Assembly: GCF_008124525.1 (NCBI RefSeq)
Contig: NZ_VNHJ01000001.1
Coordinates: 248,001 to 312,000, forward strand
Direction: 5' to 3'
Origin: Oceanicella actignis
Lineage (GTDB): Bacteria > Pseudomonadota > Alphaproteobacteria > Rhodobacterales > Rhodobacteraceae
DNA length: 64,000 nucleotides
A program made the translations under genes and the position numbers. The notes beneath the pieces are model-generated. The model ran no database searches and was not told the DNA's origin. It worked only from the letters and a program-made list of their open reading frames with translations. Below are positions 1-64,000 of this stretch, one piece after another (position 1 is the stretch's first letter; each line of letters opens with the position of its first letter).

Positions 1-176
1 GCGCGCATATCTGGGACATCTCCAGCGTGCAGGCGCTGGACATGGCCGTCCTGCGCTTCCGGCGCGAGGGCGCCGAGGTCGAGGTCGTCGGCCTGAACGA
101 AGCCAGCGAGACCCTGGTCGACAAGCTGGCCATCCATGACAAGCCCGGCGCGCTCGACGCCCTGCCGGTCCACTGA
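1..176 (+). CDS. C-terminal end of a SulP-family anion transporter (STAS domain), partial
   Basis: Only the last 57 residues are inside the window; the reading frame is open from base 3 to a TGA at 174-176. The segment WDISSVQALDMAVLRF followed by a V-E-V-V-G-L strand and a final helix looks like the end of a STAS domain. That domain forms the cytoplasmic tail of SulP sulfate/bicarbonate permeases; free-standing STAS proteins also exist. The stop lies 16 bases before the stress-protein gene, so the two are probably co-transcribed. The SulP assignment is inferred from the domain end and from the known frequent pairing of SulP with universal stress proteins. The membrane part is not visible. 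Confidence 0.6.
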   Translation, partial: AHIWDISSVQALDMAVLRFRREGAEVEVVGLNEASETLVDKLAIHDKPGALDALPVH

Positions 177-192
177 GGAAGGAGGCGCCCCC

Positions 193-1083
193 ATGTCCGA
201 AGCTCCCGACGCTCCCCAAGCCCCCGACGCGCCGCGCAAGCTGGTGGCGCTGGTCGACGGTTCGATCTACTCGGCCTCGGTCTGCGATCATGCGGCCTGG
301 GCGGCGCGGCGTGCGGGCCTGGCGGTCGAGCTGGTGCATGTGCTGCCGCGCCCCGAGGCGCCCGAGCGGCGCGATCTGTCGGGCGCCATCCGCCTTGGCG
401 CGCGCAGCGCGCTGCTTGCCGAGCTGGCCGAGCTGGACGCCCGCCGGGCGCGGCTGATGAGCCGCCGCGGCCGCGCCATTCTGGACGACGCGCTGGCCAT
501 TCTGGCGCGCGACGGCGTGACCGACGCCAGCGCGCGGCTGCTGCAGGGCGACCTGGTCGAGGCGGTGGCCGACGCCGAGGCGCATGCGCGCATGATCGTG
601 ATCGGCAAACGCGGCGAGGCGGCCGATTTCGCCAAGGGCCATCTGGGCTCGAATCTCGAGCGCGTGGCGCGCGCCAGCCGCCGGCCGGTCCTGGTCGCCT
701 CGCGCGCCTTCCGCCCCATCGCGCGGGTGCTGGTCGCCCATGACGGCGGCGCCGTGGCCGAGGCCGCGGTCGAGCGCATGGCGCGCGATCCGCTCTTCGC
801 GGGGCTCGAGGCGCATGTGGTCCATGTCGGCGCCGACGCGCCGTCCATGCGCCGGATGATCGAGGGCGCGGCGGCGCTGCTGGCCGATGCCGGGCTGAAG
901 GCCCGTGCCGAGCTGCTGCCCGGCCAGCCCGAAGCCGTTCTGGGCAAGCTGGTCGAAGAGCGCGGCTTCGATCTGGTGGTGATGGGCGCCTATGGCCACA
1001 GCCGCATCCGCAGCCTGCTTCTGGGCTCGACCACGGCCGAGATGATCCGCTCTTGCAAGGCGCCGATCCTTTTGATGCGGTAG
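193..1083 (+). CDS. Tandem-domain universal stress protein (UspA family)
   Basis: A 296-residue protein with two Usp folds, about residues 14-165 and 170-296. The second repeat carries the ATP-binding signature G-x2-G-x9-G-S (GAYGHSRIRSLLLGS); the first has a similar GKRG...GS segment with one extra residue. Usp proteins are cytoplasmic and act in stress, starvation or anaerobiosis, often binding ATP. The start at 193 follows a good GGAGG site (about 181-185); an upstream in-frame ATG at 136 would overlap the STAS gene and is less likely. It sits between a STAS/SulP end and a DksA-like gene, with only 4 bases before the latter, consistent with one stress-related transcript. Confidence 0.85.
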   Translation: MSEAPDAPQAPDAPRKLVALVDGSIYSASVCDHAAWAARRAGLAVELVHVLPRPEAPERRDLSGAIRLGARSALLAELAELDARRARLMSRRGRAILDDALAILARDGVTDASARLLQGDLVEAVADAEAHARMIVIGKRGEAADFAKGHLGSNLERVARASRRPVLVASRAFRPIARVLVAHDGGAVAEAAVERMARDPLFAGLEAHVVHVGADAPSMRRMIEGAAALLADAGLKARAELLPGQPEAVLGKLVEERGFDLVVMGAYGHSRIRSLLLGSTTAEMIRSCKAPILLMR

Positions 1084-1087
1084 GGGC

Positions 1088-1441
1088 ATGTCCGCCTGCG
1101 AACCCGATCCCGAAGAGCTCCGGCGCCGCTTCCTGCCCCGCCTGCAGGCCGAGCGCGCGGCGCTTGCGCAGGCCTCGCAATCGACCGAGGCCGACCGCCG
1201 CCCCGTCGAGCTGGACCAGCAGAGCGTGGGGCGCCTGTCGCGCATGGACGCCATGCAGCAGCAGGCCATGGCCCGCGCGCAGGAGGCCCGCCGGCGCGCG
1301 CGCATCCGCGCCCTCGACGCCGCGATCCGGCGCATCGGGACCGAGGATTACGGCTGGTGCGATTCGTGCGGCGAGTTCATCGGCGAAGAGCGTCTGGCCC
1401 TTGATCCCGCGCTGACGCGCTGCCGCGCCTGCGCGCGCTGA
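1088..1441 (+). CDS. DksA/TraR-family C4 zinc-finger protein
   Basis: A 117-residue protein with an N-terminal helical region and a C-terminal zinc finger C-x2-C-x17-C-x2-C (CDSCG ... CRACAR), the hallmark of the DksA/TraR family. Family members insert into the RNA polymerase secondary channel or act as small transcription modulators. It is shorter than classical DksA (about 150 residues), like the many small DksA/TraR-like paralogues of proteobacteria. It starts 4 bases after the stress protein stop and is probably translated from the same mRNA. Whether it responds to ppGpp cannot be judged from sequence. Confidence 0.85.
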   Translation: MSACEPDPEELRRRFLPRLQAERAALAQASQSTEADRRPVELDQQSVGRLSRMDAMQQQAMARAQEARRRARIRALDAAIRRIGTEDYGWCDSCGEFIGEERLALDPALTRCRACAR

Positions 1442-1490
1442 GGCCGGCGCGGGCCGGGCGCTGCGGCTCGGCCCCTGCGCGCGCCCTCTG

Positions 1491-1518
1491 CGCCGCCCCC
1501 TGACCGCCGCCCCCTGAC
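1491..1518. repeat. Perfect 14-bp tandem duplication
   Basis: The unit CGCCGCCCCCTGAC occurs twice head to tail (1491-1504 and 1505-1518) in the gap between the DksA-like gene and the mer operator. No function is apparent; replication slippage in GC-rich DNA is the simplest origin. Confidence 0.8.
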
Positions 1519-1628
1519 CGCCCCGCCTTCGGCGCCCCTTGCCTGCAAGGGCGGCGGCGCGCGCCCGGGCCGCCGCCGCGCCCGCCGCCTCTCGCGCTTT
1601 CGTGACCGCCCGGCATGCGCATCGGGGC

Positions 1629-1659
1629 TTGAGCCTGTAGCGGCTACAGGGCGTAGCGT
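1629..1659 (+). promoter_or_regulatory. MerR-family operator/promoter of the mer operon
   Basis: A perfect 7-bp dyad, CCTGTAG-CGG-CTACAGG (1634-1650), lies in a 19-bp spacer between a -35-like TTGAGC (1629-1634) and a -10-like TAGCGT (1654-1659). An over-long 19-bp spacer filled by a dyad is the defining layout of MerR-family promoters, where the metal-bound regulator untwists the DNA. The GTAG/CTAC half-sites resemble those of Cd/Pb/Zn-type MerR relatives as much as those of classical MerR. merF starts 60 bases downstream. No MerR-type gene is next to it. Confidence 0.75.
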
Positions 1660-1718
1660 GGCGCACATGGCCGGGAAGGTTGCGGGCCGACCGGCGGCCC
1701 CGAAGCAAGGATCACGCG

Positions 1719-1961
1719 ATGACGCAAGGGACGAACAGGGATCGAAGGCTGCTGGCCGTCGGTGCGGTCGGAACCGCCGTGGCGGCGCTGTGCTGCTTCA
1801 CGCCGCTTCTGGTCGTGGCGCTGGGGGCGCTGGGCCTTTCGGCGGCGCTTGGCTGGCTCGACTACGTGCTGTTGCCCGCATTGGCCTTCTTCGTCGCGCT
1901 GACGGTCTACGCGCTGCTTCGCGCGCGCCGGCGCAAGGCGCCGGAAGGGGGCGGACGTTGA
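1719..1961 (+). CDS. merF: Mercuric transport protein, MerF-like
   Basis: An 80-residue inner-membrane protein with two hydrophobic segments (about 11-45 and 48-66) and a vicinal cysteine pair at 25-26 in the ALCCFTP motif. In MerF/MerT such pairs pass Hg(II) across the membrane to MerA. Length fits MerF (about 81), but the second cysteine pair usually found near the MerF C-terminus is missing: the tail is arginine/lysine-rich and has no cysteine. The start at 1719 has AAGGA just upstream; an earlier in-frame ATG at 1680 lies within the leader. The stop overlaps the TTG start of merA, so translation is probably coupled. Confidence 0.75.
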   Translation: MTQGTNRDRRLLAVGAVGTAVAALCCFTPLLVVALGALGLSAALGWLDYVLLPALAFFVALTVYALLRARRRKAPEGGGR

Positions 1962-3385
1962 GCGCCGATTGCTGCGCGCGGGGGGACGACGCGTTCGATC
2001 TGGCGGTCATCGGCGCGGGGTCGGCCGGCTTCTCGGCCGCCATCGCCGCCGCCGAGGCGGGACGGCGCGTGGCCCTGTTCGGGCACGGGACCATCGGCGG
2101 AACCTGCGTCAATGTGGGCTGCGTGCCCTCCAAGGCCATGATCCGCGCCGCCGCGGCGGTGCGCGGCGCGGCCGATGCGGGCCGCTTTCCCGGCGTGACG
2201 CCCTGCAAGGCCGTCGCCGACTGGGCGGGGCTGGTCGAGGGAACGGCGCGGCTGGTCGACGAGATGCGCCGGCGCAAATACGCCGACCTGCTGCCGCGCC
2301 ATCCGGGCATCGCCTATTTCGAGCTGGGCCCCGCGTGGCCCTGCGCGCAGGGCGTCGAGGCGGGCGGGCGCGTGTTCCGCGCGCCGCGCGTGATCCTGGC
2401 CACCGGCTCGCGCCCGCGCATGCCCGACATCGAAGGGCTGGCCGAGGTCGGCGCGCTCGACTCGACCGGCCTTCTGACGCTGCGCGACAAGCCGCGCAGC
2501 CTGATCGTTCTGGGCGGCGGCTATGTGGGCGTCGAGCTGGCGCAGATGGCGGCGCGGCTGGGCGTCGAGACGACGCTGCTCGCCCGCTCGCGCCTGCTGC
2601 CCGGCGCCGAGCCCGAGATCGCCGCCGCGCTGACCGACGCCTTGCGCGCCGAGGGGCTGCGCGTCGAGACGGGGCTGACTTATCTGCGCGCATCGCGCGG
2701 CCCCGAGGGGGTGACGCTGACATGCGCGCGCGACGGCGCGCGGCTCGAGCTGAGCGCCGGGCGCCTTGTCGTCGCCGCCGGGCGGGTCCCCAACGTCGAA
2801 GGGCTGGGCCTGGCCGAGCTGGGCGTCGAGACCGACGCGCGCGGCGCCATCCGCGTCGGCCCCGACATGGCCACGACGCGCCCCGGCGTCTACGCCGCCG
2901 GCGATGTGACGGATCGCGAGCCCTTCGTCTACATGGCCGCCCATGGCGGCAAGGTGGCGGCGAGCAACGCGCTGGGGCTGGCGGCGCTTCGCTACGACGA
3001 TTCCGCCGTGCCCTGGGTGGTGTTCTCGGATCCGCAGGTCGCCGGGGTCGGGCTGACCGAGGCCGAGGCCCGCGCGGCGGGCCGCGAGGCGCGCGTCAGC
3101 GTGCTGTCGCTCGAGCATGTGCCGCGCGCCGCCGTCGGCCGCGATGCGCGCGGCGCGATCAAGCTGGTGGCCGATGCGGCGGACGGGCGCCTGCTGGGCG
3201 GCCAGATCGCCGCGCCCGAGGCGGGCGAGGTCATCCAGACGCTGGCCATGGCGATCAGGGCGGGCATGACGGCGCGCGAACTGGGCGACGCCATTTTCCC
3301 CTACCTGACGATGGCCGAGGGGCTGAAGCTGGCCGCGCAGACCTTCGAGCGGGACGTGGCCTCGCTGTCGTGCTGCGCCGGCTGA
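1958..3385 (+). CDS. merA: Mercuric reductase without the N-terminal metal-binding domain
   Basis: A 475-residue FAD/NAD(P)-dependent disulfide oxidoreductase that reduces Hg(II) to Hg(0) in the cytoplasm. Visible: the FAD motif GAGSAG (about 19-24), the redox pair in GGTCVNVGCVPSK (Cys50, Cys55), a second Rossmann motif GGGYVG, and the C-terminal pair Cys472-Cys473 in SLSCCAG that hands Hg(II) to the active site. The NmerA (HMA) domain of many MerA proteins is absent, but a short N-terminal Asp-Cys-Cys (residues 4-6) is present. The start is taken as TTG at 1958, overlapping the merF stop (TTGA) and preceded by GGAAGGGGG. The terminal Cys pair separates it from lipoamide dehydrogenases. Confidence 0.88.
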   Translation: MSADCCARGDDAFDLAVIGAGSAGFSAAIAAAEAGRRVALFGHGTIGGTCVNVGCVPSKAMIRAAAAVRGAADAGRFPGVTPCKAVADWAGLVEGTARLVDEMRRRKYADLLPRHPGIAYFELGPAWPCAQGVEAGGRVFRAPRVILATGSRPRMPDIEGLAEVGALDSTGLLTLRDKPRSLIVLGGGYVGVELAQMAARLGVETTLLARSRLLPGAEPEIAAALTDALRAEGLRVETGLTYLRASRGPEGVTLTCARDGARLELSAGRLVVAAGRVPNVEGLGLAELGVETDARGAIRVGPDMATTRPGVYAAGDVTDREPFVYMAAHGGKVAASNALGLAALRYDDSAVPWVVFSDPQVAGVGLTEAEARAAGREARVSVLSLEHVPRAAVGRDARGAIKLVADAADGRLLGGQIAAPEAGEVIQTLAMAIRAGMTARELGDAIFPYLTMAEGLKLAAQTFERDVASLSCCAG

Positions 3386-3453
3386 GGGGGCGGGCGCCCG
3401 CCGCGCCGCCGGCGGCGCCCATGCGCGTCCCTTGCGCGCCCCCCGTCGCCCGT

Positions 3454-4329
3454 TCAGCCGCGCCGGGACGAGGCGTAGGCCTCGGAGATGCGGTAGTAGT
3501 CGTCGAAGCCGACGCGCCGGCGCAGTTCGGCGAAATCCATCAGCCCCGGGCGGCGATCCTCGCGCATGGCGCGCAGCGTCGTCACCATGGCCTGCATCGC
3601 CGCCGCCATGAGCGAAAGCGGATAGGCCGCGATCGAGAAGCCGATCTCGCGCAGCGTCGCGAGCGGCAGGTCGGGGGTCTGGCCGCCCTCGACGATGTTC
3701 GCCATCTTGGGGCCGGGCAGCTCGGCGCAGATGCGGCGCATTTCCTCTTCGCTGCGCGGCGCCTCGACGAACAGGATGTCGGCGCCCAGCTCGGCGAAGC
3801 GCGCGGCGCGGGCGATGGCCTCGTCAAGGCCGTGCTCGTGACGCGCGTCGGTGCGCGCCAGGATCAGGATGTCGAGCCCCTCGTCGCGCAGCGCCGCGCG
3901 CGCGTCGGCCGCGGCGCGGATGCGGTCGAAGGCCTCGTCGCGCGGCACGACGGCCTTGCCGGGCGTGTGGCCGCAGCGCTTGGGGGCCAGCTGGTCCTCG
4001 ATCATCACCGCCGCGCAGCCCGCCCGCGCGAAGCCGCGCACCGTGCGGCGCACGTTCATCGCGTTGCCGTAGCCCGTGTCGCCGTCGGCGATCAGCGGAA
4101 TGTCCACGGCCTCGGCGATGTTGCGGGCCTGGTCGAGGACCTCGGCGTAGCTCATCAGCCCCAGATCGGGCGCGCCGATGCGGCTGGCCGAGGCGGCGAA
4201 GCCGGACATGAAGGTCAGCGCGTATCCCTCCTGCGCGATCAGCTTGCCCGACAGCGCGTCGAAGCAGCAGGGCATGAGGTGGCATGTGTCCTGCGCGAGC
4301 AGCGCGCGCAGCCGGTCGGCCTTGTTCAT
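3454..4329 (-). CDS. Isocitrate lyase/PEP mutase superfamily carboxylyase-like enzyme
   Basis: A 291-residue TIM-barrel enzyme. Seen: ADGDTGYGN (81-89) with the Mg-binding acidic residues, IEDQ (110-113) and KRCGH (117-121), which holds the catalytic cysteine of isocitrate lyase-type C-C lyases. Length fits the short branch (methylisocitrate lyase, 2,3-dimethylmalate lyase, oxaloacetate decarboxylase, PEP phosphonomutase), not isocitrate lyase itself. The Cys loop favours a lyase over a phosphonomutase. It starts 4 bases after the stop of the TRAP large subunit, so it is probably the last gene of a dctPQM operon and acts on the imported organic acid or a product of it. The exact substrate cannot be read from sequence. 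Confidence 0.8.
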   Translation of the reverse strand: MNKADRLRALLAQDTCHLMPCCFDALSGKLIAQEGYALTFMSGFAASASRIGAPDLGLMSYAEVLDQARNIAEAVDIPLIADGDTGYGNAMNVRRTVRGFARAGCAAVMIEDQLAPKRCGHTPGKAVVPRDEAFDRIRAAADARAALRDEGLDILILARTDARHEHGLDEAIARAARFAELGADILFVEAPRSEEEMRRICAELPGPKMANIVEGGQTPDLPLATLREIGFSIAAYPLSLMAAAMQAMVTTLRAMREDRRPGLMDFAELRRRVGFDDYYRISEAYASSRRG

Positions 4330-4333
4330 CGGA

Positions 4334-5605
4334 TCACCATTTGAACGGAATGTAGAGAACCAGATCTGGCGCGGCGCGCATGATCGCCACCGTCGCCAGC
4401 ATCAGCGCCAGGAACGGCAGCACGCCGCGCGCCACTTCGGCCAGGCGCGCGCGCGCCACCGACTGGATGACGTAAAGGTTCAGCCCCACCGGCGGCGTGA
4501 TGAGCGCGCATTCCACCATCACCACCATGTAGATGCCGAACCACACCGGATCGAAGCCCAGCCGCATCGCCGCCGGCAGCAGAACCGGCGTCATGATCAG
4601 GATCATCGACAGCGCCTCGAACACCAGCCCCATCAGCAGCAGCACCGCCGAGACCGCCAGCAGGAACATGGCCGGCCCGTCGATGTTGGCCGCGATCAGG
4701 GCCGAGATCTCTTGCGGCAGACGGTAGAGCGCGATGGCCTTGCCGAAGATCTTGGCCCCCGCGACGATCAGCAGGATGGCGGTAGTGGTGACGGCCGAAT
4801 CGCGCACCGCCGCCAGGAACCCCGACCAGCTCAGCGAGCGCGACCACAGCGTGGTGATGGCCAGCGCCGCGGCGAAGCCGATGGCCGCCGCCTCGGTGGG
4901 CGTGAAGGCGCCGGCGTAAAGCCCGCCGACCATCAGCGCCGCCAGCGCCAGCGCCGGCAGCACGCGCCGCGTGGCGGCGGCCCGCTCGGCCCAGCTTGCG
5001 CGCTCGAGCCGCGCGCCGGACGTCATGCGCGCATGCAGCATGGCGTAGAGGATGAACAGCGTCACCAGCGTCAGCCCCGGCCCGATGCCGCCCAGGAACA
5101 GCGCGATCACCGACTGCTCGGTGACGAAGCCGTAGACGATCATCGGGATCGAGGGCGGAATCAGGATGCCCAGCGTGCCGCCCGCCGCCAGCAGCCCGTA
5201 GACGAAGCGCCTGTCATGTCCGCGCGACAGCATTTCGGGGATGGCGACCGTGCCGATGGTGGCGGCCGTGGCCACGGACGAGCCCGAGATCGCCGCGAAC
5301 ATCGCGCAGCTGATGATGGTGGCCACCGCCAGCCCGCCGGGCCAGTGCCCGACCCAGGACTGAACCGCCGCGAACAGGTCGCGCCCCACGCCGCCATGCA
5401 GCAGCACGTTCGACATCAGAAGAAACAGCGGCACCGCCAGCAGGATGAAGCCGTCCAGCGTCGAAAGGATCGCCTGCGGCGCCATCAGGGGCGACAGCCC
5501 GCCGGCGATCAGCATTCCCAGCCCGACGCCGCCCAGCGCGAAGGCCACGGGCACGCCGATCAGCAAAAGGGCGAAAAGCGCGCCCAGGATGAGCAGAACC
5601 GTCAT
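4334..5605 (-). CDS. dctM: TRAP transporter large permease subunit (DctM family)
   Basis: A 423-residue, highly hydrophobic protein with about 12 membrane segments, beginning MTVLLILGALFALLLIGVPV, typical of DctM. It forms the Na+-coupled channel of a TRAP carboxylate importer. The start at 5605 overlaps the dctQ stop by 4 bases (ATGA), giving translational coupling; longer upstream extensions would run through dctQ. Conserved stretches such as FLLMSNVLLHGGVGRDLF and PPSIPMIVYG fit the family. The lyase gene follows after 4 bases. Confidence 0.9.
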   Translation of the reverse strand: MTVLLILGALFALLLIGVPVAFALGGVGLGMLIAGGLSPLMAPQAILSTLDGFILLAVPLFLLMSNVLLHGGVGRDLFAAVQSWVGHWPGGLAVATIISCAMFAAISGSSVATAATIGTVAIPEMLSRGHDRRFVYGLLAAGGTLGILIPPSIPMIVYGFVTEQSVIALFLGGIGPGLTLVTLFILYAMLHARMTSGARLERASWAERAAATRRVLPALALAALMVGGLYAGAFTPTEAAAIGFAAALAITTLWSRSLSWSGFLAAVRDSAVTTTAILLIVAGAKIFGKAIALYRLPQEISALIAANIDGPAMFLLAVSAVLLLMGLVFEALSMILIMTPVLLPAAMRLGFDPVWFGIYMVVMVECALITPPVGLNLYVIQSVARARLAEVARGVLPFLALMLATVAIMRAAPDLVLYIPFKW

Positions 5606-6099
5606 TCCTGCGCGCTCCCCAGACCCGGGGCGGGATCGCGCGGCAGCCGCGCCAGATCGGCCGCCGCCTGCAGCGCCAGCAGCGCAAATCCCAGCGGCAC
5701 GGGCAGCTCGGCCACCCAGGACGGCAGATCCAGAAGCGAACCCGTCGTGCGCCCGCGCACGAGGCTGTCGTGAAAGATCTGCCAGCCCCACCACGCCACG
5801 ATCGCCGAGAACGCGATCACGCAGACCAGCGCCGCCGCCGCGCACAGCCTTTGCGCGGGCAGGGGCAGAAGGTCGGTCAGCGCGTTGACGGTGACGTGGC
5901 GGCGCGCGCGCAGCACGCCCGCCATCGCCATCAGGCAGCCCCAGATGAGGCACAGCTGGCTCAGCTCGGCGGCCCAGATGGTGGGGCGCACGAAAAAGTA
6001 GCGCGCCACGACCTCGTAGGTCAGCATCGCGCCCGCGGCGACCATCAGCCAGGCCCCCAGCGCGGCCGCGCCGCGCGAGACGTGATCGATCAATTGCAT
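5602..6099 (-). CDS. dctQ: TRAP transporter small permease subunit (DctQ family)
   Basis: A 165-residue membrane protein with four predicted helices. The motif AMLTYEVVARYFFVRPTIWA, with E and R near the end of helix 1-2, is typical of DctQ. It pairs with DctM in the inner membrane. The start at 6099 follows GGAAG; an upstream ATG at 6189 would add an arginine-rich stretch atypical for the family. It lies between dctP and dctM, as in canonical dctPQM order. Confidence 0.88.
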   Translation of the reverse strand: MQLIDHVSRGAAALGAWLMVAAGAMLTYEVVARYFFVRPTIWAAELSQLCLIWGCLMAMAGVLRARRHVTVNALTDLLPLPAQRLCAAAALVCVIAFSAIVAWWGWQIFHDSLVRGRTTGSLLDLPSWVAELPVPLGFALLALQAAADLARLPRDPAPGLGSAQE

Positions 6100-6163
6100 G
6101 CAGAGCTTCCGAGCGGAAAGGGAACGCGGGCGACGGCCGCCGCCCGCGCGATGCGCCGTCGGG

Positions 6164-7156
6164 TCAGCCGTCGTGCCCGACCGCCGCAAGCACCTTGGCG
6201 CCCGCCTCGCCGGCGGCGGCCAGGAAGGCGTCGTAGACCGGCTTGGCCACCGCCTTCCAGGCGGCGACGTCGGCCTCGTCCAGCTCGACGATGTTCATCC
6301 CGTGCTCGCGCGCGGCGGCGTAGGCGTCGGCCTCGATCTGGGACATGCGGTCGCGCACGGTGCGCTCGGCCACGTCGGCGGCCTCGCGGATCCGGGCCTG
6401 GATCTCGGGGGGCAGGGCGTTCCACCACTGGGTGTTGACCACCACCACGAACTCGATGTCGGCGTGGTTGGTGACGGTGACCGTGTCCATCACCTCCCAC
6501 AGCTTGCGCGACTTGACGCCCGAGATGCCGGTCATGCCCACATCCACCGTGCCGCGCTGATAGGCCAGATACTGCTCCGAGCCCGAGATCAGCGTCGGCG
6601 CGCCGCCCGCCGCCTTGACGAAATCGCCCAGCGTCTTGCCGAAGACGCGCACCTTCTTGCCCTTCAGATCCTCGGGCCGCTTGATGGGCGTTCCCTTGGA
6701 CAGCATGATCGCGCCGCCATAGGCCTGCCAGTAAAGGATCTGGCCGCCGGTCCTGGCCACCTCTTCCTCGATGATCGTGCGCACGGGCGAGCCCTTGGCC
6801 ACCGCGGCGCGCACCTTCTCTTCGCTGTTGAAGAGGAAGGGCATGTAGAACACGTCCACCACCGGCGCGTCGCCCACATAGCGCGTCAACGAGGCCACGC
6901 CCGCCTCGATCGCGCCCGAGCCGACGGCGGCCGGCACCTCCTTGTCCTTGTAGAGGGTCGCGCTGTCGTAGATCTCGACATCCACCGCGCCGCCGGTGCG
7001 CGCTTCGACCTCCTTCTCGAACAGAAGCAGGTTCTCGCCCAGATGGCTGGTCAGCGGCAGCTGAAGCGAGATGCGCATCTTGTGCGCGGGCTCGGCCATG
7101 GCCGCCCCGCCCAGCGCCAGCGCCGCCGCGGCGCCGCAAAGGAATGTCTTGAGCAT
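6164..7156 (-). CDS. dctP: TRAP transporter periplasmic solute-binding protein (DctP family)
   Basis: A 330-residue periplasmic protein with a cleavable signal peptide (MLKTFLCGAAAALALGG, cleavage after AMA). The DctP fold is shown by a conserved substrate-region arginine in GKKVRVFGKTLGDF and a helix-rich C-terminus. It captures the substrate, usually a C4-dicarboxylate, keto acid or sugar acid, and delivers it to DctQM. The start at 7156 is preceded by a strong GGGAGGAAAA site. It is the first gene of the dctPQM-lyase operon and is divergent from the CDGSH gene. The carboxylyase-like partner suggests a di- or tricarboxylate-like substrate (inference). Confidence 0.9.
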   Translation of the reverse strand: MLKTFLCGAAAALALGGAAMAEPAHKMRISLQLPLTSHLGENLLLFEKEVEARTGGAVDVEIYDSATLYKDKEVPAAVGSGAIEAGVASLTRYVGDAPVVDVFYMPFLFNSEEKVRAAVAKGSPVRTIIEEEVARTGGQILYWQAYGGAIMLSKGTPIKRPEDLKGKKVRVFGKTLGDFVKAAGGAPTLISGSEQYLAYQRGTVDVGMTGISGVKSRKLWEVMDTVTVTNHADIEFVVVVNTQWWNALPPEIQARIREAADVAERTVRDRMSQIEADAYAAAREHGMNIVELDEADVAAWKAVAKPVYDAFLAAAGEAGAKVLAAVGHDG

Positions 7157-7264
7157 GTTTTCCTCCCGGTTAAGTTTTGTCGGCAGGATGGCGCGGGGCG
7201 CGCGGCTTGGCAACATGCCGGACGCAGGACCCCGCGCAAGGCGCAAGGCGAAGGAAGGATGCCG

Positions 7265-7510
7265 ATGCAAGAACCCAAGGCCGCGGGGCGCGAGCCCGTC
7301 AGCGTCGAGGTCAAGGCGGGAAAGACCTATTTCTGGTGCGCCTGCGGGCTGTCGCGCAACCAGCCCTTTTGCGACGGCAGCCACAAGGGAACCGGCTTCG
7401 CGCCCGTGAAGTGGGAGGCGAAGGCCGACGGCGCGAAGTTCTTCTGCACCTGCAAGCGCACCTCGCGCCCGCCCTTCTGCGACGGCAGCCACAAGGCGCT
7501 GGAAGGCTGA
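7265..7510 (+). CDS. Tandem CDGSH iron-sulfur domain protein
   Basis: An 81-residue protein with two CDGSH-type 2Fe-2S motifs: CACGLSRNQPFCDGSH and CTCKRTSRPPFCDGSH. Each provides three cysteines and one histidine. Bacterial tandem CDGSH proteins are soluble redox or cluster-transfer proteins of unclear role. Of two ATGs (7259 and 7265), the second is spaced 6 bases from AAGGAAGG and is preferred; the first would leave no spacer. The gene stands alone between the divergent dctP and the convergent Crp/Fnr regulator. Confidence 0.88.
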   Translation: MQEPKAAGREPVSVEVKAGKTYFWCACGLSRNQPFCDGSHKGTGFAPVKWEAKADGAKFFCTCKRTSRPPFCDGSHKALEG

Positions 7511-7517
7511 GCGCGTC

Positions 7518-8216
7518 TCAGGCGTCGGGGGCGTCGATCAGCGGATCGGGCTTGGCGAAGCGCACGAGCGCGGGCTGGTCGTCGATGGCGATGCGCTCGC
7601 CCTCGACGCGCACGCCGTAGGGGGCGAGCGCGCGGAAGGCGCGGCTCAGATTCTCGGGCGTCATGCCCAGAAGATGGGCCAGCTTGCGCTTTTCCATCCC
7701 CAGCTCGAATTCCGCCGCGCCGCCGCAGCCGCGCTGGCGGCGCAGCAGGAAGTTCGCCAGCCGCTCGAGCGAGCTGCGCAGCTTCAGATCCTTTTGCGCC
7801 CGGATCACCGCGCGATAGCACTGCGCCAGCTCGGTCACGACCGCGCGCGCGAAGACGGCGTCCTGATCGAACACTTCGCGCACATCCTGGCTGGGGATCA
7901 TGGCGATTCGGCACTTGTCGACCGTGCGCGCCGACATCAGGTAGGGCGCGTCCTTGACCGTCGCGGCGAGGATGAAGGTCGAGACCGGCCGCACCAGCGC
8001 CATGGTCGTCTCGCGCCGGTTCCAGCGGGCGAAGAGCTCGACCGTTCCAGACAGCAGGATGTGCAGGAAGTCGCTCGTCTCGCCCTCGACGATCAGCTCC
8101 ACATGGGGCGGGAAGTTCTGGACGTAGGCGCCGCGCATGAGCGCCTGAAAGCTGTCCTCGGCGATCTGCGAGAACAGCGGCAGGGCGCGCACGTCTGGGT
8201 GAAGCGACTCGGGCAT
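7518..8216 (-). CDS. Crp/Fnr-family regulator of nitrate respiration (NarR/Dnr-like)
   Basis: A 232-residue regulator with an N-terminal cyclic-nucleotide-type beta-roll (about 10-115), a dimerisation helix (about 118-145) and a C-terminal winged helix (about 170-215). The recognition helix TPENLSRAFRAL has the E-x2-S-R pattern that in Fnr reads TTGA half-sites. The N-terminal cysteine cluster that binds 4Fe-4S in Fnr is absent: the three cysteines (102, 133, 164) are scattered. That matches NarR/Dnr/Nnr-type proteins rather than an oxygen-sensing Fnr. The start at 8216 has AGGAG upstream; an in-frame ATG at 8270 would place the 8264-8277 binding box inside the gene and is rejected. It is divergent from narK, which it probably controls. 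Confidence 0.82.
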   Translation of the reverse strand: MPESLHPDVRALPLFSQIAEDSFQALMRGAYVQNFPPHVELIVEGETSDFLHILLSGTVELFARWNRRETTMALVRPVSTFILAATVKDAPYLMSARTVDKCRIAMIPSQDVREVFDQDAVFARAVVTELAQCYRAVIRAQKDLKLRSSLERLANFLLRRQRGCGGAAEFELGMEKRKLAHLLGMTPENLSRAFRALAPYGVRVEGERIAIDDQPALVRFAKPDPLIDAPDA

Positions 8217-8263
8217 GGCGCCGGCTCCTGCTGGGGCGATTTGCGGCCGTGGTGGCAGATCGC

Positions 8264-8277
8264 TTGACATTTGTCAA
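8264..8277. promoter_or_regulatory. Fnr/NarR-type binding box, perfect dyad
   Basis: TTGAC-ATTT-GTCAA is a perfect inverted repeat of the Crp/Fnr type (consensus TTGAT-N4-ATCAA; Dnr/Nnr sites often have TTGAC/GTCAA). Its centre is 54 bases upstream of the regulator start (8216) and about 200 bases upstream of narK. It is best placed for autoregulation of the regulator gene. Confidence 0.75.
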
Positions 8278-8282
8278 TCGTG

Positions 8283-8304
8283 CCTGCGGCAAATTCGCCG
8301 CAGG
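8283..8304. promoter_or_regulatory. 22-bp palindrome with AT-rich core, possible operator
   Basis: CCTGCGGC-AAATTC-GCCGCAGG is a perfect 8-bp inverted repeat 5 bases from the Fnr-type box, in the divergent region between the regulator and narK. It could be an operator or a hairpin in a leader transcript. No known site is recognised. Confidence 0.4.
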
Positions 8305-8378
8305 GCATTGACCCGGCGCGACGGCGCGCCTGCCGTTTCGCGCCGAAACCTTTATTTCGTCGGCGCGCGCCCTCGGGC

Positions 8379-8392
8379 CTGATCCAGATCAA
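8379..8392 (+). promoter_or_regulatory. Fnr box upstream of narK
   Basis: CTGAT-CCAG-ATCAA differs from the Fnr consensus TTGAT-N4-ATCAA at one base. It ends 80 bases before the narK start. If it sits at -41.5, the transcript would begin near 8427, a normal class II arrangement. Anaerobic activation by an Fnr/FnrL protein is inferred. Confidence 0.72.
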
Positions 8393-8472
8393 GCCCCGCC
8401 GCGACGCGGCCCCGCAAAACCGGCCCCAGGCGGCCGCTCTCGGGCCGCGGTCAACGTCGTGGAGGGACGATC

Positions 8473-9810
8473 ATGAACGCCTTGGAGGGCGTCACGCGCG
8501 CCGATCAGAACCGGGCGCTGGCGCTGAGCACCTTCGCCTTCACCGTGTGCTTCGCCGTATGGACGATCTTTTCGATCATCGGCGTGCGCATCAAGCAGGA
8601 GCTGGGGCTGAGCGACACCCAGTTCGGCCTTCTGGTGGCGACGCCGGTGCTGACCGGCTCGATCAGCCGCATCTTTCTGGGCGTGTGGACCGAGCAGTTC
8701 GGCGGCCGCGTCATGTTCCCGCTGCAGATGCTGATCACCGCCGTGTGCGTGTGGCTGCTGACCAGCGTGCACACCTACGAGGTGTTCCTGCTGGCGGCGC
8801 TGGGCGTGGGGCTTGCGGGCGGCTCGTTCATCATCGGCGTCGCCTATGTCTCGCGCTGGTACGAGCGCGAGCGCCAGGGCACCGCGCTGGGCATCTTCGG
8901 CGCGGGCAATGTGGGCGCGGCGGTGACGAACTTCGTGGCGCCGTTCCTAGTGGTCTCGCTGGGCTGGCAGGGCACGGCGCGGGTCTATGCGGTCGCGCTG
9001 GCGATCACGGCCGTGCTGTTCTACCTCCTGGCCACGACCGACCCCGAGCACGAGCGGCGCAAGGCGCAGGGGCTTGGCCCGGTCTCGACGGCGCAGCAGC
9101 TGGCGCCGCTGAAGAACATCCAGGTCTGGCGCTTCGCGACCTACTACTTCTTCGTCTTCGGCGGCTTCGTGGCGCTGGCCAGCTTCCTGCCGCGCTACTA
9201 CGTCGGCGCCTATGGGCTGCCGCTGACCACGGCGGGCGTCTTCGCGGGGCTCTATTCGATGCCCGGCTCGGTCTTTCGCGCGCTTGGCGGGTGGATGTCC
9301 GACAAGTGGGGCGCGCGGGCGGTGATGTATCTGACCTTCATCGGCTCGCTGGCCTGCCTGTTCGTGATGAGCTATCCGCGCACGCGCTACGTGATCGACG
9401 GCATCCACGGCCCGATCGCCTTCGAATTCGGGCTGAGCGTCGAGGTCTTCGTGGCCATCACCGTGGTCCTGGGCTTTCTGATGAGCCTGGGCAAGGCGGC
9501 GGTCTACAAGCACATCCCCGTCTACTACCCCAACCATGTGGGCGCGGTCGGCGGCCTGGTGGGCATGATCGGCGGCCTCGGGGGCTTCTTCCTGCCGATC
9601 GCCTTCGGCGCGCTGCTTGACCTGACGGGGGTCTGGACCGCGCCCTACATGCTGCTCTTCGCGCTGGTCGCCGTCTCGACGGTGTGGATGCACGTCGCCA
9701 TCCGCCGCATGGAGCGCGCCCGCCATCCCGCCCTGGCGCAGGAGACCTTCCTGTCCGACGTGCCCGAGGCGCCCGTTCCCGCCGAGCCCGGCGCCGGCGC
9801 CCGCGGCTGA
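8473..9810 (+). CDS. narK: Nitrate transporter, NarK1 type (MFS)
   Basis: A 445-residue major facilitator protein with 12 membrane segments and the nitrate-porter signature GAGNVGAAVTNFVAP; later segments GWMSDKWGARAVM and GLVGMIGGLGGFFLP also fit. NarK1-type carriers are thought to import nitrate with protons. The RBS is GGAGGGA before ATG 8473. It is the first gene of the nar operon, downstream of Fnr-family boxes. A hairpin (9819-9845) separates it from the second narK. Confidence 0.92.
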   Translation: MNALEGVTRADQNRALALSTFAFTVCFAVWTIFSIIGVRIKQELGLSDTQFGLLVATPVLTGSISRIFLGVWTEQFGGRVMFPLQMLITAVCVWLLTSVHTYEVFLLAALGVGLAGGSFIIGVAYVSRWYERERQGTALGIFGAGNVGAAVTNFVAPFLVVSLGWQGTARVYAVALAITAVLFYLLATTDPEHERRKAQGLGPVSTAQQLAPLKNIQVWRFATYYFFVFGGFVALASFLPRYYVGAYGLPLTTAGVFAGLYSMPGSVFRALGGWMSDKWGARAVMYLTFIGSLACLFVMSYPRTRYVIDGIHGPIAFEFGLSVEVFVAITVVLGFLMSLGKAAVYKHIPVYYPNHVGAVGGLVGMIGGLGGFFLPIAFGALLDLTGVWTAPYMLLFALVAVSTVWMHVAIRRMERARHPALAQETFLSDVPEAPVPAEPGAGARG

Positions 9811-9818
9811 GGCCCGAC

Positions 9819-9845
9819 GCGGCGGGCGCCCGGCGCGCCCGCCGC
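9819..9845 (+). terminator. Intercistronic hairpin between the two narK genes
   Basis: A perfect 10-bp stem (GCGGCGGGCG / CGCCCGCCGC) with a 7-base loop, just after the first narK stop. There is no T run, so it may attenuate or stabilise the mRNA rather than end transcription. Confidence 0.45.
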
Positions 9846-9876
9846 CCCCTCGCAAGAACGAACAAGGAAACCAACC

Positions 9877-11496
9877 ATGGCAAAGGATCTTGTCGGCTGG
9901 AACCCCGAGGACCCGGAACAGTGGGAAAGCTGGGGCAAGGGGGTTGCGCGCCGCAATCTGTGGATCTCGATCCCCGCGCTGCTCGTGTCCTTCGCGGTGT
10001 GGCTGTGCTGGGGCGTGATCACGGTGCAGATGATCAACCTTGGCTATCCCTTCACCAAGGCCGAGCTGTTCACCCTGTCGGCCATCGCCGGCCTGTCGGG
10101 CGCCACGCTGCGCATCCCCGAGACCTTCTTCATCCGCCTTGCGGGCGGGCGCAACACGATCTTCTGGACGACCTCGCTCTTGATGATCCCGGCCTTCGGC
10201 GCGGGTCTGGCGCTGCAGAACCCGGACACGCCGCTGTGGGTGTTCCAGATCCTTGCGCTTCTGTCGGGCATCGGCGGCGGCAACTTCGCCTCGTCCATGT
10301 CCAACATCAGCTTCTTCTATCCCAAGCGCATCCAGGGCTACGCGCTGGGCATGAATGCGGGGCTGGGCAATTTCGGCGTCACGACGATGCAGATCCTGGT
10401 GCCGCTGGCCATGACCGCGGCGCTGTTCGCGCCGGCGCTGGGCGCGCATCCGATGACGCTGCAGGCGCCCTCGGGCACGCTGATCGGCAAGATCCCCGCC
10501 GGGACCGAGACCTGGATCATGAACGCCGGCTATGTGTGGCTGATCCCGCTGGTTCCGCTGGCCTTCGCCACCTGGCTGGGCATGAACAACATCCGCGACG
10601 AGCACGTCACCCCCGAGCCGCCCGCCCCGCCGGTCGCCTTCGCGGTGCTGACCGGGATGCTGGCGGTGGGCCTGGCGACGGCCGCCTTCGGGCTGTGGCT
10701 GATGCTGCCGGCGAATGTCGGCGGCTCGGGGCTGATGGTCTCGAAATGGATCGCGCTGCCCCTGGTCATCGCGCTGACGGTGGGGGCGCTGCGCATGATC
10801 CCCGGCGAGGTCGGGCGCAGCCTGTCGCGCCAATACGGCATCTTCCGCGACAAGCACACCTGGTCGATGACGGTCATCTACACCATGACCTTCGGCTCGT
10901 TCATCGGCTACTCGGCCGCCTTCGCGCTGGCCATCAAGGTGGTGTTCGGCTTCCAGCACATCATGGTCGACGGCGTCATGACCCATGACACGGTCAACCC
11001 CGCCGGTCCCTCGGCGCTGATGTATGCTTGGATGGGACCGTTCATCGGCGCGCTGATCCGGCCGGTGGGCGGGATCTGGGCCGACCGCGCCGGCGGCGCG
11101 AAGGTGACGCAGATCATCTCGGTGGTGATGGTGATCTCGGCGCTCGGCGTGGCGTGGGTGCTGAACCTGGCCTACGCCTCGGCCACGCCGCAGGACTACT
11201 TCCTGCCCTTCATGCTGCTGTTCCTGACGCTGTTCACCGCCACGGGCATCGGCAACGGGTCCACCTTCCGCACCATCGCCGTGATCTTCGAGCGCGAGCG
11301 CCGCGGCCCCGTGCTGGGCTGGACCTCGGCGGTGGCCGCCTACGGCGCCTTCATCATCCCCCAGGTGATCGGCGAGCAGATCAAGGCCGGCACGCCCGAG
11401 AACGCGCTCTACGGGCTGGCCGTCTTCTACATGATCTGCATCGCGCTGAACTGGTGGTTCTACCTGCGCCGCGGCGCCTACGTCGCCAATCCCTGA
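9877..11496 (+). CDS. narK2: Nitrate/nitrite antiporter, NarK2 type (MFS)
   Basis: A 539-residue member of the NNP family of the MFS, longer than the first narK because of an extra central hydrophobic region (about 245-300). Family signs: GGGNFASSMSNISFFYPKR, GMNAGLGNFGVTTMQ and GIGNGSTFRTIAVIFERE. NarK2-type carriers exchange periplasmic nitrate for cytoplasmic nitrite, the role required for steady respiration through NarG. In some relatives NarK1 and NarK2 are fused into one protein; here they are separate genes 66 bases apart. It is followed by narG after a second hairpin. Confidence 0.9.
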   Translation: MAKDLVGWNPEDPEQWESWGKGVARRNLWISIPALLVSFAVWLCWGVITVQMINLGYPFTKAELFTLSAIAGLSGATLRIPETFFIRLAGGRNTIFWTTSLLMIPAFGAGLALQNPDTPLWVFQILALLSGIGGGNFASSMSNISFFYPKRIQGYALGMNAGLGNFGVTTMQILVPLAMTAALFAPALGAHPMTLQAPSGTLIGKIPAGTETWIMNAGYVWLIPLVPLAFATWLGMNNIRDEHVTPEPPAPPVAFAVLTGMLAVGLATAAFGLWLMLPANVGGSGLMVSKWIALPLVIALTVGALRMIPGEVGRSLSRQYGIFRDKHTWSMTVIYTMTFGSFIGYSAAFALAIKVVFGFQHIMVDGVMTHDTVNPAGPSALMYAWMGPFIGALIRPVGGIWADRAGGAKVTQIISVVMVISALGVAWVLNLAYASATPQDYFLPFMLLFLTLFTATGIGNGSTFRTIAVIFERERRGPVLGWTSAVAAYGAFIIPQVIGEQIKAGTPENALYGLAVFYMICIALNWWFYLRRGAYVANP

Positions 11497-11513
11497 GCGC
11501 AGCCGCCCGATAC

Positions 11514-11537
11514 GCCGCGCGGCCCGCGCCGCGCGGC
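11514..11537 (+). terminator. Intercistronic hairpin between narK2 and narG
   Basis: A perfect 10-bp stem GCCGCGCGGC / GCCGCGCGGC with a CCGC loop lies in the 73-base gap before narG. It has no T run. It could limit read-through from the transporter genes or protect mRNA ends. Confidence 0.45.
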
Positions 11538-11569
11538 CCCTCGAACGCCCTAGCAAACGGAGCCGTCCG

Positions 11570-14500
11570 ATGAGCCATCTTCTGGACCGACTGAACTTCC
11601 TCGAACCCAAGGCGGTCGAGACCTTCGCCGACGGTCATGGCCAGGTCACGCGCGAAAGCCGCGACTGGGAGGACACCTACAGAAACCGCTGGCGGCACGA
11701 CAAGATCGTGCGCTCGACCCACGGCGTGAACTGCACCGGTTCGTGCAGCTGGAAGATCTACGTCAAGTCGGGCATCGTCACCTGGGAGACGCAGCAGACC
11801 GACTATCCGCGCACCCGCCCCGACCTGCCCAATCACGAGCCGCGCGGCTGCGCGCGCGGCGCCTCCTACAGCTGGTATCTCTACTCGGCCAACCGGGTGA
11901 AGCACCCGCTGGTGCGCGGCCGGCTGATGAAGACCTGGCGGCGCCTGCGCGAAACCAAGAGCCCCATCGAGGCCTGGACCGCGATCCAGGAGGACCCGCT
12001 GCTGCGCGCCGACTACGTCAAGGCCCGCGGCAAGGGCGGCTTCGTGCGCGCCAGCTGGGACGAGGCGACCGAGATCGTCGCCGCCGCCAACGCCTACACC
12101 GTGCGCCGCTACGGCCCCGACCGCATCTTCGGCTTCTCGCCCATCCCGGCCATGTCGATGATCAGCTACGCGGCGGGCTCGCGCTACCTGTCGCTGCTGG
12201 GCGGCGTGTGCATGTCCTTCTACGACTGGTATTGCGACCTGCCGCCCTCCAGCCCCATGACCTGGGGCGAGCAGACCGACGTGCCCGAGTCGGCCGACTG
12301 GTACAACGCCGGCTATCTGATCCTGTGGGGCTCGAACGTGCCGCAGACGCGCACGCCCGACGCCCATTTCTACACCGAGGCGCGCTATCGCGGCGCCAAG
12401 TCCGCCGTCATCTGCCCCGACTATTCCGAGGCGGCCAAGTTCGGCGATGTGTGGCTGAACGTGAAGCAGGGCACGGACGCCGCGCTGGGCATGGCCTTCG
12501 GCCACGTCATCCTGCGCGAGTTCCACCTGGACCGGCAGGCCGAGTATTTCGAGGAATACTGCCGCCGCTTCACCGACATGCCCATGCTGGTGCGCCTTGA
12601 CAGGCGCGACGGGCGCCTGACGCCGGGCCGCTTCCTGCGCGCGGCCGACATCGACGGCGCGCTGGGCCAGACGAACAACCCCGAATGGAAGACGCTGGTG
12701 TGGGACCGGCTGTCGGGCGGCCTTGCGGCGCCCAACGGCTCGATCGGCTTCCGCTGGGGCGAGAAGGGCGCCTGGAACCTCGAGGAGCAGGCGGACGGCA
12801 AGCCCATCGAGCCGGTCATGTCCTTCATCCTCGACGAGGACCGCGACGACGTGGCCGGGGTGGACTTCCCCTATTTCGGCGGCGCGGCCACCGAGTTCTT
12901 CGCCACCGGCGACAAGCGCCCCGACGTGCTGACGCGCAACGTCCCGGTCAAGCGGGTGCGCCTGGCCGACGGCGAAGAGGCCCTGGTGGCGACGGTCTTC
13001 GACCTTCTGTGCGCCAATTACGGACTCGACCGCGGGCTTGGGGGCGAGTGGGTCGCCGCCTCGTATGACGAGGACGTTCCCGGAACCCCCGCCTGGGCCG
13101 AGAAGATCACCGGCGTTCCGGCCGACAAGATCATCCACGTCGCGCGCGAATTCGCCTCGAACGCCGAAAAGACGCGCGGCAAGTCCATGGTCATCATCGG
13201 CGCGGCGATGAACCACTGGTATCACATGGACATGAACTACCGCGCCGTCATCAACATGCTGGCGATGTGCGGTTGCGTGGGCCAGTCGGGCGGCGGCTGG
13301 GCGCATTACGTGGGGCAGGAGAAGCTGCGCCCGCAGACCGGCTGGCTGCCCGTGGCCTTCGCGCTGGACTGGGGGCGGCCGCCGCGGCAGATGAACTCGA
13401 CCAGCGCCTTCTACGCCCACACCGACCAGTGGCGCTACGAGACCGTGCGCGCGGACGAGCTGCTTTCGCCCACCGCGCCCGAGGGCGACTGGAACGCCAG
13501 CCTGATCGACTTCAACATCCGCGCCGAACGCATGGGCTGGCTGCCCTCGGCGCCGCAGCTGCGCACCAACCCGCTCGAGGTCGGCCGCGCGGCCAGGGAG
13601 GCGGGCAAGACGGCGGCCGAATACGTCGCCGAGAAGCTGAGCTCGGGCGAGCTCGAAATGTCCTGCGAGGACCCCGACGCCCCCGAGAACTGGCCGCGCA
13701 ACCTGTTCGTGTGGCGCTCGAACCTGCTGGGCTCGTCGGGCAAGGGACACGAGTATTTCCTGCGCCACCTTCTGGGCGCCGATCACTCGGTCCTGGGCGC
13801 GGAAACCGCGAACCGGCCCGTCGAGGCGCGCTGGCGCGAGAAGGCGCCCGAAGGCAAGCTGGACCTTCTGGTGTGCATCGACTTCCGCATGTCCACGACC
13901 GCGGTCTATGCCGACATCGTGCTGCCGACCGCCTCGTGGTACGAGAAGAACGACCTCAACACCTCGGACATGCACCCCTTCATCCACCCGCTGCAGGCGG
14001 CGGTGGACCCGGCCTATGAGAGCCGCTCGGACTGGGAGATCTTCAAGTCCATCGCGCGCAAGTTCCAGCAGGTCGCGCCCGAGATCCTGGGCAAGGAGAC
14101 CGACGTGGTCGCCGTGCCGCTTCTGCACGACACCCCGGCCGAGCTGGCGCAGGACGAGGTGCGCGACTGGAAGAAGGGCGAATGCCCGCTGATCCCGGGC
14201 AAGACGGCGCCCAACTTCGTCGCCGTCGAGCGCGACTACGGCGCCGTCTACGACCGCTTCGTGGCGCTGGGCCCGCTGCTGGACAAGCTGGGCAACGGCG
14301 GCAAGGGCATCGGCTGGAAGACCGAGGAAGAGGTCGAGGCGCTGCGCGCGCTCAACGGCGAATGGGAGACGGGCCCGGCCGCGGGCCGGCCCAGGATCGA
14401 GACCGACATCGACGCCTGCGAGGCGGTTCTGATGCTGGCGCCCGAGACGAACGGCCATGTCGCCGTGAAGGCCTGGGCGGCGCTGTCCGAGAACACGGGC

Positions 14501-15289
14501 CGCGACCATACCCACCTGGCCCGCCCGAAGGAGGAGGAGAAGATCCGCTTCCGCGACATCGCCGCGCAGCCGCGCAAGATCATCTCCTCGCCCACCTGGT
14601 CGGGGCTCGAATCCGAGCATGTCTGCTACAACGCCGGCTACACCAACGTGCACGAGCTGATCCCCTGGCGCACGCTGACCGGCCGCCAGCAGCTGTATCA
14701 GGACCATCTGTGGATGCGCGCCTTCGGCGAGGGCTTCGTGTCCTACCGCCCGCCGGTCGATCTCAAGACCGTCACCGACGCGGTGCGCGAGGCGGGCGAC
14801 GCGCTGGTGCTGAACTTCATCACCCCGCACCAGAAATGGGGCATCCACTCGACCTATTCGGACAATCTGCTGATGCTCACGCTCAACCGCGGCGGGCCGG
14901 TGATCTGGATCTCCGAGACCGACGCGCGCAAGGCCGGCATCGCCGACAACGACTGGGTCGAGCTCTACAACGCCAACGGCGCGCTGACGGCGCGGGCGGT
15001 CGTCTCGCAGCGGATCCGCGAGGGCACGACCTTCATGTATCACGCGCAGGAGAAGATCGTGAACACGCCCGGCTCGCAAAGGACCGGCCGGCGCGGGGGC
15101 ATCCACAACTCGGTCACCCGCGCCGTTCCCAAACCCACCCACATGATCGGCGGCTACGCGCAGCAGTCCTGGGGCTTCAACTACTACGGCACCGTCGGCG
15201 CCAACCGGGATGAGTTCGTGGTCGTCAGGAGAATGGACAAGGTCGACTGGCTCGACCGCCCGATCGGTTCGAAGGAGGCTGCCCAATGA
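11570..15289 (+). CDS. narG: Respiratory nitrate reductase alpha subunit
   Basis: A 1239-residue molybdenum bis-MGD enzyme subunit that reduces nitrate to nitrite on the cytoplasmic face of the membrane. The FS0 iron-sulfur ligands are visible as His51, Cys55, Cys59 and Cys94 (HGVNCTGSC ... GCARG); one histidine and three cysteines is typical of NarG. The segment SFYDWYCDLP (216-225) holds the Asp that binds Mo. Length fits the family (about 1240). RBS CGGAG precedes ATG 11570. The stop overlaps narH by 4 bases (ATGA). There is no functional Tat signal, as expected for NarG. Confidence 0.97.
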   Translation: MSHLLDRLNFLEPKAVETFADGHGQVTRESRDWEDTYRNRWRHDKIVRSTHGVNCTGSCSWKIYVKSGIVTWETQQTDYPRTRPDLPNHEPRGCARGASYSWYLYSANRVKHPLVRGRLMKTWRRLRETKSPIEAWTAIQEDPLLRADYVKARGKGGFVRASWDEATEIVAAANAYTVRRYGPDRIFGFSPIPAMSMISYAAGSRYLSLLGGVCMSFYDWYCDLPPSSPMTWGEQTDVPESADWYNAGYLILWGSNVPQTRTPDAHFYTEARYRGAKSAVICPDYSEAAKFGDVWLNVKQGTDAALGMAFGHVILREFHLDRQAEYFEEYCRRFTDMPMLVRLDRRDGRLTPGRFLRAADIDGALGQTNNPEWKTLVWDRLSGGLAAPNGSIGFRWGEKGAWNLEEQADGKPIEPVMSFILDEDRDDVAGVDFPYFGGAATEFFATGDKRPDVLTRNVPVKRVRLADGEEALVATVFDLLCANYGLDRGLGGEWVAASYDEDVPGTPAWAEKITGVPADKIIHVAREFASNAEKTRGKSMVIIGAAMNHWYHMDMNYRAVINMLAMCGCVGQSGGGWAHYVGQEKLRPQTGWLPVAFALDWGRPPRQMNSTSAFYAHTDQWRYETVRADELLSPTAPEGDWNASLIDFNIRAERMGWLPSAPQLRTNPLEVGRAAREAGKTAAEYVAEKLSSGELEMSCEDPDAPENWPRNLFVWRSNLLGSSGKGHEYFLRHLLGADHSVLGAETANRPVEARWREKAPEGKLDLLVCIDFRMSTTAVYADIVLPTASWYEKNDLNTSDMHPFIHPLQAAVDPAYESRSDWEIFKSIARKFQQVAPEILGKETDVVAVPLLHDTPAELAQDEVRDWKKGECPLIPGKTAPNFVAVERDYGAVYDRFVALGPLLDKLGNGGKGIGWKTEEEVEALRALNGEWETGPAAGRPRIETDIDACEAVLMLAPETNGHVAVKAWAALSENTGRDHTHLARPKEEEKIRFRDIAAQPRKIISSPTWSGLESEHVCYNAGYTNVHELIPWRTLTGRQQLYQDHLWMRAFGEGFVSYRPPVDLKTVTDAVREAGDALVLNFITPHQKWGIHSTYSDNLLMLTLNRGGPVIWISETDARKAGIADNDWVELYNANGALTARAVVSQRIREGTTFMYHAQEKIVNTPGSQRTGRRGGIHNSVTRAVPKPTHMIGGYAQQSWGFNYYGTVGANRDEFVVVRRMDKVDWLDRPIGSKEAAQ

Positions 15290-16809
15290 AGGTGCGCGCG
15301 CAAATCGGCATGGTGCTGAACCTGGACAAGTGCATCGGGTGCCACACCTGCTCGGTGACCTGCAAGAACGTCTGGACCAGCCGCGAGGGGGTCGAATACG
15401 CCTGGTTCAACAACGTCGAGACCAAGCCCGGCACCGGCTATCCCACCGACTGGGAGAACCAGAACCGCTGGAACGGCGGCTGGGTGCGCACCGCCTCGGG
15501 GCGGCTGCGGCCGCGCCAGGGCGGCAAGTGGCGGATCCTGGCGAACCTGTTCGCCAACCCCGATCTGCCCGAGATCGACGACTATTACGAGCCGTTCGAT
15601 TTCGACTACGACCATCTCAAGTCCGCCCCCGAGATGGAGCACTTCCCCACCGCGCGCCCGCGCTCGGCCATCACGGGCGAGCGCATCGAGAAGATCGAGA
15701 AGGGCCCCAACTGGGAGGAGATCCTGGGCGGCGAGTTCGAGAAGCGCAGCCAGGACTACAACTTCGAGGGCGTGCAGAAGCAGATCTACGGCGAATACGA
15801 AAACACCTTCATGATGTATCTGCCGCGGCTGTGCGAGCACTGCCTGAACCCCGCCTGCGCCGCGTCCTGCCCCTCGGGCGCGATCTACAAGCGCGAAGAG
15901 GACGGCATCGTCCTCATCGACCAGGAGAAATGCCGCGGCTGGCGCATGTGCGTCTCGGGCTGCCCCTACAAGAAGGTCTATTACAACTGGGCCACCGGCA
16001 AGTCCGAGAAATGCACCCTGTGCTATCCGCGCATCGAGTCGGGCAACCCGACGGTGTGCTCCGAGACCTGCGTCGGGCGCATCCGCTACATCGGCGTGAT
16101 GCTCTATGACGCCGACGCCATCGCCGAGGCCGCCGCGGTCCCGTCCGAGAAGGAGCTCTACGACGCGCAGCTGGGCGTGTTCCTCGACCCGAACGACCCC
16201 GAGGTGATCGCCGCCGCCCGCGCCGAGGGCATCCCCGAGGACTGGATCGAGGCCGCCAGGCACAGCCCGGTGTGGAAGATGGCGATGGAGTGGAAGGTGG
16301 CCTTCCCGCTTCATCCCGAATACCGCACCCTGCCCATGGTCTGGTATGTGCCGCCGCTCTCGCCCATCCAGAACCGCGCCGCGGCGGGCGAGCTGGGCGG
16401 CGACGGCGCCATGCCCGACGTGCGTTCGCTGCGCATTCCGCTGCGCTACCTGGCGAACATGCTGACGGCGGGCGACGAGGCGCCGGTGGCGCTTGCGCTC
16501 GAGCGCATGCTGGCCATGCGCGCCTACATGCGCGCGCGCACGGTCGAGGGGGTGAACGACGAATCCCTGGCCGAGCGCGTCGGCCTTTCGCGCGCCCAGA
16601 TCGAGGACATGTATCGCATCATGGCGCTGGCCGATTACGAGGACCGCTTCGTCATTCCCACCACGCATCGCGAACAGGTCGAAGACGCCTACGACCTGCG
16701 CGGGGGATGCGGCTTCACCGACACGAACGGCTGCTCGGGGGGCGTGTCGAAGGCGTCTCTGTTCGGCGGCTCGCGTCGTCCCCTCAAGATGCCCACGGAG
16801 GTCATGTGA
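15286..16809 (+). CDS. narH: Respiratory nitrate reductase beta subunit
   Basis: A 507-residue electron-transfer subunit carrying three 4Fe-4S and one 3Fe-4S cluster. Ligand groups seen: CIGCHTCSVTC (from Cys16), CEHCLNPACAASC, CRGWRMCVSGC and CTLC...CSETC. The Trp in CRGWRMC is the known substitution that makes one cluster 3Fe-4S. It passes electrons from NarI haems to NarG. It overlaps narG by 4 bases, and its stop shares one base with the narJ start. Confidence 0.97.
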   Translation: MKVRAQIGMVLNLDKCIGCHTCSVTCKNVWTSREGVEYAWFNNVETKPGTGYPTDWENQNRWNGGWVRTASGRLRPRQGGKWRILANLFANPDLPEIDDYYEPFDFDYDHLKSAPEMEHFPTARPRSAITGERIEKIEKGPNWEEILGGEFEKRSQDYNFEGVQKQIYGEYENTFMMYLPRLCEHCLNPACAASCPSGAIYKREEDGIVLIDQEKCRGWRMCVSGCPYKKVYYNWATGKSEKCTLCYPRIESGNPTVCSETCVGRIRYIGVMLYDADAIAEAAAVPSEKELYDAQLGVFLDPNDPEVIAAARAEGIPEDWIEAARHSPVWKMAMEWKVAFPLHPEYRTLPMVWYVPPLSPIQNRAAAGELGGDGAMPDVRSLRIPLRYLANMLTAGDEAPVALALERMLAMRAYMRARTVEGVNDESLAERVGLSRAQIEDMYRIMALADYEDRFVIPTTHREQVEDAYDLRGGCGFTDTNGCSGGVSKASLFGGSRRPLKMPTEVM

Positions 16810-17525
16810 TGGACCGCACGCTCAAGGCCCTTTCGCTTGCGCTCAGCTACCCCACCCCCGAGCTGCAGCGCGCCATGCCCGAGATCGCGGCGGCGCTGGC
16901 CGCGGACTCGCGGCTGACCGCGGCGGCGCGGCGCGCGCTGCGCCCGCTGATGCAGGCGCTGGCGCAGGAGGACATCTACGCGCTGCAGGAAACCTATGTG
17001 GCGCTGTTCGACCGCACGCGCACGCTCTCGCTCAACCTGTTCGAGCATGTCCATGGCGAAAGCCGCGCGCGCGGCGGCGCCATGGTCTCGCTGCTCGAGA
17101 CCTACCGCGCGGGCGGGTTCGAGCCGGTCACGGCCGAGCTGCCCGACCACCTGCCGGTGCTGCTCGAGTTCCTGTCGCTTCGCCCCGCCGCCGAGGCGCG
17201 CGAGATCCTCGCCGACGCGGCGCATATCCTCAAGGCGCTGCAGACGCGGCTCGAGCGGCGCGAAAGCCCGTGGGCCGCGGCCTTCGCGGCGCTGGTCGAG
17301 CTGTCGGGCGCGCGCGTCGCCCCCGACGCGCTGGCCGAGCTTCTCGAGCAGCCCGAGACCGACCCCGACGACCTCAAGGCCCTGGACGCGGTGTGGGAAG
17401 AGGCCGAGGTGCGCTTCGGCCCCGACCCCAACGCCGGCTGCCCCGCCTCGCGCGAGATGCTGGCCCGCATGGCGACCGATCCCGCCGCGCCCGAGAAACC
17501 CCGCGCCCTCGGCGCGGCCCGGTGA
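16809..17525 (+). CDS. narJ: Nitrate reductase molybdenum cofactor assembly chaperone
   Basis: A 238-residue cytoplasmic chaperone of the NarJ/TorD type that holds apo-NarGH until cofactor insertion; it is not part of the final enzyme. Family segments LSYPTPELQRAMPEI and SLNLFEHVHGESRARGGAM are present. It begins within the narH stop (TGATG), indicating coupled translation. The C-terminus is proline/alanine-rich. narI follows after 12 bases. Confidence 0.95.
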   Translation: MDRTLKALSLALSYPTPELQRAMPEIAAALAADSRLTAAARRALRPLMQALAQEDIYALQETYVALFDRTRTLSLNLFEHVHGESRARGGAMVSLLETYRAGGFEPVTAELPDHLPVLLEFLSLRPAAEAREILADAAHILKALQTRLERRESPWAAAFAALVELSGARVAPDALAELLEQPETDPDDLKALDAVWEEAEVRFGPDPNAGCPASREMLARMATDPAAPEKPRALGAAR

Positions 17526-17537
17526 CGGAGAAAGACG

Positions 17538-18251
17538 ATGCATCACTTCCTTTTCGGCATCTATCCCTACATCGCCCTCACGGTCATGATCGTGGGCTCG
17601 ATCGCCCGCTATGACCGCGACCCGTTCACGTGGAAAAGCTCGTCGTCGCAGCTTCTGCGCCGGCGCCAGCTGGTCGTGGGCTCGATCCTGTTCCATGTCG
17701 GGGTGCTGGTCATCTTCTTCGGCCACCTGATCGGCCTTCTGACGCCCATCGCCGTGTTCGAGGCGCTGGGGATCAGCCACGGCGCCAAGCAGATTCTGGC
17801 CGTGGTCGCGGGCGGCGTGGCGGGCGTCATGGCGCTGGCGGGGGGCGGCATGCTGATGCACCGGCGCTGGACCGATCCGCGCATCCGCGCCACCTCGAGC
17901 GTCATGGACATGCTGATCCTGGCGCTGCTGCTGGCGCAGCTCGTGCTGGGAATCGGGACCATCTTCGTCTCGCTCCAGCACCTGGACGGCGAAGAGATGG
18001 TGCGCTTCATGGCCTGGGCCCAGGGCATCTTCACCTTCGACGCCGCCGCGGCCGACCACATCGCCGACGCCGCCCTGGTCTTCAAGCTGCACCTGTTCCT
18101 GGGGCTGACGATCTTCCTGCTCTTCCCCTTCACGCGGCTGGTGCACATCCTGTCGGGGCTGGCGGCGCCGGTGCGCTTCGCGCTGCGCAGCGGCTACCAG
18201 ATCGTGCGCACGCGCCGGCAGGCGCGGGCGCGGGCGGGGGCGGGGCGATGA
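17538..18251 (+). CDS. narI: Respiratory nitrate reductase gamma subunit (di-haem cytochrome b)
   Basis: A 237-residue membrane protein with five helices that takes electrons from quinol on the periplasmic side and passes them to NarH. Histidines at the expected places, in SILFHVGVLVIFFGH and near KLHLFLGLTIF, are candidates for the haem b ligands. The N-terminus MHHFLFGIYPYIALTVMIVG is typical of NarI. The stop overlaps the start of the parvulin gene (ATGA). Confidence 0.95.
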   Translation: MHHFLFGIYPYIALTVMIVGSIARYDRDPFTWKSSSSQLLRRRQLVVGSILFHVGVLVIFFGHLIGLLTPIAVFEALGISHGAKQILAVVAGGVAGVMALAGGGMLMHRRWTDPRIRATSSVMDMLILALLLAQLVLGIGTIFVSLQHLDGEEMVRFMAWAQGIFTFDAAAADHIADAALVFKLHLFLGLTIFLLFPFTRLVHILSGLAAPVRFALRSGYQIVRTRRQARARAGAGR

Positions 18252-19087
18252 GCGAGCCCCTGTTCCCCGACGTCGTCGTCAACGGCCAGCGCATCCCCGC
18301 CGCGCAGGTCGCGGCCGAGGCCCAGCACCACGCCGCCCCGCGCGGCAAGCCGGGCCTGGCGTGGCGGGCGGCCGCGCGCGCCATGGCGGTGCGCGCGCTG
18401 CTCTTGCAGGAGGCGCGGCGCAGGGGGCTGCGCCCCGCGCCGGCCGAGCTCGCGCCCGGCCGCTTCGAGACCGAGGAAGAGGCCCTGATCCGCGCTCTTC
18501 TGGACGAGGCGGTGGCCCCGCCCGCGCCCGACGAGGCGGCCGTGCGCGCCGAATGGGCGCGCGATCCGGGCCGTTTCCGCGCGCCGCCCTTGTGGGAGGT
18601 CTCGCACATCCTCGTGCAGTGCGACCCGCGCGACGCCGCCGCGCGCGAGGCGGCGCTGCGCCGCGCCCGCGAGCTGGCCGAGCGCGTCCGCGCCCGGCCG
18701 CGCGACTTCGCCCGCATCGCGCAGGAAAGCAGCGACTGCGCCTCGCGCGCGGCGGGCGGCGCGCTGGGCCAGCTGCGGCCGGGCGATTGCGCGCCCGAAT
18801 TCGAAGCCGCGCTGCGGCGCATGTCGCCGGGCGAGATCACGGCCGAGCCGGTGCTCAGCCGTCATGGTTGGCATGTGATCCGGCTCGAGGCGCGGGCCGA
18901 TGGGCCGCCGCTGCCTTATGAGTCCGCGCGCGGGCGCATCCTCGAGGCGATGGAGAAGGCCGCCTGGGCGCGGGCTGCGCGCGCATTCGTGGCCGAGCTG
19001 GCCGCGCGCGCCCAGATCAGCGGCGTGGATCTGGCCCCTCCCCATGGCGCGGGCGGAGCCGCCGAAACCGCCGCCGCGCCCGGCTGA
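18248..19087 (+). CDS. Parvulin-type peptidyl-prolyl isomerase in the nar operon
   Basis: A 279-residue protein with a parvulin/rotamase domain at about 116-215 (WEVSHILVQCDPRDAAA ... LSRHGWHVIRLEAR) and a helical N-terminal SurA/NifM-like region. No signal peptide is seen, so a cytoplasmic role is likely. NifM, a related protein, helps fold nitrogenase iron protein; by analogy this one may help fold a nitrate reductase subunit. A PpiC-like gene at the end of nar operons is known from several proteobacteria. It overlaps narI by 4 bases and ends the operon before a hairpin at 19115-19138. Confidence 0.85.
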   Translation: MSEPLFPDVVVNGQRIPAAQVAAEAQHHAAPRGKPGLAWRAAARAMAVRALLLQEARRRGLRPAPAELAPGRFETEEEALIRALLDEAVAPPAPDEAAVRAEWARDPGRFRAPPLWEVSHILVQCDPRDAAAREAALRRARELAERVRARPRDFARIAQESSDCASRAAGGALGQLRPGDCAPEFEAALRRMSPGEITAEPVLSRHGWHVIRLEARADGPPLPYESARGRILEAMEKAAWARAARAFVAELAARAQISGVDLAPPHGAGGAAETAAAPG

Positions 19088-19114
19088 CCGCCGGGCGCCT
19101 TCGCCAAGGGCGCG

Positions 19115-19138
19115 GCGGCGCCCCCGCCGGGGCGCCGC
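19115..19138. terminator. GC-rich hairpin between convergent nar operon and fba
   Basis: A perfect 10-bp stem GCGGCGCCCC / GGGGCGCCGC with a CGCC loop lies between two convergent genes. It can serve both directions. There is no T run, so it is only a probable terminator. Confidence 0.5.
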
Positions 19139-19147
19139 GGGTTCGGC

Positions 19148-20077
19148 TCAGGCCTTGCCCTTGTAGATGTCGATCAGGTCCGACAGCATCTTCAGCGCCT
19201 CTTCGCGCGGGCGCTGGAAGGTGTTGCGGCCGATGATCGAGCCGTTGCCGCCGCCGTCGCGGATGGCGCGCGCATCGTCATAGACCGAGCTGGCGCCCTT
19301 CTTCGCGCCGCCCGAGAAGACCACGATCCGGCGGCCGTTGAAGGCGGCCTGCATGCAGTGGCGCACGCGCGCGGCCTGGGTCGAGATGTCGATCTTCTGC
19401 TCTTCGTAGACCTTCTTGGCCTCGGGCAGCTCGAGGTGATCGGTCGAGAGCTTGATCTTGATGATGTGCGCGCCCAGCAGCGCCGCGATCTGCGCCGCAT
19501 AGGCGGCGATGTCGATGGCGGTCTCGCCGTCCTTGCTCAGCGCCTCGCCGCGGGGGTAGGACCAGATCACGGTCGCCAGCCCCTTGGCGGCGGCCTCCTC
19601 GCGCATCTCCGAGATCTCCTCGAACATCTCGAGCCCGGCCGACGAGCCGGGATAGATCGTGAAGCCGATGGCCGAGCAGCCCAGCCGCAGCGCGTCGTCC
19701 ACCGAGGCGGTGATCGCCTGGTCCTTGGGGGCCTCGGCCGGGATCAGCGAGTTGGCCGAGTTGGCCTTGAGGATCATCGGGATCTGCCCGGCGAAGGTGT
19801 CGGCGCCGGCCTCGAGCATGCCCAGCGGCGCGGCATAGGCGTTCAGCCCCGCATCGATGGCCAGCTGGAAGTGATAGTGCGGATCATAGGCCGCCGGGTT
19901 GGGCGCGAAAGAGCGCGCGGGCCCGTGCTCGAAGCCCTGGTCCACCGGCAGGATGATCATCTTGCCGGTGCCGCCCAGCTTGCCGTGCATGAGCATCCGG
20001 CACAGGGCGCCCTTCACGCCGGGATTGTCGGCCTCGTAATAGGAAAGGATCTTCTGGACGGTGCGCGTCGCTTTCAT
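19148..20077 (-). CDS. fbaB: Fructose-bisphosphate aldolase class I (DhnA type)
   Basis: A 309-residue Schiff-base aldolase of the DhnA/archaeal type, which splits or forms fructose 1,6-bisphosphate. The lysine in HIIKIKLSTDH (Lys207 or Lys209) is the likely Schiff-base residue; GFEHGP, IYPGSS and FSGGAKKG are typical phosphate-site segments. It is the last gene of a tkt-gap-pgk-fba run and starts 114 bases downstream of pgk. RBS AGAGGGA precedes ATG 20077. Confidence 0.92.
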   Translation of the reverse strand: MKATRTVQKILSYYEADNPGVKGALCRMLMHGKLGGTGKMIILPVDQGFEHGPARSFAPNPAAYDPHYHFQLAIDAGLNAYAAPLGMLEAGADTFAGQIPMILKANSANSLIPAEAPKDQAITASVDDALRLGCSAIGFTIYPGSSAGLEMFEEISEMREEAAAKGLATVIWSYPRGEALSKDGETAIDIAAYAAQIAALLGAHIIKIKLSTDHLELPEAKKVYEEQKIDISTQAARVRHCMQAAFNGRRIVVFSGGAKKGASSVYDDARAIRDGGGNGSIIGRNTFQRPREEALKMLSDLIDIYKGKA

Positions 20078-20155
20078 GTCTGTCCCTCTTGAAATGGCCG
20101 GCGGCGAAGGGCCGGCGGCGCGATGGTTCCGGCGCGCGCGGCGCCGAGGCGGGGG

Positions 20156-20182
20156 CCGCGTCCGCCGCGCAGGCGGTCGCGG
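20156..20182 (-). terminator. Hairpin between pgk and fba
   Basis: CCGCG-T-CCGCC and GGCGG-T-CGCGG form an interrupted 11-bp stem around a GCGCA loop, 10 bases past the pgk stop. It may be a processing or attenuation structure; no T run is present. Confidence 0.35.
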
Positions 20183-20191
20183 CGCGGCGGT

Positions 20192-21385
20192 TCAGCAGGC
20201 TTCGAGCGCGGCGACGCCCGGCAGGGTCTTGCCCTCGAGCCATTCGAGAAAGGCGCCGCCCGCGGTCGAGACGTAGGAGAAATCCTGCGCCGCGCCCGAA
20301 GCGTTCAGCGCCGCCACCGTGTCGCCGCCGCCGGCGACCGACAAGAGCCGCCCCTCGCGCGTCAGCCTGGCGGCGTGGCGCGCGGCGGCGTCGGTGGCGG
20401 CGTTGAAGGGCGGCAGCTCGAACGCGCCGAGCGGGCCGTTCCACACCAGCGTGCGCGAGGCGTCGAAGGCCGCGCAGATGCGCGCGACGCTTTGCGGCCC
20501 GGCGTCAAGGATCATGGCGTCGGCGGGGCAGGCCTCGGCGGGAACGACGCGGCTGGGGGCGTGGGCCTTGAACTCTTCGGCCACGACCACGTCGATCGGC
20601 AGGATGATCTCGCAGCCGCGGCCCGCGGCCTCGCGCATGATGTCGCGCGCCGTGTCCAGCATGTCGCGTTCGCACAGCGAGCGGCCGACCTCGAGCCCCT
20701 GCGCGGCGAGAAAGGTGTTGGCCATGCCGCCGCCGATGACCAGCCGCTCGACCCGGCCCGAGAGGTTGCCCAGAAGGTCGAGCTTGGTCGAGACCTTGGC
20801 GCCGCCGACCACGGCGGCGACGGGGCGCTCGGGGCGGGCCAGCGCCTTTTCCAGCGCCTCGAGCTCCTTTTGCATCAGCCGCCCGGCGGCGCAGGGCAGG
20901 CGGCGCGCCAGCGCCTCGGTCGAGGCGTGGGCGCGGTGCGCGGCCGAGAAGGCGTCGTTCACATAGACGTCGCCCAGCGCGGCCAGCGCGTCGGCGAAGG
21001 CGGGGTCGTTCGCCTCTTCGCCCGGATGAAAGCGCAGGTTCTCGAGCAGCAGGACCGCGCCTTCGGGCAGCTCGGCCACGGCCTGGGCGGCGACGGGGCC
21101 GACGCAGTCGGGCGCGAAGCGCACCGGCGCGCCCAGCGCCGCCTCGAGCGCGGGGGCGACGGGCGCCAGCGACATCTGCGGGTTCGGCTTGCCCTTGGGG
21201 CGGCCGAAATGGGCCAGCAGAATGGGCTTGCCGCCCTTGTCCAGCACCTCGCGGATGGTGGGCAGGACGGCGCGGATGCGCGTGTCGTCGCTGACGCGGC
21301 CGTCCTGCATGGGCACGTTCAGATCCACGCGGATCAGCACGCGCTTGCCGCGCAGGTCCAGGTCATCAAGCGTCTTGAACGTCAT
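20192..21385 (-). CDS. pgk: Phosphoglycerate kinase
   Basis: A 397-residue glycolytic/gluconeogenic kinase that transfers phosphate between 1,3-bisphosphoglycerate and ADP. The N-terminal motif [14 protein letters not shown], the HFGRPKG segment and the C-terminal [11 protein letters not shown] nucleotide-binding loop are clear. The start at 21385 has AAGG 7 bases upstream; an upstream ATG at 21421 lacks a good site. It lies between gap and fba. Confidence 0.96.
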
Positions 21386-21458
21386 CCTTGCACCTTGTCG
21401 TTCGCCGCGGGGGCCGGTCATGCGAAGGGGGCGCGTCGCCGCGCCCCCCCGGTTCGGA

Positions 21459-22460
21459 TCAGAGGAACTTCGCCATGGCGACGGCGGTGTCGCTCATGCG
21501 GTTCGAGAAGCCCCATTCGTTGTCATACCAGCTGAGGATGCGGCACATCGTGCCGTCCATCACCTTGGTCTGGTCCATGTGGAACACCGACGAGCGCGGA
21601 TCGTGGTTGAAGTCGACGCTGACCAGCTTCTCGTCCGTGTAGCCCAGGATCCCCTTCAGCTCGCCCTCGGCGGCCTCGCGGATGGCGGCGTTGATCTCTT
21701 CGACCGAGGTCGGGCGCGCGGCGACGAAGGTCAGGTCCACCACCGAGACGTTGGGCGTGGGCACGCGGATGGCGACGCCGTCCAGCTTGCCGTTCAGCTC
21801 GGGCAGCACCAGGCCCACGGCCTTGGCGGCGCCGGTCGAGGTCGGGATCATGGACATCGCCGCGGCGCGGGCGCGGTAAAGGTCCTTGTGCATGGTGTCC
21901 AGCGTGGGCTGGTCGCCGGTGTAGCTGTGGATGGTGGTCATGAAGCCGCGCTCGATGCCGATGGCCTTGTTCAGCACATAGGCGACCGGGGCGAGGCAGT
22001 TGGTGGTGCACGAGGCGTTCGAGACCACCAGGTCGTCGGCGGTCAGCGCGTCGTGGTTCACGCCGTAGACGATGGTCTTGTCCGCGCCCGAGGCCGGCGC
22101 CGAGACGAGCACGCGCCTGGCGCCGTTCTTGAGGTGCAGGGCGGCCTTCTCGCGGGCGGTGAAGATGCCGGTGCACTCCATGGCCACGTCGACGCCGTCC
22201 CAGGGCAGTTCCTCGGGGTTGCGGATGGCGGTGACCTTGATCGGGCCGCGGCCGACGTCGATCGAGTCGCCGACCACCTTCACCTCGGCGGGAAAGCGGC
22301 CGTGGACGCTGTCATAGCGCAGCAGGTGGGCGTTCGTGTCGACCGGGCCGAGATCGTTGATGGCGACCACCTCGATGTCGGTCCGGCCCGACTCGACGAT
22401 GGCGCGCAGAACGTTGCGCCCGATGCGCCCGAAACCGTTGATGGCGACCTTCACCGTCAT
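21459..22460 (-). CDS. gap: Glyceraldehyde-3-phosphate dehydrogenase, type I
   Basis: A 333-residue NAD(P)-dependent dehydrogenase. The NAD motif is [10 protein letters not shown] (7-16) and the catalytic cysteine is Cys151 in ASCTTNC. It has a strong GGAGGAG site before ATG 22460. It precedes pgk by 73 bases and follows tkt after a 426-base gap, so it probably has its own promoter. Confidence 0.97.
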
Positions 22461-22886
22461 GCTGCACTCCTCCAGAGTTTCAACGCCCGGCCGGTGCGGC
22501 GGGCTTGGGGTTCGCCGCGCTTATAGCCAAGGGCCGGGCGCTGCGGAAGCCGCGAAATGCCGCCGCCCGCCCCCGCCCCCCGCGCGAGGCGCGGCGCGAT
22601 CGCGCGCGCGCCGGCCGGAAGGCGCGGCGGGTCGGCGCAAGGGACGTCGCGCGGCGTCGGGGGCGAGGGGGCGCGCATGGGCGCGCCGCGGAGCGGGCCG
22701 GCCGGGCGCGACGCGCGGGCCGCTGCGTTCGAGAGCCCTGCGGGGGCCGCGCGGGCATGGGATGGCGACCCGCCCCGGGCCGGCGCGGCCGCCGTCCTGC
22801 CCGGCCGCGCAGGCCGCCCCCGGCGGGCGCAGGCGCGGTCGCCCGCAAGCGCGGATCCGGCCCCACGCCGCCGCGCGGCCGCGCCT
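22461..22886. other. Non-coding gap between tkt and gap
   Basis: 426 bases of extremely GC-rich DNA with no credible gene. The minus strand has a TATAAG element near 22520, about 60 bases before the gap start, with only a weak -35 (TTCCGC at 17 bp). This is the most likely site of a gap promoter. Nothing else is recognised. Confidence 0.4.
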
Positions 22887-24905
22887 TCAGAGCAGGTCGC
22901 GGACCTTTTGCGCCACGGCCTCGGCGGTGATGCCGAAATGGCGGTAGAGGTCGGGCGCCGGAGCCGAGGCGCCGAAGCCCTCCATCCCGACGAAGGCGGC
23001 CTTCTTCTCGGAGCCGCGCTCGCCGCACAGCCAGCGGTCCCAGCCGAAGGGGCTCGCGGCCTCGACCGCGACGCGCACGGGGCCGGCGGGCAGCACCTTG
23101 CGCCGATAGGCCTCGTCCTGGGCGGAGAACAGCTCCCAGCACGGCATCGAGACCACGCGCGCGCCGATGCCGTCGGCCTCGAGCAGCTCGCGCGCGGCAA
23201 GGGCGATCTCGACCTCCGAGCCCGTGGCCAGGATGATGGCGCGGCGCTTGTGGTCGGCCTCGGCCAGCACATAGGCGCCCTGCGCGGTCAGGTTGCGGTT
23301 GGTGTGGCGGGTGCGCACCGTGGGCAGGTTCTGCCGGCTCAGCGCCAGCACCGAGGGCGTCGAGCGGGCCATGAGCGCCAGCTCCCACGCCTCGGCCGTC
23401 TCGACGCCGTCGGCGGGGCGGAAGACGTTCATGTTGGGCGTGGCGCGCAGCATGGCCAGGTGCTCGACGGGCTGGTGGGTGGGGCCGTCCTCGCCAAGGC
23501 CGATGCTGTCATGGGTCATGACGTAGACCGTGCGCACGCCCATCAGCGCCGACAGCCGCATCGCGCCGCGCGCATAGTCCGAGAACACCAGGAAGGTGCC
23601 GCCATAGGGCGCGCAGCCACCATGCAGCGCCAGGCCGTTCATGGCCGCGGCCATGCCGTGCTCGCGAATGCCGTAGAACACGTAGCGGCCCTTGCGGTTC
23701 TCGGGGGTGAAGGGTTCGAGATCCGGCGTGCGGGTGTTGTTCGAGCCGGTCAGATCCGCCGAGCCGCCGATCGTCTCGGGCATGACCGGGTTGATGACCG
23801 CCAGCGCGTTCTCGGACGCCTTGCGCGTGGCCACCTTGGGCCGGGTTTCCGAGATCTGCTTCTTGAGGCGGCGGATGGCGGCGGACAGCTTCTTGGGCGG
23901 CTCGCCGGCGATCACGCGCGCGAACTCGGCCTGGCGCGCGGGCGACAGGCGGGCCATGCGCTCTTCCCAGGCGGCCTTCTCGGCCGCGCCGCGCTCGCCG
24001 ATCGCCTTCCAGGCGGCGGCGACCTCGGCCGGGATCTCGAAGGGCGGGTAGGGCCAGCCGTAGATCTCGCGCAGGCGGGCGATCTCGTCGGCGCCCAGCG
24101 GCGCGCCATGGGCCGCGGCGCTGTCCTGCTTGGCGGGCGAGCCGAAGCCGATATGCGTGCGGCAGGCGACCAGAACCGGCGCGTCGGCGCCGCGCGCGGC
24201 CGTCAGGGCGCGGTCGATGTCGTCGGGATCATGGCCGTCGCATTCGAGCACCGTCCAGCCCGAGGCGGCGAAGCGCGCCTTCTGGTCGGTGACGTCGGCC
24301 AGCGAGACGGCGCCGTCGATCGAGATGCCGTTGTCGTCCCACAGCACGATCAGCTTGTTCAGCCGCTGGCGGCCGGCCAGGCCGATCGCCTCCTGGCTGA
24401 TTCCCTCCATCAGGCAGCCGTCGCCGGCGATCACCCAGGTGCGGTGATCCACCGCCTTCTTGCCGAAGCGCGCCTGCATCGACTGCTCGGCCATCGCCAT
24501 GCCCACGGCGGTCGCCAGGCCCTGGCCGAGCGGGCCGGTGGTGGTCTCGACGCCCGGGGCGTGGCCGTATTCCGGGTGGCCCGCCGTCTTCGCGCCCAGC
24601 TGGCGGAAGCGGCGCAGCTCGTCCATCGTCATGCCGGGCGCGCCCGTCAGGTGCAGCAGCGCGTAAAGCAGCATCGAGCCGTGCCCGGCCGACAGCACGA
24701 AGCGGTCGCGGTCGGGCCAGTCGGGCGAGGGCCCGTGGAATTTCAGGTGCCGCTCGAACAGCACGGTCGCCACGTCGGCCATGCCCATGGGCATGCCGGG
24801 ATGGCCGGAATTGGCGGCCTGCACCGCGTCCACGGCCAGCATGCGCAGCGCGGCGGCCTTCATCCAGTGATCGGGGTGCTTGGCGCGAAGTTCGGAAATG
24901 TCCAC
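22887..24905 (-). CDS. tkt: Transketolase
   Basis: A 672-residue thiamine-diphosphate enzyme of the pentose phosphate pathway, also of the Calvin cycle if present. The ThDP motif begins GDGCLMEG and ends at the DDN about 25 residues later. N-terminal GHPGMPMG and the central [17 protein letters not shown] are family signatures. The start is taken as GTG at 24905, which gives the usual protein start ([12 protein letters not shown]) and has AGGAAG upstream; the longer open frame adds a low-complexity Pro/Arg stretch. A promoter candidate lies at 25003-25031. Confidence 0.95.
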
Positions 24906-25207
24906 GGCGTCGGTCTTCCTGCGAATGGCGCCCGTCGGGGGCGGGGCGCGTGTGGGGCTGGGCGGCGCGGGGCCATGCGGCGGGCCCGGCGGATCGGGGC
25001 GCACAATGCTTGCGGGGCGGGGCGGGGTCAAGCCGGGGGGCGGCGCGCGGCGCGGATCGTGGCGCGGCGGGGACTTGCGCGGCGCGCGCACGCCGACTCT
25101 CGAAATGATTCGCGTCCTGATGCTAGGTTCGGACAAGCGGGCTCCCGGGTGATTCGGCCGCGCCGCCGCCCGCGCGGCGCCGGCCGCAGACGCGAACGGA
25201 GGCAGGA
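24906..25207. other. Divergent intergenic region between tkt and the coiled-coil gene
   Basis: 302 bases without a gene. It holds a tkt promoter candidate on the minus strand. A relatively AT-richer stretch near 25100-25135 precedes the plus-strand genes, but no clear -35/-10 pair was found there. Confidence 0.4.
25003..25031 (-). promoter_or_regulatory. Candidate tkt promoter
   Basis: On the minus strand TTGACC (25026-25031) and CATTGT (25003-25008) are separated by 17 bases. The -35 matches consensus at 5 of 6; the -10 is weak. The predicted leader is about 95 bases. Confidence 0.4.
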
Positions 25208-25471
25208 ATGAACGACGAAGCCGCGCGAAACGCCCCCGCCGGCGCGCGCCTGACCGCGGCGCGGCGCGCCTTCGCCGCGGCGCTCAGCGACCTCGAGGCC
25301 GCGGCGCACATGGCCGATGCGGCGCGCATCGAGGCGCTCGAGGACCGCATCGCCCGGCTGGAGGAAGAGCGCGCGCGCCTTCGCGCCGAGCTCGAGGCCA
25401 TGCGCCGCGCGCGCGAGCTGGACGCGGCGATGATCGAGGAAGCGCTGAACGAGCTGCGCGCGGTGGTCTGA
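25208..25471 (+). CDS. Small coiled-coil protein (DUF4164-like)
   Basis: An 87-residue protein that is almost all charged heptad-like helix (about 18-85: [20 protein letters not shown]). It has no membrane segment. In alphaproteobacteria a similar small coiled-coil gene often precedes zapA; here it ends 27 bases before zapA. It may be structural or division-linked, but the function is not established. ATG 25208 follows GGAGGCAGGA. Confidence 0.65.
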
Positions 25472-25498
25472 CGCCGCGGCATCAGAGGGGACGAGTGC

Positions 25499-26404
25499 AT
25501 GGCTGACATGGATCTGACGATCGGCGGGCGGGTCTATCGCGTCGCCTGCGCCGACGGCGAAGAGCCGCGCCTGGCGCGCGTGGCGGCCCTGCTGGCCGAA
25601 GAGGCCGACGCCCTGCGCGCCCGCTTCGGTCCGCTGGCCGAGGCGCGCGTGCTGCTGATGGCGGGGCTGATGGTGGCCGACAAGCTGTTGACCGAACGCG
25701 AAAGCCGCCCCGAGCCCGCCCCCATGGCCGAAGCCGAGGCCGAGGCGCGCGCGCAGGCGCTGGAAGAGGCGCTGGCCGAGGCCGACGAGCGCGCCCGCGC
25801 GCTCGAGCAGAGGCTTGAGCAGGCGCTGGCCATGCTGCGCGACGCGGAAGAGGCCGCCGCCGCGCGCGACGAGGGCGCGGGCGCCGACGCCGCCCGGCTT
25901 GCCGCGGCCGAGCTGCGGGCCGAGGCGCTCGAGGCGCGGATCCGCCGTCTCGAAGCCGCCGAGGAGGAGGCGGTGCGCGCGCTGGACGAGGCGACGCGCA
26001 AGGTCGTCGCCCTGTCGGCCGAGCTGCGCGCCGGCCTCGGCGACGCGCAGGACGATGACGACGCGCAGGACGATCTCGGCGACGACGTCGATCCGGCCGG
26101 GCAGGATGCGGAGCCGGGCGGCGCGGCCGATGCCGCCGACGACGCCGAGGCGGACGCGGCCGAAGCGCCCGGCGCAATGGGCGGCGCTGCGGAACACGGC
26201 GCGAAGGAACACGGCGCGAAGGAACACGGCGCGAAGCACGGCGCAGCCGCGGGCGCCGCGGGCCAGGAGGCGCCCGAACGCCCCGCTTCGGCCGGATCGA
26301 GCGCCGGCGAACAAGCCGCCCCTGCGCCCGCGCCCGCCGATGGCCGCGATGCGGGGCAGCTTGACCTTCTGGGTCCCGAGCCGTCCGATTCGGGCAAGAG
26401 CTGA
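25499..26404 (+). CDS. zapA: Cell division protein ZapA with a long C-terminal extension
   Basis: The first about 100 residues are a ZapA domain (MDLTIGGRVYRVACADGEE, then an ALLAEEADALRARFG helix), which binds FtsZ and bundles Z-ring filaments. ZapA is normally about 100-130 residues; this one has 301. The extra part is a long coiled coil (about 75-180), an acidic segment (about 180-225), three perfect EHGAK-type repeats, an Ala/Pro-rich linker and the conserved-looking end GQLDLLGPEPSDSGKS. The frame is intact and codon use matches neighbours. It is followed by a probable 6S RNA, the usual alphaproteobacterial order. Confidence 0.82.
   Translation: MADMDLTIGGRVYRVACADGEEPRLARVAALLAEEADALRARFGPLAEARVLLMAGLMVADKLLTERESRPEPAPMAEAEAEARAQALEEALAEADERARALEQRLEQALAMLRDAEEAAAARDEGAGADAARLAAAELRAEALEARIRRLEAAEEEAVRALDEATRKVVALSAELRAGLGDAQDDDDAQDDLGDDVDPAGQDAEPGGAADAADDAEADAAEAPGAMGGAAEHGAKEHGAKEHGAKHGAAAGAAGQEAPERPASAGSSAGEQAAPAPAPADGRDAGQLDLLGPEPSDSGKS
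26192..26244 (+). repeat. 15-bp in-frame tandem repeat inside zapA
   Basis: The unit GAACACGGCGCGAAG occurs three times in a row (26192-26236), followed by an 8-base partial copy. It encodes Glu-His-Gly-Ala-Lys repeats. Identical copies at DNA level suggest recent slippage, so copy number may vary between strains. Confidence 0.9.
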
Positions 26405-26813
26405 AGGCGGGGCTTGCCGCCGAGCGGGCCGTGACGCCCGCAGCCGCTTCATCCGGCGTCTCGGGGCGCCGCGAAGGTCGTGGCGCGGACCGGCCGAAGC
26501 GGGCGCGCCAGGCGGCGCGGATGGCGCGAGGGCTGGGCCGGGGCGGGAGAGCATGGCGCAAGCGGCGCCGCGCGCCCGGGCCGGGGCGACTGGGGCCGAG
26601 GCGCCGGAGGCCGAGGCGACGGGGGGCGACGGGGGACGACGGGGGCCCCGGTGCAGCGGTGCGCCTGGCCGGGCGCAGCCCTCCAGACCGGCGGGCCCCA
26701 AGGCGACCCGAGCGCAGCCGCGCCGCGGACAGCCGGCCGGAACGGAAGCGGCGCGGCGCGCGAACCCGCTCTTGATCCCCCGATCTTGACCCATGCCGCG
26801 CGGCCCGTCGCCG
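26405..26813. other. Gap between zapA and the 6S RNA candidate
   Basis: About 410 bases of GC-rich DNA with no supported gene. It may hold the promoter of the RNA: a TTGATC...CGATCTTGAC stretch at 26772-26790 is the least GC-rich part. No clear -10 was found. Confidence 0.4.
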
Positions 26814-26984
26814 CCGAATCCGAGAGCGGGATCGCAAGGGCCGCGTTCGGTCGGCGCCATGGCGCGGGCTGAAGGGCGGGGGACGGCGGCGCGGGCGCGA
26901 CCTTGTTCGAACGCCTTTTCTTCTAAGGCGGCTCTTCGCACGGAACGCGCCCGCGCGGTCGGGGACCGGCGGGCGCGGATTCGG
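26814..26984 (+). ncRNA. ssrS: Probable 6S RNA
   Basis: A 171-base segment closed by a perfect 9-bp stem CCGAATCCG (26814-26822) / CGGATTCGG (26976-26984). Inside are a second 11-bp stem GCGCGGGCGCG (26889-26899) / CGCGCCCGCGC (26946-26956) and an inner stem CGCCTT (26912-26917) / AAGGCG (26925-26930), separated by unpaired stretches. Length, closed-stem/bubble layout, position just after zapA, and the segment TCGCAAGGGCC (26832-26842), close to the E. coli 6S 5' arm, all support 6S RNA. This RNA binds the housekeeping RNA polymerase in stationary phase. A covariance search was not possible here. Confidence 0.6.
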
Positions 26985-27078
26985 GGCGCTGCTGGGCGGG
27001 GCTTGGGGGCGGGGCTTGGGGGCGGGGGGCTTGGCCGCGGTCCGCGTCCCCGCCCGGCGCCCCCGCCCGGCGCCGTCG

Positions 27079-27444
27079 TCAGGCGTTGGCTTCGCGGATG
27101 CGGTCGGCGGCTTCCTTGTCGAAGGGAATGCCCTTTTCCTCGAACAGCTTGTCCAGCTCGCCGGACAGGGTCATCTCGGTGACGATGTCGCAGCCGCCGA
27201 TGAACTCGCCCTTCACGTAAAGCTGGGGAATGGTCGGCCAGTCCGAGAATTCCTTGATGCCCTGGCGCAGGGACTCGTCGGCCAGAACGTTCACGTCCTT
27301 GAACGGAACGCCCATATAGGTCAGCACGCCCGCCACGCGGGACGAGAACCCGCATTGCGGCATCGAGGCGGTGCCCTTCATGAACAGGACGACGTCGTTG
27401 TTCTCGATCTCGGCCTTGATCGCGTCATGCGCGGGATTGGTCAT
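27079..27444 (-). CDS. grxD: Monothiol glutaredoxin (Grx4/GrxD)
   Basis: A 121-residue protein with the monothiol active site CGFS at 31-34 and the cis-Pro/GSH-binding segment [19 protein letters not shown]. Such proteins carry and transfer 2Fe-2S clusters, often together with BolA. It has a GAGGAAG site before ATG 27444 and lies 12 bases downstream of a bolA-like gene, so the pair is probably co-expressed and forms a Grx-BolA cluster complex. Confidence 0.95.
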
Positions 27445-27456
27445 GTCTTTTCTTCC

Positions 27457-27690
27457 TCAGTCGGGGGCGCGGGTGGTCAGAGCCAGGGCGTGAAGCTCGC
27501 CGCCCATCCGGCCCTTGAGCGCGGCGTAGACCGCGCGTTGCTGTTGCACGCGGTTGAGGCCGCGGAACGCTTCGGACACGACGGTGGCCGCGTAGTGGTC
27601 GCCGTCGCCGGCCAGGTCCACGATCTCGACCTGCGCGTCGGGGAAGGCTTCCTTGATCAGCCGTTCGATCTCGGCCGCTTCCATGGCCAT
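27457..27690 (-). CDS. bolA: BolA-family protein
   Basis: A 77-residue protein with the BolA fold: DLAGDGDHYAATVVSEAF and the helix GLNRVQQQRAVYAALKG. BolA-like proteins bind 2Fe-2S clusters with monothiol Grx and affect iron and envelope regulation. The start at 27690 is 7 bases from AAGGAG; a second ATG at 27684 is possible. grxD follows directly. Confidence 0.9.
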   Translation of the reverse strand: MAMEAAEIERLIKEAFPDAQVEIVDLAGDGDHYAATVVSEAFRGLNRVQQQRAVYAALKGRMGGELHALALTTRAPD

Positions 27691-27770
27691 GGCCGCACTC
27701 CTTCATCAGGTTGGTCGCTTCGGATGTAGACCGCCCGGCCCCGCGCGGCAAGATGCGGGCGCGGCGGGCG

Positions 27771-29978
<2,208 letters not shown>

Positions 29979-30052
29979 GGTGGCCTCGTCGTTGCTCGGC
30001 CCGCTTCTAGCCGAGCGCGGCGTCGGAGAAAAGCGCGCTGTGGAGGAGCGCC

Positions 30053-30967
30053 ATGAACGAAGAGGCTCCCGCGCCCGCGCGCATGGCCGTCGGCTACGCC
30101 GCCGCGGCCTTCGCGGTGCTGGTCTGGGCGGGATGGATCGTGGCCACGCGCCAGCAGGTGCGCGGCTCGGCGCCGCTGGACATCGCGCTGGTGCGCTATG
30201 GCGTGCCGGCGCTGCTGCTGGCGCCGATCTGGCTGCGGCGGGGCCTGCTGCCGGCGGGCGAGCGCTTCTGGCCCCTTGCCGTGATGACGATCGGCTGGGG
30301 CGGTCCGTTCGTGCTGCTGACGGCGAAGGGGCTCGAGACCGTGCCCGCGGCGCTGTTCGGCCCGATGGTGCCTGCCACGCTGCCGCTTTTCGTCGCCGCC
30401 TGGGACCGTTTCGCCGAGGGGCGGGCCATCGCGCCCGAGCGCGCGCTTGGCCTGGCGCTGATCCTTGCGGCGGGGGCGCTGATCGTGGGGCCGGCGGCGC
30501 TGCGCGGCGATGCGGGGTTCTTCGCCGGCGCGCCCTTTCTGCTGGCCGCGGCGGCGGGCTGGGCGGCCTTCACCATCGCCTTTCGGCGCACGCGGCTGTC
30601 GGGGCTCGAGGCCACGGCCTATGTCAGCCTGTGGAGCGCGCCTTTCCTGCTGGCCGCCGCCGCGGCGCAGGGCGTGGGGCTGGGGCGGCTCGAGGCCGGG
30701 CAGCTGGCGCTGATGGTCCTGGTGCAGGGCGTGCTGTCGGGCGTGGGCGCGGTGGCGGGGTTCGGCCTGGCGGTGCGGGCGCTGGGGGCCGCGCGCACCT
30801 CGTCGCTGACCTCGCTGGTGCCGGCGCTTGCGGCGGTGGGGGGGTGGCTGTTGCTGGGCGAACGGGTGGCGCCGGCTTCGTGGGCGTCGGTGATCCTGGC
30901 CTGCGCGGGGGTGGCGTTGACGAACGGCGCCGGCGCGGGCCTGCGGCGACTGGCGCGCGGGCGCTGA
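30053..30967 (+). CDS. DMT-superfamily transporter (EamA family)
   Basis: A 304-residue inner-membrane protein with about 10 helices in two EamA repeats. Beginning and end ([40 protein letters not shown]) are typical. These proteins export or exchange small metabolites such as amino acids; the substrate is unknown. RBS GGAGGAG precedes ATG 30053. It is divergent from purL. Confidence 0.85.
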
Positions 30968-31545
30968 AGGGCGCGCGCGGGCGAGACTGGCGCCGCGCGC
31001 CGGGGCGTTCGCCGCGCGCGGTCGGGCCGAAGGGGCCGCCTTCGGCGCCTTCGCCCGAGCGGGCGCCGCGCCGGGGGCGGATGGCGCAACGCCCCGCGAA
31101 AGGGACGCGCCCAGGCGGCGTGCGGGACTGGGCCGGCGCCGCGTTCCCGGCGCGCGCATCGGCGCAGGGCATCGTCCCGATCCCGGCGCGGGCCGGTTTC
31201 CAGGGTGGCCCGGCGGCCCCGGACACGGCGCCGCGCGCATCGTCCGGCGGCGCGCGGCGGCGCGGGCGAGGTCGCGCGAGGCGCCGGCCCGCTCCGCGTC
31301 TTCTCCGCGTCTCCGCGGCCCGAAAATGCAGCGCGGGCAGGCCCGAGGCCCCCGCTCCGCGCCGCCTGCCAGGGACGCGCCGCCGCGCCCATGCGCGCGG
31401 CGGCGGGCGCGGGCGGGCCCCGGGGCGAGGGCGGCGCAGCGGCCCTGGTTCGGCCCCGGGCGGTTCCTCGCGGGGCGGTTCCGAGCGGGGCTTGCTTGAG
31501 CGGGGCGGTTCTGGGCGGTTCGGAGCGGGGCGGGCCTTGGCCGGC
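30968..31545. other. Long GC-rich gap between eamA and purQ
   Basis: 578 bases between convergent genes, with no credible coding region or RNA. The right part (31458-31521) carries four copies of a 9-base motif. Otherwise nothing is recognised. Confidence 0.5.
31458..31521. repeat. Four copies of GGGCGGTTC
   Basis: The 9-base motif GGGCGGTTC occurs at 31458-31466, 31473-31481, 31503-31511 and 31513-31521, just past the purQ stop. On the purQ strand it reads GAACCGCCC. Function unknown. Confidence 0.8.
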
Positions 31546-32223
31546 TCAGGCGTCCATGAGGGCGCCGGCCAACCCCTCGAACAGCGCCGCGCCGTCGGTT
31601 CCGCCCAGAAGCGGGTCGTTGGCGCGCTCGGGATGCGGCATCATGCCCAGGGTGCGGCGGTTGGCCGACAGGATGCCGGCGATGTCCTCGGCCGAGCCGT
31701 TGGGATTGTCGCCCGGCGCGTAGGCGAAGGCGATGCGGTCCTCGTCGCGCAGGCGCGCCAGCGTCTCGGGCGGCGCGACGTAGCAGCCGTCGTGATGGGC
31801 GACGGGGATGACGATGCGCGCCCCGGCCTCGTAGCCGCGGGTGAAGGGGCTGTCGGCGGTGACGACGTTCAGCGCGACGTCGCGGCACACGAATTTCAGC
31901 CCCGCGTTGCGCATCAGCGCGCCGGGCAGCAGCCCGGCCTCGATCAGCACCTGGAAGCCGTTGCACACCCCCAGCACATGCCCGCCGCGGGCGGCGAAAT
32001 CGGCCACGGCGCGCATGATGGGCGAGCGCGCCGCGATGGCGCCGCAGCGCAGATAGTCGCCGAACGAGAACCCGCCCGGCAGCGCCACCAGGTCAAGCCC
32101 CGGCGGCAGCGCGGCGTCCTTGTGCCAGACCATGGCCGGCCGGCGACCCGTCGCGCGCTCGAGCGCCACGGCCATGTCGCGATCGCAGTTCGATCCCGGA
32201 AAGACGATCACCGCCGATTTCAT
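31546..32223 (-). CDS. purQ: Phosphoribosylformylglycinamidine synthase subunit I
   Basis: A 225-residue class I glutamine amidotransferase that provides ammonia to PurL. The nucleophile Cys is in GVCNGFQVL, preceded by [13 protein letters not shown], and the His/Glu pair is in [10 protein letters not shown]. The start at 32223 gives [16 protein letters not shown], the normal N-terminus. It follows purS by 53 bases in a purC-purS-purQ run. Confidence 0.96.
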
Positions 32224-32276
32224 GCCGTGCTCTCCTGTCGCGCCCCGCCCGCGCGGCCCGTTCGGGCGCCGCGCCG

Positions 32277-32516
32277 TCAGAGGATCTCGATCTGGTAGTT
32301 CTCGATGACCGTGTTGGCGAGCAGCTTCTCGCACATCTCGCGCACGCGGGCGCGGGCGGCCTCGGGGTCGGCGTCGGCCAGCTCCAGCTCGATGACCTTG
32401 CCCTGGCGCACGCGCTCGACCCCGTCGAAGCCCAGCGCGCCCAGCGCGTGACGGATGGCCTCGCCCTGCGGGTCGAGAACGCCGCTCTTGAGGGTGATGT
32501 GGACGCGTGCGCGCAT
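32277..32516 (-). CDS. purS: Phosphoribosylformylglycinamidine synthase PurS subunit
   Basis: A 79-residue protein beginning [20 protein letters not shown], the standard PurS start, with the [18 protein letters not shown] core. PurS dimers bridge PurL and PurQ. The gene lies between purC and purQ on the same strand. The start at 32516 is preferred over an in-frame ATG at 32594 that would add a non-conserved arginine-rich leader. Confidence 0.94.
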
Positions 32517-32624
32517 GGTCTCGCCTCCGTCTGGGCCGCCGAGTCGGCGGCGGTCGTCCCTGTTCGCCGAGGCTTTACGCCATCGCGCCGCCAATGGCGA
32601 GCGCCAAGGCGCGCCCGCCCCGCT

Positions 32625-33386
32625 TCAATGCACTAGCTGGGGACCCGTCTTGCCGCTGCCGCCGCGCGGCATGATCCCCAGGCGCGAGGCGACCTCGGCG
32701 TAGGCGTCGGTCAGGCTGCCCAGATCGCGGCGGAACACGTCCTTGTCCAGCTTGCGCCCGGTGCGCAGATCCCACAGCCGGCAGCTGTCGGGGCTGATCT
32801 CGTCGGCGACGACGATGCGCTGGAAGTCGCCCTCGTAGATGCGGCCGCACTCGATCTTGAAGTCGACCAGCCGGATGCCCACGCCCAGCATCATGCCGGC
32901 CAGGAAGTCGTTCACCCGCAGCGCCAGGGCGATGATGTCGTCCACATCCTGCTGGCTGGCCCAGTTGAAGGCCAGGATGTGCTCTTCGGTGACCATCGGG
33001 TCGCCCAGCTTGTCGTCCTTGTAGTAGAACTCGATGATCGGGCGGGGCAGGGCGGTTCCCTCCTCGATGCCCAGGCGCTTGGAGAGCGAACCGGCGGCGA
33101 CGTTGCGCACCACCACCTCGAGGGGGATGATCTCGCACGCGCGCACCAGCTGCTCGCGCATGTTCAGGCGCTTGATGAAGTGCGTGGGCACGCCGATCGA
33201 GTTCAGACCGCTCATGATGTGTTCGGAGATGCGGTTGTTCAGCACCCCCTTGCCCTCGATCACGTCCCGCTTCTCGGCGTTGAAGGCGGTGGCGTCGTCC
33301 TTGAAGTGCTGGATCAGGGTGCCCGGCTCGGGGCCTTCGTAGAGGATCTTCGCCTTGCCTTCATAGACCAGTCTGCGCCGCGCCAT
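32625..33386 (-). CDS. purC: SAICAR synthetase
   Basis: A 253-residue enzyme joining CAIR and aspartate in purine synthesis. Typical segments: [30 protein letters not shown] and [22 protein letters not shown] before ATG 33386. A good promoter is found at 33450-33478. It is the first gene of the purC-purS-purQ run. Confidence 0.96.
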
Positions 33387-33449
33387 GTTCGGGGCCTCCG
33401 GAGAAATGCCGCAAGGCGCGCGAATGGGCTTCGCGCGCCGGGAAGCCGC

Positions 33450-33478
33450 TCTATAGGCGCAAGCGGGGCGGGCCGCAA
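33450..33478 (-). promoter_or_regulatory. Promoter of purC
   Basis: Minus strand: TTGCGG (33473-33478), 17-bp spacer, TATAGA (33450-33455). The predicted transcript begins near 33443, about 57 bases before purC. On the other strand a TATACT (33498-33503) may serve the zeta-subunit gene, though its -35 is poor. Confidence 0.6.
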
Positions 33479-33559
33479 GGATTCGCGCGCGCGCCTCTAT
33501 ACTTGGGCCGCCGCAGCGCCTAAATGTTCCGTCAGTTGGATCCCCAAGCGGAGGACGAG

Positions 33560-33877
33560 ATGACCACCTTCGACGAACGCGAGCAGGCCTTCGAGAAGAA
33601 GTTCGCCCACGACGCCGAGATGCAGTTCAAGGCCATGGCGCGGCGCGACCGCCTGCTGGGCCTGTGGGCCGCCGAGAAGATGGGCCTGCGCGGCGAAGAG
33701 GCCGAGGAATACGCCAAGTCGGTGGTGATCGCCGATCTCGAGGAGGCGGGGGACGAGGACGTCTACCGCAAGGTGGCGGCCGACCTCGAGGCCAAGGGCC
33801 TGCCGACCGACGATCTGCGCGCCAAGATGGCCGAGCTTCTGGCCGAGGCCAAGGCGCAGGTGATGAGCGAGGCCTGA
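33560..33877 (+). CDS. F1-ATPase inhibitor zeta subunit (DUF1476)
   Basis: A 105-residue helical protein beginning [20 protein letters not shown], the hallmark of DUF1476. In Paracoccus denitrificans this family is the zeta subunit that blocks ATP hydrolysis by the F1Fo ATP synthase through its N-terminal region. The start at 33560 has GGAGG 5 bases upstream. The family is essentially alphaproteobacterial, which supports the taxonomic placement. Confidence 0.92.
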
Positions 33878-33938
33878 GCGCCCGCCAAGGCGCCCATCGG
33901 CCCGCGCCCGCCGCGGGCCGCAGGAACGGAGAGCGCCC

Positions 33939-34136
33939 ATGCTTGCGCTGTTTCGCATGGCGCTGGGCCTGATCGCGCCGACGCTGGCGGGCGTCGGCGC
34001 GGTGGTCTGGCTGGTGATCCCCGATGCGGGCCGCGTGCTGTCGCTGCCCATGGCGGCGGCGTTGGGGGGGCTGGCGGCCGTGCCCGCGGCCTGGCTGGCG
34101 GCGCGGGCGCTGTCGCAGGGCGGGGGCCGGCGCTGA
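33939..34136 (+). CDS. Small two-helix membrane protein of unknown function
   Basis: A 65-residue protein with two hydrophobic segments (about 4-29 and 36-57) and a basic end. ATG 33939 is preceded by GGAACGGAGAG. It is 61 bases after the zeta-subunit gene and convergent with purB. No family is recognised. Confidence 0.55.
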   Translation: MLALFRMALGLIAPTLAGVGAVVWLVIPDAGRVLSLPMAAALGGLAAVPAAWLAARALSQGGGRR

Positions 34137-34154
34137 GGCGCGCCGGCGCCGCGC

Positions 34155-35459
34155 TCAGGCCTCGCCGAAGACGCGGCGGAAGATCGTGTCGACGTGCTTG
34201 GTGTGGTAGCCCAGATCGAACTTCTCCTCGATCTCTTCGGGGCTCAGCGCCGCGGCGACGTCGGGATCGGCCTTCAGCTCGGTCATGAAGTCGGCGCCCT
34301 GCTCCCACACCTTCATGGCGTTGCGCTGGACCAGGCGGTAGGCGTCCTCGCGGCTGACGCCCTTTTGCGTCAGCGCCAGCAGCACGCGCTGCGAGTGGAT
34401 CAGGCCCCGGAACCGGTTCAGGTTCTTCATCATGTTCTCGGGGTAGACCACCAGCTTGTCGATGACCCCGGTCAGGCGCGCCAGCGCGAAGTCCAGCGTC
34501 ACGGTGGCGTCCGGGCCGATCATGCGCTCGACCGAGCTGTGAGAGATGTCGCGCTCGTGCCAGAGGGCGACGTTCTCCATCGCCGGCAGCGCATAGGCGC
34601 GGACCATGCGCGCAAGGCCGGTCAGGTTCTCGGTCAGCACGGGGTTGCGCTTGTGCGGCATGGCCGAAGAGCCCTTCTGCCCCGGCGAGAAGTATTCCTC
34701 GGCCTCGAGCACCTCGGTGCGCTGAAGGTGGCGGATCTCGGTGGCGATGCGCTCGACCGACGAGGCGATCACCGCCAGCGTCGAGAAGAACATCGCGTGC
34801 CGGTCGCGCGGAATGACCTGGGTCGAGATCGGCTCGACCTCGAGGCCCAGCTTGCGCGCCACATGCTCTTCGACGCGGGGGTCGATGTTGGCGAAGGTGC
34901 CGACGGCGCCCGAGATGGCGCAGGTCGCCACCTCGCGCCGGGCCTCGGCCAGGCGGCGGCGGTTGCGGTCCATCTCGGCATAGGCCTGGGCCATCTTCAG
35001 GCCGAAGGTCACCGGCTCGGCATGGATGCCGTGGCTGCGGCCGATGCACACGGTGTCCTTGTGCTCGAAGGCGCGGCGCTTGAGCGCGGCCAGCAGCGCG
35101 TCCAGATCGGCCAGCAGGATGTCGGCCGCCCGCACCAGCTGGATGTTGAAGCAGGTGTCGAGCACGTCGGACGAGGTCATGCCCTGGTGCACGAAGCGCG
35201 CCTCGGGGCCCACATGCTCGGCCAGATGGGTGAGGAAGGCGATGACGTCGTGCTTCACCTCGCGCTCGATCTCGTCGATGCGGGCCACGTCGAATTCGAC
35301 GTCGCGGGCCTTCCAGACGGCCTCGGCGGCCTCCTTGGGGATCACGCCCAGCTCGGCCTGCGCGTCGCAGGCATGGGCCTCGATCTCGAACCAGATGCGG
35401 AACTTGGTCTCGGGCGACCAGATGGCGGCCATTTCGGGGCGGGAGTAGCGGGGGATCAT
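34155..35459 (-). CDS. purB: Adenylosuccinate lyase
   Basis: A 434-residue fumarase-superfamily lyase acting twice in AMP synthesis (SAICAR and adenylosuccinate cleavage). The signature SSAMPHKRNP is present, as are the TSSDVLDTC and ISHSSVERM segments. The start at 35459 gives MIPRYSRPEMAAIWS, the usual N-terminus, with GAGGAC upstream. It stands apart from purCSQ. Confidence 0.96.
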   Translation of the reverse strand: MIPRYSRPEMAAIWSPETKFRIWFEIEAHACDAQAELGVIPKEAAEAVWKARDVEFDVARIDEIEREVKHDVIAFLTHLAEHVGPEARFVHQGMTSSDVLDTCFNIQLVRAADILLADLDALLAALKRRAFEHKDTVCIGRSHGIHAEPVTFGLKMAQAYAEMDRNRRRLAEARREVATCAISGAVGTFANIDPRVEEHVARKLGLEVEPISTQVIPRDRHAMFFSTLAVIASSVERIATEIRHLQRTEVLEAEEYFSPGQKGSSAMPHKRNPVLTENLTGLARMVRAYALPAMENVALWHERDISHSSVERMIGPDATVTLDFALARLTGVIDKLVVYPENMMKNLNRFRGLIHSQRVLLALTQKGVSREDAYRLVQRNAMKVWEQGADFMTELKADPDVAAALSPEEIEEKFDLGYHTKHVDTIFRRVFGEA

Positions 35460-35785
35460 GGGCTGTCCTCGTGCTGGAGCCGGTCCGGGGGCCGCGACGG
35501 GCCCGCGCGCAGGCGGGGTAGCAAGCCGCGCGCGCGCGCGCAAGCCGCGCGGCCCGCGCCGCGCCGGGTCCGACGCGACGGGCGCGACGGACCGCCCCGC
35601 GCGGGGGGCGCATGACACGGGGCTGCGCAAGGGGGCGGCGCGGGGGCGGCCGCCCGGCCCCGTCGCGGCGGGGGCGGCGACGGGATTTCGTCCGGGGGGC
35701 TCGCCTTCGCCTTGCCTGCGCGCCGGGCGCCGGGAGCATGCGGCGCGGGCGCGCGATCATGGCGACCCTGCGGCCCCTCGGGGCT
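35460..35785. other. Gap between yejF and purB
   Basis: 326 bases with no gene. It contains a (CG)n tract around 35527-35540 flanked by two copies of GCAAGCCGCGCG (35521-35532 and 35540-35551). A weak purB promoter (TTGCGC, 17 bp, TACCCC on the minus strand) overlaps that tract. Confidence 0.4.
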
Positions 35786-37399
<1,614 letters not shown>

Positions 37400-37409
37400 G
37401 GGCGGCTCC

Positions 37410-38513
37410 TCATCGGAAGATCTTGCGCGGATCGAAGGCGTCGCGCACGGCCTCGAACACGAAGACCAGCAGCGACAGCATGATCGCGAAGGTGAAGAAG
37501 GCGGTGAAGCCCAGCCACGGCGCCTGAAGGTTGTTCTTGCCCTGCAGCGCCAGGTCGCCCAGCGACGGATAGCTGGGCGGCAGGCCGAAGCCGATGAAGT
37601 CCAGCGTCGCCAGCGTCGAGATGGACGAGGTCAGGATGAAGGGCAGCATGGTCAGCGTCGCCACCATCGCGTTGGGCAGAAGATGGCGGCGCATGATCGT
37701 CCAGTCGCCCACGCCCAGCGCCCGCGCCGCGCGCACGTATTCGAAGTTGCGCGCGCGCAGGAATTCGGCGCGCACCACGCCCACCAGCGCCGTCCACTGG
37801 AACAGCGACAGAAGGAACAGCATCGACCAGAAGGTGGGCTCGACGATGGCGGCGATGATCATGATCAGGAACAGCACCGGAATGGCGGACCAGATCTCTT
37901 CGACGCGCTGGAACGTCAGATCGACCCAGCCGCCGAAATAGCCCTGCGCCGCGCCCGCGAAGATGCCGATGACCGAGGACAGCGCCGTCAGCGCGAAGCC
38001 GAAAAGCACCGAGATGCGGAAGCCGTAGATCACCCGCGCCAGCACGTCGCGCGCCTGGTCGTCCGTGCCCAGCCAGTTGACCGAGTCGGGCGGCGAGGGC
38101 GCCTGCGCGACCTGATAGTTGATCGTGTCGTAGGAAAAGGGAATGAGCGGCCAGACGATGCGCCCCGCCCGCCCGCCCTCGGGCAGGTCGCCGGCGCGCG
38201 CGCGCGCGATCAGCCCCTCGGGGTCGTCGAAGCACTGCCGAAGTCCGCCGGTCAGGATCAGGCACTGCACCTCGACCGAGCGGTAGTCGGCCTCGGTCTC
38301 GAAATCGCCGCCGAACTCGGTCTCGGCATGGAATTCGAAGATCGGGAACATCGCCTGCCCGCGATAGACGACGAGGATGGGCTTGTCGTTGGCGACGAAC
38401 TCGGCGAACAGCGAGATGACGAACAGCGCCAGGAAGATCCACAGCGACCAGAAGCCCCGGCGGTTGGCCTTGAAGTTGCGCCATCTGCGGCGCTGCAGCG
38501 CGTCCAGCTTCAT
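37410..38513 (-). CDS. yejE: Peptide ABC transporter permease YejE
   Basis: A 367-residue permease with one N-terminal helix, a long periplasmic loop (about 45-150), then five helices with the binding-protein-dependent transport signature near [20 protein letters not shown]. The long loop is typical of YejE. The start overlaps the yejB stop by 4 bases (ATGA). It pairs with YejB in the inner membrane. Confidence 0.92.
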
Positions 38514-39601
38514 GTCTCGCGGCTCTCGAAATCGATGCGCGGATCGATCCAGACATAGGTCAGGTCCGAGATCAGCTTCACGAACATCCCCATCAGCGAG
38601 AACAGGTAGAGCGTGCCGAACACCACCGGGTAGTCGCGGTTGACGACGCTTTCGAAGCCCAGGAGCCCCAGCCCGTCCAGCGAGAACACGATCTCGATCA
38701 CGAAGGCGCCGGTGAAGAAGATCGACACGAACGCGCCCGGAAAGCCGGCGATGACGATCAGCATCGCGTTGCGGAAGACGTGGCCGTAAAGCACCTGCCG
38801 CTCGCTCAGGCCCTTGGCGCGGGCGGTGACGACGTATTGCTTGCGGATCTCGTCCAGGAACGAGTTCTTGGTCAGCAGCGTCAGCGTCGCGAAGCCCGAA
38901 ATGGTCATCGCCGTCACCGGCAGCGTGATGTGCCACAGATAGTCCAGCACCTTGCCCGCCAGGCTCAGCTGGTCCCAGTCGTCCGAGGTCAGCCCGCGCA
39001 GCGGGAACCACTGCACGTAGCTGCCGCCGGCGAAGAAGATCAGCAGAATCACCGCGAACAGGAAGCCGGGGATCGCATAGCCGACGATCACCACCGCCGA
39101 GGTCCAGGCGTCGAAGGGCGTGCCGTCGCGCACCGCCTTGCGGATGCCCAGCGGGATCGAGACCAGGTAGCTGAGCAGCGTCGTCCACAGACCCAGCGAG
39201 ATCGAGACGGGCATCTTCTCGAGGATCAGGTCGATGACCGAGATCGAACGGAAATAGCTCTCGCCCAGATCGAAGCGGGCGTAGTTCCACACCATCTGGA
39301 CGAAGCGCTCGGCGGGGGGCTTGTCGAAGCCGAACTGGCGCTCGAGCTCCTTGATGAATTCGGGGTCGAGCCCTTGCGCGCCGCGATACTGGCTCTCGGC
39401 GCCGGGGGCGGCGGCGGGGCCGCCCGCGTCCGACCCGCCGCCCGAGAAGCGGTCGGTGGCCGAACCGGCGTCGGTCAGCTGGGCGATGATCTGCTCGACC
39501 GGGCCGCCGGGGGCGAACTGGATCACCACGAAGTTGATCAGCAGGATCCCCAGCAGGGTGGGGATCATCAGCAAGAGGCGGCGCAGGATGTAGGCGGACA
39601 T
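38510..39601 (-). CDS. yejB: Peptide ABC transporter permease YejB
   Basis: A 363-residue permease beginning [20 protein letters not shown], typical of OppB/YejB. It has a long loop (about 50-100) containing a Gly/Ala-rich insert and the transport signature near [29 protein letters not shown] before ATG 39601. It is between yejA and yejE. Confidence 0.92.
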
Positions 39602-39633
39602 GGCTCAGCCCTCCGCCGCGGCGCGGGGCGCGC

Positions 39634-41526
39634 TCACAGCGCGCCCTCGGCCCTGAGGCGGGCGGCCTTCTCTTCGTCCCACCACCACAGGCCGATCACC
39701 CCGCGCGCGAAGGGCGGCTTGACCGGCGGGCGGCCGAACACGTCCCAATAGGCGACGGTGTGGCCGCTCTTGTGCCAGTTCGGAACCCAGATGTGCAGCG
39801 ACCGCAGCGCGCGGTCCAGCGCATGCACGGCGGTGGTCAGCTCTTCGCGCGAGCGGGCCGAGACGACCTTCTCGATCAGCGCGTCCACCGCCGGGTTAGC
39901 CAGCCCCGTCAGGTTCGGCGCGCCGGGTTGATCGGCCCCGGCCGAGCCGAACATGTTGCGCAGCTCGGGCCCGGGCGTGAGCGACATCACGAAGCGGCCC
40001 GGCACGATGTCGAAGTCGAAATTCTTGACCCGCGCCTGGTATTGCGCCGCGTCCACGATGCGCAGGCGCGCGTCGATCCCCATCTTGCGCAGGTTCTCGA
40101 TGAAGGGGCCGATGATGCGCTGGAAGGTGGGGCTGTCGTCCAGGAACTCGATGCTCAGCACCTCGCCCGCCGCGTTGCGGCGCAGCCCGTCGCGCACCTT
40201 CCAGCCCGCCGCGTCCAGCAGCTTCATCGCCCGGCGCAGCAGGCGCCGGTCGCTGCCCGATCCGTTGCTGACCGGGGGCGAATAGGGCGGCCCCTCGAGC
40301 GCGGCGGGGGGCAGATGCGCCGCCAGCGGGCGCAGCAGCGCCAGCTCGGCTTCGCTCGGCGGGCCCTCGGCCTCGAGCGGCGAGTTCTCGAAGAAGCTGT
40401 CGGTGCGCCTGTAGAGGCCGTGGAACAGGGTGCGGTTCGACCATTCGAAATCGAAGCCCAGCGCGATCGCCTCGCGCACGCGCGGGTCCTGGAACTTGGC
40501 GCGGCGCAGGTTGAACCAGAAGCCCTGCGTGCCCGAGGGCGTGCGGTCGGGCAGGATCTCGCGCTTGACCCAGCCCTTCTCGACGGCCGGAAAGTCGTAT
40601 CCGGTCGCCCAGATCTTCGAGAAGAACTCCTCGTGAAACAGGAAGGCGCCGGCCTTGAAGGCCTCGAAGGCGGCGGTGTAGTCCTTGAAATACTCGAAGC
40701 GGATGCGGTCGAAATTGTAGGCGCCGCGCATCGCGGGCAGGTCGCGCGCCCAGTAGTCGTCGCGCCGCCGGTAGGTGATCGAGCGCCCGGGCTTGACCTC
40801 CTCGACCTCGTAGGGCCCCGACCCCAGGATCGGCTCGAGCGAGGATTGCGCGAAGTCGCGCCCCTGCCACCATGCCTTCGAGAAGATGGGCAGCGAGCCC
40901 ACCAGCGCCGGCAGATCGCGCGTCAGCGCGCCGGGGGCGAAGTCGTAGCGCACCGCGTCGGGCGCCTCGACCGTGACCGAGGCGACGTCGCGCAGCCGCA
41001 GGCGGATCGAGGGCGAGCCCTTGTCGCGCAGGATCTCGAAGCTGAAGGCCACGTCCTCGGCCGTCAGGGGGCTGCCGTCGGCGAAGCGCGCCTCGGGCCG
41101 CAGGACGAAGCGCACCCAGGAGCGGTCGGGGGGGTAGACGATCTCGCGCGCGACCAGGCCATAGGCCGAGTCCGGCTCGTCGGCCGAGGAGATCAGCAGC
41201 GAATCCAGCGTCAGCCCCACGCCCTGCGCGGGCTCTCCCTTGAGGATGAAGGGGTTGAGGCTGTCGAAGGTGTTCGAGCCGCCCGTGCCGCGCCCCGACC
41301 AGATCCCGCCCTTGGGCGCGTCGGGGTCGGCATAGTCGAAATGGGCGAAGTCCGGCGGGTATTTCAGGTCGCCGAAGGCCGAGATGCCATGCGCATGGAT
41401 CAGCCCGTCGGTCTGCGGGGCGGGGACGAAGGGCGCCTGCGCGGCCGCGGGCGCGGCGACGGCGGCGGCAAGGGCGAGCGCGCCCAGCCCTGCGCGGGCG
41501 ATGGCGCGGATGAAACGGCCCGTCAT
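39634..41526 (-). CDS. yejA: Periplasmic peptide-binding protein YejA (family 5 solute-binding)
   Basis: A 630-residue exported protein with a signal peptide (ALALAAAVAAPAAAQA, cut near residue 30). The SBP family 5 features include HGISAFGDLKYPPDFAHFDY and FKDYTAAFEAFKAG. YejA-type proteins bind oligopeptides and microcin C-like compounds. The start at 41526 has GGGAGAGGA; the longer frame is less likely. First gene of yejABEF. Confidence 0.92.
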   Translation of the reverse strand: MTGRFIRAIARAGLGALALAAAVAAPAAAQAPFVPAPQTDGLIHAHGISAFGDLKYPPDFAHFDYADPDAPKGGIWSGRGTGGSNTFDSLNPFILKGEPAQGVGLTLDSLLISSADEPDSAYGLVAREIVYPPDRSWVRFVLRPEARFADGSPLTAEDVAFSFEILRDKGSPSIRLRLRDVASVTVEAPDAVRYDFAPGALTRDLPALVGSLPIFSKAWWQGRDFAQSSLEPILGSGPYEVEEVKPGRSITYRRRDDYWARDLPAMRGAYNFDRIRFEYFKDYTAAFEAFKAGAFLFHEEFFSKIWATGYDFPAVEKGWVKREILPDRTPSGTQGFWFNLRRAKFQDPRVREAIALGFDFEWSNRTLFHGLYRRTDSFFENSPLEAEGPPSEAELALLRPLAAHLPPAALEGPPYSPPVSNGSGSDRRLLRRAMKLLDAAGWKVRDGLRRNAAGEVLSIEFLDDSPTFQRIIGPFIENLRKMGIDARLRIVDAAQYQARVKNFDFDIVPGRFVMSLTPGPELRNMFGSAGADQPGAPNLTGLANPAVDALIEKVVSARSREELTTAVHALDRALRSLHIWVPNWHKSGHTVAYWDVFGRPPVKPPFARGVIGLWWWDEEKAARLRAEGAL

Positions 41527-41585
41527 GCGATCCTCTCCCTGTTGGGCGCGGCGCGGGCGGCCTGCGCAAGCGCCTTGTCCAAGCA

Positions 41586-41614
41586 TGGTTAGGGCGCGCG
41601 GGCGCGCGTTTCAA
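41586..41614 (-). promoter_or_regulatory. Candidate yejA promoter
   Basis: Minus strand TTGAAA (41609-41614) with a 17-bp spacer to TAACCA (41586-41591). The -35 is good and the -10 poor; the leader would be about 55 bases. Confidence 0.35.
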
Positions 41615-41660
41615 CCCGCCCGGGGCGGGGCGGGCGCGGGGCGGGTCAAGGCCACGGCTC

Positions 41661-41688
41661 TTGTCTCGAAATGAAAACCCTATACAAT
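41661..41688 (+). promoter_or_regulatory. Promoter of the LuxR-type gene
   Basis: TTGTCT (41661-41666), 16-bp spacer, TACAAT (41683-41688), in a markedly AT-richer stretch. An imperfect 20-bp dyad (41680-41699, CTATACAATTGTTCGGATAG) overlaps the -10 and could be a lux-box-like or other operator. Confidence 0.5.
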
Positions 41689-41757
41689 TGTTCGGATAGA
41701 TTGGCGTAAGCCGTGCGTTTGACGCGGCGTGAAGCTAATTCATTATGGGGGAGCGGC

Positions 41758-42579
41758 ATGAGCTCCTATTCTAAGGCGGGTTTCCTGCCGAATTTTCTGC
41801 CCGACGCCGACGCCATACCATCCGACGATCCAGCGGCGCAGGCGATGTTCGCTCTGAACGCGCTGCGGGAAATGACCGAAAGCAAGAAGCTTTCGGACAG
41901 TCAGGAGCGCTTCGCCTCCTTGCTCGAAAGCCTTGGCTATTCGGGATTCGTCTTCGGCGCGCTGTTTCGCGACGGCGCCGACATGGCGTTCGAGCCGATC
42001 CTGATGCGCGGGGCGATGACCCCGGTGACCGAGATGCACGCGCATCAGAACCTGATCCGGGGCGATCCGATCATCGCGCGGGCCTACCGCGCGGCGGCGC
42101 CGTTCACCTGGGCCGAGTTCTACCGCCAGCGCGAGGCGGCGGACGAGCCGGGCGCGCGCGCTGTGATCGAGAACCTTCTGGCGCACGGCGTCACCTGCGG
42201 AGCCACCTTTCCCTCGGCTTCTCCGGGTTCGATGTTCCATGCGGTGCTCTCGGTCTCGGGGCCGGCGGGCATGACCTCGGAGGCCTTCGAGACGCAGTTC
42301 TGGCGCACCGCCTGGCTGGCGCGCGCGGCGGCGACGCTGCTCAAGGACCTGATGCTCAAGGAAGTGATCGACAGCCGCGTCTCGCGCCTGACGCCCAGCG
42401 AGGTGGCGGTGATGAACGAGCTGGCGAAGGGGCTGCGTCCGCAGCAGATCGCGCAGATCTTCGGCAAGTCGGAAAAGACGATCCGCAACCAGATCACTTC
42501 GGCCAAGGCGCGGCTTGGGGCGCGCACGCGCGATCAGGCGCTCAGCTACGCTCTGGGCTTCGGCCTGATCCAGCCCTGA
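41758..42579 (+). CDS. LuxR-family regulator with an autoinducer-binding-like domain
   Basis: A 273-residue regulator with an N-terminal autoinducer-binding-like domain (about 45-195) and a GerE/LuxR helix-turn-helix (211-265, LTPSEVAVMNELAKGLRPQQ). Residues often conserved in AHL receptors appear: Trp118 in FTWAEFY and Asp103-Pro104 in RGDPI. No luxI synthase is in the window, so it is a solo or an orphan. The HTH has EKTIRNQITSAKARLGA, close to the family norm. The start at 41758 has GGGGAG; an upstream ATG at 41713 is possible but lacks a site. Base composition at its 5' end is lower in GC than its neighbours. Confidence 0.8.
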   Translation: MSSYSKAGFLPNFLPDADAIPSDDPAAQAMFALNALREMTESKKLSDSQERFASLLESLGYSGFVFGALFRDGADMAFEPILMRGAMTPVTEMHAHQNLIRGDPIIARAYRAAAPFTWAEFYRQREAADEPGARAVIENLLAHGVTCGATFPSASPGSMFHAVLSVSGPAGMTSEAFETQFWRTAWLARAAATLLKDLMLKEVIDSRVSRLTPSEVAVMNELAKGLRPQQIAQIFGKSEKTIRNQITSAKARLGARTRDQALSYALGFGLIQP

Positions 42580-42588
42580 GCGGGGCGG

Positions 42589-42612
42589 GCGCCCGGACGC
42601 GGGTCCGGGCGC
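42589..42612. terminator. Bidirectional hairpin between the LuxR gene and the cytochrome gene
   Basis: A perfect 10-bp stem GCGCCCGGAC / GTCCGGGCGC with a GCGG loop, between two convergent genes. No T run. Confidence 0.6.
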
Positions 42613-42628
42613 GCCGCAATCGTAGGGG

Positions 42629-43147
42629 TCACTGCGCCTGCACGGACTGCAGGTAGGCGATCAGGTTCGCGCGGTCCTCGACCTTCTTGAGGCCGGCGAA
42701 GCTCATCTTGGTGCCGGGGATGTAGTCCTTGGGCTTGGCCAGGAATTCGTTCAGGGCCTCGGGCGTCCACTCGCCGCCATGGCCGGCCATGGCCGCCGAG
42801 TAGTTGAACCCCTCGACCGCGCCCACGGGGCGGCCGACCACGCCGTCCAGATGCGGGCCGGTGGCGTTGGTCCCGTCAAGCTTGTGGCAGGCCTTGCACT
42901 TGCCGAACACCTTCTCGCCCTTGGCGGGGTCGGCCTGGGCCAGCAGGTCGGCGAAGGGAACTTCCTCTTCCTTGGCCGCGCCCTCGTCGCCGCCCTCTTC
43001 GACCGCCAGGGCGTAGGCGTAGTGGTGTTCGCCGTCATGGCCGCCGCCGCCGCGGTAGATCAGCTCCGAGAAGAAGCCGAGCCCCATATACACCAGCAGC
43101 GCGCCCACGGCGGCGCCGAAGAATTTGTTGAACTCCATCGTGTCCAT
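42629..43147 (-). CDS. cycM: Membrane-anchored cytochrome c (CycM/c552 type)
   Basis: A 172-residue protein with an uncleaved N-terminal membrane anchor (about 9-30), an acidic linker (about 50-63) and a class I cytochrome c domain. The haem site is CKACH (84-88) and the distal ligand is probably Met148 in PGTKMSFAG. In Paracoccus and Rhodobacter relatives such membrane cytochromes carry electrons from the bc1 complex to the terminal oxidase. The start at 43147 (MDTMEFNKFF) is chosen; a second ATG at 43138 is also possible. Promoter at 43204-43233. Confidence 0.88.
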   Translation of the reverse strand: MDTMEFNKFFGAAVGALLVYMGLGFFSELIYRGGGGHDGEHHYAYALAVEEGGDEGAAKEEEVPFADLLAQADPAKGEKVFGKCKACHKLDGTNATGPHLDGVVGRPVGAVEGFNYSAAMAGHGGEWTPEALNEFLAKPKDYIPGTKMSFAGLKKVEDRANLIAYLQSVQAQ

Positions 43148-43203
43148 GACAGGCGGCCCTCTGCGTTGGAATGCGGGCGCGCGCCCGCGGCAATGCTCGC
43201 GGG

Positions 43204-43233
43204 TTATTAGCCGCTTCCCGTTCCTTCCCGCAA
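43204..43233 (-). promoter_or_regulatory. Promoter of the cytochrome c gene
   Basis: Minus strand TTGCGG (43228-43233), 18-bp spacer, TAATAA (43204-43209). The same -35 hexamer is used at purC. On the plus strand TATAAG (43238-43243) with a poor TTCCCG -35 may serve pheA. Confidence 0.55.
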
Positions 43234-43309
43234 GTCGTATAAGCGCGACCTGTCGTCCGACCGCGCCGCAAGGCCCACCGAGAAGCCCCGCCGAGGCAGG
43301 AGCCCCGCC

Positions 43310-44224
43310 GTGTCCCAGACCGCCGCGCAGACCGCGAACCGCGTCAGCCTTCCCGCCCATGCCGCCGCCGGGCGGATCGCCTTTCAGGGCGAGCCGGGCG
43401 CCTATTCGCACATGGCCTGCCTCGACGCCTTTCCGGCAATGGAGCCGCTGCCCTGTCCGACCTTCGAGGCGGCCATCGCCGCGGTCAAGTCGGGCGAGGC
43501 CGAGCTGGCCATGCTGCCGGTCGAGAATTCGACCTACGGGCGCGTGGCGGACATCCATTCGCTGCTGCCCGATTCCGGGCTGTTCATCGTCGGCGAAACC
43601 TTCGTGCCCGTGCGCATCCATCTGCTGGGGCCGCGCGGCGCGCGCCTCGATCAGGTCGAAGAGGCGCAAAGCCACGCCGTTCTGCTCGGCCAGTGCCGCG
43701 AGTTCCTGCGCAGCCACGGCATCCGCCCGGTGATCGGCGCGGACACGGCCGGCTCGGCGGCGCAGATCGCGCGCGAGGGCGACCCGCGCCGCGCGGCGCT
43801 GGCCTCGGCGCTGGCGGCGCAGATCAACGATCTCGAGGTGCTGGCCGAAGACGTGCAGGACGCCTCGCACAACGCCACGCGCTTTCTGGTCATGTCGCGC
43901 CGCAAGATCGAGGCCGAGCCCGACGCGCCCCATGTGCTGACCAGCTTCGTCTTCGAGGTGCGCAACGTGCCCGCCGCGCTTTACAAGGCGCTGGGTGGCT
44001 TTGCGACCAACGGCGTGAACATGGTCAAGCTGGAAAGCTACATGGTGAACGGATCCTTCACCGCCACGCGCTTCTACGCCGACATCGAGGGCCATCCCGA
44101 GCAGCGCCCGGTGCGGCTCGCGCTCGAGGAGCTGGGCTTCTTCACCAACGAGGTGAAGATCCTGGGCGTCTATCCCGCGCACCCTTACCGCGACACGGTG
44201 CGCCCCGCCGCGGCGGGGCGCTGA
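43310..44224 (+). CDS. pheA: Prephenate dehydratase with ACT domain
   Basis: A 304-residue enzyme converting prephenate to phenylpyruvate in phenylalanine synthesis. The catalytic domain shows FQGEPGAYSHMACLDAF, LPVENSTYGRVADI and NATRFLVMSR; the C-terminal ACT domain (about 205-285, LTSFVFEVRNVPAALYKALG) provides feedback control by Phe. There is no chorismate mutase part. The start is GTG 43310 with CAGGAG upstream. It is divergent from the cytochrome gene. Confidence 0.93.
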   Translation: MSQTAAQTANRVSLPAHAAAGRIAFQGEPGAYSHMACLDAFPAMEPLPCPTFEAAIAAVKSGEAELAMLPVENSTYGRVADIHSLLPDSGLFIVGETFVPVRIHLLGPRGARLDQVEEAQSHAVLLGQCREFLRSHGIRPVIGADTAGSAAQIAREGDPRRAALASALAAQINDLEVLAEDVQDASHNATRFLVMSRRKIEAEPDAPHVLTSFVFEVRNVPAALYKALGGFATNGVNMVKLESYMVNGSFTATRFYADIEGHPEQRPVRLALEELGFFTNEVKILGVYPAHPYRDTVRPAAAGR

Positions 44225-44240
44225 GGCCGGGCCGCGCGCG

Positions 44241-44277
44241 CCGCGAATCGCCTCGCGCCTCGGCTCACGATTCGCGG
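44241..44277. terminator. Inverted repeat at the convergent end of pheA
   Basis: CCGCGAATCG (44241-44250) and CGATTCGCGG (44268-44277) form a perfect 10-bp stem with a 17-base loop. The right arm overlaps the last codons of the small minus-strand gene. Confidence 0.45.
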
Positions 44278-44447
44278 TTGCCGCGCAGCTCCTTGCAGAT
44301 CTCCTCGATCCGGCGCCACAGGGTCGCCTCCTCGGCGTGCCCGGCGCTTTCGGCCTCGGCCGCGCGCCGCGCCGCCGCGGCGATCGCCTTGGGGCCAAGC
44401 TGATCGAACAGCGCCTGGGCCTTGATGGTGGCGGTTTCGACGGTCAT
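44265..44447 (-). CDS. Small helical protein of unknown function
   Basis: A 60-residue, Ala-rich helical protein (MTVETATIKAQALFDQLGPK at its start; RRIEEICKELRGN near its end). It has a very strong AAAGGAGG site before ATG 44447, the main support for the gene. No family is recognised with confidence. It lies between pheA and nudC. Confidence 0.65.
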   Translation of the reverse strand: MTVETATIKAQALFDQLGPKAIAAAARRAAEAESAGHAEEATLWRRIEEICKELRGNRES

Positions 44448-44574
44448 GGCTCGCCTCCTTTGATCGCATTCGGATCGGGCGTTCAGCCCATGGGCGAGCA
44501 TAGCACGCTTCGCGTCTCGCGCCCAAATCGCGGCTTTGCGAGGCGCAGGCGGGCGGGGGTCGAGGCCGGGCGAA

Positions 44575-45549
44575 TCACTCGAAGGGCGGCACGCGGCCCT
44601 CGACCCAGGCCTCGATCAGGCTGCGGGCGATGGCGCCGGGGCGCGCGGGCGCGATCCGCGGATGGCGTCCGGCCAGCGCCTGCGCCGCCTCGGCGCGCGT
44701 GATCCACAGCGCCTCTTCCAGCTCCTGCTCGTCCAGCGTGATGCGCGCGCTCAGCGCCTCGGCCGCGCAGCCGATCATCAGCGAAGAGGGGAACGGCCAG
44801 GGCTGGCTGGCCAGATAGCGCACGCGCCCCACCCGCACGCCGGTTTCCTCCATGGTCTCGCGGCGCACGGCGGCCTCGATGCTTTCGCCCGGCTCCATGA
44901 AGCCGGCCAGCAGCGAATACATGCCCTCGGGCCAGAAGGGCTGACGCCCCAGCAGGACGCGCTCGCCGCGCGTCACCAGCATGATGGTCACCGGATCGGT
45001 GCGCGGGAAGTGGCGCGCGCCGCATCCGTCGCAGACGGTGCGCCAGCCGCCATGCTCGGGCCGCGTGGGGGCGCCGCAGCGGGCGCAGAAGCGGTGGGTG
45101 CGCCGCCATTCGAGCACGCCCTTGGCGGTGGCGGCGTCGGCGGCGTCCTGCGCGTCGAGCCGGGCCATCGCTAGGCGCAGGTCCATGAAGCCCATATGCG
45201 GCGGCAGCGAGGGGTGGCGGTTGACCGTCCGGTCCGCCAGCCCGGCGGGCGAGGGCGCCTCGGGCGCCTGCCAGGCCGAGACGTCCAGCGCGAAGCACCC
45301 CTGATCGCCCGACAGGCCCAGGAAGACGGGCGCCTCGGCGCTCTCGGCCAGAAGCGGCGCCCCGGGCGAGAGCCAGGCCAGCCGCAGCCCCTCGGGTTCT
45401 TCGGCCACCAGCGGCTTGCCCCTCCAGAGCGGCAGGATGAACGCCCCCGGCACCCGCAGCATCGCCGCAAGCGCGGCGTCGTCCGCGCGCAGGCGGTCGG
45501 CGCGGTCGCGCGCGCCTGCGGCGAAGGTGATGGCGGCTTCGTCGATCAT
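44575..45549 (-). CDS. nudC: NADH pyrophosphatase / NAD-cap hydrolase NudC
   Basis: A 324-residue Nudix hydrolase. The zinc ribbon is CARCG...CDGCG, the Nudix box starts GFMEPGESIEAAVRRETMEE, and the downstream SQPWPFPSS motif is specific to NudC. It cleaves NADH and removes NAD caps from RNA. Two starts are possible: ATG 45549 (used here) and ATG 45594, neither with a strong ribosome site. Confidence 0.92.
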   Translation of the reverse strand: MIDEAAITFAAGARDRADRLRADDAALAAMLRVPGAFILPLWRGKPLVAEEPEGLRLAWLSPGAPLLAESAEAPVFLGLSGDQGCFALDVSAWQAPEAPSPAGLADRTVNRHPSLPPHMGFMDLRLAMARLDAQDAADAATAKGVLEWRRTHRFCARCGAPTRPEHGGWRTVCDGCGARHFPRTDPVTIMLVTRGERVLLGRQPFWPEGMYSLLAGFMEPGESIEAAVRRETMEETGVRVGRVRYLASQPWPFPSSLMIGCAAEALSARITLDEQELEEALWITRAEAAQALAGRHPRIAPARPGAIARSLIEAWVEGRVPPFE

Positions 45550-46183
45550 GCGCTTCGTCCCGTTCCCTGCCGGCGCGCCCTGGGCGTCGCTCATGGCCGC
45601 GCGCGGCCCCGCAGCCTTGCCGCGCCGCCGCCCGCCGGGCGCGGAGCTTGCCCCAGCGCGCCGCCCCCCGCAAGCGCAGCGCGCGGCGGGGCGCGCCGCC
45701 GACCTCTTGCGCGGCCGCCCGCAAGGGACGGCGCGGCCCGAGCGCGCGAAGGATGGGCGGGATCGCCCGGCGCGGCCGGCGGCGCGGGGCTGGGCGATCG
45801 GCGCCTGATTTCGGCTGCCCGGCGCGCAGGGCGCGGACGCCCGCCTGGGGCGCGGCGGGACAGGAGCGCGGCGGGACAGGAGCGCGGCGGGGCTGGGGCG
45901 AGGCGCGCGCACCGCTGCCCGCGCGCAATCGCGCGAAGGCCCTGCACCGGCATCGCGCCGGCCTCGCCGGTCCGACGGCCGCTGGAGCGGGCGCGGGGCG
46001 GCCTTGGCGCGGCCGGCCAGACATGGCGGCAAGGCGCGCGTGGGTGGGCGCGCAAGCGCCGGGCGCGGCAAGCCGAGCATGGCGGCGCAACGACGGCGCG
46101 GCGGCCGCCGGGCGCGGGCGCCGTCCTCGTCCCCCCGGCGCCGGCGGGCCTTGCCTTCGGCCCCCGCCGGCATTATGTCAGCG
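45550..46183. other. Gap between nudC and the SRP RNA gene
   Basis: About 630 bases (590 if nudC starts at 45594) without a credible gene. It has a 16-bp tandem repeat at 45850-45890. It must contain the ffs promoter, but GC richness hides it; the ATTATG at 46172-46177 is just upstream of the RNA. Confidence 0.45.
45850..45890. repeat. 16-bp tandem repeat, about 2.6 copies
   Basis: GCGCGGCGGGACAGGA is repeated at 45850-45865 and 45866-45881, with a partial third copy to 45890. No function is apparent. Confidence 0.8.
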
Positions 46184-46281
46184 GCGAGAGACTGGCGCGG
46201 GCAGGCGCCTCGCCAACCCGGTCAGGTCCGGAAGGAAGCAGCCGTAACGAGCCTCGTCTGGGTCGTTGTCCAGTCTCTCAC
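46184..46281 (+). ncRNA. ffs: Signal recognition particle RNA (4.5S type)
   Basis: The universal SRP RNA tip GGTCAGGTCCGGAAGGAAGC lies at 46220-46239, with the GGAA tetraloop. The ends GAGAGACTGG (46186-46195) and CCAGTCTCTC (46270-46279) form a perfect 10-bp stem, giving a hairpin of about 95-100 bases. It binds Ffh and targets membrane proteins. It lies upstream of dnaX, the usual arrangement in alphaproteobacteria. The exact ends are estimated. Confidence 0.95.
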
Positions 46282-46435
46282 CCACCCCTTTCCGGCAAGC
46301 GCGAGCATCTTCGCCAGGGCGCGGCGCGCTCGCTTGTGGCCGGGCGGCGCGCGGCCTATGGTCCGCCTGTGGCGCCGAGGCGCCGACGCGCCCCGCGTGG
46401 GCGCGATCAGGACAGGAGCCGAGCGAGATCCGCCC

Positions 46436-48310
46436 ATGACCGACCCGCACGCCCCGGCAGACGTCGACGCCGCCCCCGCCGCCGATCCGGGCGCCGGCTA
46501 TCAGGTGCTTGCGCGCAAGTATCGGCCCGCCAGCTTCAAGGATCTGATCGGGCAGGAGGCCATGGTGCGCACGCTGCGCAACGCCTTCGCCGCCGACCGC
46601 ATCCACCACGCCTTCGTCATGACCGGCGTGCGCGGCGTGGGCAAGACGACCACCGCGCGCATCATCGCCAAGGGCCTCAACTGCGTCGGCCCCGACGGGA
46701 CCAACGACCGCCCCACGGTCGAGCCCTGCGGCGTCTGCGAGCCCTGCCGCGCCATCGCCGAGTCGCGCCATGTGGACGTGCTCGAGCTGGACGCGGCCAC
46801 CAACACCCAGGTCGAGAAGATGCGCGAGCTGCTGGCCGGCGTGCCCTACCGGCCGGCCGACGCGCGCTACAAGGTGTACATCATCGACGAGGTGCACATG
46901 CTCTCGACCAGCTCCTTCAACGCGTTGCTCAAGACGCTCGAGGAGCCGCCGGCGCATGTGAAGTTCATCTTCGCCACCACCGAGATCCGCAAGGTGCCGG
47001 TGACGGTGCTGTCGCGCTGCCAGCGATTCGACCTGCGGCGCATCGACCCCGAGACGATGATCGCCTTTCTCGACTCGATCGCCCGCAAGGAGGGCGCGCG
47101 CATCGCGCCCGACGCTCTGGCGCTGATCGCGCGCGCGGCCGAGGGCTCGGCGCGCGACGCGCTGTCGCTGCTCGATCAGGCCATCGCCCATGGCGGCGGC
47201 GAGGCCGACGCCGAGCAGGTGCGCGCCATGCTGGGGCTGGCCGACCGCGGTCGCGTGCTGGACCTGTTCGAGGCGGTGATGCGCGGCGACTGCGCCGCGG
47301 CCCTGGCCGAGCTGGGCGCGCAATACGCCGCCGGCGCCGAGCCGCTGGCCGTGCTGCGCGACCTGGCCGAGGTCACGCACTGGATCTCGGTCGTCAAGAT
47401 CTCGCCCCAGGCGGCCGAGGACCCGGCCATCGGCCCGGACGAGCGCGCCCGCGGGCTGGAGCTGGCGGGACGCCTGGGGCAGCCGTCGCTTCTGCGCATG
47501 TGGCAGATGCTGCTCAAGGCGCTGGACGAGGCCGCCGCGGCGCCGAACGCCATGATGGCGGCCGAAATGGCGATCATCCGCCTGACCCATGTGGCCACCA
47601 TGCCCACGCCGGCCGAGATCATGCGCCGGCTCGACGCCGCCCCCCAGCCCGGCGCGCCGGCGCCTTCGGGCGGGCCGGGCGGGGGCGCGCGGCCCGCCGG
47701 CGCCGCCTCGGCGGGTCATGCGGGCGCGCCGGCCGGAGGCGCGGCGGCCGGATCCGCGGCGCCGGCCCAGCGCGCGGGCGCCGCGCCCCAGGCCGCCGCG
47801 CGGGCCGAGCCCGCGGCCCTGTCCGACGCCGTGGCCGGGCTGCGCAGCTTCGACGACGTGGTGGCGCTGATCCGCGCGCGCCGCGACGCCAAGCTGCTGG
47901 TCGAGGTCGAGACCCATGTGCGGCTGGTCAGCTACCAGCCCGGGCGCATCGTGTTCGAGCCCGCCCCAGAGGCGCCGCCCAGCCTGGCCGCCGATCTGGC
48001 GGCGCGGCTCCAGGCCTGGACCGGGGCGCGCTGGGTGGTGGCGGTCGAGGGCTCGGGCGGCGGGCCCACCATCCGCGAGCGCCGCGACGCCGAGCGCCGC
48101 GACCTGCACGCCGCGCTCATGCGCCATCCGCTGGTCGGCGCCGCGCTCGAGCTGTTTCCCGGCGCCGAGATCCGCGAGGCGCGCGCCTTTGATGCGGGCG
48201 GGGACGATCCGGGCGCGCTGGCGCCGCTGGCGCCGGCCGAGGACGAGGCCCCCGATTTCGGCGACGCCGACTGGGACGACTGGGATCCCGTCGATCGATA
48301 CGAGGAGTGA
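46436..48310 (+). CDS. dnaX: DNA polymerase III subunit gamma/tau
   Basis: A 624-residue clamp-loader ATPase. Walker A is GVRGVGKTT (about 64-72), the zinc site is Cys83, Cys98, Cys101 and Cys104 (LNC...CGVCEPC), and the DEAD-type Walker B reads IIDEVHMLS. The AAA+ core (to about 390) is followed by an Ala/Gly/Pro linker and a C-terminal tau-like part. The start at 46436 has AGGAG some 14 bases upstream. ybaB follows after 6 bases. Confidence 0.95.
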   Translation: MTDPHAPADVDAAPAADPGAGYQVLARKYRPASFKDLIGQEAMVRTLRNAFAADRIHHAFVMTGVRGVGKTTTARIIAKGLNCVGPDGTNDRPTVEPCGVCEPCRAIAESRHVDVLELDAATNTQVEKMRELLAGVPYRPADARYKVYIIDEVHMLSTSSFNALLKTLEEPPAHVKFIFATTEIRKVPVTVLSRCQRFDLRRIDPETMIAFLDSIARKEGARIAPDALALIARAAEGSARDALSLLDQAIAHGGGEADAEQVRAMLGLADRGRVLDLFEAVMRGDCAAALAELGAQYAAGAEPLAVLRDLAEVTHWISVVKISPQAAEDPAIGPDERARGLELAGRLGQPSLLRMWQMLLKALDEAAAAPNAMMAAEMAIIRLTHVATMPTPAEIMRRLDAAPQPGAPAPSGGPGGGARPAGAASAGHAGAPAGGAAAGSAAPAQRAGAAPQAAARAEPAALSDAVAGLRSFDDVVALIRARRDAKLLVEVETHVRLVSYQPGRIVFEPAPEAPPSLAADLAARLQAWTGARWVVAVEGSGGGPTIRERRDAERRDLHAALMRHPLVGAALELFPGAEIREARAFDAGGDDPGALAPLAPAEDEAPDFGDADWDDWDPVDRYEE

Positions 48311-48316
48311 CGAGAC

Positions 48317-48661
48317 ATGTTCAAGGGACTTGGGCAGCTTGGCGACATGGCCAAGCTGATGAAGCAGGCGCAGCAGATCCAGGGGCGCATCGCCGAGGCG
48401 CAGGAGCGCCTGGCCTCGATCGAGGTCGAGGGCGAGGCCGGCGCCGGTCTGGTGCGCGCGCGCTGCACGGCCAAGGGCGAGCTGACGGGCGTCAGCATCG
48501 ACCCCTCGCTGTTCCGCCCCGAAGAGCGCGAGGTGGTCGAGGATCTGATCGTCGCCGCCGTCAAGTCGGCGCAGGAGGCCGCCGCCGCCGCCGCGCGCGA
48601 CGAGATGGCCAAGGCGACCGAGGGGCTGGACCTTCCGCCCGGGGTCAAGCTGCCCTTCTGA
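48317..48661 (+). CDS. ybaB: YbaB/EbfC nucleoid-associated protein
   Basis: A 114-residue DNA-binding protein beginning MFKGLGQLGDMAKLMKQAQQ, the standard YbaB start, with the GLVRARCTAKGELTGVSIDP core. dnaX-ybaB is a widely conserved pair; recR, which often comes next, is not here. RBS GAGGAG. Confidence 0.94.
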   Translation: MFKGLGQLGDMAKLMKQAQQIQGRIAEAQERLASIEVEGEAGAGLVRARCTAKGELTGVSIDPSLFRPEEREVVEDLIVAAVKSAQEAAAAAARDEMAKATEGLDLPPGVKLPF

Positions 48662-48679
48662 ACGCGGCGGGGCGCGCTG

Positions 48680-49519
48680 CTATTCGCGCCCCAGCACGCG
48701 ATCGACCAGGAACGCCCCGAAGCCCGAGCTGCGGAACTCGCGCCGCATGGCCTCGCGGTCGTATTCCGTGCGCACCCATTGGCGAAACGGCACGCCGCGG
48801 CGCTCGGCCTCGGCGGCGCGCTCCATGAACAGGTCGAGCACGCCCGTCGGCCCGATCTTCAGATGCCCGTAGCGCAGCGACAGCTGCCCGCGCGCCTCGG
48901 CCACGCTGCGCCCCTCGGCCAGGATCAGCCACAGCGCCGCCATGAAGCCCGCCCGGTCGGCCCCCGACTTGCAATGGAACAGGACCGGGCGCTCGACGCG
49001 GGCGACCAGCTCTTCCAGCGCCAGCAGCTCTTCGACCTTGGGCAGATCGCGCGAGCGCAGCACGAATCGCTCGAGCGTGACGTCGTTGCGCGCGCAGACC
49101 TCGCGCTCGAGCGGCAGCGAGCCGAAGATCACGCCGCCGCGCAGCGTGATGACCGTGCGCAGCCCCTGCCGCGCCAGGCGGTCGATGTGATGGGGCAGGG
49201 GCTGGGCGCTGCGCCAGGCGTCGCGGCCGACGCGGTGCAGGTTCGGATGGATCAGCCGCAGCGCGCCGTGATCGACGAACAGCATGTTGAGCCATGCGTG
49301 GATGCGGCGGCTCGTCGTCTCGATGGGCGCGCCCCAGCGCGCGCGCGCGCGGTTCGCCCGCCGCAGCCTCCGGCGCGTGCGCGCGGGCAGCGTGGGATCC
49401 TCGGGGTCGCGGCGCGGCGGGGGCGTTTCGAACTGCGTGGCGCGGCGGCGCGGCGGCGAAGCCTCGCCCGGCGCCTGCTGCGTGGCCTTCGGCGCCGGAG
49501 CGGCGTTCGGATCGGTCAT
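48680..49519 (-). CDS. Tyrosine/dual-specificity phosphatase-like protein
   Basis: A 279-residue protein with a Pro/Arg-rich, probably disordered N-terminus (1-60) and a cysteine phosphatase domain. The P-loop HCKSGADRAG (182-191) matches HC-x5-R with Cys183 and Arg189, and the upstream GLRTVITLRG segment is typical of bacterial DSP-like enzymes. Substrate unknown. The start at 49519 is chosen because longer frames run into the tRNA fragment. It is the last chromosomal gene before the prophage boundary. Confidence 0.75.
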   Translation of the reverse strand: MTDPNAAPAPKATQQAPGEASPPRRRATQFETPPPRRDPEDPTLPARTRRRLRRANRARARWGAPIETTSRRIHAWLNMLFVDHGALRLIHPNLHRVGRDAWRSAQPLPHHIDRLARQGLRTVITLRGGVIFGSLPLEREVCARNDVTLERFVLRSRDLPKVEELLALEELVARVERPVLFHCKSGADRAGFMAALWLILAEGRSVAEARGQLSLRYGHLKIGPTGVLDLFMERAAEAERRGVPFRQWVRTEYDREAMRREFRSSGFGAFLVDRVLGRE

Positions 49520-49614
49520 TCGTCTGTCCCGAAAGCGATCTTCGCGTGCGATCCGGCGTTCTCGCCGGTCTGGTCGGCCGAGCCGAGCGCCGACGGGCGG
49601 CGCGCTCGGGGCGC

Positions 49615-49658
49615 TGGAGGCGACGACCGGAATCGAACCGGTGTACACGGATTTGCAA
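49615..49658 (-). tRNA. 3' half of tRNA-Cys (GCA), split by prophage integration; attachment site
   Basis: Minus strand: the segment reads TTGCAAATCCGTGTAC, then a perfect T-arm ACCGG-TTCGATT-CCGGT, then CGTCGCCTCCA with the CCA end at 49615. The anticodon loop TTGCAAA gives GCA, i.e. cysteine. Upstream (past 49658) the 5' strand of the anticodon stem, D-arm and acceptor are missing: the sequence changes abruptly, and the anticodon-stem partner of TCCGT is absent. This is what remains when a phage integrates at the anticodon loop of a tRNA gene. The intact tRNA should lie at the other prophage end. Confidence 0.8.
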
Positions 49659-49757
49659 GCCTGCTTTTGTGTCAGGAGGCATAACAGCTTGGCCGGAAAC
49701 CACAACCCGGACAAAACAAGAACATTTCATGAATCCGGACATCGTGACTGCCGCGGC

Positions 49758-50525
49758 TCACGCGGCCGCCTTGGCGGCCATGTGCGCCTGGATCGTCGCC
49801 CGCTCTGCCGCCGTCGGGGTCCAGTCATGCACGATCACCAACTCGCGCAGCCGAAGATCGACGCCGCGCGTGCCTGCATAGCCGAGCCACAGGCGCTGCC
49901 AGCTAAGGACGGTCTCCGGCGTTACCGCGAAGTCGTACGCCGTCCCGTTGACCACCGCGCTCTGCGTCAGGTGCGTGCCGAAATAGTCCACCCAAAAGCT
50001 CTGCGGAACCGCCTGCCGAGGCGACATCCCGTAGTTGCCATTGTTTCGACCGACGACAACCCCGGCGCTCGTGGCGTTGCACATCACGCCGGTCGGATCT
50101 TGATAATCAAAGGTGTTATTCGTCTCCCATGCCAGACTCCAAAGCCGACCATAGGCGTCCGTGGACGTGTAGCCGAGAGCGGCGGCGATGTAGATGGTTG
50201 AGATGTTGGGGTAGGACGAATGGACCTGCCACAGATGCCCGCGCGACGTCTGGCGAATCTGACCGACACCGCTTACAACATCGTAGACCGCCGCTGACGA
50301 GAAACTGTAGGAGTGATTGCCGTTGCCGCTCAAGTCGTCAAACGCCAAGACAGGATCGCCGGGCGCGCTGACCGGGATCGTCCGGGCCGCGTCTTGCCAC
50401 AGGCTGGACGTCTGGCTGGCGTCGATCCAGATGCCGCCCTTCCCGCTCGCGAAGGCCGCGGCGATGATCTGCTGCGCCGAGGCGGCGGCGGCCAGCGATA
50501 CCCTGCGCGGCATGTCCAGAAGCAT
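49758..50525 (-). CDS. Putative tail fibre / receptor-binding protein (lectin-like)
   Basis: A 255-residue protein with no membrane segment, rich in Ser, Thr, Tyr and Trp. Its start (ASGKGGIWIDASQTSSLWQD) and the segment FDDLSGNGNHSYSF look like a concanavalin/LamG-type beta-sandwich of the kind found in phage fibres. It is the last gene before the attachment site, overlaps the DUF2793 gene by one base, and has clearly lower GC than its neighbours, as expected for exchangeable host-range genes. The fold is inferred by eye. Confidence 0.5.
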   Translation of the reverse strand: MLLDMPRRVSLAAAASAQQIIAAAFASGKGGIWIDASQTSSLWQDAARTIPVSAPGDPVLAFDDLSGNGNHSYSFSSAAVYDVVSGVGQIRQTSRGHLWQVHSSYPNISTIYIAAALGYTSTDAYGRLWSLAWETNNTFDYQDPTGVMCNATSAGVVVGRNNGNYGMSPRQAVPQSFWVDYFGTHLTQSAVVNGTAYDFAVTPETVLSWQRLWLGYAGTRGVDLRLRELVIVHDWTPTAAERATIQAHMAAKAAA

Positions 50526-51313
50526 CAGGACGCCTCCCCGGCGATCGTGAAGGTGAGGTTCGCAATCTGTGCATCTGCCGTCGATGGCGCGACGATGGTC
50601 ACCAGGGATCCGGCCGCGACGGTCAGACCCGCCCCGCCGGTCGTCGTGGTCGTGATCGTCCCGTCCGTGGCGACGGAGATCTGCGCGACCTCGATGCCGT
50701 CGTCGCGGACCGACAGCACGAATTGCGCCGCCGGCGCGGCCCCGACCGCCCCGCTCGATCCGGCCAGGTTCGCGGGCAGGATCCAGTCGCGCGGGATAGC
50801 GATCGTGTCGATCACCTCATCCGCTGCGGGCGCGGCCGAGAACGCCACACGAACGTCATACGGGCTCGTCGTCGCCACCGGACCCGCGACCCACGTGCCG
50901 GTCGCGCTGTCGTAGAGCAGCCCGTCTCCGTCCGCGGCCGACGACACATCGACGTCGCCCAGCGCGGCGAGCAGACCTCCGGCCGGCGTCCAGGTCGTGC
51001 CGTCATGGACCAGCAGCAGCCCCTCGTCCTCCACCCACGCGCGCCAGCCGATTCGCGGCGGCAGGCGCATCCATGCGCCGTCGGTCCACAGCGCGACGTT
51101 CAGATCCCAGCCTGACCAGTCGCCGGTCGCGCCGGCCGCCACGATGTAGCGGTCGCCGTCGGCCGGGCTCGCCGGCGGGTCCGTCAGATCACGGTCGATG
51201 ACCGAGAGCTGCACAAGCCCGTCGAGGATCCGCAGGGCCTCGTTGTGCGTCACGTGCTTTTGCGCCTGCGCGGCCAGGATGTAGGGCAGGGCAAGGTGGG
51301 TCGTCTGGCTCAT
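50525..51313 (-). CDS. DUF2793 phage protein
   Basis: A 262-residue protein whose first about 120 residues match DUF2793 (MSQTTHLALPYILAAQAQKH, HNEALRILDGLVQLSV, WDLNVALWTDGAWMRLPPR). Such proteins follow the tail-tip hub in alphaproteobacterial prophages and GTA loci and are thought to be structural or fibre-linked. The C-terminal part is Thr/Val-rich and beta-like. RBS GAGGGGG. Confidence 0.8.
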   Translation of the reverse strand: MSQTTHLALPYILAAQAQKHVTHNEALRILDGLVQLSVIDRDLTDPPASPADGDRYIVAAGATGDWSGWDLNVALWTDGAWMRLPPRIGWRAWVEDEGLLLVHDGTTWTPAGGLLAALGDVDVSSAADGDGLLYDSATGTWVAGPVATTSPYDVRVAFSAAPAADEVIDTIAIPRDWILPANLAGSSGAVGAAPAAQFVLSVRDDGIEVAQISVATDGTITTTTTGGAGLTVAAGSLVTIVAPSTADAQIANLTFTIAGEAS

Positions 51314-51322
51314 GGTTCCCCC

Positions 51323-54300
51323 TCAGAAACTCAGCACGAAGTCAGCCGGCGCGCCACGCCCGACCGCCTCCGAAATCTGGTAGATGCGCACCGCCAGGCT
51401 GTCGCCGGGCCCCAGAGGCGCGCCCCAGTCCGCAACCTGATCGGCCTCGGCGTAGAGCACGCTGGTGGTGGTCGAGCTCAGCACCCGCTTGACCGTCGCG
51501 CCGTCGAGGATCTCGACCTCGTAGGCCTCCGAATCCTCGCCCAAGGGCACGTCTGCCGGCCGCCAGTTGTCCGCGGCGAGCGCGCGCGACCGTCTGATCC
51601 AGCTGATGGTCAGATCGCCCGGCGTTCGCGGCCTGCGCCACGGCTGCTCGACATGGGCCGGCGAGAACGGCCGCAGCCCGACGCCATCGGGCGTGAACTC
51701 GGCGGCGACGTAGCTGTCGTCGCTCACCGGCCGCGTGGCGGGGCCGATGCGCCAGTTCCACGGAATGCCGAGATCGGCCTCGGAAACGGGCAGAGACGGG
51801 ACAGCCTCGTCCAGCACGACGACGCGCGCGCCGGCCGGCGTCGGATCGCCCATCGCCCACTCGGTGCCGCGCTGGCCGCGCAGCAGCCGCGTGAGCCGGT
51901 AGCGGCCGGGCGCCAGCAGCTCCGCCTCGCCGGCCTGGACGATCTCCCAGGCCCCGGGCGCGCTCTCGACCGCAATCGCGTTCGCGCCGCCGAACAGAGC
52001 GATGTCGGTGACGCTCTCGAGCGTGCCGGTCAGCAGATCGACGATCATCTCGTTGCCATGATCGAAGCGAGAAGTCGGCCCGGCGTGGAAGTCCGTGACC
52101 AGCGTGCCGATGCGCGCCTGCGCGCCGAGCGCCGTCAGCAGCTCGAACCCGTCCGTCGATGGGCTGCGGAACACCGCCATCTCGCCCGGCCACGGCACCG
52201 AGAAGGCGGCGATGCGCGGTCGATGGGCAGGCGCATCATCGGTGAGCTGCGGAAGGTCAAGGAACACAACCTCGGGCGCGCCAAAGACCGCCATGCGCGC
52301 GAGCGCGCTGGCCCGCGATCCGCCGGGCGGCAGGTCGTAGGCCTCGCGATCCTGCCGGACGGCTTCCACGGCGCGCGCATCTGCGTCGGCGACCGAGACG
52401 ATCCGCATCGGCGTCGCGCGCCCGTCGTGATCCAGAGTCACCACATCGGCCGGATCAAGCGCCAGGCGCGACGGCGGCAGGCGGAAGACCGCGCCCTCGC
52501 GCCCCGCCCAGGCCTCGATCAGCGCGCGCCGACACCGGCGTTCGGCCTCCTCTGGCGGCGCCGCCATCGGGAAGGTCTCCGACGTCACGCGCGAGGAATC
52601 GACCGTGATGCGCCGCGCCTCCACCTGGGCCGCCTCATAATCCTCGTCCGCGCGCGCGACCTGCCATTTCAGCGCCTGCGGCAACTCGGTCTCCTGGCCG
52701 CGCGTCAGCTCGAGCACGTCGCCCTCGCGCGCAGTCACAAGATCGTCCGGCGCGACCCCCGCCACCGGCCCCCGCCCGCGCATGACGAAGCGGATGACGC
52801 CCTCGCTCTCGACGGCATCGAAGCCGAAATGCCGCGCCAGCGTGGTGATCGACGCGCGCGGGGACTCCAGCGCCGCGATCACATGCCCGTCGACCGCGCC
52901 CCACAGGCCGGACACGTCGATGCGATCCTCGGGCAGGCCCGCGCGCGCGCAGATGTCGCGCACCAACGCCGCCAGAGACGCAGCGCCGAGGCGACCGGTC
53001 AGCCAATGCCCGCGGCGCCAGTTCTCGCCATCCGCCCAGACGTCCGTCAGCGCCGGGAACCACGGATATGGCCTGGCGTCCCACGTCCACGCCGCCGATC
53101 CGGCGATGTCGACCATGGGGCCGGCGTAGACGCTGGACGTCGGGTTGCGGGAGGGATCCGACCAGTAGAGATACGCCGCCTCGAGATAGGCGCGCTGGAT
53201 GGCGTCGTCGCGCCAGCCGCGCGAGAACCAGGGCAGCGCGCTCTCCGAGGATTTCGCGTCGAAGAAGACGTTCGGCTGGTTGCTGCCGCGGTCGATGGCC
53301 GGGCAGCCGATCTCGGTGAACCGAATGGGCTTCGACTCCGGCGTCCAGGCGGTCGGCGTGGAGCTCTCCACGCCGCCGGGCCGATCGTAGTGCGGATTCG
53401 ACCACCAGCTGCGCAGATCCTTGAAGCGGAACACCCAGGGCTTGCCGGCCGCGCCGTCCGTGATCGGGGTGCGGATCTGCGCGGCGCGGTCATCCTCCGA
53501 AGCGTAGAACCAGTCGTAGCCCTCGCCGCCCTCGATCTGCGCCTGCAGGTAGCCGCGGTCGTAGATCGAGGGCCAGCCCTCGGCCGCGTCGGCATGCTCG
53601 AAGCCGTCGCGCCAGTCGGAGAGCGGCGCGTAGTAGTCGATGCCCACGAAGTCGATGTTCGCATCGGCCCACAGCGGATCCAGATTGAAGATCACGTCCC
53701 CGCTGCCATCCTGCGGATGGTGGCCGAAATACTCCGACCAGTCGGCGGCGTAGCTGATCTCGACGTCCGGGCCAAGGATCGCCCGCACATCCGCCGCCAG
53801 GCTGATCAGCTGCTGCACGGCAGGGTAGGCGCCGGTGTCGTCGCGCACGCTCGTCAGGCCGCGCAGCTCCGATCCGATCAGGAACGTGTCCACGCCGCCC
53901 GCCGCCGCGCACAGATGCGCGTAGTGCAGCACCATGCGCCGGTAGCTCTGCTCGGTCGGATCTCCTGTCCACGTCACCTCATCGCCGGACACCGCGAAGT
54001 CCGCTGGCGTCGCCGCGCCGAAGAACGCCGCGATCTGCGTAGCCGCGTCGGCCGTCTTGTCCGCCGTGCCTGGCAGTCCGGGCGCAGGGTCCACCGTGAT
54101 GCGCCCCCGCCATGGGTGGGCGGGCTGGCTGGTCTCGCGTTCGCGCAGATCAACCTGGCCGATCGTTAGCTGCGTCAGGTTGACCGCGATCGCCGCCACG
54201 TCCGCGCGGAACTGCAGCCTGATCCAGCGAGAGCCGGGCGGGATCGTGCGCGTGAGCGAGAAACTGTCCGGGTTGCCCGCGAACGGGTTCGCCCACACGC

Positions 54301-55801
54301 CGCCGGCCAGCACCGAAGCCTGGAAGTCCTTTCCGCCCCCGGCAGCCTCTGGAATGCCGAACACGTCCAGGTAGGGAGTACCCCAGTTCAAGAAAAAGTT
54401 GCCCGCCGTGCCGGCCACGGACACCTGCACGAGTCCCGCGTCCACCTGAGCGGCGCTGATGCCCAAGGCGCGCAAGTCGAAGTCGCGGACGATGACCGCC
54501 TCCTCGACGCCGATTGTATCCCAATCCCACCAGTCTCCGTTGATGGGATTGGGATTCTGATGATTGGCCGAGAACAGGTCGTCCTGCGCGCCCGCGAGGA
54601 TGATCCCGTTCGTGCCAAATCCGAAGCCGTCGCCGAGATAGACGAAGTCCTGCGAGCCCTGCCAGGGGTTGGGCAGCCCGTTGCCGGACGGGATGTCCAT
54701 CTGGATGAACGGATAGAAGCCGACGCGCAGGCCGCGCGCCTTCATCTCTCGGATTGCCTCGAGCACGGCCACGTCAGCCGGCGTGCCGCCATAGGCCGCG
54801 CGGCCGTAGCTGTCCTGGCTGACCGCATGCGCCGTCGCGCGCGTGACCCCGTTCACCTCCCAGGTCAGCGGCGTGGTGGTCTTCGCGGCATCGTCCACGC
54901 CCGGTCGCAGGCGACACTCCGCAGCGCGCAGATCGTCCCCGAACCAGGCGACGGCGACGTTCACCATTTCGACGTGAGGCGCGCTCGCCTCGAGACGGTC
55001 CAGCGACACGACCATGTCGGTCTTGTCGTTGTCGGCGTTAAGGTTCTCGGCCGTCTGCGCGCCGCGCGCGCCCTTGCGCACGGCCGTCGTGCCATACACC
55101 CATTCTCCCGACGCCGGGATCATTGTGACGGTCTTCACAAGACCCTCGAGCGTGTCCGGATCGGCCAGCGGCGCGAACACCTCGAACGAAATCTGCGGCA
55201 GGCGGTTGCCGAAATTCGCCAGCGGCAGATCCTCGATGACGACGTAGGCTGTGCCGCGATAGGCCGGCGTGCCGTCGGCGCCCATCTTGCCCGCGATGAA
55301 CGGATCGGGCTCCTGCGCTTCGTCGCCTGGATACCAGCGCCAGGTCACGCCGGTCATGTCCAGCGGCTTCCCGTCCGCCCAGATCCGCCCGATGCCGGCG
55401 ATGGGCCCTTCGCAAAGCGCCACGGCGAAGCTGGCGTAGTAGAGATACTCGGTCGTCGTGACCTTGCCGCCGCCGCCGCCCTTGCCGCCGCCCTCGGTGC
55501 TGGTCTTGCGCTCCTCCCGAAAGTCGGTCGCCCAGATCACGTTGCCGCCGATGCGCATGCGTCCATAGACGCGCGGGATGACGGCGCCCTCCGTCGAGGA
55601 CGTCAGGGTCAGCTGATCGAGCCGCGCGCCCTCGACGCGTTGCGACGGCGCGAGCACCGAGGAGATGATGTAGGTGTCGATGGCCGACCCGATGCTCGCG
55701 CCGACGAAGGCGCCGATGGTCGCGCCGCCGACGCCAAGGATCGACCCGCCGATCGCCCCGCCGATGGCCGCGCCCGCCGCGCCCAGGATCACCGTCGCCA
55801 T
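51323..55801 (-). CDS. Tail-tip hub / host-specificity protein (GTA gp15-like)
   Basis: A 1492-residue protein. It begins with a Gly-rich hydrophobic stretch (1-50), then a tail-tip region, a TIM-barrel/glycoside-hydrolase-like domain (from about 330, GFYPFIQMDIP, to about 790) and RIFT-like tail domains toward the C-terminus, the GTA gp15 layout. It probably forms the tail-tip hub and contacts the cell. Relative to the usual continuation of GNGLPNP straight into PWRGRI, about 175 residues (381-558) are inserted, with a beta-rich composition and lower GC. It starts 1 base after the peptidase stop, RBS GAGG. Confidence 0.85.
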   Translation of the reverse strand: MATVILGAAGAAIGGAIGGSILGVGGATIGAFVGASIGSAIDTYIISSVLAPSQRVEGARLDQLTLTSSTEGAVIPRVYGRMRIGGNVIWATDFREERKTSTEGGGKGGGGGKVTTTEYLYYASFAVALCEGPIAGIGRIWADGKPLDMTGVTWRWYPGDEAQEPDPFIAGKMGADGTPAYRGTAYVVIEDLPLANFGNRLPQISFEVFAPLADPDTLEGLVKTVTMIPASGEWVYGTTAVRKGARGAQTAENLNADNDKTDMVVSLDRLEASAPHVEMVNVAVAWFGDDLRAAECRLRPGVDDAAKTTTPLTWEVNGVTRATAHAVSQDSYGRAAYGGTPADVAVLEAIREMKARGLRVGFYPFIQMDIPSGNGLPNPWQGSQDFVYLGDGFGFGTNGIILAGAQDDLFSANHQNPNPINGDWWDWDTIGVEEAVIVRDFDLRALGISAAQVDAGLVQVSVAGTAGNFFLNWGTPYLDVFGIPEAAGGGKDFQASVLAGGVWANPFAGNPDSFSLTRTIPPGSRWIRLQFRADVAAIAVNLTQLTIGQVDLRERETSQPAHPWRGRITVDPAPGLPGTADKTADAATQIAAFFGAATPADFAVSGDEVTWTGDPTEQSYRRMVLHYAHLCAAAGGVDTFLIGSELRGLTSVRDDTGAYPAVQQLISLAADVRAILGPDVEISYAADWSEYFGHHPQDGSGDVIFNLDPLWADANIDFVGIDYYAPLSDWRDGFEHADAAEGWPSIYDRGYLQAQIEGGEGYDWFYASEDDRAAQIRTPITDGAAGKPWVFRFKDLRSWWSNPHYDRPGGVESSTPTAWTPESKPIRFTEIGCPAIDRGSNQPNVFFDAKSSESALPWFSRGWRDDAIQRAYLEAAYLYWSDPSRNPTSSVYAGPMVDIAGSAAWTWDARPYPWFPALTDVWADGENWRRGHWLTGRLGAASLAALVRDICARAGLPEDRIDVSGLWGAVDGHVIAALESPRASITTLARHFGFDAVESEGVIRFVMRGRGPVAGVAPDDLVTAREGDVLELTRGQETELPQALKWQVARADEDYEAAQVEARRITVDSSRVTSETFPMAAPPEEAERRCRRALIEAWAGREGAVFRLPPSRLALDPADVVTLDHDGRATPMRIVSVADADARAVEAVRQDREAYDLPPGGSRASALARMAVFGAPEVVFLDLPQLTDDAPAHRPRIAAFSVPWPGEMAVFRSPSTDGFELLTALGAQARIGTLVTDFHAGPTSRFDHGNEMIVDLLTGTLESVTDIALFGGANAIAVESAPGAWEIVQAGEAELLAPGRYRLTRLLRGQRGTEWAMGDPTPAGARVVVLDEAVPSLPVSEADLGIPWNWRIGPATRPVSDDSYVAAEFTPDGVGLRPFSPAHVEQPWRRPRTPGDLTISWIRRSRALAADNWRPADVPLGEDSEAYEVEILDGATVKRVLSSTTTSVLYAEADQVADWGAPLGPGDSLAVRIYQISEAVGRGAPADFVLSF

Positions 55802-55802
55802 G

Positions 55803-56243
55803 TCAGACCTCGCCCCGGGCAGGGAACAGGAAGGCGTAGGCGATGCGCCGCCGCCAGGCTTGCGTGAGCGGCTCCTCGATCACGCCGAGGCGCTCGTAGG
55901 AGTGGATGAAGCTGCGCGGCCCCGTCATGATGCCGACGTGCTTCGCGATCGCGCGCCGCGCCATGCGGAACAGGACCAGCGCGCCCGGCCCGGCCTCGGC
56001 CGGAGAGATCTCGATCATCATGCTCCTCGCCCCCTCGGCGAGCACTTCGCGCGGCCCCGTCTCGCCCCAGTCGCGGCTATAGGGCGGGATCGGGAAAGGC
56101 TCAGGCCCCACAACCTCGCGCCAGACCCCGCGCGCGAGCCCGAGGCAGTCGCAGCCGACGCCGCGCAGGCTCGCCTGGTCGTGGTAGGGTGTGCCCAGCC
56201 ACGCTCGCGCCGCCGCGATCACCAGTTCCGGGTCCGCCGTCAC
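55803..56243 (-). CDS. NlpC/P60 phage cell-wall peptidase (GTA gp14-like)
   Basis: A 146-residue hydrolase with the catalytic Cys in GVGCDCLGLARG (Cys33 most likely) and His in AKHVGIM. It cleaves peptidoglycan peptides during tail penetration or assembly. The start is GTG 56243, overlapping the DUF2163 stop (GTGA); the longer frame to 56357 runs into that gene. The gene lies between DUF2163 and the hub as in GTA clusters. Confidence 0.88.
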   Translation of the reverse strand: MTADPELVIAAARAWLGTPYHDQASLRGVGCDCLGLARGVWREVVGPEPFPIPPYSRDWGETGPREVLAEGARSMMIEISPAEAGPGALVLFRMARRAIAKHVGIMTGPRSFIHSYERLGVIEEPLTQAWRRRIAYAFLFPARGEV

Positions 56244-57124
56244 AGCACCTCTCCCGTGTGCCCGCCGTCGCGCGTCGCGTAGCGCATCACCGCGTCCTGG
56301 CCGGGAATGTGCGGGAAGCCCCGGAAATTGGCGGCGTTCGCGAACTTCGCGCGGCACGTCTCGATCCGCTTGTCACAGCCGGCGCGCGCGACGAAAGCGT
56401 CGCCGACCGACACCTGGCGCACGGGCGGCTCGAGCAGCGTGATCGTCACGACGCCGTCGGCGATCTCATGCGCCGCGATCTCAGCCGAACGGCCGGCGTT
56501 CGCGCCGCTCGTCCACTCGACGTATCCCAACGCGAACCAGCCAGCCTCGAAGGCCTCGAGGCCGTAGACCGAGAAACTGCGCTCGCGCAGAATGCCCGTC
56601 ACAGAACCTGCGGATTTGAAAGCCGGATCCTCCAGGTCGACCTTGCAGCGCGCGTCGCCCAGCGCGGCGTCGCAGGTCGCCTGATACGTCCGGCCCACCG
56701 TCTGATTGAGCACGTGGGACAGGCTGCGCACCTCCGCCGTGAACGCGACGCGCCCGCGCCGGATCTGACCGATGGCCCCGCGCCGCATCAGCACGCGCTG
56801 CGAGACGTCCTGCCAGTTCACCCGCCAGACCTCTACCTCGGCGTTGTCCCAGCGCCCGTCGATGATGTCGGTTTCGGTGATGCGATCAGAGCTGAGCGCG
56901 CCTTCGGCGTCCTGCGCATCGACCGCGAGATCGGAGGCGGAGCGGATCTCGGCGGCGGTGAAGCCGCTCTCCGGCTCGAAGTCGACGCCGTCGAAGCTCA
57001 GCGTCCGGTCATGGTCGGTGAAGCCGAACACCTCGCCGTCGGCGCGCGTGATCCGCCAGCACCAGGCAAGCGTCGTCGTGCCGTCGTCGAGATGCGCCTG
57101 CAGTTCTGGAGAGATGGACTTCAT
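56240..57124 (-). CDS. DUF2163 phage tail protein (GTA gp13-like)
   Basis: A 294-residue protein with the family signature CDKRIETCRAKFANAANFRG followed by FPHIPGQD near the C-terminus; the paired cysteines probably bind a metal or cluster. It starts MKSISPELQAHLDDGTTTLA. It is a tail-tip (distal tail) component. It overlaps the spanin-like lipoprotein gene by 4 bases and is separated from DUF2460, its usual neighbour, by about 4 kb. Confidence 0.9.
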   Translation of the reverse strand: MKSISPELQAHLDDGTTTLAWCWRITRADGEVFGFTDHDRTLSFDGVDFEPESGFTAAEIRSASDLAVDAQDAEGALSSDRITETDIIDGRWDNAEVEVWRVNWQDVSQRVLMRRGAIGQIRRGRVAFTAEVRSLSHVLNQTVGRTYQATCDAALGDARCKVDLEDPAFKSAGSVTGILRERSFSVYGLEAFEAGWFALGYVEWTSGANAGRSAEIAAHEIADGVVTITLLEPPVRQVSVGDAFVARAGCDKRIETCRAKFANAANFRGFPHIPGQDAVMRYATRDGGHTGEVL

Positions 57125-57363
57125 CGGCAGGTTCCCGTCATGCGATCATCGAGGTCGGCGATCCACAGCGCCCACGGGCGCGGCACTTCGACCAGCGACG
57201 CAGCAGGCGGGCGCGCCAGACGTGCCTCGGCATAGGCCGCGCAGCCCGCATCACCAGCGCCCGTCGTTGCGGCGCAGCCGCTCAGCGGGATCGCCAGCGT
57301 CGCGGCCATCGCGCACCGCCGAGCGCCCGCTCTCGATCCGTTCGTGCATCCGTTCCAGCGCAT
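57121..57363 (-). CDS. Putative o-spanin (Rz1-like) lipoprotein, nested out of frame
   Basis: An 80-residue frame with a lipoprotein-type signal ending in IPLSGCAATTG (Cys30), then GCAAYAEARLARPPAAS and the end DLDDRMTGTCR. Similar endings are seen in small proteins next to lysis genes in rhodobacterial prophages. Its first 113 bases overlap the anchored coiled-coil gene (57251-57484) in another frame, the layout of Rz/Rz1. It would sit in the outer membrane and join the inner-membrane partner. The start at 57363 is chosen because it gives basic residues before the hydrophobic part. Confidence 0.6.
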   Translation of the reverse strand: MRWNGCTNGSRAGARRCAMAATLAIPLSGCAATTGAGDAGCAAYAEARLARPPAASLVEVPRPWALWIADLDDRMTGTCR

Positions 57364-57484
57364 CGCGCTCCGCCTCCCTTCTGCCTTCGCGCCGCCCTCT
57401 GGCGCGACCGAAGAACCCCCCGACAACGACGCCCAGCAAGGCGCCCAGACCCGCCAGCAGCCACCCGATAAGGTCCAACGCCAT
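57251..57484 (-). CDS. Putative i-spanin (Rz-like), anchored basic helix
   Basis: A 77-residue protein with one N-terminal membrane helix (MALDLIGWLLAGLGALLGVV) and a charged helical tail (REGRREAERDALERMHERIE). It is short for Rz, but it shares DNA with the lipoprotein frame, as spanin pairs do. It starts 7 bases after the baseplate-like gene. A non-spanin membrane role cannot be excluded. Confidence 0.55.
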   Translation of the reverse strand: MALDLIGWLLAGLGALLGVVVGGFFGRARGRREGRREAERDALERMHERIESGRSAVRDGRDAGDPAERLRRNDGRW

Positions 57485-57491
57485 CGCAACG

Positions 57492-57815
57492 TCACTCCGG
57501 CACGGGGATGGACTGGCGCGTGAGGAGACCGGCCAGGTGGACATAGCCGTCCACCCACACCGCCAGCGCCAGGCTGCGATCCGTCGGGATGCCGGCGTCC
57601 GCCTCGGCAGCCGGGACGACGATGTCCACGCGCCCGGACGGTCCGTCGACCACCTGCGCGTGGGCGGCGAACGTGGCCAGCGCATCGGTGCTGCCCACCG
57701 GCCCGATGGCCATCTGGATGGACGCGCCGGACACGTCGATCGGCGCGCCGTCTTCATCGAGGACCGTCAGCCGCAGGAAGAGCGGCTCTCCGGCGTAGGA
57801 TCTGATTGAGACCAC
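57492..57815 (-). CDS. Small phage protein, baseplate (BppU-like) type
   Basis: A 107-residue beta-rich protein (GEPLFLRLTVLDEDGAPIDV ... LALAVWVDGYVHLAGL). The pattern resembles N-terminal domains of upper-baseplate proteins, but the match is only by eye. It has no membrane segment. The start is GTG 57815 with an AGGAGG site. It follows the esterase gene by 13 bases. Confidence 0.5.
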   Translation of the reverse strand: MVSIRSYAGEPLFLRLTVLDEDGAPIDVSGASIQMAIGPVGSTDALATFAAHAQVVDGPSGRVDIVVPAAEADAGIPTDRSLALAVWVDGYVHLAGLLTRQSIPVPE

Positions 57816-57828
57816 GCTTCCCTCCTTC

Positions 57829-59469
57829 TCATGCGGCGATCACCGATTCCGACTGGGTCACCGCGCGTTCGGTCCCGTTCTTCCGGCCCGTGACGAGCAG
57901 CGTGTATTCCTGCCCCGGCGTCAGCCCCGTGACGTCGATCTGCACGTCCGTGTTGGCCGTGACCGCCATCTGGCCCGCATCGACCGGCTCGAAGGCCGCG
58001 GTCTCGACGTCCTCGGGGCGCATGAAGCCGCGCGCGCCCGCATGCAGCGCCCAGCTCAGATCGCCCGTGAAGGCCGGCCGCACCGAGAACGACGCCGCCC
58101 CGCCCGCCGTCGAGACCAGCGCCAGGTCCGGCGCGAACTTGGCGTTCGCCCAGCGCCGCACCGTCGCCACCTCGCCCAGCTGGCCCGCGGCGTCCTCGAG
58201 CACGAAATGGCAGTCCTGCGTCACGTTCGACTGGAACACGCCCGAGCCCGACCACCAGACCGCCTCCTGATCCGCCGTCACGGCCTTGCGAAAGCCCGGC
58301 GCGGCGGCCGAGGCGTCGCGGATCGCGGCGGCGTCGGGAACGGGCGCGTCGGCGTCGGTGACCAGCGCGTGGATCGTGCCCGAGGCCGCCGGGGTGGCGG
58401 CGATGCGCATGTTCGTGCCCCCGTCGTCGATGAACAGCGGCGGCACATGAAACCACGGCCGCAGCCCGGCGAAGGGAAAGCCCGTCACCAGCCCGTCGCC
58501 CGGCCGCCCGTAGCTCTGGCGGAAATGGGCGAAGACCGCGTCGCCGATCGCCGCCTGCGCGGCCGCGTCGTAATGGATGCCGTCGCCCACCGTCTGCCAG
58601 GCGGGATCGCGCGCGATCACCGCCGCGTTCGGGATCGAGGCGGCCAGCGCGTGCAGGCGCGCATTGGCGGTCTGCTTGCGCGCGTCGAGCGCATCAAAGA
58701 TCTCGACGAAGACCGCCGGCGCCTCGACCCCCAGCGCGGCGCGGATCTGGCGCACCCAGTCGGCGAAGCGCACGTCCAGGCTCTCGGCCATCGAGGCGCC
58801 GCTCGGGTGCAGCGTGGTGCTGTCCTTCTCGCCGATGACGAAGATCAGCCCCTGGATCAGCACCGTCTTCGCCGCCGCGAGCGAGGTCAGCGTCTCGCCC
58901 GAGCTCTGGCGCAGCGCGGTCAGGATCAGGTCCTGCCCCGGCCCGCCCCAGCGGAAGTGATCGACCGAGCGCCCGCCCTCGGTCTGCTTGAGGATGTAGA
59001 GACTGGGCGCCGCGTCGTTGCGCCACGAGGCCGGCGCGCCGCCGCCCAGCACATGCCGCACGAGCCCGATCTCGGGCCCGAACGAGGCCGTGCCCTCGGG
59101 GATGCCGTTCGCGCCCGTGGTCCACACCTTGCCCGAGGTGCGCGGCGAGGCGTCCGTCGCCAGCCCCTGCGCCTCGAAGCGGCCGGCGGTCGCCCCCGCC
59201 CCGCGCGAGCTCAGCCGCCACCAGGGATGCACGGCGCGCTCGGCCGCGCTCAGGAACGCGACCGCCTGCGCCGGGTCCGCCTTGGCCGGGTCCTGCCGCC
59301 AGGGCGCGTAGCCCTCGGCGTTCGACTGGCCGAAGATCAGCCACAGCGCGACGGTGTTGTCTGGCCAGTCTGGCGTCGGCGCCGCCGGCGCACGCGCAAC
59401 GCGGAGATCAAGTCGCGTGATGCGGCGGCGCGCCTCACCTGTGAATGCGGGGCGAAACGTTCCCACCAT
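57829..59469 (-). CDS. SGNH/sialate-O-acetylesterase-type phage protein
   Basis: A 546-residue protein. An N-terminal stretch is followed by an SGNH esterase domain: block I is IFGQSNAEG (nucleophile Ser49) and the Asp/His end is VGDGIHYD. The C-terminal half is beta-rich. Such enzymes remove acetyl groups from surface sugars, so a virion-borne role in loosening host polysaccharide is likely (inference). The start at 59469 shares a base with the preceding small gene stop (TGATG). It is in the lysis/envelope group between DUF2460 and DUF2163. Confidence 0.75.
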   Translation of the reverse strand: MVGTFRPAFTGEARRRITRLDLRVARAPAAPTPDWPDNTVALWLIFGQSNAEGYAPWRQDPAKADPAQAVAFLSAAERAVHPWWRLSSRGAGATAGRFEAQGLATDASPRTSGKVWTTGANGIPEGTASFGPEIGLVRHVLGGGAPASWRNDAAPSLYILKQTEGGRSVDHFRWGGPGQDLILTALRQSSGETLTSLAAAKTVLIQGLIFVIGEKDSTTLHPSGASMAESLDVRFADWVRQIRAALGVEAPAVFVEIFDALDARKQTANARLHALAASIPNAAVIARDPAWQTVGDGIHYDAAAQAAIGDAVFAHFRQSYGRPGDGLVTGFPFAGLRPWFHVPPLFIDDGGTNMRIAATPAASGTIHALVTDADAPVPDAAAIRDASAAAPGFRKAVTADQEAVWWSGSGVFQSNVTQDCHFVLEDAAGQLGEVATVRRWANAKFAPDLALVSTAGGAASFSVRPAFTGDLSWALHAGARGFMRPEDVETAAFEPVDAGQMAVTANTDVQIDVTGLTPGQEYTLLVTGRKNGTERAVTQSESVIAA

Positions 59470-59567
59470 CAATCTCCGCGCCTCCCACGCGAGGCGGCGA
59501 CGCTCAGGGCCACGATCAGCATCCCGAGCGCGCCACCAGCCATGAACCCGGAGATGAAATCAAGCAT
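59469..59567 (-). CDS. 32-residue single-helix membrane protein
   Basis: A very short open frame: MLDFISGFMAGGALGMLIVA, then a short basic tail. It overlaps the stop of the preceding holin-like gene by 8 bases and the start of the esterase gene by 1 base, which suggests coupled translation. Size and position fit a small lysis-module membrane peptide. It was found by reading the sequence; support is positional. Confidence 0.5.
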   Translation of the reverse strand: MLDFISGFMAGGALGMLIVALSVAASRGRRGD

Positions 59568-59790
59568 CGCCCCGGAACCCCCGCTCCAGACGGTCGCGGA
59601 CGCCGATGAGGCCGAGACCGAGGAAGATCAGGCCCGCCGGAGACGCGTCGCCGGAACCGGCGAACAGCGCCAGCAGCCGGCCGAGCTCGCCAACGGGTTC
59701 GGACGCGGGCGCGGCCAGCGCCGCAACGCCGGTGGTCGTCGCCAGTACGCCTGACCACCATGTGAGCGACCGCGGGCGGATGTAGCGCAT
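59560..59790 (-). CDS. Small holin-like membrane protein
   Basis: A 76-residue protein with two hydrophobic segments (about 10-28 and 37-62) and charged ends. It follows the endolysin gene directly, as holins do. Its ribosome site is GGAGGTGATCC immediately before the ATG, a complete match to the 16S 3' end and thus unusually strong. No specific holin family is recognised. Confidence 0.55.
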   Translation of the reverse strand: MRYIRPRSLTWWSGVLATTTGVAALAAPASEPVGELGRLLALFAGSGDASPAGLIFLGLGLIGVRDRLERGFRGDA

Positions 59791-59793
59791 GGA

Positions 59794-60423
59794 TCACCTC
59801 CGAAGCAGTTTGCGGATCAGTTCGAGCGCGCGCGCGAGCCACAAGCCAAGCCGCATATCCGGCCCCCGCGCCGGCAGAAGTGCGCGCGCCTCGCCTGCCG
59901 TCAGGCGGCGGACAGGTTCCGACCAGCGGATCTCGCCCGTCCCGTCCACAGCCCACACAGGGATCGGTCCGCCGGGGTATCTGCCCGTCACGAACAGGCA
60001 GACCTCCGCCTCGCGGCGCGGAATGATCGACGCCGGCCGCCGCCAATTCATGAATGCGGCCGCGGCCCCGGCCTTGTCGCCCTCGTTCAGGCGCCGCGTC
60101 AGCTCGGCCCGCGCTATGCCGCCCGTGTTGAAGTGGAACGACACCAGCGCGTCGAATTCGTGCTGTTCAAGCTGCGCGGTAACGGCGCGCGAGACGTCGG
60201 CCTCGTAGCGGGCAAGGTCGTTGCGAAACACCCGGAACGCCTCGCGGATCCCGGCCTCCAGATCCTCCGGCATCCCGCGGGGCATGGTCGCCGGATCGGG
60301 CGGACCGGCAGCTGCGGTGTGACCGATGCCGAACGTCCAGACGCCGGCGGCGTCGAGATACGGCGCGGGGACGACGCCCTCGAAGCGCGCGATCGCCAGC
60401 ATGCCGTCAGCCGAGACCTTCAT
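59794..60423 (-). CDS. GH24-type endolysin (T4-lysozyme-like muramidase)
   Basis: A 209-residue enzyme with the T4-type catalytic triad Glu15, Asp24 and Thr30 (RFEGVVPAPYLDAAGVWT), spacing E-x8-D-x5-T, and the EFDALVSFHFNTG segment. It cuts the glycan strands of peptidoglycan. There is no cleavable signal; a C-terminal amphipathic helix (about 190-209) is present. RBS GGAGGAAG; the start overlaps the upstream coiled-coil gene by 4 bases. Confidence 0.9.
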   Translation of the reverse strand: MKVSADGMLAIARFEGVVPAPYLDAAGVWTFGIGHTAAAGPPDPATMPRGMPEDLEAGIREAFRVFRNDLARYEADVSRAVTAQLEQHEFDALVSFHFNTGGIARAELTRRLNEGDKAGAAAAFMNWRRPASIIPRREAEVCLFVTGRYPGGPIPVWAVDGTGEIRWSEPVRRLTAGEARALLPARGPDMRLGLWLARALELIRKLLRR

Positions 60424-60767
60424 CGCGACTTCCTCCCCTCGATGACGGCCAGACGCTCGGACATGCGGTGCAGCGTGCTCACGCCGTCCCCGACGTTGCG
60501 CCGCAATGCCTCGATCTCGGCCCGCATCATGCGCGTCTCGGCCAGGGTCTCCTCGGCTGCGCGCCGCAGCTTGATGACCTCGGCGTTGGTCACGTGCCAT
60601 TGGTCCAGGTTCTCGCGCAGCTGCCCCACGCCCGTCGCCGCCAGCTCCAGCATGCGCGACTTCCGCTGCAGCCATTCGGTCAGCGGTTGCCGATAGATGA
60701 TCAGGCCGACGACGATCAGCCCGTAGATCACGATCGGCTCGCGCAGCAGTTCAATGTCGAGCGGCAT
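60420..60767 (-). CDS. Anchored coiled-coil protein in the lysis group
   Basis: A 115-residue protein with one N-terminal membrane helix (about 12-27, PIVIYGLIVVGLIIY) and a long coiled coil (about 70-110). This is the shape of an i-spanin or a holin regulator. It overlaps the endolysin start by 4 bases and the preceding holin-like gene by 17. A second, shorter Rz-like protein is found downstream, so the two roles are not resolved. Confidence 0.55.
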   Translation of the reverse strand: MPLDIELLREPIVIYGLIVVGLIIYRQPLTEWLQRKSRMLELAATGVGQLRENLDQWHVTNAEVIKLRRAAEETLAETRMMRAEIEALRRNVGDGVSTLHRMSERLAVIEGRKSR

Positions 60768-61170
60768 AGGGTCCCCCACGCTTGAGCACCGCGACGGCGT
60801 CGATCGCCGTCCCGACGAGGATGGAAACGCACGCAGCCGTCGCCCCGGAGTAGATCGCCCATGTGCTGCCGGACGTGCCGAAGGCGGCGAACGCAAGCTG
60901 GCCGGACACGCTGGCGATCCCGGCCAGGCCGGCCGCCCTCACGACCGGCGAGTAGCGCCACATGCCGTTCACGCGGCATCCGATGGCGAGCAAGATGCTG
61001 GACAGGATGCAGATGATCCCGCGCCAGCGGGCCGTCTCGTAGTCCAGCCCGGCCCAGCTCAGGCCGGGGTCGTTCGGCCAGATCGAGACCGCGGCTCCCC
61101 AGTAGAGCGCGACCATTCCGATCACGATCTCGCCGGCGCGCGGATGCGGGCTTCGCACTTGTCCGGTCAT
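60751..61170 (-). CDS. Holin-like membrane protein (about four helices)
   Basis: A 139-residue hydrophobic protein with about four membrane segments and a basic end (VAVLKRGGPYAARH). Position directly before the coiled-coil and endolysin genes suggests a holin or phage-membrane protein. The start overlaps the DUF2460 stop by 4 bases (ATGA). Confidence 0.5.
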   Translation of the reverse strand: MTGQVRSPHPRAGEIVIGMVALYWGAAVSIWPNDPGLSWAGLDYETARWRGIICILSSILLAIGCRVNGMWRYSPVVRAAGLAGIASVSGQLAFAAFGTSGSTWAIYSGATAACVSILVGTAIDAVAVLKRGGPYAARH

Positions 61171-61793
61171 CTGCGCACCTCGATCAAGGGGATCGACGCG
61201 ATGGACCCGAGCCGCTCGATGTCGAGCGTGACGTCGAGCGCGTCGGTGTCGAAGCGGACGGGAACGTCGAATTCGAAGCCGGCGGTGATGGCGGCGCCGG
61301 AAGGCGGGGCGGCGTCGAAGGTCACGAGGCCGGTGGCGACGTCGACGGACCAGCCGGCGGCCTGCTCGACGCCGTCGAGCGCGACGGTCACGCTGCCCGC
61401 GACCGGCTTGGAGATGGTCCGCGTCCAGCTCTGCGCCCCCGAGGCGTAGACCTTCGCCAGCTGGAACGACGTCGTCGCGCCGTCCCCGGTTCCGATCACC
61501 TGGTCGGTCGGCGACGGCGCCTGCGAAGGCAGACATGACTTGTAGTCGGCCCAGTCCTTGAAGCGGAAACCGTAGAGCCGCCCGTTCCGCGCCTCGAAGA
61601 AGGCGACAACCGCCGCCAGATCGTCGGCGCTGCGGATCCCGTAGGCGACGTCGTAGCGCCGCCGGCTGTTCGCCCAGCTGGCGTTTCGCTCCTCGTCGCC
61701 GGAGGCGAGCTCGACGATCTGCGTCTTGCGTTCGGGCCCGCCGCGCGCGCCTCGGCTGATGTCCACTGGGAACCGGACCTCGTGAAACGCCAT
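61167..61793 (-). CDS. DUF2460 phage tail protein (GTA gp12-like)
   Basis: A 208-residue protein matching DUF2460: AFHEVRFPVDISRGARGGPE, FEARNGRLYGFRFKDWADYK and a C-terminal VRFDTDALDVTLDIE. It is a distal tail protein. The start at 61793 overlaps the tape-measure stop; a GTG at 61796 is equally possible. The site GGAGGGGG precedes it. Confidence 0.92.
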   Translation of the reverse strand: MAFHEVRFPVDISRGARGGPERKTQIVELASGDEERNASWANSRRRYDVAYGIRSADDLAAVVAFFEARNGRLYGFRFKDWADYKSCLPSQAPSPTDQVIGTGDGATTSFQLAKVYASGAQSWTRTISKPVAGSVTVALDGVEQAAGWSVDVATGLVTFDAAPPSGAAITAGFEFDVPVRFDTDALDVTLDIERLGSIASIPLIEVRR

Positions 61794-64000
61794 CACAGCC
61801 CCCTCCGCCCGAGAGAAACGGCGCGCGCGATGTCCGCGGCGACCTGGGCCCGCGATTGGCGGAAGCTTTCCACATCGCGCGCCATGATGGTGACGTTGAC
61901 ACCGCCTCCGCCGGCTGCGTAGGCCCGCGCCTCGCGGCGCGACAGGACCAGCTCGCCACGCTGCAGGATCGCGGGCACTTCGTCAGACCGCAGCCCGGCC
62001 CAGCCGCCGCCGTGCATGCGCGGCGCCCCGGCAAAGACCATCGCGGGCACGGTCCGGGACGGTGCGGCGCCGCCGACCACGCCGCCGGCATGGAAAATCG
62101 AGGCGGACGTGCCGCCGCCGAAGGCAGACCCAAGGGCCTTGGCGACACGCTCAAGCAGGATCTTGCGCAGCGCGATCCTCGAGAGATCGGCGATGATGGA
62201 CGAGGCCAGGCTGCGGAAGTCCAGCTTGCCGGTCCGAACGAAGTTCGCCACGGCGTTTTCCGCCGAATTGAAAGCGCCGACGATGGCGTCGCCGATCTGA
62301 CCGCCGACATCCGAAGCCTTCTGGGCGTAGGCGTCGAGCGCATCGGTCACGGCCTGCCATCCCGTCGCCGAGTTCTCCTGCGCGGCGCGCGTGGCATCAT
62401 CGATGGCCTGCCGGACGCGGGCGAGCACGTCTGCGGCCGCTTCCTTGCTGACGATGCCGTTCTTGACCGCTTCGTTCGCCACACGTTCCGCATCCGCGTA
62501 GCGCTTCTGCGCCGCGTAGGCGTCGTCCACGCTGGCGCGCAGCCGCTCGAACGCGGCGCGGGCCCTGTCCGTGTCGTCCTGCGCACGCCCGCCTGGGCGT
62601 CGCGCGCGCGTCCTGCTCTCCGCGGCCAGGGCCTGCCGGTTGCGCGCCTCCGCCTGCGCCGCCGCCACGGTCTCGGCGAGGCGCTTGTCGATCTCGGAGC
62701 GCAGGATCGGATCGAACCCGGAGTAGTCGCCGACGCGCGCCTTGAAGCGCAGGGCCGCCAGCTCGCCGGCCAGCGCCACGGGGTCGTCCTTGTACTGGCG
62801 GCGAAGCTCGCTCTCCTTCGCGGCGCTGGCGGCGGCTGCGGCGGCGTTCTCGGCAGCCCGCGAGGCGCGCTCCATTTGGCTGGCGAGCGCCGCGGCCTGA
62901 TCCGCCGCCGCGGCGAGGCCGCCCGCGATGTCTTCGTCGGCTATGCCGCGCGCGGCGTCCCAGGCCTCCATCAGCGCCTGCTTGAGGTCCTCGCTGATGC
63001 GCATCTCGTCCACGCGGGCGGCGAAGGCTGCGCGCGCCTGCTCGACGCGCAGACGTTCGACCTCGACGCTGTCCTCGCCAAAGGCCTTGATCGCGGCGCG
63101 GATCGCGGCCTCGTCACCGAGCGCCGCCAGCAATGCCTCCGCCTCTTGCCGCGCCTTCTCGGCCGATCGCGCGTGACCATCCGTCGCGACTTTGATCTTG
63201 ACGGTCTCGACGGCCATCTCCTTTGCTGCCCGCGCCGCTTCGCGCGTGGCGGCGGGCAGATCCTTCGCCCGCGCCAGAACCCCGTCGAACGCGTCGTTGA
63301 TCTCGCTGACGGCCGCCGCGACGTCCTCTGGCCCCGCCGCCGCGCCCAGCTGGTCGAGCGCCTCCGCCAGAGCCCTGGCCTCTTGCTCCGTCAGGCCAAA
63401 ATCCTCGCGCAGGTTGGCGAGGATACGTCGGCGCACCCTTGCCTGGTCATCCGGGTGCTCGCCAAGCCTCAGCGCATTGTCCAGAGACTGCAGCTGCCGG
63501 ACGTATCCGGTCAGGTCGCCCAGCTCGTCCCGCATCGCCTCCGCCGCGTCGGCGATCTTGTTCGTGGCGTCGAGCAAGGCGAGGTCAGCCAGCGCCGCAT
63601 AAAGCTCGCGCACCTGCGCGGCCGAGTCGCCGAAATCGATCCGCAGCTCCGCAAGAGGCGAGAGGGACAGCTCGCGAAGCTTCTCGAAATCGCGGACGCT
63701 GCGGGAAAGATCGTCGATCTCGTCGGCCAGGGACCGCGCCTCGTCGCTGGCCGAGGTCAGCCATTGCACGAGCGCCGCGCCCGCGGCGATGGAGCCGAGC
63801 GTGACGAGGTTCAGAGGCGACAGCATGGACAGGAACGCCTGGCCCAGCGCCTGCACAGCCCCGCGCGCGCCCATCGGGCCCAGAACCTGCGTGATCTGCG
63901 TGCCCTGCTGGATCGCGAGAAGAAGCGGGCTCTGCCCGGCCACCAGCATCTGCCCGATGTCGTTGAACTGGGCCGTCAGGTTCGCGACGGATCCCGCGGC
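61793..64000 (-). CDS. Tail tape measure protein, N-terminal part outside the window
   Basis: At least 735 residues; the reading frame is open to the right edge, so the true start is beyond 64000. Visible: GSVANLTAQFNDIGQMLVAG close to the edge, a hydrophobic segment near LVTLGSIAAGAALVQWL, a long Ala-rich coiled coil and the C-terminal IADLSRIALRKILLERV. This is the lambda-type tape measure that sets tail length and helps DNA entry. The last residues overlap the DUF2460 gene. Confidence 0.88.
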   Translation of the reverse strand, partial: AAGSVANLTAQFNDIGQMLVAGQSPLLLAIQQGTQITQVLGPMGARGAVQALGQAFLSMLSPLNLVTLGSIAAGAALVQWLTSASDEARSLADEIDDLSRSVRDFEKLRELSLSPLAELRIDFGDSAAQVRELYAALADLALLDATNKIADAAEAMRDELGDLTGYVRQLQSLDNALRLGEHPDDQARVRRRILANLREDFGLTEQEARALAEALDQLGAAAGPEDVAAAVSEINDAFDGVLARAKDLPAATREAARAAKEMAVETVKIKVATDGHARSAEKARQEAEALLAALGDEAAIRAAIKAFGEDSVEVERLRVEQARAAFAARVDEMRISEDLKQALMEAWDAARGIADEDIAGGLAAAADQAAALASQMERASRAAENAAAAAASAAKESELRRQYKDDPVALAGELAALRFKARVGDYSGFDPILRSEIDKRLAETVAAAQAEARNRQALAAESRTRARRPGGRAQDDTDRARAAFERLRASVDDAYAAQKRYADAERVANEAVKNGIVSKEAAADVLARVRQAIDDATRAAQENSATGWQAVTDALDAYAQKASDVGGQIGDAIVGAFNSAENAVANFVRTGKLDFRSLASSIIADLSRIALRKILLERVAKALGSAFGGGTSASIFHAGGVVGGAAPSRTVPAMVFAGAPRMHGGGWAGLRSDEVPAILQRGELVLSRREARAYAAGGGGVNVTIMARDVESFRQSRAQVAADIARAVSLGRRGL

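Follow-up and report, generated by a model that had tools for sequence, protein, structure and literature searches.

We analyzed a window of 64,000 nucleotides of Oceanicella actignis. It contains one end of a prophage that looks complete and has a tail of the GTA type. An integrase (PF00589, E 4e-17 in a profile search) and 44-bp attachment repeats at a tRNA-Cys gene identify the element as a prophage. Since the right copy of the repeat lies at C1:340308-340351, inside the tRNA-Cys gene, the prophage measures about 42.7 kb and extends beyond the right edge of the window. The features of interest are collected in Table 1. The two domains of the hub protein are those which we take to be equivalent to DUF2163.

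Table 1. Features of the prophage tail and lysis region (window coordinates).
Feature	Position	Strand	Basis or remark
Left attachment repeat, 44 bp	49615..49658	.	exact 44-bp repeat search
Megatron-type tail protein (GTA_TIM, Phage-tail_3, Rcc01698_C)	51323..55801	-	Pfam
NlpC/P60 tail peptidase	55803..56243	-	Pfam
DUF2163-type baseplate hub protein (Gp84_N PF09931, BR0599 PF09356)	56240..57124	-	Pfam
o-spanin-like (Rz1-type) lipoprotein	57121..57363	-	reading frames; lipobox LSGC, conserved tail DDRMTGTCR
i-spanin-like (Rz-type) protein, one N-terminal TM then charged coil	57251..57484	-	by eye; same position in relatives
Ig-like phage structural protein, 107 aa, part of the insert	57492..57815	-	phrog_1084, E 5e-6
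SASA-type SGNH carbohydrate esterase, 546 aa	57829..59469	-	PF03629, E 3.5e-9, over cut-off
Stretch shared with a gene of the GTA spike locus (C11/C13)	57829..59364	-	about 98% DNA identity, ends exactly at the stop codon
Prophage-specific esterase leader, 35 residues, start MVGTFRPAFTG	59365..59469	-	unlike the leader of the other copy (MLSLGLSVGALAARARRGGPPSF)
One-TM peptide, 32 aa	59469..59567	-	similar short peptide at the same place in many relatives
Two-TM holin-like protein, 76 aa (MRYIRP..LTWW)	59560..59790	-	conserved in the module of relatives
GH24 endolysin	59794..60423	-	PF00959, E 3e-26; phrog_7 endolysin, E 1e-33
TM and coiled-coil protein	60420..60767	-	sequence
Multi-TM holin-like protein, 139 aa	60751..61170	-	TM stretches by eye
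DUF2460 protein (GTA g12-like)	61167..61796	-	Pfam, E 1e-94

The DUF2460 and DUF2163-type genes flank about 4.06 kb of DNA (57121-61170) in which all genes lie on the minus strand. A preliminary description of this locus had placed lysis and envelope genes in this interval of about 4 kb; all the genes that it named were present, and its assignment of the lysis group to the tail operon was borne out. The chain of genes had also been presented as continuously overlapping, which holds for most junctions (overlaps of 1-17 nt, one base between the esterase and the 32-aa peptide genes, and 113 nt for the nested pair) but not for three gaps, of 3 nt (GH24 and 76-aa genes), 13 nt (esterase and 107-aa genes) and 7 nt (107-aa and i-spanin-like genes). 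A coiled-coil protein and the nested lipoprotein had been counted as separate envelope proteins. By eye, the former has an N-terminal TM stretch followed by a coil and is overlapped in another frame by the lipoprotein gene, so the two look like a predicted Rz/Rz1-type spanin pair, which is the likelier assignment from their appearance. The o-spanin motif was present in 36 of the 50 loci with a gap above 1 kb, this prophage being counted among the 50.

The two flanking tail genes were thought to be normally neighbours. Among the 111 paired places listed in 198 genomes of the family, they are adjacent (5-29 nt apart) in 90, so the statement is right for most of them, and split in 21. The split in the window is the longest (4060 nt), followed by one of 2212 nt. 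The other 20 split places are spread over 13 further genomes and 17 of them contain a GH24 gene; among close relatives in IMG/VR, 31 of the 71 paired loci were split, and the GH24 endolysin was matched in all 30 split loci other than this prophage. Many related prophages keep the same lysis module in this slot, with the GH24 endolysin, the 76-aa protein and a 33-aa TM protein, and the spanin pair in identical order, minus the esterase cassette. The position of the lysis group had been regarded as noteworthy, with the proviso that the same order in most related phages would make it ordinary. In view of its recurrence in family genomes and IMG/VR loci, the order itself is by that measure close to ordinary: the slot is a recurrent and ordinary position for a lysis group, adjacency of the two tail genes still being commoner. 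The first two genes of the group differ from this common plan. The 139-aa protein had no match in relatives, many of which have a 115/116-aa TM protein there, and neither had the TM and coiled-coil protein, at whose place several relatives have a 43-aa TM peptide. The unusual part of the group is the 2-kb insert at 57492-59469, which holds the esterase and the small Ig-like protein. This cassette was observed only in this prophage, neither gene having a match in the 50 other split loci examined (family genomes and IMG/VR), and the earlier remark that an esterase within a lysis group is unusual is thus confirmed.

The esterase scored 37.1 bits with PF03629, vs a cut-off of 24.8, over residues 42-314 of a 547-aa reading. 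We located the motifs GQSN (from 47), GEKD (from 213) and DGIHY (from 296), which we take to be the serine motif, the GExD block and the C-terminal DxxH of a catalytic site. Folded alone, the protein gave a pLDDT of 35, a model too poor for a structure search. Its leader, inspected by eye, exhibited no signal peptide or TM segment, and had no match besides itself in the sequences searched. The AF2 model of the 107-aa protein (pLDDT 63) is mostly beta. Matches in BFVD were weak: the best (E 3e-4) is a phage protein that is uncharacterised, and minor tail proteins occur among those ranked below it. Matches to PDB folds all had E >0.01 and were set aside, and the two PDB sequence matches, both to a phage baseplate protein, were not significant (E 0.11 and 0.55). 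A role as a baseplate adaptor is possible.

We observed a second copy of the esterase body in the same genome. Homology between the copies begins at codon 36 and ends with the stop codon; the leaders are unrelated and the neighbouring genes different. The shared body of 511 codons gave identities of 464/475 and 1105/1123, and neither copy was interrupted by a stop codon in the parts examined. The two compared pieces together gave 15 silent codon changes and 9 replacements, distributed as 9 silent and 1 replacement in the 5' piece and 6 silent and 8 replacements in the 3' piece; since replacements exceed silent changes in the latter, constraint is clear only in the former. Third-position G+C was 0.949 for the shared stretch, 0.918-0.944 for the GTA capsid, portal and megatron genes, 0.911 for the spike base gene, 0.843-0.919 for five prophage genes and 0.839-0.929 for the neighbours of the second copy, values compatible with transfer of the body in either direction.

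The second copy spans the ends of contigs C11 and C13, which overlap by 61 nt and which we infer to be joined. On C11, its start overlaps by one base the stop of a spike base gene of the Rcc01079 family (NF048002, E 1.4e-26, 92.6 bits vs 28), and the 5' part of the copy lies on the same contig. GT2, GT4 and sulfotransferase genes lie on C13 beside the 3' part. As the copy is split over both contig ends, the spike base and the polysaccharide genes are joined only via this putative junction. The genome also holds a separate GTA cluster with terminase, portal, capsid, tail tube, DUF2793 and adjacent DUF2460 and DUF2163 genes, and the site of the second copy is apparently the head-spike locus of the host GTA. 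The copy starts with MLSLGLSVG, which fits an alternating hydrophobic/small docking pattern and resembles the peptide with which, according to published work, the RcGTA head fibre binds its base. Of 20 sampled spike loci, 8 show the pattern immediately after the base gene, all of them among the 13 with a frame of at least 60 aa there; the controls gave 28 occurrences in 4000 random positions and 7 in 1472 positions following long frames. In seven of the 12 loci missing it, no frame follows the base gene directly; two others, L112 and L120, have a start that is similar by eye yet misses the pattern. In another spike gene, L123 of genome G050, a SASA domain follows soon after such a start. The sole listed match of the spike base profile in the O. 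actignis genome is the one on C11, with none in the prophage. The prophage copy thus has neither the docking peptide nor the accompanying spike base gene expected of a GhsB head-spike fibre.

These observations make it probable that the prophage carries, within its lysis module, a two-gene cassette encoding a virion sugar esterase whose body is shared with the GTA and whose docking leader differs. In the proposed mechanism, the lysis module in the DUF2460/DUF2163 slot would have received the SASA-type esterase together with the small Ig-like protein; the enzyme, most likely carried on the virion, would strip acyl groups from the polysaccharide on the host surface during adsorption. The catalytic body of the enzyme would be the module that also occupies the place of the head-spike fibre (GhsB) in the host GTA. 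The star-type N-terminal peptide of the GTA copy would fit the spike base pentamer, and the prophage leader would presumably dock to the tail or baseplate, perhaps via the 107-aa protein. The body would have been exchanged recently between prophage and GTA, in one direction or the other, the docking tip being swapped.

The esterase could instead serve host exit, being made with the lysis proteins and trimming capsule or LPS at burst so that progeny are kept off debris. Its place inside the lysis module and the one-base overlap with the peptide gene speak for this reading, which we nevertheless consider unlikely given the leader without visible export or membrane signal, the lack of an esterase match in the other split loci, most of which have lysis genes, and the presence of the same body at the head-spike fibre position of a GTA locus. 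The preliminary description had left the choice between virion enzyme and host exit open; the body lying behind a spike-docking-like peptide in an apparent GTA head-spike locus favours the former, and leaves the latter with less weight. The two roles are not incompatible. An esterase carried on the virion could serve at both stages, and co-transcription with the lysis genes may leave room for a part in exit. A second alternative is that the GTA-side copy is a prophage-derived or host esterase which lies behind the spike base gene by chance and is unused by the GTA. The putative junction of C11 and C13, and the finding of no close esterase relative in the other genomes sampled, are compatible with it; we judge it quite improbable, given the one-base overlap with the base gene's stop, the docking pattern of the leader, and the variation among spike-position genes of other loci, both in length (261 to 1189 aa) and in Pfam content. 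It is very improbable that the duplication reflects an assembly artefact or a mixed culture. The break of one copy at contig ends would fit such an origin, but about 2% of sites differ between the copies, as do leaders and neighbours, and the assembly has a completeness of 99.9 and a contamination of 0.1.

We searched for relatives of the esterase in genome samples and with peptide-pattern scans, the latter detecting close relatives only. The samples of family, order and class genomes overlap, the genus is represented by this genome alone, and the order and class scans scored, apart from listed exceptions, at most three candidates per genome. The 198 family genomes gave one other match (43% over 87 aa), rejected because on inspection it looks like a different type of SGNH hydrolase; 390 order genomes gave six weak other matches, rejected as unrelated by eye, some being dehydrogenase-like; 385 class genomes gave no other. 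None of 36 pattern matches in GTDB contigs was confirmed, and phage records, plasmids and PDB sequences gave none. In IMG/VR, one of 17 pattern matches was confirmed, a 100% identical gene in a 42,366-bp provirus, evidently from this genome or one very close to it. The same type of scan gave no confirmed IMG/VR relative for the GTA spike-position genes L112, L120, L123 and L125; phage records yielded nothing for L112 or L123, and for L120 and L111 no more than partial or distant relatives. Searches for L124 (G143) and L125 (G162) in a selection of 14 genomes, those two among them, returned besides the genes themselves only matches of about 28-42%. Near-identical sharing is therefore known here, and in neither of the two other genomes tested. 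Among the papers listed from a mainly open-access literature collection, no title or abstract opening describes a near-identical enzyme of a prophage and a GTA spike.

The second copy resembles the RcGTA head spike (base Rcc01079, GhsA; fibre Rcc01080, GhsB) in lying directly behind a protein of the base family, in its leucine/glycine-type start and in the glycosyltransferase genes that share a contig with its 3' part; unlike there, the effector is a SASA esterase for which no close relative was found. According to the accessible text of the respective reports, the RcGTA fibre has 325 residues and attaches to the capsule (PMC7296036), and capsule genes lie next to the spike genes in R. capsulatus (PMC10218006). 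RcapMu and RcWaterboi carry GhsB-like genes, so that a phage and a GTA have a common head-fibre relative (PMC8601537, citing Westbye et al., 2016); the criterion in that text is a threshold of 32.5% identity, whereas we observed about 98% DNA identity within one genome, with a different leader. The accessible part of PMC11409702 describes RcGTA-like head-tail genes in vB_MseS-P1 and Methylobacterium nodulans prophages and draws a comparison between the RcGTA head fibre and a capsid fibre gene that some phages have in their structural region; that part mentions no near-identical sharing between such a prophage and a resident GTA. An SGNH-fold enzyme on a temperate phage has its parallel in Klebsiella prophages, whose SGNH receptor-binding proteins include active esterases, thought in the available text to deacetylate capsule (PMC13123978); host and phage group are other ones, and the present esterase is predicted from its sequence. 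TspA, the detachable RcGTA tailspike, is likewise a GTA-associated enzyme acting on an extracellular polysaccharide, described in the part available as a trimeric tailspike degrading biofilm, in contrast to a head-spike esterase (PMC13420450).

More tentatively, prophages and the host GTA may share one pool of receptor enzymes, in which bodies swap with the breakpoint exactly at the docking leader. Resident prophages would then be a source from which the GTA renews its host range, or the GTA a source for the prophages, and the two kinds of particle would open the same polysaccharide barrier. The case has the appearance of a natural domain swap, with one enzyme body and two leaders in one genome, only about 2% of sites apart; one leader fits a GTA head spike, and the other presumably a phage particle. 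It makes two questions testable: how the receptor specificity of GTAs, which do not spread like viruses, is renewed, and whether access via the same capsule is something for which a resident prophage and a GTA compete or which they share.

The listed genes of the group were all found as described, as reading frames on the minus strand of this 3.28 Mb genome. Pfam and PHROGs assigned the DUF2460 protein, the GH24 lysozyme, a SASA esterase, the DUF2163-type protein, an NlpC peptidase and a megatron, and gave no significant family for the 139-aa, 76-aa and 32-aa membrane proteins. The 107-aa protein matched phrog_1084 (PHROGs, E 5e-6). Its AF2 model, of moderate confidence (pLDDT 63), is mostly beta, and the viral structure search returned an uncharacterised protein first (E 3e-4), with minor tail proteins among the lower matches.

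The region belongs to a prophage. Integrase, terminase, Mu-type portal, capsid E, tail tube, GTA-type tail genes and a DUF2793 fibre lie between two copies of an exact 44-bp repeat, together with a tape measure match scoring under that model's cut-off. A 42,366 bp provirus in IMG/VR carries an identical esterase and an identical DUF2163-type gene. The gene transfer agent (GTA) cluster of the genome is separate: it is borne by another contig, C11, with its own terminase, portal, capsid and tail tube, and there DUF2460 adjoins DUF2163.

Coordinates of the features, with observations on them
Feature	Position	Observation
Window	C1:248001-312000	
44-bp repeat, first copy	window 49615-49658	
44-bp repeat, second copy	C1:340308-340351	within tRNA-Cys gene
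Last gene of the prophage	window 49758-50525	255 aa
Mu gpF-like capsid protein	L009:10546-11841 (prophage, outside window)	C-terminal ADP-ribosyltransferase-like region (PF01129, E 3e-5)
RTX repeat protein	L018:390-2468	adjoins host GTA cluster
Overlap of GT2 gene (other strand) with second esterase copy	L011:14706-14770	extends ~65 nt into 3' end of second esterase copy; exchange scar possible

DUF2460 and PF09931 were searched in 198 genomes of the family and the best 150 places of each were used. Among these, 111 DUF2460 places had a partner among the PF09931 places, sharing both contig and strand. The remaining 39 were excluded; some of them may have a partner outside the best 150. The two genes, preliminarily described as normally adjacent, were so in 90 of the 111 pairs (5-29 nt) and split in the other 21, from 14 genomes including this one. 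Reading frames (L096 and L097 in part) and tblastn revealed a GH24 gene in 17 of the 20 other split loci. Two of the three without it (L104 and L105, genome G183) have DUF2460 fused to a long extension, and the third (L086) has no recognisable module. The G183 fusion measures about 900 aa in all, with no GH24 match in the slot. The complete module runs as a 115/116-aa TM protein, a 43-aa TM peptide, GH24, a 76-aa TM protein, a 33-aa peptide and a spanin pair; in shorter versions, part of this set is absent.

In IMG/VR, where the best 80 of 505 DUF2163 relatives were used, DUF2460 lay upstream at 71 loci: adjacent in 39, 496 nt away in one and split in 31. This set and that from the family genomes possibly include the same or related strains. 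Besides this prophage, the GH24 protein was matched in 30/30 split loci and the 76-aa protein in 27/30 (tblastn, E 0.01). Of the 50 loci whose gap exceeds 1 kb, this prophage among them, 36 had an o-spanin motif. So did 8 of the other 50 loci, some of which are short contigs without DUF2460. Overall, a lysis slot between DUF2460 and DUF2163 is ordinary. On one viral contig (L183), a 195-aa HNH-like endonuclease frame, identified by eye, seemingly lies within the o-spanin gene, downstream of the i-spanin.

The split is 4060 nt in the window versus 906-2212 nt in the other 20 family loci, and by tblastn 4045 nt versus at most 2335 nt in IMG/VR. The extra length is a two-gene cassette (esterase and 107-aa protein) flanked by the 32-aa peptide gene and the spanin genes. 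Neither protein was matched in the 30 other split IMG/VR loci (tblastn, E 0.01), which bears out the view that an esterase within a lysis group is unusual. The module's first two genes (139 aa and 115 aa) had no tblastn match in relatives either. Among the split loci compared, the lysis module is thus recurrent and the esterase cassette peculiar to this prophage.

Most of the esterase is present again in the same genome, one part at the end of contig C13 and the other at the end of C11, with a 61-nt overlap between the two contigs. The copies are identical at 464/475 and 1105/1123 positions; outside the esterase, the fetched C13 and C11 stretches had nothing in common with the prophage region at E 1e-10. 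The homology runs to the stop codon from the proline that precedes DNTVALW (codon 36 in the prophage copy and 24 in the second). Over two pieces of 157 and 374 codons, about 20 of them overlapping, we counted 15 silent and 9 residue-changing differences (5' piece, 9 and 1; 3' piece, 6 and 8). The leaders, MVGTFRPAFTGEARRRITRLDLRVARAPAAPTPDW in the prophage copy and MLSLGLSVGALAARARRGGPPSF in the second, are unrelated to each other.

The gene directly upstream of the second copy encodes a spike base protein (Rcc01079 family; NF048002, 92.6 bits against a cut-off of 28), the only match to that model listed for this genome. The second copy starts with MLSLGLSVG, which fits the docking pattern, the alternating hydrophobic/small N-terminal peptide by which the RcGTA head fibre binds the spike base. 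We sampled 20 spike loci from 63 genomes with a base match (18 of the 19 top-listed genomes, plus G143 and G162, picked for their split prophages). Directly behind the base gene, 13/20 had a frame of at least 60 aa and 8/20 the docking pattern, which occurred at 28/4000 random positions and at 7/1472 positions behind long frames. Fibre-position genes vary in domain content: of ten scanned, one had SASA over the cut-off, one a GDSL-like match under it, one an Ig domain and seven nothing. On C13, GT2, GT4 and sulfotransferase genes come after the second copy, and capsule genes adjoin the spike genes of R. capsulatus (PMC10218006). Because of the base upstream, the polysaccharide genes downstream and this parallel, base, esterase fibre and polysaccharide genes make a coherent order across a presumed C11/C13 junction.

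Two further likenesses were observed. In G143, the spike-position protein is ~28% like part of ~1500-aa open frames on C4, C9 and C23, ~3 kb from the DUF2163 places. A second connection between prophage fibre and GTA spike, though a distant one, is a 75-residue stretch of the last gene of our prophage, 41% like the fibre-position gene (L111) of a GTA spike in another genome; related stretches occur in unrelated phages too.

Among the papers listed on GTA spikes and prophages, we found no report of a near-identical body in the prophage and GTA spike locus of one genome, broken at the docking leader. A GhsB relative common to RcGTA and phages RcapMu and RcWaterboi has low identity (PMC8601537). 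Near-identical sharing was absent in two other genomes tested. For the prophage esterase, a role in host exit is possible but less likely than one on the virion. Activity of SGNH receptor-binding esterases is on record for Klebsiella prophages (PMC13123978). Gene order, the two copies with their breakpoints and leaders, and the genes beside them on each contig are read directly from the sequence; the contig junction, particle attachment, enzyme activity, substrate and direction of transfer are inferred. The simplest account would be a virion-borne esterase, putatively active on polysaccharide, used by both phage and GTA particle. It would serve the GTA as a head-spike fibre and would be attached to the tail or baseplate of the phage via the other leader, perhaps also via the 107-aa protein.
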